DNA of 64,000 nt from Ampullaceana balthica. Taxonomy: Eukaryota; Mollusca; Gastropoda; Lymnaeidae. The first letter of the stretch is position 1. The number at the start of each line of letters is the position of its first letter. The notes under the pieces are model-generated. The model was not told the DNA's origin. It worked only from the letters and a program-made list of their open reading frames with translations, and searched no databases. A program made the position numbers and the translations under genes. The DNA lies in assembly GCA_944989445.1 (NCBI GenBank), contig CALYLW010000012.1:475001-539000 (forward strand), given 5' to 3'. This document shows, piece by piece, positions 1-64,000 of the stretch.

Positions 1-356
1 ATTATTTATTTATAGTTAAACATACCAAGTCGTCTATAGTTAGACACATGATACCAGTGGTGTATAGTGTATAGTATAGTTGAAAGTATATTGACCTAAA
101 GGGACGTGTTTTCAATAGCAGCAAGGGTCAGTTCTAGATTCAAGTATCTGATTCAAAAAAATAATCCAGGATGCACAGCTACCCAATCCACTTAATCCAA
201 CTGTTGTTTTAGCGTGGGTCGGTTAATTTTAAGTCATCTATATCCAGTGTATCATGTTGTTTTTACCGATGAATTGTTTCCGCCTACCAATAGTTCGGAA
301 GCCAATGAAATGGACTTTAGTTAAACAACCTATTCGTTGCTGTTTAATACATCTTC

Positions 357-445
<89 letters not shown>

Positions 446-446
446 T
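357..446. repeat. AT dinucleotide microsatellite
   Basis: Near-pure AT repeats with two single-base phase slips. The apparent Tyr/Ile open frame across it is an artefact. Confidence 0.95.
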
Positions 447-1690
447 TCTCCTAAAAAACCATGTGCAAATGAGCATAACGAATGACCCTCGCTGGGGTCT
501 AAAAATCCCAGTTGGCAAGCGGGGTGGGATGAAAAGAAAAAAAAGGTTTGGGGGGGGGGTTTGGCCGGATTTATGAAGCGAATTTCTGCCGGAGCCGGAT
601 TTATAAATATTGCTGGATTCCGGATTTGCCGGAGCCGCAGGTGAAATCCGATACACCCCTAATTTCTGTGAAGACAGCTATAAAACGATAATCGGTTTAA
701 AATCGGAAATACATAATCGATAACCGGTTTGCCGAAAAAAAAACAAACAACATGAAATTAATAACCCTAAACATGCCTAACCCTAGTGTATGTTTAAAGA
801 ATGGTAGTAATAAAGGGGAGGGGGGCGGGTAAAAACAACCTCAGTGCGCATGTCTCCACGTTTACTCGCTATTTTTTCATTACTTCATACTGCTGTTTGT
901 GTCCGTACTCTCACACCCCCCCCCCTCAGACCGTTGTTTGCACTGTTCACGATGAGCAAGTCTGCGGCGTATGCTACGCCGTTGGTCGCATCTAGTTTGT
1001 CTTTAACACTTACTTTTAATCTTTATAATAGCAGCTTTTTCCCGATTAACGATCATACCCTACTTACTATATGCTTTCCATGGCTTTGTATGTGTTTATT
1101 TAAGTTAAAAATGTTTTGACCTTTTGTATATTTTTACCTAGTCAGTCTCTGTGAAGCGTGGTGAGCCCAGTAGGCTCAGGAACAGCGCTGTATTATTTTG
1201 AATCACATTTTTATGATGACGATGATGATGATTAATATTATTTTTACAATTATTATCATTAAATAAAGCTTTATAAACACAGTATCTTCTGGGGAAAAAT
1301 GAGGTAGAGGAGAGAAATGAGAGCTGTGGACTTTCTTTCCAGGGATGCGAGGGACACAGTGGTTTTTTAAATCAGAATTAACAATTTTCAACTGAATGTA
1401 TTTATCTCGATATTTTCTGTCATCTTGTAAACACCAAGTTTCACGCGATACGCCTCCACAATATTTTTTTTATTGAAATCAAATTGAATTTTTTTTTAAA
1501 ACCCATAATTCCATTGTTACATTTTTGGAGAATAACTACGTCATTTCCTTTCTTTGTTAAGAGTAGAAGAGGGTCTGGAAACCGGTCAAACTGGGATTGA
1601 GTGGCCCGGACGGGGTGGCGGTTAAGGTATCGAAGTTTGCATAGAAATTCAATGAGATTACATGCGTATAAGTCTGTCATTGAAATAAAA
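447..1690. other. Non-genic; possible hAT end near 650
   Basis: 580-660 has repeated GCCGGATT/CCGGAGCC phrases ending CGATACACCCCTA, whose complement TAGGGGTGTATCGG is a common hAT end, but no matching left end was found. The rest is AT-rich with several G or C runs and no supported gene. Confidence 0.4.
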
Positions 1691-1692
1691 TA

Positions 1693-2604
1693 CAGTGGTA
1701 CCTCGAGATTCAAATGCTTCAAGATACGAAAAATCCAAAATGCGAAAGGCCACTCGAAAAAAAAATTGTTTGTTCTAAGATAAGAAAAAAATAATTCCAA
1801 GATACAAAAACGCGCAGCTGACAACACTGGGCATCACGTGACTGCATTCAACGTGCCACCAACAGTTGTTGCGCTGTTCAAAGACATTTGCCTGACTCAT
1901 TTTAGAAACACTGTAAAATGCAGTAAAAAAAAACAAGCTTCCTTGGTTCAACATTTGCTAAGAGACCATATGTAAGCGAAAATTAAATAATAGTTTTACA
2001 AAATAGGACAAGAAGATGTTGGTGGAATTGAGGCCAATGAATTGAAAGGTGAAACAGAAAGTTAGAAAGCACAATACAAAAAGTTTAAAAACTTTTTTTA
2101 AAGCCCCCCCCCCATAAGTTTAAGTGTTTTGCTAAGTTTGTTTAATGTACAGTTCTACTAAATGAAAGTGTTTATTTAACATTTATTCATGCAAATTTTG
2201 TATATAACGTATTATTTTCAATAAAGTCTAGTGTTTCGTACGTAATGCCGTCATGTTTTCTGCCATCCGTTCTCTTCCCCTACCACCTTCTCTGTCACCT
2301 CGCCACATCACCCCACTCGAAAGGTATGGGTTCCCATTTGCATACATATTATTTTTCATTTATTTTAATGTTTTCATCGTTTTCTTATTATTTATTTGAT
2401 TTAAAATGTGTTTTTTTAAAGGACTGAACAATTCTACATTTTAAAAATAGTTTTTCATGATATTTATATATTTTTTGTTGTTGTTTCTGTGTGGCTTGGA
2501 AAGGATTAAGTATTTCACATGTAAGACTTAGTTTGAGATACGAAAAATCCAAATCACGAAAGCCACCCCGGAACGGATAAATTTTGTATCTCGAGGTACA
2601 ACCG
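1693..2604. mobile_element. Tigger/pogo-like non-autonomous element, TA duplication
   Basis: The left end is CAGTGGTACCTCGAGAT after TA (1691-1692); the right end is the inverted ATCTCGAGGTACAACCG before TA (2605-2606). Subterminal copies of AGATACGAAAAATCC also occur at both ends. Such TIRs and TA targets are typical of the Tigger/pogo branch of Tc1/mariner. No transposase was recognised in the 912 bp, so this is probably an internally deleted passenger. Confidence 0.75.
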
Positions 2605-3119
2605 TAGCTCGTTAATCAGCAAACAATTGGAATGTTCAAAAATAATCCGTCAATAACATTTGATTCGGTTTGTGGGGTAGGGGGGTGGGGGGAGGTTGAC
2701 TACATTAGCAGCAAGCGTGATTAAAAACGCGTGACTTCCGGGGGGCAATTTGAGATGGAAGTGCCGGAACTCAAGTGTCCCCCTTGGAAGAGATGTGGCC
2801 TCACCCCACAAAGAGCCAAGAGCACTTGATGATGCGATTGCCCTTTAGCATGCGAGGGTCGTCAACTCAGATACAACTCCAGGGGATTTTATTAACATTT
2901 TTATATATTGATCTATAGACATAAGGAGATTATATTATCATTCAAAGAAATCATTTTAATGAGATCTGAAACATTTTTTAAAATGCAAAAAAAAATATAA
3001 AAAATTATGATTTGAGACATATCACGCATGCATCAAATGCTAAGTCATTGAATAGCCCAGCCCCTCTAAGAAAAAAGTCTCGTGGGTGTAAATCTGTGAA
3101 AGTTTGAGATTATTTTTTC

Positions 3120-3400
3120 AATTTAACACAGAGATATATCAATGCAGATCAGTGTCGAATGTTAAGGTATGCAGATCGTCATCGAATTTTGAGCAATGTA
3201 GAGGAGTGTCGAGTTTAAAGCAGTGCATGTCATTAATTTTTTGTTTTTTGTATTTGATAATGAATGTTATTGATGAAGGAAAGTATCGTATATTAAGTAA
3301 CGCAGACAAATATCGAATGTTAGGTAATTCAGGTGAGTATCGTAGGCTGTTTGAATCAGGAGAATATCGTATGTTAACATTTCGGAGGGAGTTTAAAAGA
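3120..3400. repeat. Degenerate minisatellite of about 30 bp
   Basis: Repeated phrases of the form AGTATCGTATGTTAAGTAAT with GCAGA or TCAGG linkers, e.g. GAATATCGTATGTTA and AAATATCGAATGTTAGGTA. An open frame of 131 codons exists only because the unit lacks stops; its protein reading is a run of E-Y-R-M-L motifs. Confidence 0.6.
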
Positions 3401-4252
3401 ATTAATTTACATCTTTCTCCTTTGGTGAAAACTCGATTTGACGCTAGAATCAGATATTATGACCATGGAATGAATATTAAAATGTATTTGTCAACTTAAT
3501 TTTGAGAAGTTGTGCATTGAGAGTTTATCCCTTATTGCATCATTCTTTCTGTCGTGGTGACACAGTGTTCTTATTGTAGCTTAACATGCATCAGTATACA
3601 TACATTTAAAAGAACTTTAATTGGTTGATACTTAAACACACAATATATTTACTAGAATTAAAGAGCTAACGAAAAACAACAAAAACTCCAGTAGTTTCTA
3701 TTCTCGTCTTTAACAACGTTTGTGGTACCCATCATTGCAAGAAACTATCGCATGGACTTTTGGACTCCTGTGGTTGCAAGAAGAGAGAAACATTAAGACA
3801 TACTGAAATTTCGATGAGGGGGGGGGGAACACACTAAGCCAATCAATTTTTGGAAGTAGGAGGGGAAAAAGTGAAACTTGGCAAAGCGTCCTCTAGGTAT
3901 CACGGTACGTGCGTACCAACTCAGTCGCATCATGTGCTGAACATCTACTACGTTTAAAAATGACTAAACTTTCATGGTGGATTCTATGAGTGAATAATAT
4001 TAGTTATAGTAACCACTGTAAGAATCTGACAATTGTTTTTGAAGACGAGAGAACATTTCTGTTTTGTGCTACTTTTTGCAGTCGAAAATGAATCGGTAAT
4101 ATTTGTAAAACTGTCTTCTAATTTTAAATGTAACTTCTGTATCTCCTGCTGACTTTGTAACAATCCGATCGTAGTGCTATTCTTTCATGTTTTAACTTTC
4201 TTATTGAGACCAAATTTCATTTATTACGAAACATAAAACTCGTATAGAAATT

Positions 4253-4545
4253 AAATATAATTTATACCCTTGTATTATGTTGACATAATACAAGGGTATA
4301 AATTATATTATTTTTTTTAAACGAGTTTAAAAAAAAAGAAATATAATTTATACCCTTGTATTATGTTAACATAATACAAGGGTATAAATTATATTTAATT
4401 TTTTTTAACGAGTTTAAAAAAAAAGAAATATAATTTATACCCTTGTATTATGTTAACATAATACAAGGGTATAAATTATATTTAATTTTTTTAAACGAGT
4501 TTAAAAAACAAATTAAATATAATTTATACCCTGTATTATGTTAAC
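4253..4545. repeat. Tandem array of perfect palindromes
   Basis: About 3.5 units of roughly 87 bp. Each unit holds an inverted repeat of about 58 bp (TATACCCTTGTATTATGTT and its exact complement around a GTTAAC or GTTGAC centre) plus a smaller palindrome TTTTAAACGAGTTTAAAA. The fourth unit stops at the palindrome centre (GTTAAC/AGGATAAC). Each unit could extrude a long hairpin. Confidence 0.9.
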
Positions 4546-5532
4546 AGGATAACACTTGAATAAAGAGACATTTCCAAAATTCCAATTTTTTTTAATTGAG
4601 TATTTCTAAAAACATGTTATTTTACTGAATAGAACATAAGTACTTTTTTTTATTGCAACAGTGCCATTACCTTTATAGAAAATATTCCTGAATTTCTTGG
4701 TGGAAACATTCCTGAAAGTAAAAAAAAACAAGCAATGGAGGAAGCACACATATACTAGATCTCGATATGGTCTCTCCTTAAAGTGTCATAACCCAGCACT
4801 AACAATATGTGACCAAGTCATCATTCAGTGTCAGATGTCTGAAAAAGTCAAGACTGAGTGATTCGAGGTTAAGATTCTTCTGGCATTCCTAGTTCTCAAG
4901 ACTTTAGTTTAAAAGATTGTAACGTATATTTCATTCCCCCTCCCACCACAGCTCTAAGTTCGCTAAGACTTATTGCAATTTGCCATACTGAGAGACATGA
5001 TATATGTGTCCTTGAAGGCTGTTTGTTTAAATGTTTTCAGATGCTCACTAAGAACTATTTTAAAGCAGGACACTGTCTTTTAATCCCCATTACTTTGAAA
5101 AAAAAGACCGTTACACAAATACACGTAATTATGGTCATTCGAATACTCACCCCCTGTCTACGAATTTATCCATTTGACTTTCCCATCGTGCAGGCTTCAC
5201 ATGTTCTTATTTCCATTGAAGACTTAGCCAAGGGAACAAAACTTATCTTCATAATTTATTATGGGAGTTAGTTCCTACCCTGTATCTTTGTTGTTTTTAA
5301 AACTTCCAGTTGAGACGTCAACAGTTCTTTGTAAGGCCTTCCTTCCGTTGCCATGTATCTTCTCTTACTCATTGTAACTTGCCCATTAACGTGTTTGCTT
5401 TTATTATATATATTTCAGTTTCCTCTACATCATTTGTGTGTTGTGTATGTCATGTATGTATGTGTGTGTAAGTATGTGTGTTGTTCCCCAGTTTTCTTAC
5501 CCTTGCGGGTCTCATTTGCACACAAAAAGGAC

Positions 5533-5835
5533 ACCAGTCACCTTTTACCAGCTGATATCAGTCACCTTTTACCAGCTGACATCAGTCACCTTTTACCAGC
5601 TGACATCAGTCATCTTTTATCACAGCTGACATCAGTCACCTTTTACCAGAAAACATCAGTCATCTTTTACCATCTGACATTAGTCACCTTTATCAGCTGA
5701 CATTAATAAACTGTTTACCCTCTGACAGTCACATTTTATCCACAGACGTCAGTCACCTTTCAACCATTGACATCAGTCACCTTTCAACCACTTACATCAG
5801 TCACCTTTTATCCACTGACATTGGTCACCTTTTGC
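5533..5835. repeat. 24-bp minisatellite
   Basis: About 13 copies of TCACCTTTTACCAGCTGACA plus TCAG, diverging toward the right end. Because 24 is a multiple of three, an open frame with D-I-S-H-L-L-P-A repeats results. Confidence 0.9.
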
Positions 5836-6659
5836 CCACGTCACGTCTGTTGTTTTTGTTATGCAAATCAACATTCTGATCGTCTGCTGATTTGAAAATA
5901 ACACAGAGATGATCCAAACCACGCATTCCACGTACGGTCATTACTTCCAGATGGAAGATCGCGGCACATTCCGTTTTAAGATTCATTAGGTGCAACTGAG
6001 GTACATATTACTGTCTCGGACGTGGGGCAACGAGGAGACAAATAGGGGTAGTTGCTATTCTGCTGGGGCATAGATTTCCTAACCACACGAACATTTCTTT
6101 TAAAATAAACTGTGGGTGGGCAAGTATGGATTTCAGTGCAGTTTTTTTCCAGACTTTTAGCATTTCCACGGAGTGCGACAATCTTAAATAGTGGATATTG
6201 TCGTGAATAGAGATGGGAGGTCATCTTCTAATTGAGGAAAAAAAATTCCTGTTCTTTTACAAATAAATTATATCTTATTAAAACAATGATAGAAATCTAT
6301 TTCAAGATTTAGTTTTTCAAATAATAGATACCTGAATTGCATTATTACTGGCGATAAAGGTTTTATACACGCCTTAACGCGTTTATCCTTCTTGTGCAAG
6401 ATTTTGGGCATGAAAAAATAAGTTATTTATGTAGTTTCATAATTAATGGTAGACAAAGGTGTAGAAAATAAAGGAACAATTTGAATATGTCATTAATACT
6501 GAATCATTTTTATCATAGCAACTGTGACAGCAATGACAAATTATATGTACCGAAAAAGTGTAAAACTTTTTTCTGTCTGATTATGAATGCTGGGAATGAT
6601 AATAGAAAAAAGAATAACAAGAATAACAAGAATACTCAATATAATATGTGAAAAAAAGC

Positions 6660-7590
6660 TACCATGAATACCAGATATCGCTTCCAAACACAAAAGACTA
6701 CCATCAACTCCCACCAGATATTGGTTCCAAACACAAAAGACTACCATGAACTACCATCAGATATTGGTTCCAAACACAAAAGACTGCCATGAACTACCAT
6801 CAGATATTGGTTCCGATACAAAAGACTACCATGAACTACCCACCAGATATTGGTTCCAAACATAAAAGACTGCCATGAACTACCACCAGATTTGGTTCCA
6901 AACACAAAAGACTGCCATGAACTACCATCAGATATTGGTTCGAAACACAAAAGACTGCCATGAACTACCACCAGATATTGGTTCCAAACATAAAAGACTG
7001 CCATGAACTACCACCAGATATTGGTTCCAAACACAAAAGACTACCATGAACTACCATCAGATATTGGTTCTAAACACAAAAGACTGCCATGAACTACCAC
7101 CAGATATTGGTTCCGATTACAAAAGAATACCATGAAATACTACCAGACATTGGTTCCAATTACAAAAGACTACCATGAACTACTACCAGATATTGTTTTC
7201 AAACACAAAAGTCTGCCCTGAACTACCACCAGACATTGGTTTAAAACTTAAAAGACTACCATGAACTACCACCAGATATTGGTTCCAATTACAAAAGACT
7301 ACCATGAACTACTACCAGATATTGTTTTCAAACACAAAAGTCTGCCATGAACTACCACCAGACATTGGTTTAAAACTTAAAAGACTACCATGAACTACCA
7401 CCAGATATTGGTTCCAATTACAAAAGACTACCATGAACTACTACCAGATATTGTTTTCAAACACAAAAGTCTGCCATGAACTACCACCAGACATTGGTTT
7501 AAAACTTAAAAGACTACCATGAACTACCATCAGATATTGGTTCCAAACACAAAAGACTACCATGAACTACCACCAGATATTGCGGTTAAA
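6660..7590. repeat. 43-bp minisatellite with a 129-bp higher-order repeat
   Basis: About 21 copies of AACTACCACCAGATATTGGT plus TCCAAACACAAAAGACTACCATG. From about 7130 to 7510 three variant units alternate in fixed order: TGGTTCCAATTACAAAAG recurs at 7151, 7280 and 7409, exactly 129 bases apart. No gene. Confidence 0.92.
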
Positions 7591-7844
7591 CAAAAGATCA
7601 CTACTGTTACGTCAAAGCTCACTCTTTCCCTGAGAACACATTTGTGGCTACATTGAGAGCTTTATTGGATTATTGTAAATCTTTTCGGTCGAAGTCTTTT
7701 AAGGCTCCCTGGCCAAGACAATGTATTCTATTTTATTGGACAAGTGACAAGCCAGATAAGCTGCGACAGAGATTCTGGGGATTCGGGAAGTAATATAATT
7801 TTAAAAAGAATTGCATAAAAAGAAGTATTTTTTAACGGAGCTAA

Positions 7845-8117
7845 AGGGCCGTCCATAAAGTATGTCACGCTCCAGAGGGGGGTAGGGGTGTAAGAAAGTT
7901 TGACAGTTTGTAACAGGGGGAGGGGTGTCCGACCATGTGTTACGTCACTTTTTTAAAATAAAAACTATAATTATTTTGCTAATAAAAAAATTACTTTTGT
8001 TCGAACGTTTGACGTACTTTAAAGGGGGGGGGTGGGCGAGATTTGTGACAGTTTGTGACAGGGAGGGGGGAGTTACAAATGGTTAAAAATAGCGTGACGT
8101 ACTTTATTGACGACCTC
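7845..8117. mobile_element. MITE with CCGTCCATAAAGT-type inverted ends
   Basis: The left end AGGGCCGTCCATAAAGTA and right end inverted (GAGGTCGTCAATAAAGTACG) are imperfect TIRs that both continue into GTCACGC. TAA flanks both sides (7842-7844, 8118-8120), as in PIF/Harbinger insertions. The middle contains G-runs and repeated TTTGACAGTTTGTAACAGGG-like segments. There is no coding capacity. The superfamily assignment is tentative. Confidence 0.6.
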
Positions 8118-8182
8118 TAATATAAATGTAACATTTTTTTAAAATGTGTGACTTATGACATATTTGTTTATCATTCAGAGTA

Positions 8183-8720
8183 CAGTGGTACCTTGAGATA
8201 CGAGTGCCCTAATATACGAGTTATTTGAGATACGAGCCGTCGAGCGAGCGAAGATTTGTTTTGAAATACGAGTGAAATTTGAGATACGAGGGACGGCCAG
8301 CTGCGACGCTGCACACGGCCCACCCAGTTTACTGCGCCTTGGCCTCGTGCATTATCCCACGTATTCCCCCAGTGTGCTCGTTTACTTCGCTGTCGAAGCA
8401 TCTTTGAAAAGTTTTTCAAGGGATTTGCGCTTTTTGTGCATTTACATACTTTATTACATTTCTTTCTATAACCATGGGTCCGAAGAAAGTGAGTGGAAAG
8501 GTCAGTGCTCATAAGAAGATGATGTCTACTGAATTAAAGCGTGAAATCATATAAAAAAATGAGCAAGGTGTGCGAGTAGCTGACTTGGCCCGTACGCCTA
8601 CGGGCGTAGTACTTCAACGATATACATTTTGCTTAAACAGAAGGCTAAGGGCGTTACAATAATAAGGAAGAAACAAATCTCCTTGGACAGTTTTTCTTTT
8701 AAACCGGTGAAAATGGCAAA
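8183..8720 (+). mobile_element. Tigger/pogo element, left end with broken transposase start
   Basis: CAGTGGTACCTTGAGATACG after TA (8181-8182) matches the TIR of the 1693 element. At 8474 an ATG opens MGPKKVSGKVSAHKKMM and then T-E-L-K-R-E-I-I, stop, K-N-E-Q-G-V-R-V-A-D-L-A-R: the start of a jerky/Tigger-type transposase helix-turn-helix region. An in-frame TAA and loss of the rest make it a pseudogene. The right TIR was not found, so the right limit is approximate. Confidence 0.7.
8474..8640 (+). pseudogene. Tigger-type transposase N-terminus, in-frame stop
   Basis: About 55 codons of the N-terminal DNA-binding region (MGPKK start, V-R-V-A-D-L-A-R helix motif) with one in-frame TAA after E-I-I. 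Downstream similarity fades before 8700. In intact relatives this region continues into the CENP-B-like HTH and then the DDE core, both absent here. Confidence 0.6.
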
Positions 8721-9012
8721 GACCAGTGAATAGTAAAGCAGTGACCAAAATTAAGAATAGAGTAGCATTTAAGTTATGTGTATGTTAAATTTAAATGACC
8801 TAATTACAAATATGTATGTACACTTTATAAAACCAGTTGTTTTTTTTTGCTTTACATTATCTTTTGTTGTGTTTTTAATCCAATATTTGTCATTTATAAA
8901 TACAATATGTATAAAAGCAATATTTCATAGCACCCAAGGAATGGTGCCCACATTTAAAATTTAATAAATGACACAAAACACGCGATCAAAGTATCAATGG
9001 CATATTCTAATG

Positions 9013-11071
9013 CAGTGGTTCCTAACCTTTTGGGGTCCATGCACCCCTTCAGATGCCCAAAAACGTTCATGCACCCCCTCGTGAAACTTGCAGAAAATGC
9101 ATAATAAACTATGTTTATTTTAGGAACACAATAGTTTTGACCATAGGCAACAGGGAATGTAGTGAGAGATCTGATGTTTCTTGTGATCAATCAGCGATTT
9201 AAAATTTGGGGACTGTTTTGGACAAAGCAACTCTCATGTCATCCTCTGCATTCAACGTATTCCTTTCCTTTGTTTTAATCGTCAAAGGTGGGGAGAATCT
9301 CTCAGTAGCATCCATAACAGTCACAGCAGGTCCTTGGAGAGATGTGTTCAACTCATTCAAGATGGTGAAGATGTCAACCAGGTATGCCAAGTAATGAATG
9401 AAATTTGGACAGTCAAACTTGTCAGCAAGTTCACTCTCTTTTTCTTGCATGAAAATGGAATGCTCCACTCTCAGTTCTACTAACCGAGAAAGTATTCGTC
9501 CCCTGGACTACCAGCACACCTCAGTGTGGGAGAGAAGAACTTCATGCTCAGAGCTCACCTCCTGACAGAACAACTTAAAGAGGCGGTGGTTCAATGCATG
9601 TGAGCGGATAAAATGTACAACTTGGAATGCACTAGAAAGAACTGACTTCAAGGTTGGAGATAGAGTTTTGCATGCCAGTGCCTGACGATGAAGAATACAG
9701 TGTGTAGTGACAATATCTGGAACTTCTTTATTTACCAGTGCTGAAAATCCTGACTTATTACCGAGCATGGAGGAAGCACCACCTGTGCAAATTTTAAAAA
9801 ATCTTGAAGTCCAGTCAAACTGGTTTTCAGTGAAGAATATCCTGACTAGCTGCATCACATCAGCAGCTTTGGTAGTAGCTAGGAGTGGCTTACAAAAGAG
9901 ACATCCTCCTTCAGCAATCCACTGAGAACATATCTCAGAAATACAAGAATCTTACTGCATTGTGCTACATCAGTGGATTCATCCAGCTGCATGCTAAATG
10001 GAAAAGGACTGCTTCTCATCTCGCACAAGACTTGATCCAGAATGTCTGCAGCCATGTCACTAATCCTGGAATGAATAGTGTCATTGGACAAAGGAACTTT
10101 CTCAACATGCTTCCTCTGCTGGTGACCACACATCAGTTCCACCATCTCCAGAGCACAAGGCTTCACCAAATGTCTCCAATGGTGTGGGTTTTCTTGTTCT
10201 TTGCAATAAGATATGCAACCTTGAGTGATGCCTCCAGTGCAGATTTCTGTGACAAAGAAAATCCAATCTTGGGAAAGGTACCTGAGGTCAAGAAGCGAGC
10301 TCTCTTCTGCTTGAATATCTCAACACTGCCCTTGGAATTGGATGGATGGACTTTCTCCAAGTGCTCTCGTAGTCTAACAGGCTTCGTGTTGTCATTGCAC
10401 AGGATTTTTCCACAGTGGAAGCACTGAGGCTTTTGTGTTCCATCTCTCTCTCCTTTTTTAAAATTATTTATTAACGATTTTGAGGGGGTGATGACAATTG
10501 GAAAGTCGTACCAGTCACAGGCAAATTTTTAACTGACAAAGTTGATGTTTTTAATGACCTGAATTGGATGCTCAACTCAAGATTTTAGGTTTCAATGACG
10601 AATAATGGCTTACAATTAACGTTTTTAAGACCTTTGCAGCGTACAGAGCAATAAAAGTGAAGGAAAAAAAATCCCAACATTTACATCCGCTCAAAACAGT
10701 TAGAGGGTCACCGGAAGAGATATATCTGACGTATTTGATGACAAAATTAAATTATTTTTAGAAAACTGTGACGTAAAACACAAAATTCCGAAGAACACAT
10801 AAAGCGAACTGTTCATTTTGCGAAAGTTTTTTCATCAATTTTCGACATGCGCAGAACGATGCACGAAAGAGTTAAAAAAAAAGGTTGTATATGGGAGCCT
10901 TTTAACGCGGCATGGCTTGCTTATGGTTTACATTTTCAGATTATCAGTTTTTCTTCCTTTTTTTTTCTTTCTTTCTCTTTTTCTTTTTTTTTCTCTGAAT
11001 GGTTCATGCACCCCCTGGAACCTCCTCATGCACCCCTTGGGGGTGCATGCACAACTGGTTAGGAACCCCTG
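9013..11071 (-). mobile_element. hAT element with ZBED/Buster-like transposase relic, 8-bp TSD
   Basis: Left end CAGTGGTTCCTAACC and right end inverted CAGGGGTTCCTAACC, then shared TGCATGCACCCC subterminal repeats. The target duplication TTCTAATG is perfect at 9005-9012 and 11072-11079. The 2059-bp body carries a degenerate transposase on the - strand. The element interrupts what was continuous AT-rich DNA. Eight-base duplications and CAG-starting TIRs define the hAT superfamily. Confidence 0.9.
9200..10437 (-). pseudogene. hAT transposase relic with BED finger (ZBED5/SCAND3-like)
   Basis: Reading from 10437 down: a BED zinc finger C-F-H-C-G-K then L-R-E-H-L-E-K-V-H (C2H2 spacing of a BED finger), then F-L-T-S-G-T-F, then QLDESTDVAQCSKIL, then (different frame) GGASSMLGNKSGFSALV, T-H-C-I-L-H-R and S-H-T-E-V-C-W, then (after a stop) F-I-H-Y-L-A-Y-L-V-D-I-F. 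These are in the order of the RNase H-like core and insertion domain of ZBED5/FAM200-type hAT transposases. At least two frameshifts and stops break it, and the C-terminal dimerisation domain is missing. It is therefore inactive. Confidence 0.8.
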
Positions 11072-11250
11072 TTCTAATGTCTTTAAATAAAATATGAATC
11101 GATGGCGTGTAACTGATACGATGTCTGGTCAAGGATTCCAAGGATTTACAAATAAACAGTTTGAGCTTATGTATTTGCGGCATTGCCAAATAGATTGATT
11201 TGAATCAGCTTTATAATAAAATAATTGCTTATCTTAATCACAAATTTAAA

Positions 11251-13387
11251 AAATCCCGTAAAAAAACAAGTTTTTTTACTATAAATCTTTATGTACTAGA
11301 CGTAACTAAAAGAATGTTCATTATAATACGCAGTGCAAGACCATCCAATAAAAATAACCCGTAAAAAACCAAGTTTTTCACTATAAATCCATTATGTACG
11401 AGACGTAACTAAAAAGAATGTTCATTATAATAGTAGCGCCAGACCATCCAGAAATACAAAATTGCAGTTGTGTCGTAAAACATGTTTAATATAATGCGCA
11501 CCGATCAGGAATATGTTTATAAAAAGTGTTGTCAATAGAATACGCACCTTATTGCGCGACAGGAAAGGTTGTTCAATATAATGAGCACCCTTACATTCTA
11601 TCTCATAAAATAACATGATAAATAGGAATAAATAAAATAATCTAAAAAATCAATAATTCAATTACGATACATGTGATCGATCTGAAATTTTGACACATTG
11701 TTTTTATTATCGGTACGAAACTGCCTGCAAAATTTCAGCTCGCTAACTTACGAGGAAGTGGGTTAAAAATTGATCCAAAGTTTTGGCAACAAGCAAGGGT
11801 GCAAGCAAGCAACCAGATACCACGAGTTAATATAAAGGATTTAATAAGAAAAACCAGTACAAAACCAAGTTTTTGACTATAAATCCTTTATGTACGAGAA
11901 GTAATTAAAAGAATGTTCATTATAATACGCAGCGCCAGACCATCCAGAAATACAAAATTGCAGTTGTGTCGTAAAACATGTTTAATATAATGCGCACCGA
12001 TCAGGAATATGTTTATAAAAAGAGCTGTCAATAAAATACGCACCTTATTGCGCGACAGAAAGGTTGTTCAATATAATACGCACCGCGACGCTCTATCTCA
12101 AAAAATAGCATGATACATAGGAATAAATAAAATAATCTAAAAAATCAATAATTTAATTACGGTACAAGCGATCGATCTGAAATTTTGATACATTGATTTT
12201 ATCATCGGTACGAAACTGCCTGCAAAATTTCAGATCGCTATCTTGCGAGCAAGTGGGTTAAAAATCGATCAAAAGATTTGGCGACAAGGTCGGTCGGTCG
12301 GTCGGTCGGCCGCAGACAACACGAGTTAATATAAAGGATTTAATAAGAAAAACCCGTAAAAAACCAAGTTTTTGACTATAAATCCTTTATGTACGAGAAG
12401 TAATTAAAAGAATGTTCATTATAATACGCAGCGCCAGACCATCTAGAAATACAAAATTGCAGTTGTGTCGTAAAACATGTTTAATATAATGCGCACCGAT
12501 CAGGAATATGTTTATAAAAAGAGCTGTCAATAAAATACGCACCTTATTGCGCGACAGAAAGGTTGTTCAATATAATACGCACCGCGACGCTCTATCTCAA
12601 AAAATAGCATGATACATAGGAATAAATAAAATAATCTAAAAAATCAATAATTTAATTACAGTACATGCGATCGATCTGAAATTTTGATACATTGTTTTTA
12701 TCATCGGTACGAAACTGCCTGCAAAATTTCAGCTCGCTATCTTGCGAGCAAGTGGGTTAAAAATCGATCAAAAGTTTTGGCGACAAGGTCGGTTGGTCGG
12801 TCGGTCGGTCGGTCGGTCGGTCGGTCGGCCGCAGACACCACGAGTTAATATAAAGGATTTAATAAGAAAAACCCGTAAAAAACCAAGTTTTTGACTATAA
12901 ATCCTTTATGTACGAGAAGTAACTAAAAGAATGTTCATTATAATACGCAGCGCCAGACCATCCAGAAATACAAAATTGCAGTTGTGTCGTAAAACATGTT
13001 TAATATAATGCGCACCGATCAGAAATATGTTTATAAAAAGAGTTGTCAATAAAATACGCACCTTATTGCGCGACAGAAAGGTTGTTCAATATAATACGCA
13101 CCGCGACGCTCTATCTCAAAAAATAGCATGATACATAGGAATAAATAAAATAATCTAAAAAATCAATAATTTAATTACAGTACATGCGATCGATCTGAAA
13201 TTTTGATACATTGTTTTTATCATCGGTACGAAACTGCCTGCAAAATTTCAGCTCGCTATCTTGCGAGCAAGTGGGTTAAAAATCGATCAAAAGTTTTGGC
13301 GACAAGGTCGGTTGGTCGGTCGGTCGGTCGGTCGGTCGGTCGGTCGGTCGGTCGGCCGCAGACACCACGAGTTAATATAAAGGATTT
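11251..13387 (+). repeat. Tandem array of a Helentron-like interspersed repeat
   Basis: One partial head (11251-11346) and four head-to-tail units ending in GAGTTAATATAAAGGATTT at 11842, 12341, 12860 and 13387, so unit lengths are about 497, 499, 519 and 527. Each unit contains AAAACCCGTAAAAAACCAAG, several TATAATACGCA/GCGCACC boxes, CGATCGATCTGAAATTTTGA, and near the end a GGTC microsatellite (absent in unit 1, then about 6, 10 and 12 repeats). Microsatellite-bearing units with such internal repeats are known from Helentron-associated elements (HINE/pearl-like) of molluscs; that name is an inference. Confidence 0.75.
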
Positions 13388-13551
13388 AAAAAGGATTTTG
13401 TCTGAAAATTAGAAATCAATATTGTATATTCATGAGTATAACTACCGGTATATGGGCCAACATTACTCGAGGTTTGAAGGGCTATGGTTACACAGCGATA
13501 AGTAAAATAAAAATAAAAATGCAGGACTAAACACAAACCATAGATAAGCGT

Positions 13552-13615
13552 AGGACGCAATAATCTTCTGTATAGAAGGAGCGTCTGAAACAGATAAGAT
13601 AAGATAAGATAGGTA
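13552..13615 (+). mobile_element. 3' end fragment of the same SINE (or its partner LINE)
   Basis: GGACGCAATAATCTTCTGTA and GAAGGAGCGTCTG match the tail of the SINE at 15265-15300, followed by four GATAA repeats. The tRNA-like head is absent, so it is a 5'-truncated copy or the tail of the LINE that mobilises the SINE. Confidence 0.55.
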
Positions 13616-13619
13616 AATG

Positions 13620-14439
13620 CTTATATAAATAAGATTTACATGCATATATAAATAAGATAAATAAGATTTACATATATGCAATGAAACCATATAATTAAAA
13701 ATGGTATGAAGGTTTATATCCACAACAAAGCTTTTGAAATGTTTTCTAGAGATAATATTTTTTTTGTATTGAAAACTATCAGCTTTATATAGAGAGAAAT
13801 CAGAAATCTCTAGATGGGACGGAAATTTAAACACTCGCATTAGCCATGTGAGCTTGTTCTTGTCTTCTAATGTAAAAAAGTTAGAACTAAAGCAAAGAGA
13901 GGACTGGTAGAGGGAGAGCCCATTTAAAAGTCAACAACCTTTATATAATCGAAAGGCAGGAAGGCAGGGTATGATAGTAGGTTTGCTTATCATTTCACTG
14001 ATGCTTCCAATAAGAAATTAAAGAGCTTTGAACGTTACTGTCAGAAGTTGTAGTGAAACTTGGTAACTTATTTGTAACAACTATTCTTAAGTTTTAATGT
14101 GAGTACTTGTTATTGTTATGGGAGGACGAGTTATGACTCTGAAGTCAGTTTTGAAAACGTCAGTCCCATAAGAAGATCATTCGGCTTCAAAGTGACTTTA
14201 GCGTTCAGTGCAAACCGTCAGAAGTAATTCGTCAATTGTCTCATGGGCTTTTTGTTAAATTTTTTAATTTGTTTATTATTAATATTATTATTTTCCCGGG
14301 AATCCTTATTACTATTATAAGTATCATCATTATCATCACCAAAATCATTATTCCCATCTATATGATCATCATTTTTTAAAATTCTTCTTATTCTTATCAT
14401 CTTATAATCAAATTTTTGTTTGTCATACTATTTTTACAG
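13620..14439. other. Spacer upstream of the leader exon
   Basis: AT-rich with an ATT-repeat patch at 14260-14400. The upstream untranslated exon implied by the acceptor before 14440 could not be located. Confidence 0.5.
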
Positions 14440-14543
14440 ATGCGTTCCGTGACAGCCGCCAGCCTATTGTCTGCACTGGTCAAACTAACGATGCTCCTGT
14501 ACTTGGTGCACGCGGCCAGCAGTGAAAGATCTTACGTTGGAAG
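14440..14543 (+). CDS. Candidate leader exon: signal peptide of a small secreted protein
   Basis: The ATG sits directly behind a splice acceptor (TACTATTTTTACAG/ATG), so an untranslated exon lies further upstream. The reading frame begins MRSVTAASLLSALVKLTMLL and continues YLVHAASSERSYVG, a clear signal peptide with likely cleavage near Ala25-Ala26. The donor AAG/GTAAGC is strong and leaves phase 2. The next exon that fits well is at 42989, giving Ser at the junction. A different reading is an alternative leader of the downstream FAM187-like gene. The leader itself is convincing; its partner is inferred. Confidence 0.6.
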
Positions 14544-15030
14544 GTAAGCCTCAGCCTGGATGTTTGCACTACGGCGGACATTTCTTCATGGTATGAGATA
14601 GAGAGCCGTCGCTTTCGAATCAAACTCTCATTAACGATTGTACTTTGTAGTTAATTGACAACCTTAAATATCCGCGCAGACTTTCCCCGTTTGGTGATGT
14701 TTTATCAAAGGAAAGAGATCATACAATAGTACAATTCAGAATGTTGATCAATCTGGCTCCTATTTGTATTGAGACTTTACGGCATGTTTCTGGGGGATTA
14801 AGAGGGACACTTCACTGGTCTCAAAACCTTTTAGGACCAGGACCTGTTGGTTTGAGGGTTGGAGACAATACAGGCAAACATTGCACGAGTTAGTTCTTCC
14901 ACGGGTCCTGCCAACGTGCTTGAAACATATAGACTTGAAGTTGTAATTATAAATCAACATAATGTTTAAATCGCCTGGTAGTTCTGACGATTTAATTAAA
15001 TCTAACCAAGTATACACATCCCTAAGACAA

Positions 15031-15323
15031 CGGGGACGCGGTGGTCGAGTGGCAGTGCACTGGACTGTCGTACCGATGGTGACGGATTCGAATCCGTGTG
15101 AAGGCAAGGGTTTTGTCCCGGGGCCTAGGGCGTCCCTGAGTCACCCCGCTCCGAATGGGTACCTAACACTACATGTAGTTAGGCGGCTGGGTAATGCGTG
15201 GAACCCACAAAGCCGTGGCCTGTGAATGCTGCATCATTTGCCAACAGATCATCTGTCATGGTCTGTGGACGCAACTATCTTCTGCATAGAAGGAGCGTCT
15301 GTATAGATACGATAAAGAGAAGA
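15031..15323 (+). mobile_element. tRNA-derived SINE with 8-bp target duplication
   Basis: The head is tRNA-like: an A box in GTGGTCGAGTGG (about 15041) and a B box in GGATTCGAATCC (about 15085), the internal RNA polymerase III promoter. It is followed by a core segment (CGAATGGGTACCTAACA) and a tail ending GAAGGAGCGTCTGTATAGAT plus an A-rich GATAA-type end. TAAGACAA flanks both sides (15023-15030 and 15324-15331). The 3' part is shared with a fragment at 13552-13615. It lies in the peptide gene's long intron. Confidence 0.8.
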
Positions 15324-15885
15324 TAAGACAAATAAAGCTCAACATAAAAATGGCGGATAGAAATGAGACGTAAATTAGGACGTATATAATAAAATATACT
15401 TTATAGTTAATTACTTCATTATTTGAACCTTTTAAAAAAATTAAATGTTAATCAATAATTTCCACTTTTTCATTTGTCTTTCAAATTCGTAGCCAGTTTT
15501 AATGTTTGTCTATTTATCTATGTGTATCTTAAAATCTTTTCCTCTTTGCTGTCTTCATATTTCTTTTTTACATTTACCCTTAACAGTTCTTTCATTATCT
15601 CATTGCATTGTCATAAAGAAAACTAAAAAAAATGACAATTTTAAAAAATGTCGTTTCTACACTAGAGGACGTACGCACAGGCGTCACTAGGGTTGGTGTC
15701 ACCCGGGGTGGTAGCTCTTGGTGTCACCCCTCCCCCCACGACTTGCCCTATACATCTCCTCGAGTCTGCCAAATACCGGGAATACACAGATTCTTTAGTA
15801 ACGTTTGAAAATATAGATCAAATGTTTGTTACAAAGGCATTAGGAGAAAAGTTGAATTTAAAGTCGATAGGTAAAATATTGTAAA

Positions 15886-16540
15886 GGGAGGCGTTATACG
15901 GAGATATCTCCGAATAACGCCAGGCGTTATACGGAGATTTCTCCCAATAACTCCCGGCGTTATACGGAGATTTATTTTTTAAAAAACAAACAAAATTTCC
16001 GTTCTAATTTAATATATATTAATTATATGTACCTATCATAGCTTAAAATTTATTTCAAAAAGATTTATGATTTTAAAATTAATTTTGTAAAAGCAAAGAG
16101 AACGGTGCGATCGATAAATCGTATTTTTGGTGCTATATTTGTGGTTTTTCTATTTTAATTTTAAAAGTTAGACAACTAAACCTAACCCAGACCCTAAAAC
16201 TACAACCTTAAAAAAATAATACTCAAACAAAAATCTTTTTCTATTTTAATTTAAAAAATAGACAACTAAACCTAACCCAGACCCTGAAACTGAAACTACA
16301 ACCTTAAAAAAAAAGACTCAAACGTAAATCGAACCTCCACTTATGAGTTCAAGAATCTAATGTCCTAACCGTGAGACCACATAAACTCATAAATCGTATG
16401 AATTTTTAAAAATCTTATATCAAATTGGCAAGAAGTCACATGACCAGCCAAAAAAATTTGCGTATGACGCTAAGAATCATGGGAAATATCTGTCTATAAC
16501 GCCCAGCGTTATACGGAGATATCTCCGAATAATCACTTCG
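15886..16540. mobile_element. Nested MITE with near-palindromic GGAGATATCTCCG ends, 9-bp TSD
   Basis: TATTGTAAA flanks it at 15877-15885 and 16541-16549. Both ends carry GTTATACGGAGATATCTCCG followed by AATAAC/AATAAT, itself almost a palindrome; on the left the GGCGTTATACGGAGAT unit occurs three times. The interior has two copies of a CAACTAAACCTAACCCAGAC segment about 90 bp apart. There is no coding region. The superfamily is unclear. Confidence 0.7.
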
Positions 16541-16865
16541 TATTGTAAAATTTAAAAACGAAGAACTAAATAGAAAAAATGTTAATTTTAAATTTTTATT
16601 TTAACATAAAATTATTAATTTTAAGTAATACGGTTAAATAACTGTAATATTTTCAAATTTCACAAACTTGCATCTACATTGCGTTCCATTAAAATTTACA
16701 ACAATTACATTACATTACCTAAATTAGATTATATTACCAACCATTACAGTAAAACTTCAAATGAGGTAAGGTTGTAACCTTTCTGTTTTGGGTTTGCAAA
16801 ATCAGCAACTATCAGAATAATATGTAATAATTCAAAATACAATGTCATTAAATATATTTTAAAAA

Positions 16866-17288
16866 TCAGAATTGAGCTTTTCTGGCCTTTAAAACTGAAA
16901 ACTTGTTAATTACGTCATCGAAATCTATTTCTTGTGCCGAATCACTCTCAATGGATAACATGTCAAGATCAGAAAGCCTTGACTGCCGCATTGTAGATCG
17001 CAAATAATTCTTTATAAGCTTTAGCTTTGAAAAACTCCTTTCACATGAAGCCACAGACACACAGATTGTAACAAATAATCGTAAACTCAATGTGAGTTAG
17101 GGGAGAGATTCTATGAAGTCCCATTCAGCTACAAATTTCAAAACGTCAAGTACGGACCAGTTTTCAGCCTCTTTGAGATCGATCTCTGCTGCCTTCAGGT
17201 ACCTTCTCGGCCTTGGTATTTCTAGTAAAAGCTCTTCCTCTGACAACTCATCATAGAAAGTGGACAACCTTGGAATGGACTTTTGCAT
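16866..17288 (-). pseudogene. hAT transposase C-terminus (dimerisation domain), truncated
   Basis: Two reading frames: upstream S-I-P-R-L-S-T-F-Y-D-E-L to E-W-D-F-I-E-S-L-P, then after a frame break SLRLFVTICVSVASCERSFS, K-L-K-L-I-K-N-Y-L-R-S-T-M and I-D-F-D-D-V-I-N-K-F. S-V-A-S-C-E-R-S-F-S-K-L-K is the hallmark of the hAT dimerisation domain and this version matches ZMYM1-like transposases. The 5' part is cut by the reversed repeat starting at 17289. No catalytic residues remain. Confidence 0.8.
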
Positions 17289-17663
17289 GCAGTTTCGTAC
17301 CGATAATAAAAACAATGTATCAAAATTTCAGATCGATCGCATGTACCGTAATTAAATTATTGATTTTTTAGATTATTTTATTTATTCCTATGTATCATGC
17401 TATTTTTTTAGATAGAGCGTCGCGGTGCGTATTATATTGAACAACCTTTCTGTCGCGCAATAAGGTGCGTATTCTATTGACAACACTTTTTATAAACATA
17501 TTCCTGATCGGTGCGCATTATATTAAACATGTTTTACGACACAACTGCAATTTTGTATTTTTGGATGGTCTTGCGCTGCGTATTATAATGAACATTCTTT
17601 TAGTTACTTCTCGTACATAAAAGAGTTATAGTAAAAAACTTGTTTTTTTTACGTTTTTTTTAT
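17289..17663 (-). repeat. Reversed partial copy of the Helentron-like repeat
   Basis: The reverse complement of the first three quarters of one array unit, from GCAGTTTCGTACCGAT to CTTCTCGTACATAAA. It lacks the GGTC-bearing end. It sits inside the hAT transposase relic and destroys its upstream half. Confidence 0.8.
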
Positions 17664-19624
17664 AAAAATTAAAGTTTAAGTCTTGTCTGTCATACTTTAA
17701 ATTTTCTAAAATTAGTCTAACTTTTGAACGTGTAAAAAATGTAAGTGTCATTTGGCTTACTTTTGTAACTTTCTTTCAAAATTAGTCAATCATTATTAAA
17801 GAATTATTTAACCAGGAAAGATATACTATAATGTGGCATTTTGACTCAAAAATAATTCGAGAAAATTCTCACTATCTTTCCCTGTTTAAAAATTAAATTA
17901 AATAAAGGATTCAACTGGCTTACCTTTGCTGCTCCAAGAATGTGGAATCATGAATTGTAGACAAAATACTTGAATTTAATAGATCATATATTCAGTAATA
18001 TGCTTTATAATGTTCAGACCAGACGGTTTTCAACGTTAAAAATTAGTCGCTGCAGGTGCTGTTCTGATCGCGTCGTTCAAAATCAACTTTACTTCGGCTG
18101 CCGAACATACGCAGCACGCGATCTATCAGTAAAAATCGTTTCAAAAGAAATTGAAAAGACTGAAATTTTTTTATGGGAAATTAATTAAGTGTTAAGGTTA
18201 TTTTAAAAAGTACCTATACTCAAGTAAAATAAGAAAATAATGTTTCTTAGAGTACATTACATTAACATAGATATGCATGTTTAATAATTATAAATTAAAA
18301 AAACATAACTCAAACACGTTAAATACCTTATTTTCCTATAAATAAATGAAAAAACAACAATGAAAACCTATTTATTTTTTGAAGAAAAATCTTATCCCCC
18401 CCCCTCAACTGTCGTCGAGGAAGTAGTGAGATGGGATAGGTCTCACAGGCTGACTCCGTGTGTCGGTATGTTAAAGCCCAGTATGTTGGATTTTCTTCTA
18501 AAACGAAAGACACCGCTTCTTTTATGTCCAGCTTTTTTTTTAATTGTGCGGCTTTTTCTTTACTTTTTTTTCCTAATTAGTTTTATGGAAGTTTGTGGAG
18601 ACGTTTTATTATTGCCTGTTAACTGATATTTTATTTTATTAATAAGTTTTCGGTTTAAACGTATTTCATTGTATTTCTCAATTTCTTTCTAGATGAAAAA
18701 AATGTGTCTTCTTTTTTTCTGACATTAAATCGTACACAGTAAAATTTTAGGCTTGGGTGTCACCCCTTGATGGGTATCACCCGGGGTGCCCCGGTCCCCC
18801 CGCACCCCCCTATTGACGCCACTGGACGTACGCCCATCTCATTAATTTGAAATTAGCTTTAAGTTTTCACATTGCCCAATGTCCCCTTTATTTCATTCAG
18901 TAGTTAATTATTGCAGTACTCATCAATCTAAAAATGTAGTTGTAACTAATGTCCCATTGTCGGTGAAATTTACATTGAATGTTTAAATGTGTGTAAATTA
19001 AGAGATATCCAGACGACGTTTGAATCCTAAAGGTTTTCACCAACTATTTAGGACTCTGATTGCGTAATGATTATTTGGGAAGCTGTTAAAAAGTTCACAC
19101 AGAATTAGTGGAGATATGAATGTTCACCCAATGGGGATAGAGGGATGGGAATGCTCCGTCGGCCCTGGATAACTACTAACACTTAAAAGACGATACACTT
19201 AATCGGACTCTGTTGTCAATGGTTGGTTAGACTGTCACTAAACACGAATTTGGACAATGTTGTTACTGGTCGGTTTGACTGTCAGTAAGTATTTTTTATC
19301 CAAAAATGAATCTAGTCCCAGCTGACAACTGACACACAACATTTTATATGGCTTCCTTCAAATAACAACACTACATGGATAATGAATCAGAAACTTCCTG
19401 GGAAAGCGGCCCATTGTATTATATAATTGATTTTTTTTAGTTCTAATATCTATTCAAAGGTTTTATATATGTCGCTCATTATATTCGTTCAAAGTTTAAA
19501 ATTTGGACGGAAAGGTTACAAAACTAAACTAAATGCCGCTGATTCAACCTATTTCTGTCTCAACATCTTTGTTTTCACCCTTATATCCGTTTCTATCTCC
19601 ATTTCTTAGTTAATGTTTCTAAAC

Positions 19625-19730
19625 CTATTTTCGCTCCCTCTCTCTCTCTCTTTCTTATTTATATCGCTCCCTTTCTCTCTCCCGCCTCTCTCTCTCTCTC
19701 TGTCTCTCTATCTCGATATCTGTAATTTTA
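19625..19730. repeat. TC-rich tract
   Basis: TC dinucleotide and CTCC stretches; a second smaller tract is at 19830-19870. The 106-codon open frame over it (S/L-rich) is not a gene. Confidence 0.85.
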
Positions 19731-20521
19731 TACTTTACAATTCTCAAACGTATTATTATTTGTTCATACTTAGCTTACATTTATCTTTTTTTTCATCATG
19801 TAATTCTTTTTATCCTCTCGAGTTCCCCTTTCTCTTTCCTACCCTCTTTCTCTCTCACACTCTCTCCTTATTCATTTCAATGCCTCATTATTTTACCACA
19901 TTCGTATCTTCAATTATCAGGTTCATCGGCTAATGCCCTCGTCATTATTGAAGACACTCTTCTGTTCTTTCTGCCGTTAATATCTTAAACTCGAAAATTT
20001 AAGTCTGGCATTTGGCCCAAACGTATTGAAGTTGTCAAAATATTCGAAACATGTTTTTTCATTAATTTACTAATGTCATCCCTACACAACACACATTATT
20101 CACATCATAGATAACAAAAAAAAGCAATAAAACTATAGTGAAACGACCAAAAATAAATTCAAATGATGAAAGTGAAAAAGAATTTGATAAATAAATTCGT
20201 CACGAGATTGTGTGTCACCACAAGCGCTAGAAAAATTCAAAAATTAGAATATTGCTAAGAAAGGTCAAATGTGACAAGAGAGAAGGACAATGCACTTAAT
20301 GTAATTCCACTAATGTACCAACACTCGCGTAGCCTTGCTGTGCAAATTATCGAACCCTAAGAACCACAACAATTGTTCAAGGCTGTAGTTTCTGCCATGT
20401 CGGTCAATAATATTCTCCGAATCGTTTGTCTCAGCAAATATGTTGCTACAAGTAATATAATCTCAGTCCAAAAAACATTACCTATTTCCTATTAAAAAAA
20501 CTGTAAATGTGTAATCGTTTG

Positions 20522-20865
20522 CAGACAGTGGATTTACTTTTGGACAGTATAATACGGGACTGAAGAATGGTGGACAGTAGAATAGTTCACAATAGAATAG
20601 GGGACAATAGAATAGGGTACAATAGAATTGTGAAGAGTAAAAGTAGAATATTTGGACCGAAGAATATTTCACCATAAAATAGTGGACAATATATTATTGG
20701 ATAGTAAATTAATGGAAAGTAGAATTATGGACGGTAGAAAAATAAACTGTAGATGGTCAGAGGATTAGTGGACTAGTGAGTGTACAAAAGAATAGTGGAC
20801 CGTAAATTACTGGACAGTATCATTTTAACAGTACTAAAATTACAACTAAATAGTGAGTATAGAAT
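20522..20865. repeat. Degenerate GGACAGTAGAATAGT minisatellite
   Basis: About 20 loose copies of a 14-16 bp unit (TGGACAGTAGAATAG, GGGACAATAGAATAG). Directly followed, after about 35 bases, by the 29-bp array. Confidence 0.75.
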
Positions 20866-20896
20866 AATAAAAAGGCATCTTTTGCATCCTCATTTG

Positions 20897-21535
20897 ACGA
20901 GGGAGTACACTCTCCACGCCCATTAACGAGGGAGTACACTCTCCACGCCCCTTAACGAGGGAGTACACTCTCCACGCCCATTAACGAGGGAGTACACTTT
21001 CCACGCCAATAAACGAGGGAGTACACTCTCCACGCCAATAAACGAGGGAGTACACTTTCCACGCCCATTAACGAGGGAGTACACTTTCCACGCACATTAA
21101 CGAGGGAGTACACTCTCCACGCCCATTAACGAGGGAGTACACTCTCAACGCCCATTAACGAGGGAGTACACTTTCCACGCCAATAAACGAGGGAGTACAC
21201 TCTCCACGCCCATTAACGAGGGAGTACACTTTTTACGCCCATTAACGAGGGAGTACACTCTCCACGCCCATTAACGAGGGAGTACACTTTTTACGCCCAT
21301 TAACGAGGGAGTACACTCTCCACGCCCATTAACGAGGGAGTACACTCTCCACGCCCATTAACGAGGGAGTACACTCTCCACGCCCATTAACGAGGGAGTA
21401 CACTTTTTACGCCCATTAACGAGGGAGTACACTCTCCACGCCCATTAACGAGGGAGTACACTTTTTACGCCCATTAACGAGGGAGTACACTTTCCACGCC
21501 CATTAACGAGTGAGTACACTCTCCGTGCCCATTAA
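20897..21535. repeat. 29-bp minisatellite, about 22 copies
   Basis: Unit ACGAGGGAGTACACTCTCCA plus CGCCCATTA. Variants swap CTCTCC/CTTTCC/CTTTTT and CCCATTA/CCAATAA in a patterned way. The unit is nearly self-complementary in GGGAGTACACTCTCC. There are no unique spacers, so this is not a CRISPR. Confidence 0.95.
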
Positions 21536-23912
21536 AACGAGAAGCAAAAACACAAACACAATCCTACAGAATATATTATTTACAGAGAAAACTGTGAATA
21601 TCACCATAAGAGAATGTTTTGTGAAATATTTACTTTTTCGATTTTTTTTTATTGGATCTAATTTGCACTACTAAAAAAATCTATCATAGGAACACTTAGA
21701 TTACTTCAAACCAAATCTGAAAACGAAACTTCATTTGGATGATTTTTCGTCATTATGTGATTACTTTCGTCGACATTATTTTGGTTAAATATCAAATTCC
21801 TCAAAAATTACTAACCCGTTTTTCTCTGATTACACAAGGAGTTCGTTGCCATATGTTCAAAACAAAAATATTTTATTTCTCGGTCTTCTCTCCCAGGGAA
21901 TAAATTGTCTGTCTACCAATCACTCTCCTGTCAAGTTATTGCACATCAATAATTTCACCATCGCTCTCGTTTTTAATTTTCTACGTAAGTGCTGCCTAAT
22001 TTAAGGTTCCTTTTTACTGTGGTTTATTGAGTACCAGTTGTTTTGAGGACATTTAAACGCACGGTCGTTGTCCCCAAGCGCAAATGGCGTGTCTATAAGA
22101 GTACATTTCTCCCTCATATTTCTTCGCAAATATTCCCATCCTCACAAGCCCTTTCTGAGTTGCCCTTAATGGCACCCCCGCCTCACAGACCGCTACTTCC
22201 CATTTCATTGCCCATATCCTTCCCCTGACATCCAATCCTCGCTTTCCATTCCTCACACCTCCACCTTACAGCCCGTTTCCTTACATCTTCCTCCTCACAC
22301 CCCCTCCTCACAATCCTCCCCTTACAAACACACAAGCCCGCACATTTCTTACGATCTACTTACAGAGGACCGAGCCTCGATGAGTTTCCTCCGCAGGAAA
22401 TGAAGCCTTTTATATCTTCTGATTATACCACAGGGAGTCATCAAAAACTACTGGAGCTTCTTGGCAGATGCATCAGCGCGTCTAAAATTTGTTGGCAGTG
22501 TCACTGCACTTGTAAAACATGTTTCTATATTACAGGGATTCTTAAACATGTTACTATGTCCCAGTGATTTTTAAAAAAGTCTGCTTCGTTTTACCCTTTA
22601 TCCCTGAAAAAAAAACATGCAGTGTTTTCAAATTTATCGCTTTAGTTTTTTTCCGTTTGAAATTGAAAACGTGTGCTATTTGGTTTTTCAGGAATTGAGT
22701 ACTTATCAAATAAAATTGAAGATTTGTTATCTACTACTTATGCTTATAGAAAGTATATTTTGAAAAAAAAAGTTAAATATGTGAAAGTTACTAGCTAAAT
22801 TTTATAAAAAGTAGAACATTAATTCATAAATCAAATTAAAAAAACATATGACGAAGAAAGACATGTTAAATTAGTCTGAAGCCTTGGGTAAGACCTACCA
22901 TAGGAGAGACGACACAGGAAGCTTTAGGAATACCATAGAAGTCATTTTATGGGAGGGCATTTAATTAAGATCTAAGGTGCATTTCAATGTTAGGGGACAT
23001 CTACTCCCCTAGTAAGGGGGCGGGGGCGTGTGTTTGCATTAGCCAAAGCCGCTGCTTGTGTTTCAGGGAACCTATTCAGCTGAAATATCATGTTACGTCA
23101 GTTAAACGGAACAACCGAAATTCAAACACGATTTTACCTCTATAGCTTTATTTTCCACATGTCTTTCCGAATTTCTGGTCGATTTCCCACCGGCGCACAA
23201 CTTGTTTCTCTATAAAATATTATGACCCCATCTTCATTTAGAATTTTCGTTTATGCTAGTAGATAACTAAATGTAAAACGTATGTTACGATTTGATTTGT
23301 CATAATTGACACATGGCAATTGCGCGTGTAATCGATTGTTGCTGATATTTCCATGAAACATGATGATGTCGATACATTAACGAATTAAACCGTATTCAAT
23401 AAATACATATAACAGAAACTTATTCGTTCACTTTCTTAAAACTGTTCTATATTTTCAAAACATTTTGTGCATAGCATACATTCTTACAAAGTATACATTT
23501 AATTCACTTACTCAGGCGGATCTTGAGTTGTTGAACTCACTCTAAGTTAAACCCAATTAACCTTGGACGGCCTAGATAGCAGTTATCAACGCCAAGCTCA
23601 GAGCAATGAACAGTGCCTGGATGTGACAACTCCAATGAAATCGAACTTTTCGTTTTGCTAACTGTCATCGGCAGATGGATCAAACAACTTTTCTAACAGG
23701 AAGAAACTTTAAAAATGCCGTTTTCTCATTGTATTTTTCTTGATCTAATTTTATGTAACTTTTGTTTTAGGTTTTAGTGCACTCCGGGGAAAGCTAGGAA
23801 GAATTGTAAGAGAAATATTGAATCTTTTCAGTGCCATCACGATAGCTGATGATGAAAATCAATTTACGTGCTTGTTTTCCATAGTGATAAAGTGATCGTA
23901 TTGTTAACAAAA

Positions 23913-24560
23913 AAGATTTTAAAAAACCACGTTTTTATAAGTGGACTAAAAAGAAGAAAATAATTTAAAACTTATAAGTTCAAGTACTTTAATTTAATAT
24001 GACTAAAACGTGGGGCGGGCGCTTATGATGTCTAACATGTACAGTTCATTCATTCTCTCACTTATAGATCTCTCTTTTTGCCTTCTAAATTATAAATTTA
24101 TAGTTTGTGCAACAAACGCCCGTCCCACTTTTTTAGTCATATTAAATTAAAGTACTTGAACTTATAAGTTTTAAATTATTATCTTCTTTTTAGTCCACTT
24201 ATAATAAAGTGGTTTTTAAAAATCTTTTTTTTTACCTCTATTTATTTTATTCTTTTTAGTCTAAGTGTATGCTATGGTGAGTTTTGAAGTATTGATTATG
24301 TTCAAATGTAATACGCATTGCCCGACAAACATTTACAGACTGGAAATGACTGATCTCCCTTGATGACAAACATGGTTGAAGTGGTCGGGGTTGGTGTGAA
24401 CTCGGCACGTGAATGTAATGTAAACACGAGCAGACGGATAATACATATGCTTATATAGATAAACTAAAAAGTTCAATAATTTAATAACCGTACATACGAT
24501 CGATCTGAAATTTTGACACAATGCATTGTCGTCCAAGATCTATCTGTGGCAAGGTGACCT
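23913..24560 (+). mobile_element. Fold-back plus Helentron-like composite element, copy 1
   Basis: 23913-24231 is an inverted repeat with arms of about 105 bp (AAAACCACGTTTTTATAAGT ... and its complement) and a loop of about 95 bp. It is followed directly by GTTTTGAAGTATTGATTATG, ACAAACATTTACAGACTGGA and CGATCGATCTGAAATTTTGA. The whole block recurs in reverse at 48566-49312, so the two halves move together. Confidence 0.7.
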
Positions 24561-25306
24561 CCCCTTGCCCCTGTTTCAACCTTGCGTGTTCACAAGCATT
24601 AATTGAAGTATTTTTTTTATTTGGGCTTGTCCGTCCTCCTCCCACCCCCTACTCTCGAAGGGACACAAAATTACGTGCTGTTAGAAATATTTTATTTACG
24701 CCAAATTTGAAGAAAAACAAACAACATTACAATGCCATTGAAAGTTTGGGTCTTGTATATTTAAATTTATTCATATTCCAAAACCAACAATGCTAAACTC
24801 TTATGTTGAGTCAGTTTCTTTGATAGTGCTAAAGTCGCCAGGTGCCTGTATGCATCTTTTTCCGGTCCACTCTTTTTAAATTTGTAGACATCAAAATGGC
24901 CAAACGATGCGTTCTTAACACTTTGCTACACTGGATGCTACCCTTGTATGATGTTAAGAACATAAACATCACAATATGAGAACCATTGGTTTACTTCACA
25001 ACATTATCTAACCCGCTACTGTGGTTTAACATTGCTGAAATTATAGTGAATTTTTTTTTCTCGAAAAACCTAGTTATTTAAAGATGGCATTACAGCAGGA
25101 GTTAAATTGACCAAAGAGAGAAAAACTTTATACATGTAAACAATGACTTTTCTGATGACACATCAACCTATATATAGATGTCAGCTTGAAACATTGGGGT
25201 AAACCACTTTATCATAATAAATTTAAGTCAAATGTGAACAATTGGGAAATGGTTTCTTGCTTGGAAGAATATTTATTCATCAAATAGATTCCTTTTTGCT
25301 AATTAC

Positions 25307-26126
25307 TAGGGCTGTTAACGATTTATTCAAATTTAATCGTTAACTTTTGAAAAAATAACGATTAATTAATCGTTAATTTCAATTAAAGTAAAAAAATTAA
25401 AATTTATTGTGTCATAAGTAACATTTATTAAAATACTTGTCGAAAATCGAAATAACACTAGAATGTTTCCTTTATATGACATCTTTTAACCAACAAATAA
25501 AAGACAAATCTATTTACATTATTTGGTTCAAGCGATGAGCGGGTCTTATTGACAATATAACCAGCCGAGCTGAATAATCGTTCACATAGCTTTAGATTGT
25601 CTCAGCTGAAGTTTCCGATACTGTAGTGGATGTTTGGTATGCAGGTGATATGTAAGCGAAGTGTTAGAATCATAGCAGCAAGGTTCCCTTTAAGCAGCGC
25701 GACTGCGTAGATATTTGACCGACGCAACGCAGGAGCTTTGAATCACCGCGCAGCAAACTTTGTAAAATATTTCCCCCCAAAAATGGACTTTGTGCCACTT
25801 TGCACCGAGTTTTTTTTCTTAACTTTGCAAACGGACCAATGAAGCTTAGACTTAGAGGGAACATTGCATGGTAGGCAAACGATTTCTCTCAATGGACACA
25901 ATAACCTTTACCAAAAATTTTGAACATTCACGTCAGTCAATAGAGTAAAACAAAAATGTTCGTGTAAACGTCCGGAAATTAAATTATATTTATCGGCCGA
26001 AATATTTTACTTTTTGACTTCCAGTACATTTATAAGTGGTGGGTCGATTAATCCTTAAAATTTTTTTTAATTGTTAAATTGTTTAACGATTAATCGATCA
26101 ATTAATCGTTATTTTCCGCAGCACTA
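25307..26126. mobile_element. Non-autonomous hAT, TAGGGCTG ends, 8-bp TSD
   Basis: CTAATTAC is duplicated perfectly at 25299-25306 and 26127-26134. The ends are TAGGGCTGTTAACGATT and, inverted, TAGTGCTGCGGAAAATAACG, followed by multiple ATTAATCG/CGATTAAT boxes on both sides. It is 820 bp with no recognisable transposase. It shares ends with 58205-58653. Confidence 0.8.
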
Positions 26127-26261
26127 CTAATTACCTTTTCATTTATTTTCATTCAGGAATTCTGCCGGGCTATGTGTTCACTTTAAAACCTAATGAAAAT
26201 GTAATTAATCAAAACGTTTACACCTTTATTTATTTCTTAATTGTCCCTGACTTTGTCTGAC

Positions 26262-27612
26262 ATATGATAATAATAATAAATTGGTAATTTTTATAGCGCA
26301 GTTTTCCAGCAAGGAGCCGGAGATAATAACATTATATAATAATATAATAAACATTCTCTACATAATAACCACAAAAATAACAGTACAATACACATAACAA
26401 ACGTTAATCATTAAAAAGAAATGTGTTTCTTTAATTTTTGAAAATACATTATGAAAAGATGTGTCTTAAGTGCAGTTTTGAAGGACTTGGTAGATGAAAT
26501 ACTCCGGATGTGTAATGGTAGAGAATTCCATTGTTTGGCTGCACAAAAAGAGAATGAACTTTCGCCAAATTTTTTTGTTCGTGTCTTAGAAACACAGAGA
26601 ATGCGCGTGTCTGCAGAAGAGCGTAGCTGACGACTTGGTGAGTAGACCGACAGAAGCTCAGTAAGATAGGAAGGGCATGAGTCAGAAAAGAAGTTGCGAA
26701 AGAGAACGGCCAGTTTGTAATCAATTCGGGCTTGTATAGGTAGCCAATGAAGTGAGTAAAGTAGCGGAGTAACATGGTCATGTTTTTTTGCCATTAGAAC
26801 TAATCTGGCAGCTGAATTTTGAACTTTCTGTAGTTTTTCAATGTATTGTTTTGGCGCACCTAACAGAAGAGAATTGCAGTAATCCATACGAGCTAGTACA
26901 AAAGCACAGACTAGAGTTTGTGTGGCACTAACTGTTAACTAATGACGGATTGAGCGGATCTGTCGAATGGCAATTTAGTCAGAGCGACAGATGTGATTGA
27001 TGAAGCTGTTGGTAGACATATTATCATAATGTAGCCAAGATTGCTAGTCGATGTTTTGAACAGTATATCAGAACTAGCCACCTGGATAGAATTCGGAAGA
27101 GACAAAGTATTGCGTGATTTATTGTTGCAGAATAGGAGTGCTTCTGTCTTGTCATCATTCAGTTTGAGCTTGCTGAAAGTCATCCAAGACTTTACCTCCC
27201 CAATGCACTCTTGCATCAATTTGACAGTGAAGTCAATATCAGATGGATCAGTGTGAGTGTTAAGCTGAGTATCATCTGCAAATGATTGACTTTTAACTGA
27301 ATGCTTTTCGAGCAGTAGAAGTAGTGGTCTTGGATACAGCACGAAAAGTACCGGACCCAAAACTGAGCCCTGAGGCACACCATAACCCAAGTCAGCTCTG
27401 TGAGAGATACAGCGATCTACTGATACCACATGTGATCTGTTTGATAAGTATGATTGAAACCAAGCCATAACTGAGCCAGAAATTCCAAAATAATTTTGCA
27501 GGGTTTTTAGAAATGTTTGATGGTCAACGGTGTCAAAAGCAGCACTAAGATCTAAGAGGACCAATATAGAGATTTTCCCACTGTTTAGTGCGAGTAGGAG
27601 GTCTTTTGTTAC
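26262..27612 (-). mobile_element. 5'-truncated CR1/L2-like LINE
   Basis: The reverse transcriptase part runs from about 27612 down. It is cut at its 5' side (sequence beyond 27612 is unrelated) and ends in an ATA-repeat tail near 26270. The 3' region contains TTTTTATAGCGCAG. It is inserted in the peptide gene's intron, opposite in orientation. The clade is judged from motif style only. Confidence 0.8.
26411..27612 (-). pseudogene. LINE reverse transcriptase fragment (two frames)
   Basis: The first frame (27612-26935) has L-D-L-S-A-A-F-D-T-V-D-H, Y-G-V-P-Q-G-S-V-L-G-P-V-L-F, the catalytic F-A-D-D-T-Q and L-N-D-D-K-T-E, i.e. palm and thumb of a non-LTR reverse transcriptase. After a frameshift near 26950 a second frame (26887-26411) has M-D-Y-C-N-S-L-L-L-G-A-P, L-Q-K-V-Q-N-S-A-A-R-L, and the usual A-K-Q-W-N-S-L-P-L-H-I-R ending. 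The endonuclease domain and first palm motifs are gone. Inactive. Confidence 0.85.
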
Positions 27613-28248
27613 CTATCCCGTATTGTATCTCATCTTGATTCACATTCTTGTCACTGTTATCATTCCATCTTTGATTGAAGCTGCCGCTTTCCTCCATTTG
27701 TCGTTACCTCTGTTATATCTTTCAGCGTAGTTTTCATTACATGTTTTATTACCGCGTCAATCCCAAAACTCATCACATATTTCATTACATATTTCATCAT
27801 ATTTTCCGTCACATCTTTTATTTTAGCGTTCATAAAGGTAACCTACATATTTTTCTATCTGGGTTGTTGTTATCTTCTTGTTGTTCTATATTTGGGGGTC
27901 CCAAGAGCATTGAGTTCATCATTCTGACATTCGTTATTTCACCATGCACAAATCTTGCCAACACAGCCATATTCTCCCTAATTCCACCACCTACCAATGG
28001 TTAACATTATCGCAGCTGAAAGTCAGATGAGCGAATGTCTCGTACAAGGATATCGACCTGTCATTGTTACAGAAAGGTATTCTTTGGTCTAACATTGAAC
28101 CATTGAATTCTCCCACGGCCAACCAGCGCATCATTCAGTGATTACCATCAGTGGGGATCAAATGACGGTGCTTGATGACATCACCTGAAAGGTTCGAAGA
28201 AACCAATTCCCATTTTGTTGTCTTTTCTCGGGGCCATCTATAATGGGA

Positions 28249-28340
28249 GGTAATATGACTCTTGCTACGTTGAACCTGTACGTCAAGCAAGGGAGGTAAT
28301 ATGACTCTTGCTACGTTGAACCTGTACGTCAAGCAATTAC
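28249..28340. repeat. 46-bp perfect tandem duplication
   Basis: GGGAGGTAATATGACTCTTG and the following 26 bases occur twice in a row with no differences seen, indicating a recent duplication. Confidence 0.9.
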
Positions 28341-30017
28341 CGGTCCATTAGTAACATAATTTAGAGGAGATCGCGGAATGAAAGAATGAAAGAGTTTAGG
28401 CCCAAGCAATGACGAGGCAACCTAAAGGGAAATAAAAGACGAACTCTTGAGGTTCCTAACCCTTTGATTTGAACTTGTTTGTTTCTAACTCTACACAAGA
28501 CAAAGAGAAAAGCTTTATTTGATCTAAAGCTGGATATCTTGGGCTTTTGTTTGAGAAATTAAGAGTAATCATCATAGCATGATATTTAAGAGACATGCGT
28601 CTTTTGATGGTAGACGGATAAGTAGCGTCAGACGATGTAAGATATCATAGGATCGTGGAATCAGTGATCAAAATAATTTGAAACATCGAGACGTTTACAT
28701 GGCTGGTTTAACTTTTAGTCAAAGTAACTGTGGCTTTTATTGACATAACGCTTTACGTTTCCTGTTATAAATTTACTATTTAATTCACACATATACTTAT
28801 ATAATTTTAAACTTGTTAATTAAGAGCCAGTGGTCAAATATCTGCAGGAGCGTGCAACTCTTGAAACAATAAATGATTAATCTTGATAGTTTATGGTCGT
28901 ATGCGAGTCATTAAGGGGGGGGGAGTGTTTGATATACATAACAATTTTGTTTCTTTAAATTAAATCAGTTATATCAATCAGGTATTGTAGTTTTATGTCC
29001 GTCGTAACGGGATGTTATTCCAAATATTGTCATGTCCATCTTCAGGGGGTTATATTATACGGGGAGATTCACTTGTATCCAATGTTGATGACGTTTGTGT
29101 GTGGGTAACAAGAGGTGAATCGGGAGACAGTCTGGTAATTGTTGAGTAGAGACTAACCGAGTGTGTGTTGAACTTATCAAGAAAGATATTTCAAAATGTT
29201 AATTTACAGCCCAGTTTTTGATACCGGCCAATAAGGGTAGGCTAGTCGCTGGCAAATATTGGTTGGGCTTAAATTTGGTTTGAATTTTGTATAGTGTTGG
29301 ATTTAAAGTGGAAAATAAGGGTTTATGTTTCAAGTCTTAAAATTAGGTTTAGATTTAAAGTTGATAAGTAAGGGTAAGATGTGACGCTAGTAATACATTT
29401 TAAATTTGAAGAGCTATAGCTGCCCGAAAATTTGACCCCACAAGGATCTTAAAAACACCTTTTTTTGTTTTTTGTTGAAGTTCTAGATCTCAATGCATCA
29501 ACGTGAAGAGCAAAGAAAGTACAACTTTTTTTCTTTTTATAATTTGAAGAAGTCAAATTGATTAACACAATAATCAAACGTAATTTAAATATTAAAGTTT
29601 TTTTCCCTTTGCTTAAGCAAATATTAAACCTAAATTATTCAAATTAAAAAAATAATTAAATACTCTTGTTGGAACAAAATCTATATTTTTTCAATTGAAA
29701 ATTTGATGTTTATAAGAAGTTAAACATTCAGGGATTCCATAACATTTTATAGGTATCCTGATGGCACAAAGCTCAAACTGCTGAATTTTGTAGGATGAAA
29801 GGAGTTGCTCAATAATTATCTAATACATAATCGCCCTATCTGTGCGTATCTCACCAAAGGGACATCACTCTGCTTTAAAAAAAAATTGAAAAGAGAGACT
29901 TAAAAATCTATTTTGGTTTCCAGATTAACATTGACAATGGCGTCATTGTTTTATGAGGATTGTTAATTATTAAATACTTTGTGTGCATTTCAGGAATATT
30001 TCGCAGGCGCCCTACAA

Positions 30018-30480
30018 CCATTGGCGTCGCTAGCGAGGGGGCAGGCCGCCCCGGGTGACACCCATCAGGGGGTGAGACCCGAGCCTAAATTTTTACTGTG
30101 TACGATTTTATGTCAGAATAAAGAATACACATTTTTTCATCTAGGAAGAAATTGAGTATTACAATGAAATACGTTAAACGCAAATTTTAAAAAAAAATCA
30201 GTTAACTTGCAAAATTAAACAGTCCCAACTCCCAACACACAAACAACATTAAAACAAATTATGAAAAAAAGAAAAGAAACATTCGCAGCAGAAAATCTTT
30301 TTAAAAAGGCTGGACATGAAAGAGGCAGTGTCTTATGTTTTAAAAGATATAAAGCCATTTCGGCTTGGACAAACCGAAAGCATGGACGAATCCCACCTCA
30401 CGACTTCCTCCACCCCAGTTGGGTAGGGGAATTAGATTTTTATCACAATAGGTTTTATTTGTTGATGCTTTTCTAAAAGA
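30018..30480 (+). mobile_element. hAT end fragment, same family as 15676-18824
   Basis: It begins TTGGCGTCGCTAGCGAGGGG and continues CCCCGGGTGACACCCATCAG and TTTTTACTGTGTACGATTTT, matching the reverse complement of 18720-18824. Similarity extends through CTCACGACTTCCTCCACCCC (about 30395), matching 18400-18440. The other end was not found. A weak 71-codon open frame (30261-30476) covers the region where the transposase start would lie. Confidence 0.7.
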
Positions 30481-30659
30481 AAATTATGAATTCAATGTCT
30501 TTGAGTTAATATTTCATTATATATATATATTTATTATGGGCGTGAAAGCAAAGATATGCATGTTGATATATAGGTAGTCCTCCGATTACGACGGTACATA
30601 TCAGGAAGTTTAATATTTCGTCCGCCTGCTACACTAAAAGTGTGGTGTACAATGTACAA

Positions 30660-31130
30660 GGTAATCTAGGTACAAGGTAATCTACGATATTTAGTGGTGT
30701 ACAAGGTAATCTACGATATTTAGTGGTGTACGAGGTAATCTACGATATTTAGTGGTGTACAAGGTAATCTACGATATTTAGTGGTGTACAAGGTAATCTA
30801 CGATATTTAGTGGTGTACAAGGTAATCTACGATATTTAGTGGTGTACAAGGTAATCTACGATATTTAGTGGTGTACAAGGTAATCTACGATATTTAGTGG
30901 TGTACAAGGTAATCTACGATATTTAGTGGTGTACAAGGTAATCTACTATATTTAGTGGTGTACAAGGTAATCTACGATATTTAGTGGTGTACAAGGTAAT
31001 CTACGATATTTAGTGGTGTACAAGGTAATCTACGATATTTAGTGGTGTACAAGGTAATCTATGATATTTAGTGGTGTACAAGGTAATCTACGATATTTAG
31101 TGGTGTACAAGGTAATCTACGATATTTACC
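30660..31130. repeat. 29-bp minisatellite, about 16 copies
   Basis: Unit TGTACAAGGTAATCTACGAT plus ATTTAGTGG, nearly perfect. Each unit contains CAAG/GTAATC, close to a 5' splice site. A second duplicated segment of about 90 bp (GTTCACATCGTATTGTGTTC) follows to about 31250. Confidence 0.95.
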
Positions 31131-32014
31131 TGTTCACATCGTATTGTGTTCATGGTAAAAAAAAGATAAATGTTCATTTCTATTGCAGTATTTCATACAA
31201 GTCTTTGTTATTTCTGTTCATATCGTATTCTGTTCATGGCAATAAAGGCCACATGTCCTTTATATTGAAGTATTTCGTATATTTCTTTGTTATTTCTTCT
31301 GTCGGATTTCGTTCAGCCAGCTTCAGCAGGCTTTTCCACTAGTCTAATACATAATCGCCCTACGTGTGCGTGTGTCTCTCCATCGAAAGGCGCGCAAAAA
31401 GGGGCTCTATGATAAAAAAGGTGGAAAAAGAAAAGTATAGAGAGTGAACGATTTGGTTCTTGAGAGAAAAGCAGTGACATGTTTGTAAAAAAAAAGAGTG
31501 GGATGGTAAATCTGGTTCTCTTCATCGATCTTCTAATCACACATTACATAATTGGAATAGGAGTATGTACTCCATTGATAGACAAGATCTTATGGTTGTC
31601 TGGAATATATCTGACAGAGCAATTATGTTTGGTACATTTTGTCTTTGACAAAAAGATGGAAAAAACATTTTATTTAGACAATTTCCTTCTCTTTCTTGTG
31701 ATTCAACCGAGTACAGAGCTGACAGTACTAGCATGTAAGCCTGACGATATGGTCAAAGTTAAGTTGACTAATACGTTAAAATAATTGGAAAATTATAAGG
31801 TCAGAGGTTACGCCAATCACTTGACCAGATCTTAGCTTAGTGATGATGTCAGAGTTTTTTTTCCATTCCTTACCATGTAATTATCAATTATTTATTCCAA
31901 ATTTATCATAACAAATTATCGTTCTTAGAGCCCAGTAGTTTTCCATTTTTAATTTTTTTAAAAAATATTCCCTCGGTAATTCACCGCGGCATAACTCAAA
32001 CCTGATAAAATGAG

Positions 32015-32105
32015 AATACAGACCCACCAAGGTGAGGCTTTCTGATTGTACACAACCAGAATACAGACCCGCCATGGTGAGGCTTTGTGATTGTACACAA
32101 TGCAC
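32015..32105. repeat. Tandem duplication of about 46 bp
   Basis: AATACAGACCCACCAAGGTG with GAGGCTTTCTGATTGTACAC occurs twice, with a few differences. Confidence 0.75.
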
Positions 32106-33640
32106 CTCAAACGAACACCCACTTTTAAATGCTCCTGCTCTTGCGCAGGGAATATTGCCCTGACCTTTAAATGTCTCCAAATATTTTAGAAAAACTACAT
32201 TTTTTTCAATTTTGACGCCCTGTAAGTGTAACTATTTCCAAGGCGTTGCCTCTGCACGTATTACCTAAGGGAGCTTTTTTTGCAGGCCTTGTGTTCAAAA
32301 ATAAGAAATAATTTGGATACAAATTTTTTAGACGTGATTAACATCATTGAAGCTTGACATCTTATTGGAACCCAAGCCTGTTTATCTGTAAATGTTTATT
32401 AAGAGTTGCACAACATCTGACACGTGTAGAAATTAATGATAATCTAAAAACAAAAGGATATCTCCACGTGACTAGAGCGCCACAATCAAATACACTCTGA
32501 TTGGTCACAATTAACTATTACTTAATGGATTTCCTTCTGCCTGCTGCAGATCTCGTAAAACACATTTTATGACCAGTACATAAAATTTCGCTTTCTCTAT
32601 GCACAGTATAATTTTTTTTCTCTGTGACTTCATAATGTCTTTGACCCATGCCGGTAAGTGCTAAGACTTTACTTGTGTAATGTTTGAACTTTCGCTGAAC
32701 TCATTCACTCCCTAGACAAAAGTCAACGTTTAAACTAATTTAATTTCGAAAGGTTAATAACTTCTTTTTTTTAAAACCACAAAGACATGGGGCCATGTAG
32801 AAGAGTTTACAAAAGCCAGTAGAGAGCACGTGTCATGACAAAGTAGTGATGAAATGTTTGGGGATTTCCGGAAATTTCCCTAGTGGTAACGGGAGTTTTA
32901 GAGATTCTATAAGTTTAACCGAGTACCGATGCCCACTGGAGGAGTAATCCATCAAAATTATGGGGTCTTAATAAACGAAAAAGCTCTGAAGAAGTACATT
33001 GGGATATTTTAAGATAATGTTTTTTAAATTATTGAAACAAATGATGAATTTACTTTTAAAATAAATTGTTTTATGATATACATGAATTCTTCGTTGTTTA
33101 ATGCAAAGCACAAAAATATTCATTTTTAAAAACTTATTTTCTGAGCATAGAAGTGGCATGCTGGAGGCGAAACCAACCTTGTGTTTACTAAAAAAAAATG
33201 TTGAGAACCATTGTCACTACTTTCCTTGACCTAAAGAATAAAAGCCACTGATCAAGTGCCAAAAGAGCAAGAAACTTGTTGCCTTTTATTTTTATAGTAA
33301 TTAAATATTTTATGACATTTGTCACCTGTCATGACATGCGATCTTTGGGATTGTAGCTTAATAGGCGAGGCATTAATTGTTGATCATTTATTGATGACTA
33401 AACACGGCGGTGATGTGAGTGAAAGGGGAAAGAAGGCTGCTATTAAATGAAGATTTATTTTTTTTAAATTTGTTTTTGCTTGATTAGCTGTGTTATCTTA
33501 ATATTGATATTTATGTAAAGAACGTTTTCACTGGTTGCTTGTGGAGTGAGGCAAAGTCTTACACCATACGGTAAATTTTACCAACTTTTTTCCATGCCTC
33601 TGCTATTTCCTTTTTTAAAGAAACCCACATTTATATATAA

Positions 33641-34010
33641 CTAGCAAACCCGTCGTGCGTTGCAACGATCTCAGTAAAAAGGAATACATATATAGATAAA
33701 AAAGAAATTACTTTAAGGGTCGGCGGGCCCATCAGTTTAACATATTACGTTGGAAAATCTGTTCATTTTCATAACAAATGTATAAATATATTTATCTATA
33801 TTCCTCAATATCGTGTAAAATTGAATGGGGAATACAATATACTAAAAGTTTAGTAAAAACACATTAAGGGACCCCAGCCCCGAGGAAATGGGCATTAGGA
33901 GTACAGTGCCCTATAGTAATTTAATATAGGCTCTTACGTTTTTACATACCAAGTTTGGTCAAAATCCAGTTATTTTATCATTATCTAACAATTCAACTAG
34001 CTCTATTATT
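33641..34010. repeat. Possible interspersed repeat, unclassified
   Basis: Begins CTAGCAAACCCGTCGTGCGT and ends with TTACATACCAAGTTTGGTCA and AAAATCCAG. Phrases of this type (lead-in 'actagcaaacccg', closing 'accaagtttggtcaaaatcc') are common in animal dispersed repeats. No second copy is in the window, so boundaries and class are unsure. Confidence 0.35.
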
Positions 34011-36486
34011 ATGAATCGAATTGCGTTATATTAAATTGAGTCCTGTCGGACTTGACCAACCCATTGTGTCTCTGTGTGTACCTGTGTGTCGTGTTGCATG
34101 TGTGTGTTTGTGTATATGAGTGTTTTAGTGTGTTATTGTGTGTATAGGTGCGTACATGCGTGTGTGCCAATGTGTATGTATCTGTATTGATGTGTGAGAG
34201 AGTGAGTGAATTTTATTTACTCTGAATTATCACGGCTTTTTACTTTTCCCTTGAATTCAGATTTCAATTCTTCCCAAACTTCCGTTGACTCTTTCAGAGA
34301 AGCCCTTAACATGTAATGAAAACTCGTGGTTGATGCCAATAGGAAGAGTCCGAATGCCCTGATAATTTCTTTAAGTCAATATTTTATGGGTGCACTACGT
34401 AACTAGTGGGGCGTAAATTATGATGTACGAAAGGTAGTAAAATTAGCTTTAGAAAATGCAAAGAAAAATCTGACTTTGAGAAAACCTTAGAAATTATTTT
34501 GTCACTATTAAGTTCGTTTTGTTTCAGTTTTTTCTATCATTCAATTCAGACACATTTGTTGGAAACGTAAAGTCAGAAAAACGGACAATTTTGATTGTTT
34601 TCTAACGACCGCTTATAGGGCTGATGAAGAATGATACATAGGATGACAGATTTATCAACTGACCAAAGAGCCAACGATGACAACATGGGAGCATTTAGCC
34701 GCCATGGTGTAAGTGACGTCAAGAAAGTAGAGACCCTACTATTATCTCCCCTTGGGAAATAGACGCTGTTGGATTTCCTGAGCTTTCTTGCCACCTTCAA
34801 TTTGAACTAAACGGTGGAAAATACCTTAGAAGAGTAACCCGTTTTTTTTTAAAAAGCCATGATTTTAAATGAACCAAAAAGCAGAAAGTAAAGTTTTGTC
34901 TGCCAATAGGGGTGATTTGGTGTTAGTGTGCTTGGAAGTTATCGACTATTTAGCGCACTTCTGAAAATTTTAGTTTGGAAAATTTATGCGTCTTTCACAT
35001 TCGCCAATATTTTAAAGCAAAATTAGGGAATCCATTAAGCAGTATGACTATGGTATATGAGTAATGCGGTTAAGTCTGTAAATCAAAGGACATAGTTTAT
35101 AATTCACACACATTCCATTCAATATTCTAAAGAGAAAAATTGCTACTTGTCTCCCGATAAAACTGGAGGAAAACCTCAAGTGATCGAACGTCACAGAAAT
35201 GAATGAGACTTTTGAAAGTTTATTGAAGTAGTGAGGTGCAACAAAACGTTATTTTTAAAAAATAATTTACATAGAAAATAACAAATGCAATAATTGTTTA
35301 TAACAGCCAGGGCTATCCATTCCCAGTCTCTCAGACTTTCAGCCAAAACATTTTTTTGCCATTTAATACGTTTTGTTTTAGTGTTAAATCTTGAAATCAC
35401 ATTCACCTCGTCCTCAGAATAACCATCGAGATTAAAGATTTAACTTTAATTATAAAGCAAAGCTGTAATGCCCACCCTTCTCTGGAATTAGATTTTTAGT
35501 TCTAAAGTCTTGGACGTTAAGATAATCGTTTCGCTTGTACTTGCCGCGTATACAGTGTATCTTAAGACGGATAAAAGATTTATGTTAAACATTAAGTGCA
35601 AGTTGGTCAATTGAAGCTAAATACAGTAACGTATGATGTGTACACACTAGGTTACTGGTAATGGACCAAATATAATTATTGTTTTTCCAGGTTGATCGAA
35701 TTCAAATGTTGAATTTCATCGAATTCCAAGCAGTTTGAATACAAAGTAAACTTTACAAAAATTAATTATTGTTTTACATAAGAATTTGTTTTCAATGAAA
35801 GTGTGAAAACCTTGAACACAATTTTAAAAACTAGATGTATTTGAACTTTCAATAAAAATCGGCCGGAAGAGACTTAAGGGAAAGAAATCAGGTTTCTAAA
35901 ATGTTGCAATAAAAAAAAGTGAATTCTAAATTCCACTCATTTCATTCACGCCCACGCTCGTTCAAAGGATGTTACGACTTTCGAATTGTTTGAAGTCAAA
36001 GCTTTAGCCATCAGAGCCAAGTCCTAGCTCTAGTCTTTTATATATGTTAGTGACATCAATGCCTGGAAGTTAGGTCGTATCTTAGACTTCACGCAAACTT
36101 TAAAATTTATTAGGGATTTCCTCTTAGCCGTCACTGGTTCAAGAAGAACTGTGTGATAATTTATACAGCGAGAAATGTATTTTGTAAAGACTCTGTGATC
36201 TCAGTCTTAAAGTTATGAACATTGATAAAGTTAAAGAATATCCAGTTATTCATCTCATCGTGGAAAATGGAAATGGAAAGGATCAGCAGAGACGTATTTT
36301 TATGTATTTTCAATCTACGGTTCTTTTATATTATTTAAATAACACATTGCTGTTTTATCAATTAGAACAAAAACATATTTATTTATTTTGTTGATTGCTT
36401 TATTTTTCTCTTTTTGTTTTATTGTTATTTAGGCCATGAAAGGATTTGTTGAGGAATATGGGGACAACTGATTTTTACCCGAAGGG

Positions 36487-36650
36487 GACTGGGTTGTGGT
36501 TGTGGTTGTGGTAGAGTGTTGTGGTTGTGGTTGTGGTAGAGTGTTGTGGTTGTGGTTGTGGTAGAGTGTTGTGGTTGTGGTTGTGGTAGAGTGTTGTGGT
36601 TGTGGTTGTGGTTGTGGCTGTGGTTGTGGTAGAGTGTTGTGGTGAGGGTA
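36487..36650. repeat. 25-bp TGTGGT-rich minisatellite
   Basis: About five copies of TGTGGTTGTGGTTGTGGT plus AGAGTGT, with one longer variant. Strong strand asymmetry (G/T on +). Confidence 0.9.
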
Positions 36651-36689
36651 ATAGAGGTAAATTAATTTTTGTAATGAAACTTTTTTCCT

Positions 36690-36707
36690 GAAAGAAAGAA
36701 AGAAAGA

Positions 36708-36805
<98 letters not shown>

Positions 36806-36842
36806 GAGAGAGAGAGACAGAGACAGAAAGAGAAAGAGAGAA
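36690..36842. repeat. GA dinucleotide tract
   Basis: Starts as GAAA tetranucleotides, then about 50 GA repeats, then degenerate GAGACAGA. A polypurine stretch of about 150 bases only 40 bases after a G/T array. Confidence 0.95.
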
Positions 36843-39701
36843 ATACAGGGGATGAGTAATGGATAGACAGACAGGGAGTCAGGGGGTGAGACGGCGAAGG
36901 TATTGATATTTACCCGTGTTTCGTAAAACAGTAAACGTCAAACCAATAAGCTATCATCCCAGGTACGCATATTTTTATGATTTCGTTGTTTGCAGTTCAG
37001 AAACTTTTATTTTCTTTGAAACTAGCTTATTAGAGACTAATCGTAGCTCAAGTTTTGTTCATTTATTTGATTTGTGTATCCAAACTATTTATATAGGCAC
37101 AGGAGGAAAAACACAACATTTACGAAATGAATTAGTCTTAAGAACTATTCTTAGTTCTATATCACATGTTATTGAACATTTACAGTAATTAGTATGTGAG
37201 CGGAGGGACAGGTGGACTTTTTTTAAAAATGCGACACATTGCTAGTTTAGATGGCTACAGCTTTACCTACGTGTGTCGATATAACAAAATACATTTTAGT
37301 GTATATGGGCATAGCTTTAACAATTTATAGGCGAATGTATGTGCTATACTATCCCACTCCAATTTATATTTACACCTTCAAATTATATCTGGAAAAGTTC
37401 TTGGTTGTAAAAAAGATAAAATAAATTATTATAGTTCCCTTTATCCTGAAATTTAAAAAAAAACCACTCAAGTATGAAGGTTCCCGTACACCGTAACATA
37501 GTTCCATATTGGCAATTTTTTAAAGGAACGTTACAAACTCCCCACAGAAGAAAATCACAATGTAAAGTTTATGTCTGTTTAATGAAGCCCCAAACACTGA
37601 AGCGTTAATGGGGCAATTATCGCAGGGCACCGTTGGTTCAGATAAAATAAACGAAGGAGAGAATAAACTGCTCACGGTGTGTCAAGTGCCTTTGTCCAAC
37701 CCCGTATTTTTAAAGCCCTATTTTTTTTCTTATTTCGGCCATTCAGATAGGGTCAAGGTAAAAACTTAATTAAAATAGAAAGAAGAAAAAAGCAGTTGCC
37801 TTGACAACTACTTTAGCAAAAAAAACGCTCGCCTGTGTAGACACCTTATGGTATAGGAAGGCGACATTTTTGTTCCCGGAAGAGCACGGGCTCGGCTTTT
37901 AGCGCGGTTCAGAATATTTGCAAACCACTTGTGCACAATTATCCGACCTAAATTATGTCATCCTATGGCCAAAATGTGTGCACAACGCTCATGGGGAAAA
38001 TAACTTAAAAGAAATTCTCTAATGTGTAAATTTATTTTATTTCATCAAATAACAATCACATCAAAACGTGTGTGGTTAAATTTAAGTGTTATTAAAGTAA
38101 TGTAAATATTGGTTCGTTTAATGGGTTAATAAAGATCGCGAAAAGCTGTATTTGTTGCTCTAGCAAATATCGGCTGTTTCTCTTTTCACATGAATGCTTA
38201 AAGCAATGGCCTTTCTGTTGTGCGCTGTTGCTCGTTTTCCTGTGCGCTGTTGCTCGTTTTCCGGTAGAGGGCAGCGATTGTAGCACTGTCTAAAGTAATC
38301 TAAAGTATATTTATTTAATTTTCACGTCTTGCCGAAATGTAATTGCTGGTAATGACGAAATGCTTCCAAACATATGTTGGAAAAAGGTAGCAATGTTATA
38401 AAAATCTTGATGTATAAATATCAAATGACCATTGACTACCCAATTCTCTGTGAGCAACATGATATCGATTACGCAACAATTGCACACAGAGAAACAAACA
38501 TCGTTGGGTTTCTAATACACGTTGTATCTAATAGTTGTAACTACATAGTAATTTTTGTTAGAATTATGATTTTTATCCTAAATCTGACATTGATAAAACT
38601 GTTTGTGTTGAAGGTAAGAAAAGAAAGAGGCACAGATGATAGTCTTAATGACATGATAAAAAGTAAGTTTCTACAAGATCAATGTGGGGCACATAACGCT
38701 TAAAGCTAAAGACTTTGCTGCTGGAACCATTATTATTGATTATATGCAATTACTTTTGTACTTTTAAACCTGCAGTTTTACTCCCTTGCCCGTGATAGTA
38801 TTTGAAAGCCCCAGATTTAATGAAAAAACAAAATCCTTGTGACCAAACATTGTAATTACCAGCAATGTCGTATCTCAACACGACAGTGTCACATATAAAA
38901 CTTGACGATGCCACCTTTCGGGATTTTTATTACATTCACTAATGAGGTCACGTCAGTACTTACATTCGTGACGGGACGTGTAAAACCAAAGCACCATGAT
39001 GTCTTCAGCTAACTGTGTGACAGTAATTTGAGGATTCGCATGCAAGGCGTTGATCCCGCGAGACGCCGTGCGCTAATTTGCAAACCTCCAAGGACTGGCT
39101 GACCTCCTCCCCCCCCCCATCCTCCCGCACACCGAAGCGGTATTTGATTTTAGGACATGCCGAGTATTTCAGGGAAACATATTCCCGGATGAACTTTTGA
39201 AAGAAAAACGTGTTGTTTTTTTTTCGCTGATAAAATTTTGGAGTTCGAATGCCGGACATTAACGAATGAGGTGAAGATTCAGCCGAGGGGTCAGAACGAG
39301 TTATATCAAGGGCCGACAAAATTTTGTGACGCACCCTTCGATGTTACTCAAGTAATTATAACTAATTAACAACAACAACAAACAATAACATAATTAAACT
39401 GAAAAAGAAAACCCACTACAGATTTAGCTAAAATGTCACTTAATATGGAACATAGGTTAGTATTGCCAAGGAAGACCAGCCAACAACAATTCCTTCACTG
39501 CTCTTCTTGTAAAAAGTATAGAAACAATATGGACATTGTGGATAACAAGGATTTGGGTGGGGATAAAAAGAAATTGAAGCTTAAGAAAAAATGTAAATGA
39601 GAAGTCGTGGGTACGCAGCAGGTGGGGTAAAGAGGTCAGTAGTAACAGCACTGATTGTTTAAGGAGGTGATATGATACGTAATTGTATACGTCATTTACA
39701 T

Positions 39702-39889
39702 CAGTGCTTCTCAAAGTGGTGGTCCGCGGACCGGTGCCGGTCCGTGGGCCATCCAATGCCGGTCCGCAGAAGTTACCAAGAAAGGACATTTCGCTACCAC
39801 GTCAATACAAGGAAAATAGTTCACCGGTCCCTGGTGCAATGGAAAAAATTCCTGCCGGTCCGCAATACTAAAAAGTTTGAGAAGCACTG
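39702..39889. mobile_element. Short hAT MITE, 8-bp TSD
   Basis: ATTTACAT is duplicated perfectly at 39694-39701 and 39890-39897. The ends are CAGTGCTTCTCAAAGTGGTG and inverted CAGTGCTTCTCAAACTTTTT; the interior repeats GCCGGTCCG/CCGCGGACC, as in Charlie-type hAT ends. 188 bp, non-coding. Confidence 0.85.
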
Positions 39890-39995
39890 ATTTACATCGT
39901 GTTTGGAGAAAAAGCGAGCTACAAATAATTTTCTTACACATTGATCAAACTTTGCTTCACGGCTTTATCTGTTATCCACAAAACACGCCATAATG

Positions 39996-40333
39996 TGTCA
40001 ACCTCTATCCCACGTCTTAATTTGTCAACCTCTATCCCACGTCTTAATTTGTCAACGTCTTTCCCAAGCCTTAATTTGTCAACCTCTATACTAAGCCTTA
40101 ATTTGTCAACCTCTATACTAAGCCTTAATTTGTCAACCTCTATACTAAGCCTTAATTTGTCAACCTCTATCCCACGTCTTAATTTGCCAACCTCTATCCT
40201 AAGCCTTAATTTGTCAACATCTATCCCACGTCTTAATTTGTCTACTTCTATCCCTCGCATAAGTCATTCAACTTCTATTGCACACCTTAACCCTTCAACG
40301 CCTTTCAAAAGTCTTAATTTGTCAACCTTTATC
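39996..40333. repeat. 27-bp minisatellite, open on both strands
   Basis: About 12 copies of CTTAATTTGTCAACCTCTAT plus CCCACGT or ACTAAGC. Since 27 is a multiple of three and the unit has no stops in one frame of each strand, it yields 9-residue repeats on both strands. Confidence 0.9.
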
Positions 40334-41059
40334 CGTTATCTTTATGTAATTATTGCATTTCTCTCTTCTTATTACCGTATCACATTACTTGGTCATGTTT
40401 TCTTGTAGGTTTTAGTTTACGATATTTTTCTTTTCTATTGTTAACGTCTTATGGCTTCACCCGTATGCTTCAGGTATGCTTTATAATGACACTTATTTAA
40501 TCGTAATTTTATTTAAGTCAAGAGCTGACAAGTTAAAGGAAGTTTTGAATTATTTTCAATATATTGTTAGGCTGCTTCCTTTCAGGTCATCCCTGCGATC
40601 TTCAAACGGATCTCTTTTCAATGATTATTTTTAAGGCAGTTTAATCCATCAAAACGTCAATTATTTATACGTGTAAATAATAAATTATTTATACAATCCT
40701 CTCGCTGAAGATCAAACGACCTTCCACTAAATCCTTCACCTCTCCCTAATAATTTGCATTTTTCTCCTTACCCTTTGATCCTTGATATCAAACAAAAGAA
40801 ACAATGTTCGTTTATGCTCAAGTTTTTTGATGAATTTCTTCGTCTTCATCCATACATGCATTGTTTTTATTTAATTCTATACACATCCTGGTTGTCTTTC
40901 GATGCCGACGTGAACACTTTTATTTCTGTTATTTTCTCTTCACTTCTCGTCTACTGTTCATCTACATTGAATCTTTTCAAAGGTTTTATTTATAGGTACC
41001 GTGACGAGACAAGTCCATTCCCCAACATCTAACAGTAACTTCAAAACCCATCCTAAAGC

Positions 41060-41265
41060 TCAAACGACTCTCAATCCTCAAACAATAAACTCCAACCTCA
41101 ATCAATAAACTCTAATCTCATTCAATAAACTCCAACCTTAATCAAAAAATTCCAACCTCAATAAAAAAAACTCCAACCTCATTCAAAAAACTCCAACCTC
41201 AATAAAAAAAACTCCAACCTCAATCAACAAACTCCAACCTCAATCAACAAACTCCAACCTCCTAT
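41060..41265. repeat. AACTCCAACCTCAATCAA minisatellite
   Basis: About ten copies of an 18-20 bp unit with A-run length variation. Confidence 0.85.
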
Positions 41266-42988
41266 AACCACCGCCAGCAACAAGCTCCCAACTACAACCA
41301 ATAACAATTCCATAATGCAGAATAGCCCTCGAAAATAAATTCTTTTACATTCAAATCGCATCCTAGCATCAAAATTCAAAACTTAGCTAAAACATCCGCA
41401 ACCGACCACAAATGTCCGTAACGTAATACAAAGATCTGTAAGCCTGGCGAAAAAAAGGCCTGCAAATTTGTATTTTTAAAAAACAAGATCTAATATCCTG
41501 AAACCCTAGTCTTGGAATCAGCATGAAATCAAATGACGGGCCTGTAAAGAAACATAATATCAATGAAGCCCATTTTTTTTCTTCATGTTCTTTTTGTGTA
41601 ACAAGAACACCGGCCCATGCACTATTTCTCTATTTATTTGTTTCAAGGTCATCATCCCCTCTTTTAGAGGACATTCCTCACGACGTTTGAAGTATGTGTA
41701 TGGGGGGGCAGGTAGGTGTGTGGGGGTAGGAGTTGGTGTGTATATTTGTCTGTCTGCTTCACATCCTTGAGTATCACTTTCCCGCCCTTTCGCCCTTCCC
41801 CCCACGAACATTTTAATGTAAGTATCTCTCCTCCGCTTAAAATCAATCAGTCTCTCGTCACCTATGAAGATCTAAAACTTTATTGACTGACCCCTTCAAT
41901 TCACCATCTCGTAGAAGTCACCGGAATCAGTGATTCCCACCGTTTCATAGTCTAAAAACTTTATGATACCTTGTGTAAGAACTCATGCAATACTTCGAGA
42001 ACCACTGACATAATTTACATTATGTATACACAACTGAACGAAATATATTATTTCAGCTTATATTACAAAAATAAACTTACTGGTAATGTTAGTAAGTCAT
42101 GCACCACCGCGATCAATGAAATGAGAGTCCGTGATGTTTAGCTGACCAGTTAACGTTCTCCTTGTCCTGACCACTAGTGGTAAAGGCCTCTGGGCCCTCA
42201 GTTTATTCAAATGATCATTGACCGCTCTTCTCATGTAATCACTTGTATTTTTTTTCTTCTTCTTCTAGTCCTGCCAGGTTAAATTAACATTTTATTTTTC
42301 TTCATTTTTATTACATTTTCAATGGTAAGAAAGGTAATGTAAGATGAACATTTTAGTGGGATACTTTTTAATACTTGTTTTTACAAAATAAACATTCAAA
42401 ATTTGACATTTTTATTACATCGTAAGAAATAACAATCCCTTTCTTCAACTCGTTAATCCGTTTTAATCGCGTTGACGAAATAAATTATATCTCATGAGAA
42501 AAGTAGACGTGTATTTATATATCTTTTATATATCCCTGTGTGTGGTCAGATCAAAAGCAGATTCAGTCCAATACAAATATAATGATTATAGAATCATATT
42601 ACTTTTACCTGTTAGCCCCCCAAATATGAATGCTTACTTCTGAACCCTTGACCCAATATGGATACATGATGAAATGCAACAAAAAGGTCTCATGCATAAC
42701 AAAGGTCTGAGTCGCTTTGAAAACTTCCACAGAATTTTGTTGAATGCGAAATACAAGGATTTGGTGTAAAGTTTTACTTAGTTTTAAAGCAATATAAGCA
42801 GAATTATAGCTGTGGAAAAAAATGAAAGTGATTTAATTTTGACTTTCATTAATATAATATACATAGATTAATAAATAATAAATATGTATTCAGAATTTTG
42901 ATTATCCATGACATGGTGAAGTCTTATATTTTTCTCTATCTTTATTTCCCCCTCATTGTTCCTCCCCCTCCCCCCCCCCACAAAACAG

Positions 42989-43136
42989 CATTCCTCCAGG
43001 CATCAGCATCCCTCAGTACCTCCAGACGTGCACTGTGTGTGGGGAGATGTTCGGCACTGAGTACTCCAGCAGATGCGTTTCGGACAAAACGTTCCAAACA
43101 TACTACACTTGTGTACAAGAAGTGCATTATCGCTGA
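42989..43136 (+). CDS. Candidate second coding exon: four-cysteine secreted peptide
   Basis: A long pyrimidine tract (CCTCCCCCTCCCCCCCCCC) and ACAAAACAG precede the exon. Joined in phase to 14440-14543 it gives 83 residues and a stop at 43134-43136. The mature part has four cysteines: QTCTVCGEMFG, then S-S-R-C-V, and T-Y-Y-T-C-V near the end. AATAAA is at 43368, about 230 bases after the stop. I do not recognise the family; a neuropeptide-like or other small extracellular peptide is a guess. The C-x2-C-x11-C spacing is identical to that in exon 7 of the FAM187-like gene, so it could instead be an upstream exon of that gene via a weak donor TGT/GTACAA at 43112, which is also in phase. Confidence 0.5.
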
Positions 43137-43367
43137 TACCCGATGGCGGTACGTTCTTGGTGCGCAAACGCAGACGTGCACTTTGTGGAAAGCGGCTCAA
43201 CGCAGTCGAATACAGACATTAATTTTATATTATTATTTCATGCTACATATTGTTTAAACTTTTAATGTCTTATTTTGATTTTAAGAATCTTTCATATGCA
43301 TTTTTTGTATGTGGAATTTTTACTATTGATTTGTTACTGCGTTTATTTAATTTATCTGATTTAGCTA

Positions 43368-43373
43368 AATAAA
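43368..43373 (+). terminator. Polyadenylation signal AATAAA of the candidate peptide gene
   Basis: A canonical AATAAA lies about 230 bases after the stop at 43136, followed by T-rich and TG-containing sequence. In AT-rich DNA this hexamer occurs often by chance, so it is only supportive. Confidence 0.35.
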
Positions 43374-44642
43374 ATTGATGAAGTATTTGTTATCACTAGA
43401 TGAGCATTGACAAAAGCTAGATATAAGGCGACTAATTATGAACTATGAAATATTTAAAAAACAACGTAAAATATTAACACCATAACAGTCGACTTGTTAG
43501 TTGACTTCAAAAATAATCACAAGAAATCTGTATAATCTGTAAAGAATCATTACAAACGAGATGAGATATAATTTTCTTTATGAGTTTAATTAAAAAATGT
43601 GTTTAAATACAAATAAAACAATTTTCAAAACAAAAGGCAAAAGAACAAAGTTTATAAATTCAAACTTCTTTAAATAGCACGTTGGTAGCTTACAAAGTTA
43701 CTGGTGACATACTTAACGCAGATCTATTTGTGACATTAAATTAATTGTATTTGTTTGTTTTCAGATTTAAACTGTTGTTAAAATATGATCTTAGCTTACC
43801 CGGTACAACCATACCTGACTCTACATATATTTTTGCTAGCCCTCAAATGTGATTCCACCAGGGCTGCCAGCAGCTCTTATTCGTGTTAAAATCTAATTAC
43901 TAATTAAAGGAAGCTTTTAATATCAAAAATACTTGAAATCTACGAGCACTTTTTTTTTAACGAGATACTAACGTTGTAAAAGTTCATTCAAGTTTTCAAT
44001 TGGAATAAAAGAACATCGTTTTTTATTACATAATACAAATAAAAGTTTAAAAGAATATATATGAAATTTTTAGTTCTTAACAAAATAATAAAAGTTTCAA
44101 ATTATACATTATGTGTTTGTTTTGTTGCAGAGATGAAAGTGTGCCAACGTTATGTCCTCCTAACATTATTGAGTGAAAGGGTTCGAAGCGATTATTACTC
44201 TCATGCACGGGCTTTTTTAAATTCTCTAGGAAATTGAAATTACAATTTTTATTATGATTAAAATAAGATATTTGGTGAAGTCTCGTAAACGTAGGGTGGT
44301 ATTAAAGGGAGTAAACAGAAATCGCCCTGTGGCTCAAGTGCTTGGTTCTTGGCTGATGACTTGAAATTCTAGTGTAAATCCTTTGACATCAGTGCATAAC
44401 TTCCTGTCGGAGCCGCCAAAGTTACTCACGTCATGATTGCTGGACTTTGCACATAACTCTTGGGGCTCACCGAGACAATAAAATACATTACTTTTAAGCT
44501 CTTTTGAAGAGGTGTTTGCATAGTAAATCAAGTCTTTGTGGGGGAGTTTGCTGGAAATAAGTTTAAATCAAGTTGCTAGTTAGTTCTTGTAATAGAGATT
44601 TCAGGACAAACCAATAAAGAACTGTATATTCAATTTAAAATT
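43374..44642. other. Spacer, nothing recognised
   Basis: AT-rich intergenic sequence. One good-looking acceptor (TTGTTTTGTTGCAG at 44117-44130) is followed by only about 45 open bases, so no exon is called. Confidence 0.5.
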
Positions 44643-45092
44643 AAAAAACCGTAAAAAAAAACAAGTTTTTCACTATAAATCCTTTACGTACTAGACGTAA
44701 CTAAAAGAATGTTCATTATAATACGCAGTGCAAGACCATCCAAAAATATAAAATTGCAGTTGTGTCGTAAAACATGTTATCAATAAAATACGCACCTTAT
44801 TGCGCGACAGAAAGGTTGTTCAATATAATACGCACCGCGACACTCTATCTAAAAAAATAACATACTACATAGGAATAAATAAAATAATCTAAAAATTCAA
44901 TAATTTAATTACAGTACATGCAATCGATCTGAAATTTTGATACATAGTTTTTGATCATCGCCACGAAACTGCTTGCTAAATTTCAGCTCGCGAGGAAGTG
45001 GGTTAAAATCGATCCAAAGTTTTGGCGACCGACAATCAAGCAAGCAATCAAGGGTTCAAACAAACAGACATCACGAGTTAATATAAAGGATT
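44643..45092 (+). repeat. Single copy of the Helentron-like repeat
   Basis: Starts AAAACCGTAAAAAAAAACAA and ends GAGTTAATATAAAGGATT, colinear with one unit of the 11251-13387 array. A short internal segment after AAAACATGTT is deleted. The GGTC tract is replaced by CAAG/CAAA-like repeats, as in the oldest-looking array unit. Confidence 0.8.
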
Positions 45093-45351
45093 AAAAATAA
45101 TAAAAACAATTTAAAACAGATTAAAAACAACAACATGCTATTGTATTTTTGGAGAGTTTAAAAAGTTGTATATGCTCGTATTGGACGAAGTGTGAGGTTT
45201 TAGTGAACACCTTGAATCTCTCTCGTGATTTCGTGGTGTTTTGAGTTTGTCTGAGCTCTAGTGTATGTCGTTCGACCGCATGACTTTATAACTGTCTTAC
45301 AAGGTGTGTAGTGTAACCTGAGTGTTAAAATATAATTTTACACCTTGAAAT

Positions 45352-45770
45352 TAAATAACCCGTAAAAACAACGTTTTTGACTATTAATCACTTATATATG
45401 AGACGTAATTAAATTATTTATTATGCTCAATATAATACGCACCGCGCGACAAACATTTACAGACTGAACGTGACTGAACTCCCTTTGTTGTAAATCACGG
45501 GGATGTGGTCATCGATGGCTGGAGTGAACTCCAATGACCCGTGCAGGTCAACTATAGCAAACGATTGCATAGAGATACATAGAGATAAACTAAAAATGCG
45601 TTAATTTAATTAGGGTACATTCGATCGATATGAAATTTTCATACAATGCATTTTTAGGTGACACAAGTCGATGTGAAAAATGTCAGCTCAATAGGATGTG
45701 GGGAAGTGTGTTATTTATTACCGTTGTCCACGACAGACAAACAAGACCGTGAAGTTAATATAAGGGATTT
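45352..45770 (+). repeat. Divergent Helentron-like repeat, second subfamily
   Basis: Starts AACCCGTAAAAACAACGTTT and ends GAAGTTAATATAAGGGATTT. The middle (ACAAACATTTACAGACTG, TCGATCGATATGAAATTTTC) is shared with 24290-24560 and 48600-48910 rather than with the main array. No coding capacity. Confidence 0.7.
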
Positions 45771-48169
45771 AAAAACAAGCTTAAAGTTTTCAAAAAATAT
45801 CTTTCTAGCCTTGTGTAAAACATTTATCTAAACTTTGCTTGAAAAACTCTGGAAGAACTGTCTAAACAGTAAAATGAATGTTTAGGAAAGAATACTTCTT
45901 TTTTTATCGAAATATTAGACAACAGCAACAAAATGAAAAATTTTACTGCATTAAAATAACAGAGAGCAGAACAATATGAATTTTGGAGGCCATTGGTGGG
46001 GTAGCATAGGAGATGGCGTATACAATCTGACCATATGGAAGGGACAGATCTATCTAGCGTCGCAGTAGCATCCTCTGTCAACGCGTCGCTGTCAACCACG
46101 AGAGTAAACTCACTTTGGATTAAAGGACTTTTAAAACCACATTCTATTAACGTTGTGTTCTCTTTCACCTCTGCCGTGGCTAGTCTCCACCCTCCACGTT
46201 ACGTCAAATCAAAGTTAAATTCCTTTGTTTTTATTTGTGTAAGAGAGAAATAGTAAGAGAGAGAGAGTGATAGAGAGAGGAAGAGTTATAGAGAGACAGA
46301 GAGCTTGGTTAGGTTAAGAAGAGAGATCACCTTGCGTAAAAAATTTTTTTTTAAAATCAATCAAGCAACAAAAAAACAACAACTTACAGTTTGCCATAAG
46401 TGCACCATTTCCAAATTAATAGAATTTGACACTATATTATATAAGGAAAAATTATTTTAGATTTTAGATCATTAGCAGAATTTATAAGACATTTCCAAGA
46501 AAATTATTGATTAAATTATATACATCACTATGTGTGTGTTTTTATTTGTGTATGTGTGTCACTGGAGTAAACTCTTTAATAAATAATAGCTATTTTTCAT
46601 GGTTTGCTTATAATCCTTAATCTGCAAATAAAACACCAATAAGACACTCATAGCTAGGAATTCCCTATTTTTATATAAACTTCCCATTCTAATTTTCATT
46701 TAACATTACATCTGCCTTGTCCAGGGAAGATTAAAAAAAAACCATAAAAAACAAGAAAGATTTTATGAGCTATTCCCGTGATGGACACATTCAATGATCG
46801 ATGTTCATCTTTCCAATTAAGTGGACGTCGCGCCGGGGTCTGTCATAGATTTTCTGATATCTCTTTGTTTAAAATTGTGTCCGGCGTTGGGAGTTGGGCG
46901 TTGTTGGCATAACGATTATAACCATTCACGATTATAACCATTCACGATTATAACCATTCACGATTATAACCATTCACGATTATAACCATTCACGATTATA
47001 ACCATTCACGATTATAACCATTCACGATTATAACCATTCACGATTATAACCATTCACGATTATAACCATTCACGATTATAACCATTCACTTCCGGTATAA
47101 CCATTCACTTCCAGTATAACCATTCACTTCCAGTGACATAAAACATATTTAATTTCAACAAGCATCTAAGTTGAATTATTCTATTGTGTCATGGTTTGGG
47201 GATTATCTCTCAGGACACCACGTGGCTCGAGATAGCAAAGTCCAAATTGTCTTTAAAAGTTCTCTATGAAAATTAAAATAAATCCATAAAACCTTTACAG
47301 TTATTAAATAGGAAAATTTCATTATCACATAGAAAACAGCGAAGTAATTTTAAATGTATACGCCAAAAGAGAAATCGCCGTTCACCTTTTAATTTACTGT
47401 AGAACCGCTGAAGCTTTTACGTTTAAGTGTTTATAAAAACAATTATATCATGTTTTATATTATCATAAAGATACTAGATTTTATCATAAATTGGGAGGGT
47501 ATAAAAGAAGGTATTTGAACAAGCGTATGCGCAAGTACGATATTAACGGAAGAAAACAACGAAAGTTGCTGATAAAAGTCTTCTACAGCGAAAAACAATG
47601 TGAAGGAAAGTAAATAAATAAATTTTAAAAAGTAAAAAATTAGATGTGATGTGTAGTCCCAGTGGACATCAACGAGAACGACGGAGATTAGATTACGCCA
47701 CAAAAATATCCTTCCAATAATCCATGGGCATTTCACGAGCAGAGACCATGATACTCACCAGCAGGTGCTTTATGCATGACACATTTCTCACAAAGGTGAT
47801 TTCAAGGTACCAACGCGGATTTCTATAGTCCAGACGTGAATAGGGTTGAAAAAGTAAGGAATCTCCTGGAAATTTGACAATTTTTCTAAGTGCACGCGTT
47901 AGCTGATAACATTTAAACAACGATCCCAGATTGAAAGTCCTCTAATATAACGGGGAATATTGTTGACTAACTTTGCCTCGTGTATATTCGTATCTCATAG
48001 GAGAAAATCGGTTTGTAGGGAAACAAGGTAGAGAAAGTTACGCAGTAATAATCAACAGTTGAAAGTAGAGAGTCATGGCTTAAAGATAAACTACTAAAAA
48101 TTCAATCTATTGCGTCATGTAAAAGTGTGCTTAATATAAAAAGCATATACTGTAAACAAAGGAAAAGTG
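45771..48169. other. Spacer upstream of the FAM187-like gene
   Basis: 46020-46210 is richer in G+C and open on both strands for 70-110 codons (for example C-I-R-H-L-L-C-Y on the - strand); it could be a decayed repeat. 46913-47131 is a minisatellite. No promoter can be fixed. Confidence 0.4.
46913..47131. repeat. 16-bp minisatellite with a 19-bp variant
   Basis: About 11 nearly identical copies of CACGATTATAACCATT, then three copies of a variant with CACTTCCAGTATAACCATT. Confidence 0.92.
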
Positions 48170-48239
48170 ATGGCTGTATTATACAAGAAAAAATTCTGGA
48201 TCCAAATTTCTTTATCTTTGATATTGAACTATTCACATG
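48170..48239 (+). CDS. Exon 1 of FAM187-like gene (signal peptide)
   Basis: ATG has G at -3 and G at +4. The 23 codons read as a signal peptide: three lysines at 6-8, then a hydrophobic stretch FWIQISLSLIL, ending Y-S-H. The donor is G/GTGAGC, leaving phase 1. That phase fits both exon 2 (48371) and exon 3 (50634), so the leader works with or without exon 2. A TATAAAAAG lies at about 48135, which would leave an unusually short leader if used. An alternative start in the distant 14440 exon is possible but fits less well. Confidence 0.6.
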
Positions 48240-51200
48240 GTGAGCGATTTAAAATGATTAATACAAATACTGAGTAATTTTTTGTAATGTTTTAGATCTT
48301 CATTTCGTTTTCAATAATTTAAAATGATTTTTTGTAATCGAATATGCGTGGAATGGATCATTTTTGTAAGGTCTGGAGATCAACGGATCTTTCCATTTTG
48401 TCATGTCATGGGACGAGAAATCGGACACGCAATTACAGGAGATGTGGCACGATGATTTGCTGCTGGATACCGAGGCTGAAAGGCACAGTTACAGCACAGG
48501 TGAATTATTTGACACGATACTGCCACAACTACTGTAAGATAATTATTTTTTAACACGTTTTTATTAACTCGCTTTCGTTCCTGTTTGTTTGTCTGTCCAC
48601 AATTTTTTCAAATCTGCCAAAGTAAAATTAAACCACTTTTGATGGCTCTAGAGATCTCAAAATTTTACCACAGATAGATCACGGATGACAATGCATTGCA
48701 TCAAAATTTCAGATCGATCGAATGTACCGTTATTAAATTATTGAACTTTTTAGTTTATCTATATTTAAGCATATGTATTATCCGTCTGCTCTTGCTTACA
48801 TTACATTCACGTGCCGAGCTCACACCAACCCTGACCACATCAACCATGTTTAACATCAAGAGGAGATCAGTCATTTCCAGTCTGTAAATGTTTGTCGGGT
48901 AATGCGTATTATATTTGAATATAATCAATACTTCAAAACTCACCATATCATACACTTAGAATAAAATGAATAAAATTAAATAGAAGTAAAAAAAAAGATT
49001 ATTAAAAACCACGTATTTATAAGTGGACTAAAAAGAAAAAAGTAACATTTAAAATTTAAAATAAGTACCATGATGTAATATGACTAAAAACGTGTGCGGG
49101 CGCTTTTTAGGCGTTTGGCTAAAATGATTAGGGTTTACAAATGACAAGTAAGAAGATGAGTGAATTGAATTAGTTAAGCCTGAGAAGCGCCCACCCTACG
49201 TTTTTAGTCATATTACATTGTGGTAGTAGATTTGGGTTTTAAATTTTTAAATTTTATTTTCTGCTTTTTAATCCGCTTATAAAAACGTGGTATTTAAAAA
49301 TCTTTTTTTTTGTACTTCTATTTATTTTATTAAAAGCATTATTTCTTTTCCAAAACTGAAAACTTTATGTTTCTGCGAAAATGTTCAATTTTGAGTAACA
49401 TCATTCCAAGTCAGCTGACATGAAGTTGAATTATAGATATAGACATCAGGGAACGGCACGTTGGGCGGAAATGCTAGGGTTTCTGTGAGTGGATTATTAC
49501 CTTAGTCTTAAAGAATGGCTTTGTTGCGACGAACCAATTTCAGTTTTGATCTAGCTCTTTATTGTCGCTGAGCCGAGTAGCGTTCACATGTTGTGGACTA
49601 CAGTCTCTCAGAAACACCAAATAGCAGTCTGAAATTAGCTGTAACTCTAACAGTTAAGGTATTTGAGTTATGCTATGATGTGGGTTCCAGCTGAATGCAT
49701 AGTCATCGGTCTGTTGTGTCGACTTGGTAACAATTGTACTGAATTAAAATACCTATAAAGGTAATCGCAGTGTAACACCCCATTGCGCAGGTCATGAACA
49801 AGACCCTGGCCTGTATGTGTCAATTTAAGTTCTGGCCATAAGTCCCCACCCCCTGCTTCCATTCAGTCAAAAATGGGCCACGGGCTCTCGAGGATTTCGC
49901 ACAGTGATATTAGATAAGCTTCACATTCATGTGCACTGAAGAAAAAGCTTCTGGCTGGATAATTTTTTAACGAACACCTCTGCTGCAGGCTAGTGATTAA
50001 TTTCACACCAGATTTCATATCAAACACTATGATCCAATAGAGCAGGGGTCTCCAAACTACGGCCCGCGGACCACATGCGGCCCGCGAGGCCATCTCATCC
50101 GGCCCCTGTAGACCCTTTAATCTAAAAAAAAAGATAGATACCATTTTTATCTTTAGTTTACCACAAAACTGTGTGTAGTCGGCCCCCAAACTGTTGTTTG
50201 ACAGTTAATGCAGCCCTCCGGCAGAAAAGTTTGAAGACTTCTGCTCAATAGAGCATTGTTTCTGTTCACAAAACAAGTAATACATAAAATATACAGTTAT
50301 CTGTTAAAAATTGTATCGGCAATGTATGGGAAATGATGGGATGTTAAATTTAATTTTTAACAAAGAAATGCTAATTATTTCTTAAACCCATGGAGCCGAC
50401 TGCGGGCAATAATATTTCTGTATATTGAAAATAATATGTCTGTCTATGCAAATAAATAAGTCTGTCAATGGTCAATAATATGTCTGTTTATGGACAATAT
50501 TATGTCTGTCTATGGAAGATAATACGTCTGTTTATGGACAATATTATGTCTGTCTATGGAAGATAATACGTCTGTTTATGGACAATATTATGTCTGTCTA
50601 TGGAAGATAATACGTCTGTTTATGGACAGTCAGGACGACGCAAAAGGGCAGCCAATACGGACGATTATGTGCGACACGGGCCGGAATGCGTCAAAAGACA
50701 AGAGCAGCTGGCATCGGCGAGCCTTGATGGACGGGTCAAGAGAGGAAGCGCCATTCACGTGGTCATCATGACTGAGGAGAAGGAGCAGGCGAGGATGACA
50801 TGTCATTACTGCAACGGTCACGAACTGGCAGGTGTGTAACGGTAACGGATTGAACGATTTGTGCTGGTAACATATATACTGATTTTAAATGAGAATAGAT
50901 TGACATGTTTGTAAATGGTAATTGAGTTGAGGGTTTTTATTAGTCCTTGTGGTACTGTGGTCTTCTCATTAATTGCACTTAGTGTTTTTTAATGTTCCTA
51001 AATCGTTACAATATTGATTTAAATAAGTAGCTTTATAATTTCATATATTGACATGTTTTTATAGACCTGCATATGTCAGAGATGTCTAACGTTGACAGGC
51101 TAATAACCATAATTCCATGGTTTGTCCTTGCAAATATTTGATGGTTTTCATTAAAAAGCCCCAGAGAAGGAAGTAATGTTTGTTTATAAAGAAAGTAATA

Positions 51201-54200
51201 ATAAAACCTGTTTATGTGGTTATGTACATATACATGTACTGTATTTAATTAAATGTTTTTTTCTGAAATGTGTATCATGCATTTAAAACAGAAGACTTTG
51301 ACAATGTTCACAATCTTCTGTTGTACCACCAGGTAAAACACAAGACTTTGACAATGTTCACAATCTTCTGTTGTACCACCAGGTAAAACACAGACTAAGA
51401 CTTTCACAATGTTCACAATCTTCTGTTGTACCACCAGGTGCACCCCAGACTAAGACTTTGACAATGTTCACAATCTTCTGTTGTACCACCAGGTAAACCA
51501 CAGACTAAGACTTTCACAATGTTCACAATCTTCTGTTGTACCACCAGGTAAACCACAGACTAAGACTTTCACAATGTTCACTATCTTCTGTTGTACCACC
51601 AGGTAAACCACAGACTAAGACTTTCACAATGTTCACAATCTTCTGTTGTACCACCAGGTAAACCACAGACTAAGACTTTCACAATGTTCACAATCTTCTG
51701 TTGTACCACCAGGTAAACCCCAGACTAAGACTGAGTTAGACGCTGAAAGGGAACAACGCATTTGGTACAGACTAGCGCGAAAACAAAGTGGCAAACATTA
51801 TAAGGTAAACCTATTTAATCAAATTGAAATTTTTAAAAAATATAAAAAAACAACAAAAGCAAAAACAAAACATAATAATTATTATTATAAAACATAAATA
51901 AATAAAACAAAATAAATAAATCCATTTCGCTTTGGTTAATTAAAGTCAACAGACATGGTAGCCTCATTTGGAAGCTATGAAAATAGTAATACGAAATTAT
52001 ACATGAACATTCTCTGTGGTGCAACAACAGAGAAAGAGAAAATATTGAATATTTTATAAAGGTACCACAACTATCATTACTCACTGATAAAAGAAGGAAC
52101 AAAGTGATCTAAGTAAATTAAGAGCAACATGTATTTTAAAATGTAATATTTTGTTTAAAAAAAAACAAACTCAATCTTACTTCAAATTTATTGCTACAAC
52201 AGGCTACAATTTTTGTTTTGAATTGCAAACTATAATTTTGTTCTTAAGTTCAGTATTTTGTCTTTTATTTAACTAAGCAGTGGAAGTAATTATGGTCAAC
52301 GCAAGGATATGAAAGAATTAGTTAACAATATGTGGGTTTATTAAAGACAATCTATACACATCTATAAAAATGTACTTTTCTTTATTTCGAATTATCATTG
52401 TAAAATGTCTTGATAAATATCAGTAGTTTATTTTACGTGGACTTTCATTCCTCAACTTTTTCGTTTCCTCAAAAATTTTCAATAATTATTTCTATATTGT
52501 TTAAAAAAAGATTAAAGAGGTTAAATTAGATATGCACGACGACCCTTCCCAAAACCGTGTCTTCGTCACGAGCAGCCACACTCTTGTTATCGAGGACGCC
52601 ACGTCTGATGACGCAGGAACATATTTCTGTATGGACTCATCAACTGATCTAGATGTTAAAAAGTTATCAGAGGAAAATATTCAAGATTTTTTAAAGGTAA
52701 GACAAGATAATCTCAAAGAAGCTAAGATATTTGAAACCAAATTCTTTCGCTAGTTCTATGGGGATAAAGAATTATTTTTTTTAAATATCGATATACATAA
52801 CTACCTTCAAAACATCGATCTTGAGCCATTTACATGTAGATGTAGAACACCTGTCAACTATCCATCCATCCATCATTTAATCCTTCATTCCGTCTGTCTG
52901 GCTGTCTATCGGTCTATATATCTAACTGATCTCATCTAATCCATCGTTCTGTCTGTTAATCATCTATATATCTTATCTCTCTATCCAGCCCAACTCAAGT
53001 CTCAAATTTTTGTACCATCTGGACGTCATAAAACCCTCCAATCTAAAAGCTCTGCTGGTGACGCCGCTGGACAAGGAAACTCTGCTGGAGATCGACAAGA
53101 AGAGGAAGACGAAACTGGCCGAGCTGCCGAGACCAGCCCCACCCAAAAGTATTTTGGAACACAACGTGATTGTCACCACTGTCTGGCAGGTCAGTGGTCA
53201 TCTAGACATGTCATCAGATAGCCGTACTGACAGTACAACCGTTCGGTTGTCTGAGGCTTTTAGCGGAAACATTGGGCTCTCTCAACACTTTTTTTTAACA
53301 AATGGGAGCTTTCCACAATTTGTTTTGACAGTTTACATTGTTATTTGAAAGTACGGCTGACCTTGACTTGACCCGTAGTTTATGTTAGTTTAACTGGTAT
53401 GAAGTTGAAAATGCTATTACGAAAGTATATTGTGAGCCAAAATGTAATCATTACTGAAGCTAAAATACTAACAGAGAAAAAGAAGCCACCGTCGACAATT
53501 AATTTAACTGAAATCACTGTTATCTTAAAAGTACATCGATTTCATTGTGTTTAAGTAGTCTTTTCAAGACGACGCAAAATATACGAACATGTCCTTTAAT
53601 TTTTCTTTTAAAATTTCTTTCAATCCAATATGGAAATTAAGTCTGGATTTATAAAGAATTTTCAATGTCAAATTAGATGTTTTGTATTTAACTTAATAAA
53701 AAAAATGCTATTAAAAATTAAACACAAGATACCAAAAAAATTATGCTATCCCCAAACATTAAGCAAAAGCTTTATTTAAGGGAAAATAGACAAGGTTTAA
53801 TTTATTGTTTTCACAACACAATCCATTTGTGTATCTTGTAATTTGTTATAACACTTTTTCACAGTCATATTTTGCATTGCATTTTAGTATTAACAAATTT
53901 TTAAAAAAACTTAAAAAACTAATTATCATCCCAATTTTCAAAACACATGTTAATAAAATAAACATTGTCTGATTGCGTATTTTCTATTAGTTTAAAGATT
54001 TTTCACTTCAGCATGATGTTTCTATAGCAGTGACAATGAAGCAGTGATAGCTGCTTCTTAATAATCTCATGGAGTAACTCTGCTATATTGTCATTCTTCA
54101 TTCTTCCCGTCGCTTTCATATCTTATGAGAACAAAATAATTTTTTTCATTCAATTCCGCTGCGTCCGGATATAAATAAATAGCTTTTCCCTAGGAGTCAC

Positions 54201-57200
54201 ACGTGGTCGCTGGAATTAGAAGCTCTTGGCATGCCCACATCCCAGTTTAAGGTGTAGAAGTTCTAGCTCTGAAGTTTGTTATACGTACGTTATTCCTACA
54301 TGTATTTATTTGAATGCCGTTACGACCAGGACTGGAGCAGCTGCTCGGTGTGCGGTAAACCAGGGACCAGACGGCGCATGGGAGACTGTTACGTGCTGAA
54401 GCAAGAGCAGAGCAAACCGGCCATACCTTGGTACTTGGAGATCTTGCTTGCATCCTACATCCAGGGAGTCCCTTGTCTGTAAGTGTGTGATAGGACTCAT
54501 TTGAAATGTGGGTTTACGTGGTGAGTTTATGAAAGGAAAACAATTTAAAATCGGATGTAGAAACGGTTTAGCCGAAGATGGATTTTTCATATACATTATT
54601 GCTGGTATTTTAAAATCGGAAAGTTTTGGGTTTTAAAATATTATAAACCTAAAAGAGAAAAAAAATGTGTGAAATACATACCAGGATGTCTCTTTTTAAT
54701 GGCATCACGAGGCAAAGATTGAGGTGTATAAGGAACACAAAGCCTAAAGAACCGGCTCAGTACCGCAGTATTTGAAAATAAATTAGCCTCCTAATAGGTT
54801 TTTGTAAAAAGGCTGCGTTTTTATAAGCAATCCCTTCCGAAAGTTCCCGGAGAAGAAGGGCACAGGAAGAACTCTTTTCACGCGCGTTCATTGGATTCAG
54901 CTGGCCAAATTTATGGAATATTCTTCAGCAATTTTAGAAGAAGATTGACAAAAAAGACAAACTGAATAATAATTTGAAGACATTTTTATTTAAGACAGTT
55001 TTTTTAACATCAGAGCGCGACTGGCATGCTAGACAATCATGTATAGGTAACGCTATAAGAACATGATAGCGCGACTAGCATGCTATAGGTAGCGCTATAG
55101 AACACGGCCGTTTTGATTATCATAACAAAACACAACTTCTAACATGAAAGATATTGAAGGGTGGGGTGGAAGAGACGAAGACTAGAAATTACTCTGGAAA
55201 GCCAGCTAGGGTCTAATAAAAACTATCGGATACACCCGAAACTAACTGTACTATAAGCGCAGCACCGAGAAGATTGGAGCATTCTCAACAATGGTCAAGA
55301 TCCAGTTTGGGTCAAGGACAAAAGTAAGAGACTCTTTTAAAAAATGCTAAGGACATTTTAACGCTCAAAAAGATGACTAAAGAAATAATAAAGCGCTAGG
55401 CTTGGCTCAATGGTAAGTGAATCAAAATTAAATGGTAACTCCTTTGCTGTTGTAAAATGAAACCCCATTTCCCGGGGAAGAAGTCTTTTGAAAGCATCGA
55501 TTCTATTTATACAATGCATAGACCAGCTCCAATCTTATACATAAACCATCTCCTAAACGCAAACAAAATTATACACTATATCAATGAAAACACATGTTAT
55601 GAATTAAACTTAATATGATTCACAGATAAAAATAATTAATTACATTTTAACGTAGAAATTTCTCTTCATAAGAAAGAATGGATTTTTATAAAGTTTCCTT
55701 GCGTATTGTTTGTGTTCAAGTTCTTCTGTGTTTGATGAACAAAAGAGTCTTCTGTCGGCCGTGTCACGACCCAATGAGGTCGAGGAAGAGGAGTGTGAGG
55801 TGAGCTGCACCAACTACAGCGTCACGGTTGATGACCTCATAGTGGGCACTGGACAGAAACGTATCAAGGAGTCTCAATTCAAGGAGAACGAGGGAGACAC
55901 GATCACCTTGAAGTGTCCCAAGGCCCCCGTGGATATGCCCGTGGCTTGGATAAATGGATCAAGGTTGGATAGGCGATAAATTATACTCTTACAAAAATAG
56001 ATTATATTTTTCAGTAATGATACATCTTTTAAAGGGGTGAGAAATTTGTCTAAGTATTGAGGAAAAAATTCTTACTCATTAAATAAATATTCTCCAGAAA
56101 ACATATCGGTCTGCCACCGTAAAAAACAGACAAAGTTCCATGTTTATGCGTTAAATAATCTTCTTAAAAACACATACACTATCATTGGTACGTAGTATTT
56201 TCTTTTTTCTTATGGCAGTATAACTTTTGATGTCAAATATTCAGTGTAAAATGCAATGCTCATAACTTAAATACCTTATGACCTTATGCTGTGTAAATTG
56301 GGTCTATGTGTTAAACAAACAAAAGAGTTAGAGCGTTAAAAAAACATCGGGAAAAGTGGTAGAAATAGCTGAATAAACATTAAACAGTCCCTACAACTTT
56401 TTTTGTCTTATTGACATGGCAATACATAGTATTACAAGAGATACACTTTGACATGACAATACATAGTTTAACAAAAGATACACTTTGACATGGCAATACA
56501 TAGTTTAACAAGAGATACAGTTTGACATGGCAATACACAGTTTAACAAGAGATACAGTTTGACATGGCAATACATAGTTTAACAAGAGATACAGTTTGAC
56601 ATGGCAATACATAGTTTAACAAAAGATACACTTTGACATGACAATAAATAGTTTAACAAGAGTTACAGTTTGTGAGGGTGAGGTTAGTAGTGCATTCAGT
56701 CTTGGTAGAAAAGAAGCTATTAAACAGGGCATTTGTAAATCTGAGAAAAAATGAATAAAACAAAGAACTTTTTGGCAACGAGACTTCCTCTGTCTCAAAT
56801 AAAAAGAAGAGGAAACGAGTAAAAGTTTATAGAATCAGAAAAACGTTTACTGAATACTTATTTAGTTGTTTCCAGTACTTAAAATGTAAATGAACCATCT
56901 GCTATCACACTAGATGAAAACAAAGGTTAAATTTATTCACAGCTTTACAATCTCAAAGATCGAAGATCGGCCTTGTCATGTCGTGGTAGAAATATATTAA
57001 TATAAATATCCGTGTTGTTCATTCGAACACTAATAATCAATACTGTATTTCTTGGAGACTTATCTACAAAGATATTTGCTAATTTTACATACATTGGATT
57101 CAGCTTATGGTACTTGACAATTACTTTTACTTCTTATTCTGTTTATTAAAGACCCACGATATTATCATTATGACTCCTGTTTCCCAATTTTAAAATTAAA

Positions 57201-57839
57201 AAGCTACATTTCTGCACACGTATTTAACGTATTGTTAAGTCAATTTACATATATGCTGAAGAACATTATTTAAAGATAGCCTTGTCTAAAAATAGTAGCA
57301 ATGCGTAATGAGATATAACGCTTCGCTGTCTGAGAAATGACAAACTCGGTTTTTCGGAACTCAATCCCAAACTGTCTAATGTTGTGTCCAGGGTACTGGT
57401 TGGACCATGGCTACAGGATGAGACTGACGGCCGCGTCCTCATCGACGCCAACAACAGCCTAATCATCACCTCTCTGCTCCCGACGGACGGCGGGCACTAC
57501 GCATGCGTCTACGGCGGTCGCATCAAAGGTCGCATCCGTCTTGAGGTCAAGGCCAAGAAGAAACTCAGCAAGACGTTCCGTTACGCCTACTACCTGTTGC
57601 TGACCTACCCGGTGGACCTGATCCTGTTCCTGGTCCTACTCTACGTCAGACACAAGGAGAGGGACAAAGTTCTTAACTACGATCTACTCCCCGTGTTGGA
57701 GTACGACTCTGACAATGAAGAGGAGGAGGAGGAGGAGAAGAAGGATGAAGGGAAAGAAGGGGTTGTCGATGACGGGGAAAAAACTCCAGATATAGACTCG
57801 GATGAGTTAGGTCAGGAAAATCCTGGAATGACCGTGTAA
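48170..57839 (+). CDS. FAM187-like two-Ig-domain type I membrane protein, 9-exon gene
   Basis: Joined exons: 48170-48239, 48371-48499, 50634-50831, 51713-51804, 52511-52696, 52989-53189, 54330-54478, 55721-55963, 57392-57839. The total is 1716 nt, 571 residues plus TAA. Every junction is GT-AG and every phase matches (1,1,1,0,0,0,2,2). Domains: signal peptide 1-24; acidic segment 25-67; RRKR at 68-71; Ig-like 1 with C123, W150 and D-A-G-T-Y-F-C203; W294-S-S-C-S-V-C-G with C312, resembling a thrombospondin-1-like turn; Ig-like 2 with C407, W418 and G-G-H-Y-A-C461; membrane span about 487-508; tail 509-571 with a run of seven glutamates. Possible N-glycan sites are N28, N373, N420 and N443. From memory of the family, FAM187A/B share this order, including the W-C-C-G-C module between the Ig domains. 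Function is unknown; a cell-surface adhesion or recognition role is inferred only from Ig domains. Exons are clearly richer in G+C than the introns. The weakest parts are exons 1 and 2. Confidence 0.85.
48371..48499 (+). CDS. Exon 2 of FAM187-like gene, 129-nt symmetric cassette
   Basis: Acceptor TTTTTGTAAG/GT and donor ACAG/GTGAAT frame 129 nt, phase 1 on both sides, so it can be included or skipped without changing the frame. It encodes 43 residues rich in Asp, Glu, Leu, His and Trp (LEINGSFHFVMSW at its start). The next exon opens with RRKR, so this segment could be a propeptide. The same frame continues past the donor to a second possible donor at 48535 (CT/GTAAGA), but that one leaves a phase that no good acceptor of exon 3 matches. 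Confidence 0.5.
48566..49312 (-). mobile_element. Fold-back plus Helentron-like composite element, copy 2
   Basis: The reverse orientation of copy 1: a Helentron-like half (from TATTAACTCGCTTTCGTTCC to ACTTCAAAACTCACCATATC) then a fold-back at 48996-49312 with arms of about 105 bp. The end near 48566 reads, inverted, GAAAGCGAGTTAATA, the same terminal motif as the 11251 array. It lies in intron 2 of the FAM187-like gene. Confidence 0.7.
50043..50245. mobile_element. Short hAT MITE in intron 2 of the FAM187-like gene
   Basis: CAATAGAG is duplicated at 50035-50042 and 50246-50253. The ends are CAGGGGTCTCCAAACTACGG and inverted CAGAAGTCTTCAAACTTTTC; CGGCCCGCGG lies near the left end, as in Charlie/Buster-type elements. 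Two extra bases (CT) lie between the right TIR and the duplication. About 200 bp, non-coding. Confidence 0.75.
50420..50633. repeat. 44-bp minisatellite abutting exon 3 of the FAM187-like gene
   Basis: About four copies of TCTGTCTATGGAAGATAATA plus CGTCTGTTTATGGACAATATTATG. The final copy reads TTTATGGACAG instead of TTTATGGACAA and runs straight into the acceptor GTCAG/GACGACG. Confidence 0.85.
50634..50831 (+). CDS. Exon 3 of FAM187-like gene (furin-type site, start of Ig domain 1)
   Basis: The acceptor GGACAGTCAG/GA restores the phase-1 codon as Gly. Residues 68-71 are RRKR, then the segment with C85 and the first Ig cysteine C123 in M-T-C-H-Y-C. The donor is GCAG/GTGTGT, phase 1. A minisatellite runs into the acceptor. 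An AG four bases upstream (after 50629) would give phase 0 and would fit only the alternative leader exons far upstream. Confidence 0.75.
51283..51712. repeat. 55-bp minisatellite carrying splice acceptors before exon 4
   Basis: Eight copies of the phrase TTGTACCACCAG followed by GTAAA(A/C)C or a close variant, with AG ending at 51332, 51382, 51437, 51492, 51547, 51602, 51657 and 51712. The last one is the acceptor of exon 4. Each unit continues CAGACTAAGACT, the same as the first codons of the exon. Confidence 0.92.
51713..51804 (+). CDS. Exon 4 of FAM187-like gene (Ig domain 1, core Trp)
   Basis: The exon starts GT AAA CCC after ACCACCAG and completes the Gly codon left by exon 3. It encodes the core W150-Y of the Ig fold (R-I-W-Y-R-L-A-R-K). 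The donor is AAG/GTAAAC, phase 0. Its first 20 bases match the unit of the minisatellite immediately upstream, so the authentic acceptor is the last of eight near-identical ones. Confidence 0.8.
52511..52696 (+). CDS. Exon 5 of FAM187-like gene (end of Ig domain 1)
   Basis: Acceptor TTTAAAAAAAG/ATT, donor AAG/GTAAGA, phase 0 on both sides, 62 codons. It carries the V-set signature S-D-D-A-G-T-Y-F-C, giving the second Ig cysteine C203, followed by an acidic/lysine-rich linker. The motif order is that of family Ig domain 1. Confidence 0.85.
52989..53189 (+). CDS. Exon 6 of FAM187-like gene (inter-domain segment)
   Basis: The acceptor is pyrimidine-rich (CTCTCTATCCAG/CCC) and the donor is CAG/GTCAGT; phase 0 on both sides, 67 codons. 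It encodes a Leu/Lys-rich stretch (KPSNLKALLVTPLDKETLL) with no cysteines, ending V-I-V-T-T-V-W-Q. This leads directly into the W-S-S-C module of exon 7, as the F-W-x-W region does in vertebrate FAM187A. Confidence 0.85.
54330..54478 (+). CDS. Exon 7 of FAM187-like gene (W-x2-C-x2-C-x11-C module)
   Basis: Acceptor CGACCAG/GAC, donor TCT/GTAAGT (strong), phase 0 in and 2 out. It encodes DWSSCSVCGKPG, an arginine cluster, then GDCYV and a closing V-P-C341. The module resembles the W-x2-C-x2-C-G turn between the two Ig domains of FAM187A and, loosely, a thrombospondin type 1 repeat. It is the most family-specific part of the protein. Confidence 0.85.
54836..55030 (+). pseudogene. Possible LINE 3' end relic in intron 7
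   Basis: A broken + strand frame reads A-F-I-G-F-S-W-P-N-L-W-N-I-L-Q-Q-F then L-N-N-N-L-K-T-F-L-F-K-T-V-F. This resembles the common LINE ending (A-A-P-x-x-W-N-x-L-P ... L-K-T-x-L-F). It has stops. The match is short and the call is weak. Confidence 0.35.
55020..55105. repeat. Short duplicated segment
   Basis: GCGCGACTGGCATGCTAGAC and GCGCGACTAGCATGCTATAG, each followed by a TATAGGTAGCGCTATA-type sequence, about 50 bases apart. Confidence 0.6.
55721..55963 (+). CDS. Exon 8 of FAM187-like gene (start of Ig domain 2)
   Basis: Acceptor TGTGTTCAAG/T completes a Leu codon left by exon 7; donor AAG/GTTGGA is weak but in phase 2, matching exon 9. The exon encodes a Glu-rich stretch, C367 and C371, and the first half of Ig domain 2: G-D-T-I-T-L-K-C407 and V-A-W418. 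High G+C and codon bias contrast with the flanking introns. Confidence 0.85.
56414..56675. repeat. 37-bp minisatellite in intron 8
   Basis: About seven copies of TTTGACATGGCAATACATAG plus TTTAACAAGAGATACAG. Confidence 0.92.
57392..57839 (+). CDS. Exon 9 of FAM187-like gene (Ig domain 2 end, membrane span, acidic tail, stop)
   Basis: Acceptor TTGTGTCCAG/G completes an Arg codon. It encodes R-V-L-I-D-A-N-N-S-L then T-D-G-G-H-Y-A-C461, a basic stretch (KAKKKLSK), a hydrophobic span of about 22 residues around 487-508, R-H-K-E-R as stop-transfer, and a 60-residue tail with seven consecutive Glu. TAA is at 57837-57839. No AATAAA was seen in the next 800 bases; an ATTAAA variant is near 58062. Confidence 0.9.
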
Positions 57840-58204
57840 TTGAAGGTGGTGGGGCGCTATTTTGTGGTGTAGTTAGCTTCTTTATACTGGTAAATGATGA
57901 CTTAGAGATGTTTTCTGACTTAACGACTCGACTCAATGTTTAACCCTTCCCAACCTTAGTGTTCTGAACTTGTTTGTTTTGTAAAGCTATCTCAACACTT
58001 TATACATGTATCGAATTACAATTTCTTCATTGAAAAATTTTGTAGGTATTGATTCGTTTTTAATTAAAATTGTTTATTGAATTATTTCGTGGAAATTTTT
58101 TAGCCTTTTAGTTACGTTTTAAATTGAACATTTCAATGTTATTTATATGTGTTTAGTTAAAAGTGATCATTTAATTATTATGTGGTACTTTTATGTATTT
58201 ATTT

Positions 58205-58653
58205 TAGGGCTGCGGAAATTGACGATTAATTCATCGATTAATCGTTAAAATTTTTAATCGATTAAATTTAATTTGATTGATTAAAATTCGATTATAATTT
58301 TAAAAAATATTAATTTTTTTTCGTCTCCAATTTATTTATAATATATATTTTTTGTTACTTATATACTTTCCCCTCAAATTATTATTATTATTTATTTAGA
58401 TGTGCATTACGTAAACAAAAAGTTTTTTCATCCTAATTTCTTGCATAGCAGAAAAAATTTGTTGTGTTACGTCACACAATTTTGAAGCCATGGAAATACC
58501 GTGACTTAACCGATTTCACGAAATAATGATTCGTGACTTAACTGGATCTATATATGCGCTATAAAATATAATTAATCAAAATTAATCGATTAATCGATAT
58601 AATAATTTTTTCCCAATTTATCTAACAATTTATTTTAATCAGTACCAGTCCTA
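58205..58653. mobile_element. Non-autonomous hAT, TAGGGCTG ends, 3' of the FAM187-like gene
   Basis: Ends TAGGGCTGCGGAAATTGACG and inverted TAGGACTGGTACTG, with ATTAATCGATTAATCG boxes near both, the same style as 25307-26126. Flanks ATTTATTT (58197-58204) and ATTTAATT (58654-58661) agree at seven of eight bases. It is 449 bp, non-coding. Confidence 0.65.
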
Positions 58654-61600
58654 ATTTAATTAAATTATTTTATTTACAGACTTGAACAAATGACGCTGAT
58701 AATTATTGCTAATGTCACACTCCTTTTACTCATCATTTTGCTTGAAAAAATATTGATAAAATATTCGCATGTGAGCTCTTTACAATGAAGTCATTAGTGA
58801 CCCTTAGTCACTTAGTGGTGGAATAAGACATGGTTTCACTTCGAAGAAAAGATATATCAATGACAAAGGAGCTGCAGCCAAATGGCTTTCTCGGCAGCCA
58901 ATAAGCATTCGACTTTTGAAACGTTATTTCCCCACATAAAGGGGATGAGACTGCAATCAGGCTTATAGATTAGTAAATGGATAACATGTAAACAGGGTAT
59001 GGATTAGCCTGACAGGACGTAACAAAACAGCGAACGTTTCGGCAAAGTGCCTTCCTCAACGAACAAAAAGGTACACAAATAAAACGAATATAAAGAAATT
59101 AAAAATTAAAATTAAAAACTTAGCTGCGGTGAAATCCCCCTCCCCCCCCATAACAGAGTGGCTCTCTCAGTATCTGTGAAAACGCTATCAAATTGTGCTA
59201 CACATTAGAATAAGATAGAGATAGAGCTACCCTGAAGTGTTATGTTTTAACACATGGTAGCTCACTTAGTATCTGTAAAAAAAATTCCAATTTCTTTTCT
59301 ATTGTCGTCAGGTGACCACAAATGTCATTATAAAGTCCAATAGTTTACTGAATACGTCGTGTTCCACACATGTTTACACTATTGCTTGAATATAGCCCCA
59401 TGAAATGTGTAATTATATATTTTTTTTAAATTTTAGCTTTAGTATTTTCTTAAAATTGAATCATTGAGAAAGGAAAATGAACTTAACTGAAATTTTATTG
59501 TTGTATTATCTTCCCAAATTGAGGGAATGGTAGATAATTGTCAATGTTTGGGTCTGCGCAAATAGAGTTTGAGACCCGAGGTTCTACAACTTGTAAAACA
59601 CGAATGACCTCGGCTCACAGACAGTAATAATGCCGCCACGACCTTCAATCCAAAGATTTTGATGGTGATCATTAAACAAGATCACACCGTAAAACATCCC
59701 GGGACTGTGGTCCACTAGCAGACAAAATATAGTACTGTGAGGACAAGAGTTATATCCAAGGCTTTCTATGAGAAATGGTGTGGTTGGTGTTTGGGGGGGG
59801 GGTTCTTAGAAATATGGCGGAAACCTTTTTTCAGTTTTTGCTTTGATTATGTCATTTATTTTATAGAGTTTCTTTGTTTTTTCTAACGCAAGTCATAGCC
59901 CTGCACTCTCATTCTTCACTTCTATTAAAACCGTCACCATTCACATTGAACAGACTACAGTGGATGTTAAATAGTGTTTAGTTAATGTATAATAGATATT
60001 ACTAAAATAGAAGAAAACACACTGTAACAAAACTGAATCATCGAGAGTTTTTTTTGTTTTGTTGTGAAAATAAAATAACCTCCATATTCCATTTCATAGA
60101 AGAAAAGAAAAGACCATGTGTTCGGCACGACCAACTGATATATGTTTAAAACGTGAAGTTTTTTAAAATATAGAAACTGTGTGTTTGAAAAAGAAACGCG
60201 TGTATTCTTTATTTCAACATCGCATTCTATTTCATTTAAATCCTGAAGGTTGTAATTTTTTAAATTGATGAAATAATTAGTCTAATAAAATAATCCAAAA
60301 TAAGTTCATGGTATAAAGGAAATAATCACACTGTGAATTCCTATTCTTATTAACGAGGCAAAGAAAGATGTGTAGAATAATAGATGTCTGCGGCGTTTCA
60401 TCTTTGCTTCAACATTATAAATTATAGTGAAGTTTTGTTCTTTTCTTTATTTTTTTTAAAATTCGTACTTTTGAATTGTTTTGTGGGTATTGAGTTTTAT
60501 TAGAATTTACCGAGAAAGATTATAGGAAAATAATTTTATTGATATATTATTATTATTTTTTTAAAATGTGAAATGAATTGCTTATCAAAGCTTATAGTCT
60601 GATACCAGCTAGATACTTTTAAAGAAAATTTGCTTATTGGGATATTTCTGTGGAAACAAAAATTGAATCAAGTATTCCATTCATAGATATGGCTCTTTCA
60701 ATGATACTTTGTAGCAATTAGATTAATAAGCGGTGATAAGAAGCAAAAGTGTTACGTGACATTGTATTAAAAAAAACATATGGTATTGGTATAGAGAATA
60801 GAGTATAGAATATAGAGTATAGAGTATACATAAAAAATGAAAAGCATGCAAAATTTGCTATTGCACTGAGGATGTAACGGGTTGCCAGCTTGAAAATGTT
60901 TGTAGCAACCACAAGTAGGAGCGCACACATTTCAAATACAATTTATTTACAATTGAAGGTACCCCGCTTGTCACATAAACAGGATAATCGCGGACACCAA
61001 TACTGGCCAGGTAGGAAGAAGTAGTTATATAACGAGTCTCACAAATCTAATGGTCGGTTGATGTTTGTCAAACACTCAGCGCCTTGGATGAGAAGGAGAA
61101 ACAAACGAAACACTCATTTTTATTAGTGTGTGCGTGCTATGTGTGTGTTTATGTGTTGCGAGCGTGTGTGTGGTATTTGTGTGCCTGTGCTCTTTTCTGT
61201 GTGTCTATGACATGATTCGCATTATGTGTTTATGTTTGTCATGGAGATAGATAATCTAATATATGTGTGTCATGGAGTATTTTTGCAAGTTCGTGCGTGT
61301 TTGGGTATCTGTAAATGCAAGTGCATGATGTGTGTATGTTTTCTGTGTGTGTGTCTTTGAGCGTGAATGTGAGCGTGTGTGGGAGCTTGTGTGTGTCTGT
61401 GTGTGTATTTGTGTGTATGTGTGTGTGTGTGTGTGTGTGCGCGTGTGTGTGTGTGGTGAAACCGACCAACATGGTTACGTTTCTAGCTAACGCTCTAGTG
61501 TGTCATCCACAGATCCACACCCATTTCCTTGGGGCGATCTCATTCATCAATCAATCAAAGCAATCAGTGTTATTTAGATCAGACTAATTTCATTACCCAC

Positions 61601-63783
61601 CCCCCCCCCGGTCATTCTCGTCTATGAAAGACTGAGTTATAAAACACAAAATGTGTGGCTAAGCCAGTGGGTCTAAGCTAGTGCACAAGTGTACCATGTA
61701 CGGGGTCTTTTCTACTTCACTAATAGTGTTTAGGAGTAACACAATATTACGAGAATGATGGTTTTGAGGGCCAATATTCAACAATTCAACTTATATTTAC
61801 TCTTAGTGTTTCAGGGACGAGATTGGGGCTGTGAAACGTCAGATAAAAACGTATTTCTTAGAGACTCAGAAAACTCGGTGTTGTAGAAACGTGACAGTAT
61901 CGGATTCGTTCTAGGTCTAGAATCCGTAGTGCTGTGGAACTTTACACAATACCTTATTGGTTGGTAGTATAGAAAATGTTCGAAAAAAGCACAGAAGATG
62001 AAATTCAAAAAATTATAATTTATATTAGTGTGTTTTAAATATGAACGCAAAAGCGAATTGACGAAAAAGTCTACCATTTTGGGCGCAACAGCTGTTCAGC
62101 AAGAGTAGTTCAATTTTTGTGTGCTTTAGAATTCTACCGGATTTTGCATCATTATATTTTAAAGAATATTGCTCTGTTTTAAACGGTGATGTAAAAAAAA
62201 ATGGTGCCACTTTAGGTGAATCTAAGTTGGCAGGCTTAGCCACCTATAGGGCATTGTGAGACCTCATTCTAGGGGTAAGGGATGCTAGTACTTTATAGTG
62301 ACTCCAACGGGAGTCGGTCTATACGAACATCGGTTCTTATAGTCTCACTTTTTCTTACGAAATAATTTTTGACTTTTCCAGTCGACTTTATTTGTAATGA
62401 TTTAGTGACCAACAAATAGAATCTGTTAATAAAGGTTTAATTTTTTTTCGTTTCATTGTAATGCTCTTGGCACTTTGTAGTGCCGATGAACAAAATTCCT
62501 TCTTACCGTTAGAGTTAGAGGTGTTGATTTCGTAGGAGATAAAACTTATTGAACCTTTGGACATACCTCTGAGGTAGGTCAGGTGATGATTACCTGTCAA
62601 CTTCCTGGTCTGGTCACTGTGACCGTGTTGCAACCATACCGTCAAAAGGTATCTGTGCGTCACATGTTTAATGTCATCGAAACGTCAGGATTGTATCATT
62701 ACACCAAATACGTGACCACTTTGTCGTTGGAGATATTTTCTTGGGATAAAACCAACGCCTAATACATTTCTATATAACTGGCCAGGATTACATGATTTAG
62801 ATAACCCAAGATATTTGAATTCGTAAGATAGTTTGTGGTCCTCTTAGAGCGATTGATTTTGTCGGCCTAATTACGTCTGTCTGTTAGGATTTACTTGTAA
62901 AATTATACGTTAACCATTCATTGCGCTAGGTAGTGTGTTTGTTTAAGGGTATAGAACTCGTGTTTGTGTTTAGGTGTTTAGGTGTTTGAGAAGCATGGGC
63001 TGTATCTGGGGTAGACTGTGTGTGTGCTTGGGGGTGGGCGGGGGGCCTTCGTGTAAGGTTCATTTTATTCCCGTGATATGTCTTATTTAAGGTATATCGA
63101 TTCATTTACCGAAAGAAAAAGCACAAGACAGATTCAGATATAGGTTTTGACACTTCTCAGACTTGAAGATGTCATATCTTATTACTTAATGCCACTATTT
63201 TTTAACAATTTTATATAAATAAATATAAATGTAGATATAACAATGCTTTAGGAAATTTTTTTGCAAACAATTGTCTCAGTCAATCCAATATGCTGACTGA
63301 AATTAGCGTAAAATATCCAAAGTTCTGTTTACATATGTCCAAACAGAGACACCTGATGATTGATTAATATCTTTGATATAAAAATTCCGCTTTACGTCCG
63401 GATGTTTTATTAATAGAATTCCACCATAAAACGCCAATATCCATTACAGTGCTATATTAGTCTAAATTGAAGTCTGAATATAAGAACATAAATCGTCAAA
63501 AGCTTCAAGTAAAAGAATATATATAAATAAGTCATTGTAATCAAACCAGTCCAACAGCATATCATAAAAAACAGTGGACTGCGACTTCATGTCTATTGTC
63601 AACCGCCATCCAACACACATACACAAACATGACACGCGTAAACTGAACACATACATTTCCGATTACATCATTTCTTAAATGGCAATTATGTTTTTCTTTT
63701 CCTTTCCATTACTTGCCTTTTTTGTTTTGTTTTTATTTACAAAATTGAGAAACAAATGTGTCAAAACAATAAAGAGACGTCTC
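58654..63783. other. Spacer between the FAM187-like gene and the right-hand candidate exon
   Basis: 58970-59060 has CGAACGTTTCGGCAAAGTGC followed by CTTCCTCAACGAA, a phrase of the type found at ends of some animal retroelements, without further support. The GT tract is listed separately. Nothing else was recognised. Confidence 0.45.
61125..61460. repeat. GT-rich microsatellite region
   Basis: Interrupted GT repeats culminating in a nearly pure GT run at 61419-61456. Open frames across it on both strands (C/V and H/T repeats) are artefacts. Confidence 0.9.
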
Positions 63784-63909
63784 CTTATTTAAGCAGACCA
63801 TGACGTCACCAACGCCACCATCACACCGACACCCCAGATCACCCCAAGTGTCCGAGCTTTGAGCTGACCCTGTAAGTGACGTCGTCAGATCAACAGTGGT
63901 CATACGGTC
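63784..63909 (+). promoter_or_regulatory. Possible promoter/5' UTR with CRE-type sites
   Basis: TATTTAA-like element near 63786, a perfect CRE palindrome TGACGTCA at 63801-63808 and a related GTGACGTCGTCA at 63876-63887, in a local GC-rich patch directly before the candidate exon at 63910. CREB/ATF binding is established for this palindrome; its use here is inferred. Confidence 0.3.
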
Positions 63910-63937
63910 ATGGCGGACGATGACGTTTACACTATTG
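63910..63937 (+). CDS. Candidate first coding exon of a third gene (partial, runs off the window)
   Basis: ATG GCG GAC GAT GAC GTT TAC ACT ATT G is followed by a strong donor GTAAGG. It starts MADDDVYTI. The context GTCATGG is acceptable for initiation. The 130 bases upstream are unusually GC-rich for this window and contain TGACGTCA at 63801 and GTGACGTC at 63876, with TTATTTAAG near 63785 as a possible TATA element. Only ten codons are visible, so no family can be named. Confidence 0.4.
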
Positions 63938-64000
63938 GTAAGGCTAAATGGTCTACAGTCTACACAGTAATTGTGGGGAGAGGATAGTCAAGTGTTGTGT

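Follow-up and report, generated by a model that had tools for sequence, protein, structure and literature searches.

The junction between intron 3 and exon 4 of a single-copy gene in Ampullaceana balthica is multiplied eightfold by a 55-bp tandem array, which we interpret as a splice-junction minisatellite. Its upstream copies are probably tolerated decoys, so that the array would be tolerated by the gene rather than selected, and protein homology places the predicted working acceptor in the last copy. Coordinates refer to the window, i.e., the whole 64,000-nucleotide stretch analysed, in which the relevant elements are arranged as follows.

48376..48499, + strand: exon 2 (start approximate), donor ACAG/GTGAAT; placed by tblastn with P0001 (E 0.001)
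50407..50628, + strand: second minisatellite, 22/44-bp unit (TRF, unit listing)
50634..50831, + strand: exon 3, phase-1 donor GCAG/GTGTGT (tblastn with orthologues)
50832-51712, + strand: intron 3, 881 nt (exon placement)
51292..51732, + strand: 55-bp tandem array across the intron 3/exon 4 junction (TRF, unit slicing, one genome match)
51292..51297, + strand: upstream copy of the AAGACT direct repeat bounding the duplicated unit, with its exonic partner at 51727-51732
51325..51662, + strand: seven upstream CACCAG/GT sites, predicted decoys (premature stop from each if used alone; U1 duplex energies)
51713..51804, + strand: exon 4, 92 nt, starting with GTAAAC at copy 8; own donor AAG/GTAAAC at 51805 (orthologue alignment, donor and junction energies)
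52511-52696, + strand: exon 5 (tblastn, splice phase)
52989-53189, + strand: exon 6 (tblastn, splice phase)
54330-54478, + strand: exon 7 (tblastn, splice phase)
55721-55963, + strand: exon 8 (tblastn, splice phase)
57392-57839, + strand: exon 9 (tblastn, splice phase)

The gene product is a membrane protein with Ig domains (Pfam Ig_3, E 1.3e-8) and a C-terminal hydrophobic stretch, the latter judged by eye; presumably, the gene resembles the FAM187 family. Orthologues are found in Bulinus truncatus (P0001) and Physella acuta (P0002) with 57-61% overall identity, relatives that would suit a freshwater pulmonate snail, and a second protein search adds Elysia marginata, whose model apparently begins at exon 5. 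To locate exons 2 to 9, we combined tblastn with the orthologues and splice phase. Exon 1 was not found in this placement, and the name “exon 4” is therefore provisional. At the chosen splice sites, exons 3-9 form one open frame, in which exons 5-9 (52511..57839) encode the remainder of the first Ig domain, the second Ig domain, and the C-terminal part including the stop. The gene is single in the 1.1-Gb genome: a protein query returns seven matches, all of them exons of the gene itself, and an array-free paralogue that could represent the state before the expansion is thus absent among them. The peptide across the exon 3/4 junction, ELA-GKPQTKTELD, aligns to ELAGKAQTEDEKD in Bulinus truncatus and to EEAGKEQTEEEKD in Physella acuta. 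Since both orthologues align here, the predicted exon start is copy 8 at 51713, in agreement with the preliminary description, which had named the last copy as acceptor of a conserved Ig exon.

TRF reports 8.1 head-to-tail copies with a period of 55, 95% matches, and a score of 784, which places the array among the minisatellites (10-100 bp unit). Eight ACCACCAG/GT sites lie on the plus strand, with the GT at 51333, 51383, 51438, 51493, 51548, 51603, 51658, and 51713. The longer motif ACCACCAGGT starts at 51325, 51375, 51430, 51485, 51540, 51595, 51650, and 51705, and is absent from the remainder of this strand of the window. Successive sites are 50, 55, 55, 55, 55, 55, and 55 bp apart, the first unit being 50 bp long. 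The array had been described as eight copies at a spacing of about 55 bp, which is correct for the number of sites and for six spacings, but not for the first. The donor-like hexamers, previously summarized as GTAAAC-type, are GTAAAC in copies 4-8, but GTAAAA in copies 1-2 and GTGCAC in copy 3. Seven junction copies are intronic, followed by copy 8 as the putative working copy. Variation is confined to 2 of 35 intronic columns (all eight copies) and 4 of 20 exonic columns (copies 2-8); the AGGT core is unchanged in 8/8 copies, which is little informative given the few changes overall. Three stacked CAGGTAAR motifs at array spacing give three matches in the window, all within the array, and were obtained in 0 of 100 dinucleotide shuffles. 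In the genome searched (1,097,344,711 bases in 3363 contigs), the array sequence has a single match, which argues against a dispersed repeat. A coding array was rejected as well, as the unit carries stops.

Each copy carries branch-point-like YTNAY motifs at -32 and -23, and its CAG follows an AG-free zone of 36 nt and 65-70% pyrimidines. As donors, the sites reach a U1 duplex energy of -8.6 kcal/mol (site 3: -7.1), calculated, like all duplex energies here, for pairing with the U1 5' end. A value of -8 kcal/mol is reached by 1.9% of 1500 sampled GTs, and the seven placed donors of the gene range from -5.4 to -9.5 kcal/mol, with -6.8 for the exon 4 donor AAG/GTAAAC. As the junction reads CAG/GT, each copy is acceptor-like and donor-like together, and every unit is flanked in an intron-like (GT...AG) as well as an exon-like manner (AG/.../GT). 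Judged by their sequence context, all eight CACCAG/GT borders are thus candidate dual-specific splice sites in tandem, and the earlier proposal that each copy is both an acceptor and a donor holds for the juxtaposed anatomy of all copies.

If used alone and without further splicing, all seven upstream acceptors lead to a premature stop. The stop follows after 19 codons for acceptors 3-7, where it is the TAA at the next unit border, after 23 codons for acceptor 2, and after 54 codons for acceptor 1, which remains open longer because unit 1 comprises 50 bp. The earlier notion that use of any upstream copy runs into a stop is hence correct, while a TAA at the next unit applies to acceptors 3-7, but not to acceptors 1 and 2. 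The accompanying argument that the other frames shift because 55 is not a multiple of three has to be dropped: the frame is set by the phase-1 exon 3, and the distance to exon 4 is irrelevant. Among the 128 possible sets of included units, 122 contain a stop, while six are open and in frame, namely the set without any unit and five sets that pair unit 1 with unit 2, 4, 5, 6, or 7 (35-residue insert). Skipping of exon 4 shifts the frame.

The borders of the unit point to its origin. AAGACT is found at 51292, at 51342, and then every 55 bp up to 51727, where it falls within exon 4; the 55-bp distance between copies on either side of the junction is suggestive of slippage. The ancestral state would have been a single segment with one intronic and one exonic AAGACT at this distance. 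As suggested by the microhomology, the first duplication most likely arose by slippage or misaligned repair at this short direct repeat. The duplicated 55-bp segment would comprise the terminal 35 nt of intron 3 together with the initial 20 nt of exon 4.

Of the resulting acceptors, only copy 8 is predicted to lead into an open exon. Because exon 4 is short (92 nt) and its flanking introns are long (881 nt and, after exon 4, 706 nt), the exon is likely recognized by exon definition, which would favor the acceptor nearest to the exon's own donor, i.e., copy 8. This cross-exon proximity rule has been tested for donors in minigenes with identical sites and 365-nt introns, and has transcriptome-wide support for acceptors (PMC9225289); the rule was derived outside molluscs, and its identical-site test concerns donors rather than acceptors. 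The same source recounts that, of two competing acceptors, classical experiments favored the upstream one (PMC9225289), and copy 1 would thus be favored if intron definition rules intron 3. Rare use of an upstream acceptor would add whole units, introduce a stop, and probably cause decay of the transcript; the array itself is probably neutral for the gene.

Alternatively, the competing upstream acceptors could send a share of the transcripts to decay, and copy number would set the protein level. The premature stops from 7/7 upstream acceptors alone and in 122/128 inclusion sets would suit such unproductive splicing, as would the acceptor features common to the copies (YTNAY at -32 and -23, 36-nt AG-free zone), and an intronic VNTR that affects ABCA7 splicing offers a precedent (PMC5954066). 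Nevertheless, we regard this explanation as unlikely: stops in most inclusion sets would be expected of any non-coding unit, 5/128 sets stay open with a 35-amino-acid insert, and exon proximity predicts little upstream use.

It is likewise improbable that the array works as a recursive ratchet, in which exon 3 joins an upstream copy, CAG/GTAAA is regenerated, and re-splicing advances by one unit at a time until copy 8 is reached. With 50-55 nt, each step would be close to the minimum size of an intron. The sequence does contain AG/GT sites at which joining to the preceding exon would restore a donor: the reconstituted exon 3/copy junctions are predicted donors of -8.5 kcal/mol at 7/8 sites (-7.0 at site 3), a strength beyond the -8 kcal/mol that few sampled GTs attain. 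However, the exon 3/exon 4 junction again reads CAG/GTAAAC, a predicted stronger donor than that of exon 4 itself (-8.5 versus -6.8 kcal/mol). A ratchet would therefore run past copy 8, where it has no sequence-based stop, and would skip exon 4 with a shift in frame. The human exon junction complex keeps junction donors of this kind repressed (PMC6224609). If this applied in the snail, repression would protect exon 4 but freeze the upstream intermediates, thereby blocking the ratchet; the fly junction complex is seemingly weaker in this respect (PMC6224609), and repression in the snail cannot be presumed. The long intron typical of ratchet points, albeit not an absolute feature, is absent, as intron 3 measures 881 nt. 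Human introns below 1,000 nt preferred conventional lariats (PMC10156609), and fly recursive sites are commonly located in introns above 40 kb (PMC6110457). On the other hand, the human introns with recursive lariats vary more in size than had been assumed (PMC10156609), and human AGGT sites serve as both site types 3.1-fold above expectation (PMC10809524). Taken together, the preliminary reading of the array as recursive sites, as a ratchet, or as a device for tuning splicing is not upheld in view of the AAGACT repeats 55 bp apart, which suggest slippage, the lack of a clear motif enrichment described below, the 881-nt intron, the proximity rule that predicts copy 8, and the missing stop for a ratchet.

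Tandem arrays are liable to assembly error, yet a wrong assembled copy number or a pseudogene is very improbable here, as the variable columns (2/35 intronic; 4/20 exonic in copies 2-8) make several copies distinct, and exons 3-9 form one open frame with 57-61% identity to Bulinus and Physella in a gene that is single in the genome.

The splice-junction minisatellite is situated in an array-rich window, in which 18 arrays, picked by us from 50 TRF rows, cover ~8%. AGGT is present on either strand in 7/18 of their unit consensi. The second minisatellite ends 5 bp before the start of exon 3, and the acceptor is absent from its repeating unit. Two consecutive introns of the gene, before exons 3 and 4, thereby end in arrays, which is not beyond chance (P 0.11). 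In total, 2/7 placed acceptors (exons 3 and 4) and 0/7 donors lie in or within 10 bp of a window array. On random placement, at least two acceptors are touched with P 0.11, which gives no clear sign of a special clustering of arrays at window acceptors, and at least one of seven with P 0.46; an array at an acceptor is therefore unsurprising in this window. Elsewhere in the window, an 87-bp tandem unit (3.4 copies, 4253-4546) contains a long inverted repeat, open frames on the minus strand at 26411-27612 and 9199-10528 resemble LINE reverse transcriptase and hAT/ZBED-type transposase, and 50043-50250 resembles a hAT-derived element, all as judged by eye.

Genome-wide, three stacked CAGGTAAR motifs occur 6547 times (3773+2774) compared with 5756 (2989+2767) for the reversed pattern (1.14x). 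The corresponding counts are 1425 (993+432) versus 1688 (1076+612) for CAGGTAAGT (0.84x) and 427 (244+183) versus 609 (372+237) for TTTTGCAG (0.70x). Stacked splice motifs are hence not clearly enriched over the reversed control; the ratios are rough, as much of each count stems from a small number of long arrays. Among the matches listed for CAGGTAAR and CAGGTAAGT, we distinguished 18 arrays, all in the first contigs and hence a non-random sample, of which 17 were inspected (C1:195189 was excluded). Three of the 17 begin at the donor of a homology-supported exon, one has weak support, six follow an open frame only, and seven have none of these; since a donor motif served to select the arrays, an association with genuine donors is to some extent inherent in the sample.

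L049: donor-side array, 6.6 copies, at an ABCA transporter exon (ABCA3 in PDB sequences, E 3e-22; no meaningful Pfam match)
L057: donor-side array, 5.3 copies, at an amiloride-sensitive channel exon (Pfam ASC, 4e-6)
L058: donor-side array, 17.7 copies, at an RCC1 repeat exon (Pfam RCC1, 1e-20)
L042: donor-side array with weak support (EB module, 0.0084, worse than the family cut-off)
L040, L041, L051, L054, L055, L059: arrays beginning where an open frame lacking homology ends
L039, L050, L052, L053, L056, L060, L061: arrays not at the end of an exon-like frame

The window array and, on the donor side, L049, L057, and L058 thus each lie across or directly beside a homology-supported exon boundary. 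The open frames before the array comprise 46 codons in L040, 49 in L041, and 54-82 in L051, L054, L055, and L059. The peptides of L051 and L054 have no match in Pfam or PDB sequences, and those of L039, L040, L041, L055, and L059, searched against Pfam only, none in Pfam. The ten donor-side arrays have units of 29-59 bp and 4.5-83 copies, the maximum belonging to L059, which is supported by an open frame only. In 7/10 (L040, L042, L049, L051, L054, L058, L059), the array starts within the exon, 12-36 nt before the donor. These arrays fill the start of the next intron with donor copies, thereby mirroring the window array. Here, the first copy would be the predicted working site, and both array types would obey a single proximity rule. 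Open frames of 50 or more codons are found upstream of 8/17 arrays versus downstream of 2/17 (background rate 0.23; Wilcoxon p 0.10), an excess that is suggestive only. In 8/10 arrays, CAGGTAA has diverged less than the remaining unit sequence (Wilcoxon p 0.105), the exceptions being L040 and the window array (0.041 versus 0.030, with its AGGT unchanged). Given this p value and the ascertainment of 9/10 arrays by that very motif, we do not claim selection on the splice core.

Several known systems share features with the window array. In human polyubiquitin UBC and in VCX3A, tandem dual-specific splice sites have been described, with use in UBC shown by RT-PCR (PMC10809524). As in these genes, the AG/GT unit borders could act as acceptor or donor, units could be kept or removed, and repeat expansion drives the array (PMC10809524). 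In contrast to the coding units of UBC, whose length is a multiple of three, the snail unit of 55 bp is mostly intronic, and its inclusion would nearly always introduce stops. Further, unlike in UBC and VCX3A, only the last border would open a unique exon, which in the snail is deduced from sequence. Human internal tandem repeats at exon-intron boundaries of duplicated genes similarly overlap junctions and can alter splicing; they create novel introns in recent paralogues, whereas the snail junction is multiplied within its own intron in a single gene (PMC2812944).

Tandem duplication of AGGT segments as a route to intron gain was reportedly described by Hellsten (2011) and Zhuo (2007). A review states that this mechanism has in vivo support (PMC3443670). 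There too, the duplicate yields a matching donor and acceptor and can be spliced out (PMC3443670); by contrast, the snail duplication would have lengthened an existing intron, with ~460 nt before the array, instead of creating one. The juxtaposed acceptor and donor are shared with recursive sites and RS-exons, and the donor-motif start of exon 4 would fit a putative RS-exon as characterized in PMC6224609, PMC8605326, PMC6110457, and PMC10156609. The short intron, the eight sites in 380 nt, and the tandem-repeat origin set the array apart from recursive sites and ratchet points. Our literature search on duplicated acceptors and mollusc minisatellites, which left subscription papers mostly outside its scope, returned nothing direct and no described mollusc case. 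The distinguishing features are the multiplication of a junction in its own intron, a unit length not divisible by three, the single productive acceptor that is predicted, and the donor-side counterparts in the same genome.

These counterparts raise the possibility, which we put forward tentatively, of a recurrent gene change in this minisatellite-rich genome: junction-spanning expansion in tens to hundreds of genes and on both exon sides, after which a single working site would remain at the exon edge next to a few, or perhaps as many as 80, intronic near-copies, with correct splicing ensured by cross-exon proximity alone. If so, such genes would serve as natural experiments on spliceosomal choice between equal sites, and the process would provide a route for introns to lengthen from their ends. 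Artificial minigenes are a frequent means of studying how sites of equal strength are chosen; with eight near-identical acceptors 50-55 bp apart, the snail gene offers a natural test that bears on the proximity rule, its leakiness, and the stepwise removal of copies. It also suggests how a duplication across an AG/GT junction can be harmless, because the added sequence can stay inside the intron. We consider this wider class of splice-junction arrays the part worth following; a ratchet or a tuner is neither proven nor the simplest explanation of the array.

Two observations concern individual arrays. The 47-bp array of L040 (~73 copies) has an intact AGGT in 49% of its copies and lacks it in 51%, with an otherwise low divergence of 0.7%, which indicates two unit types. 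In addition, C47:2789135-2789406 and C1:3189158-3189543 contain arrays of ~44 and ~42 bp, respectively, with stacked TTTTGCAG, and are possible acceptor-side junction arrays.
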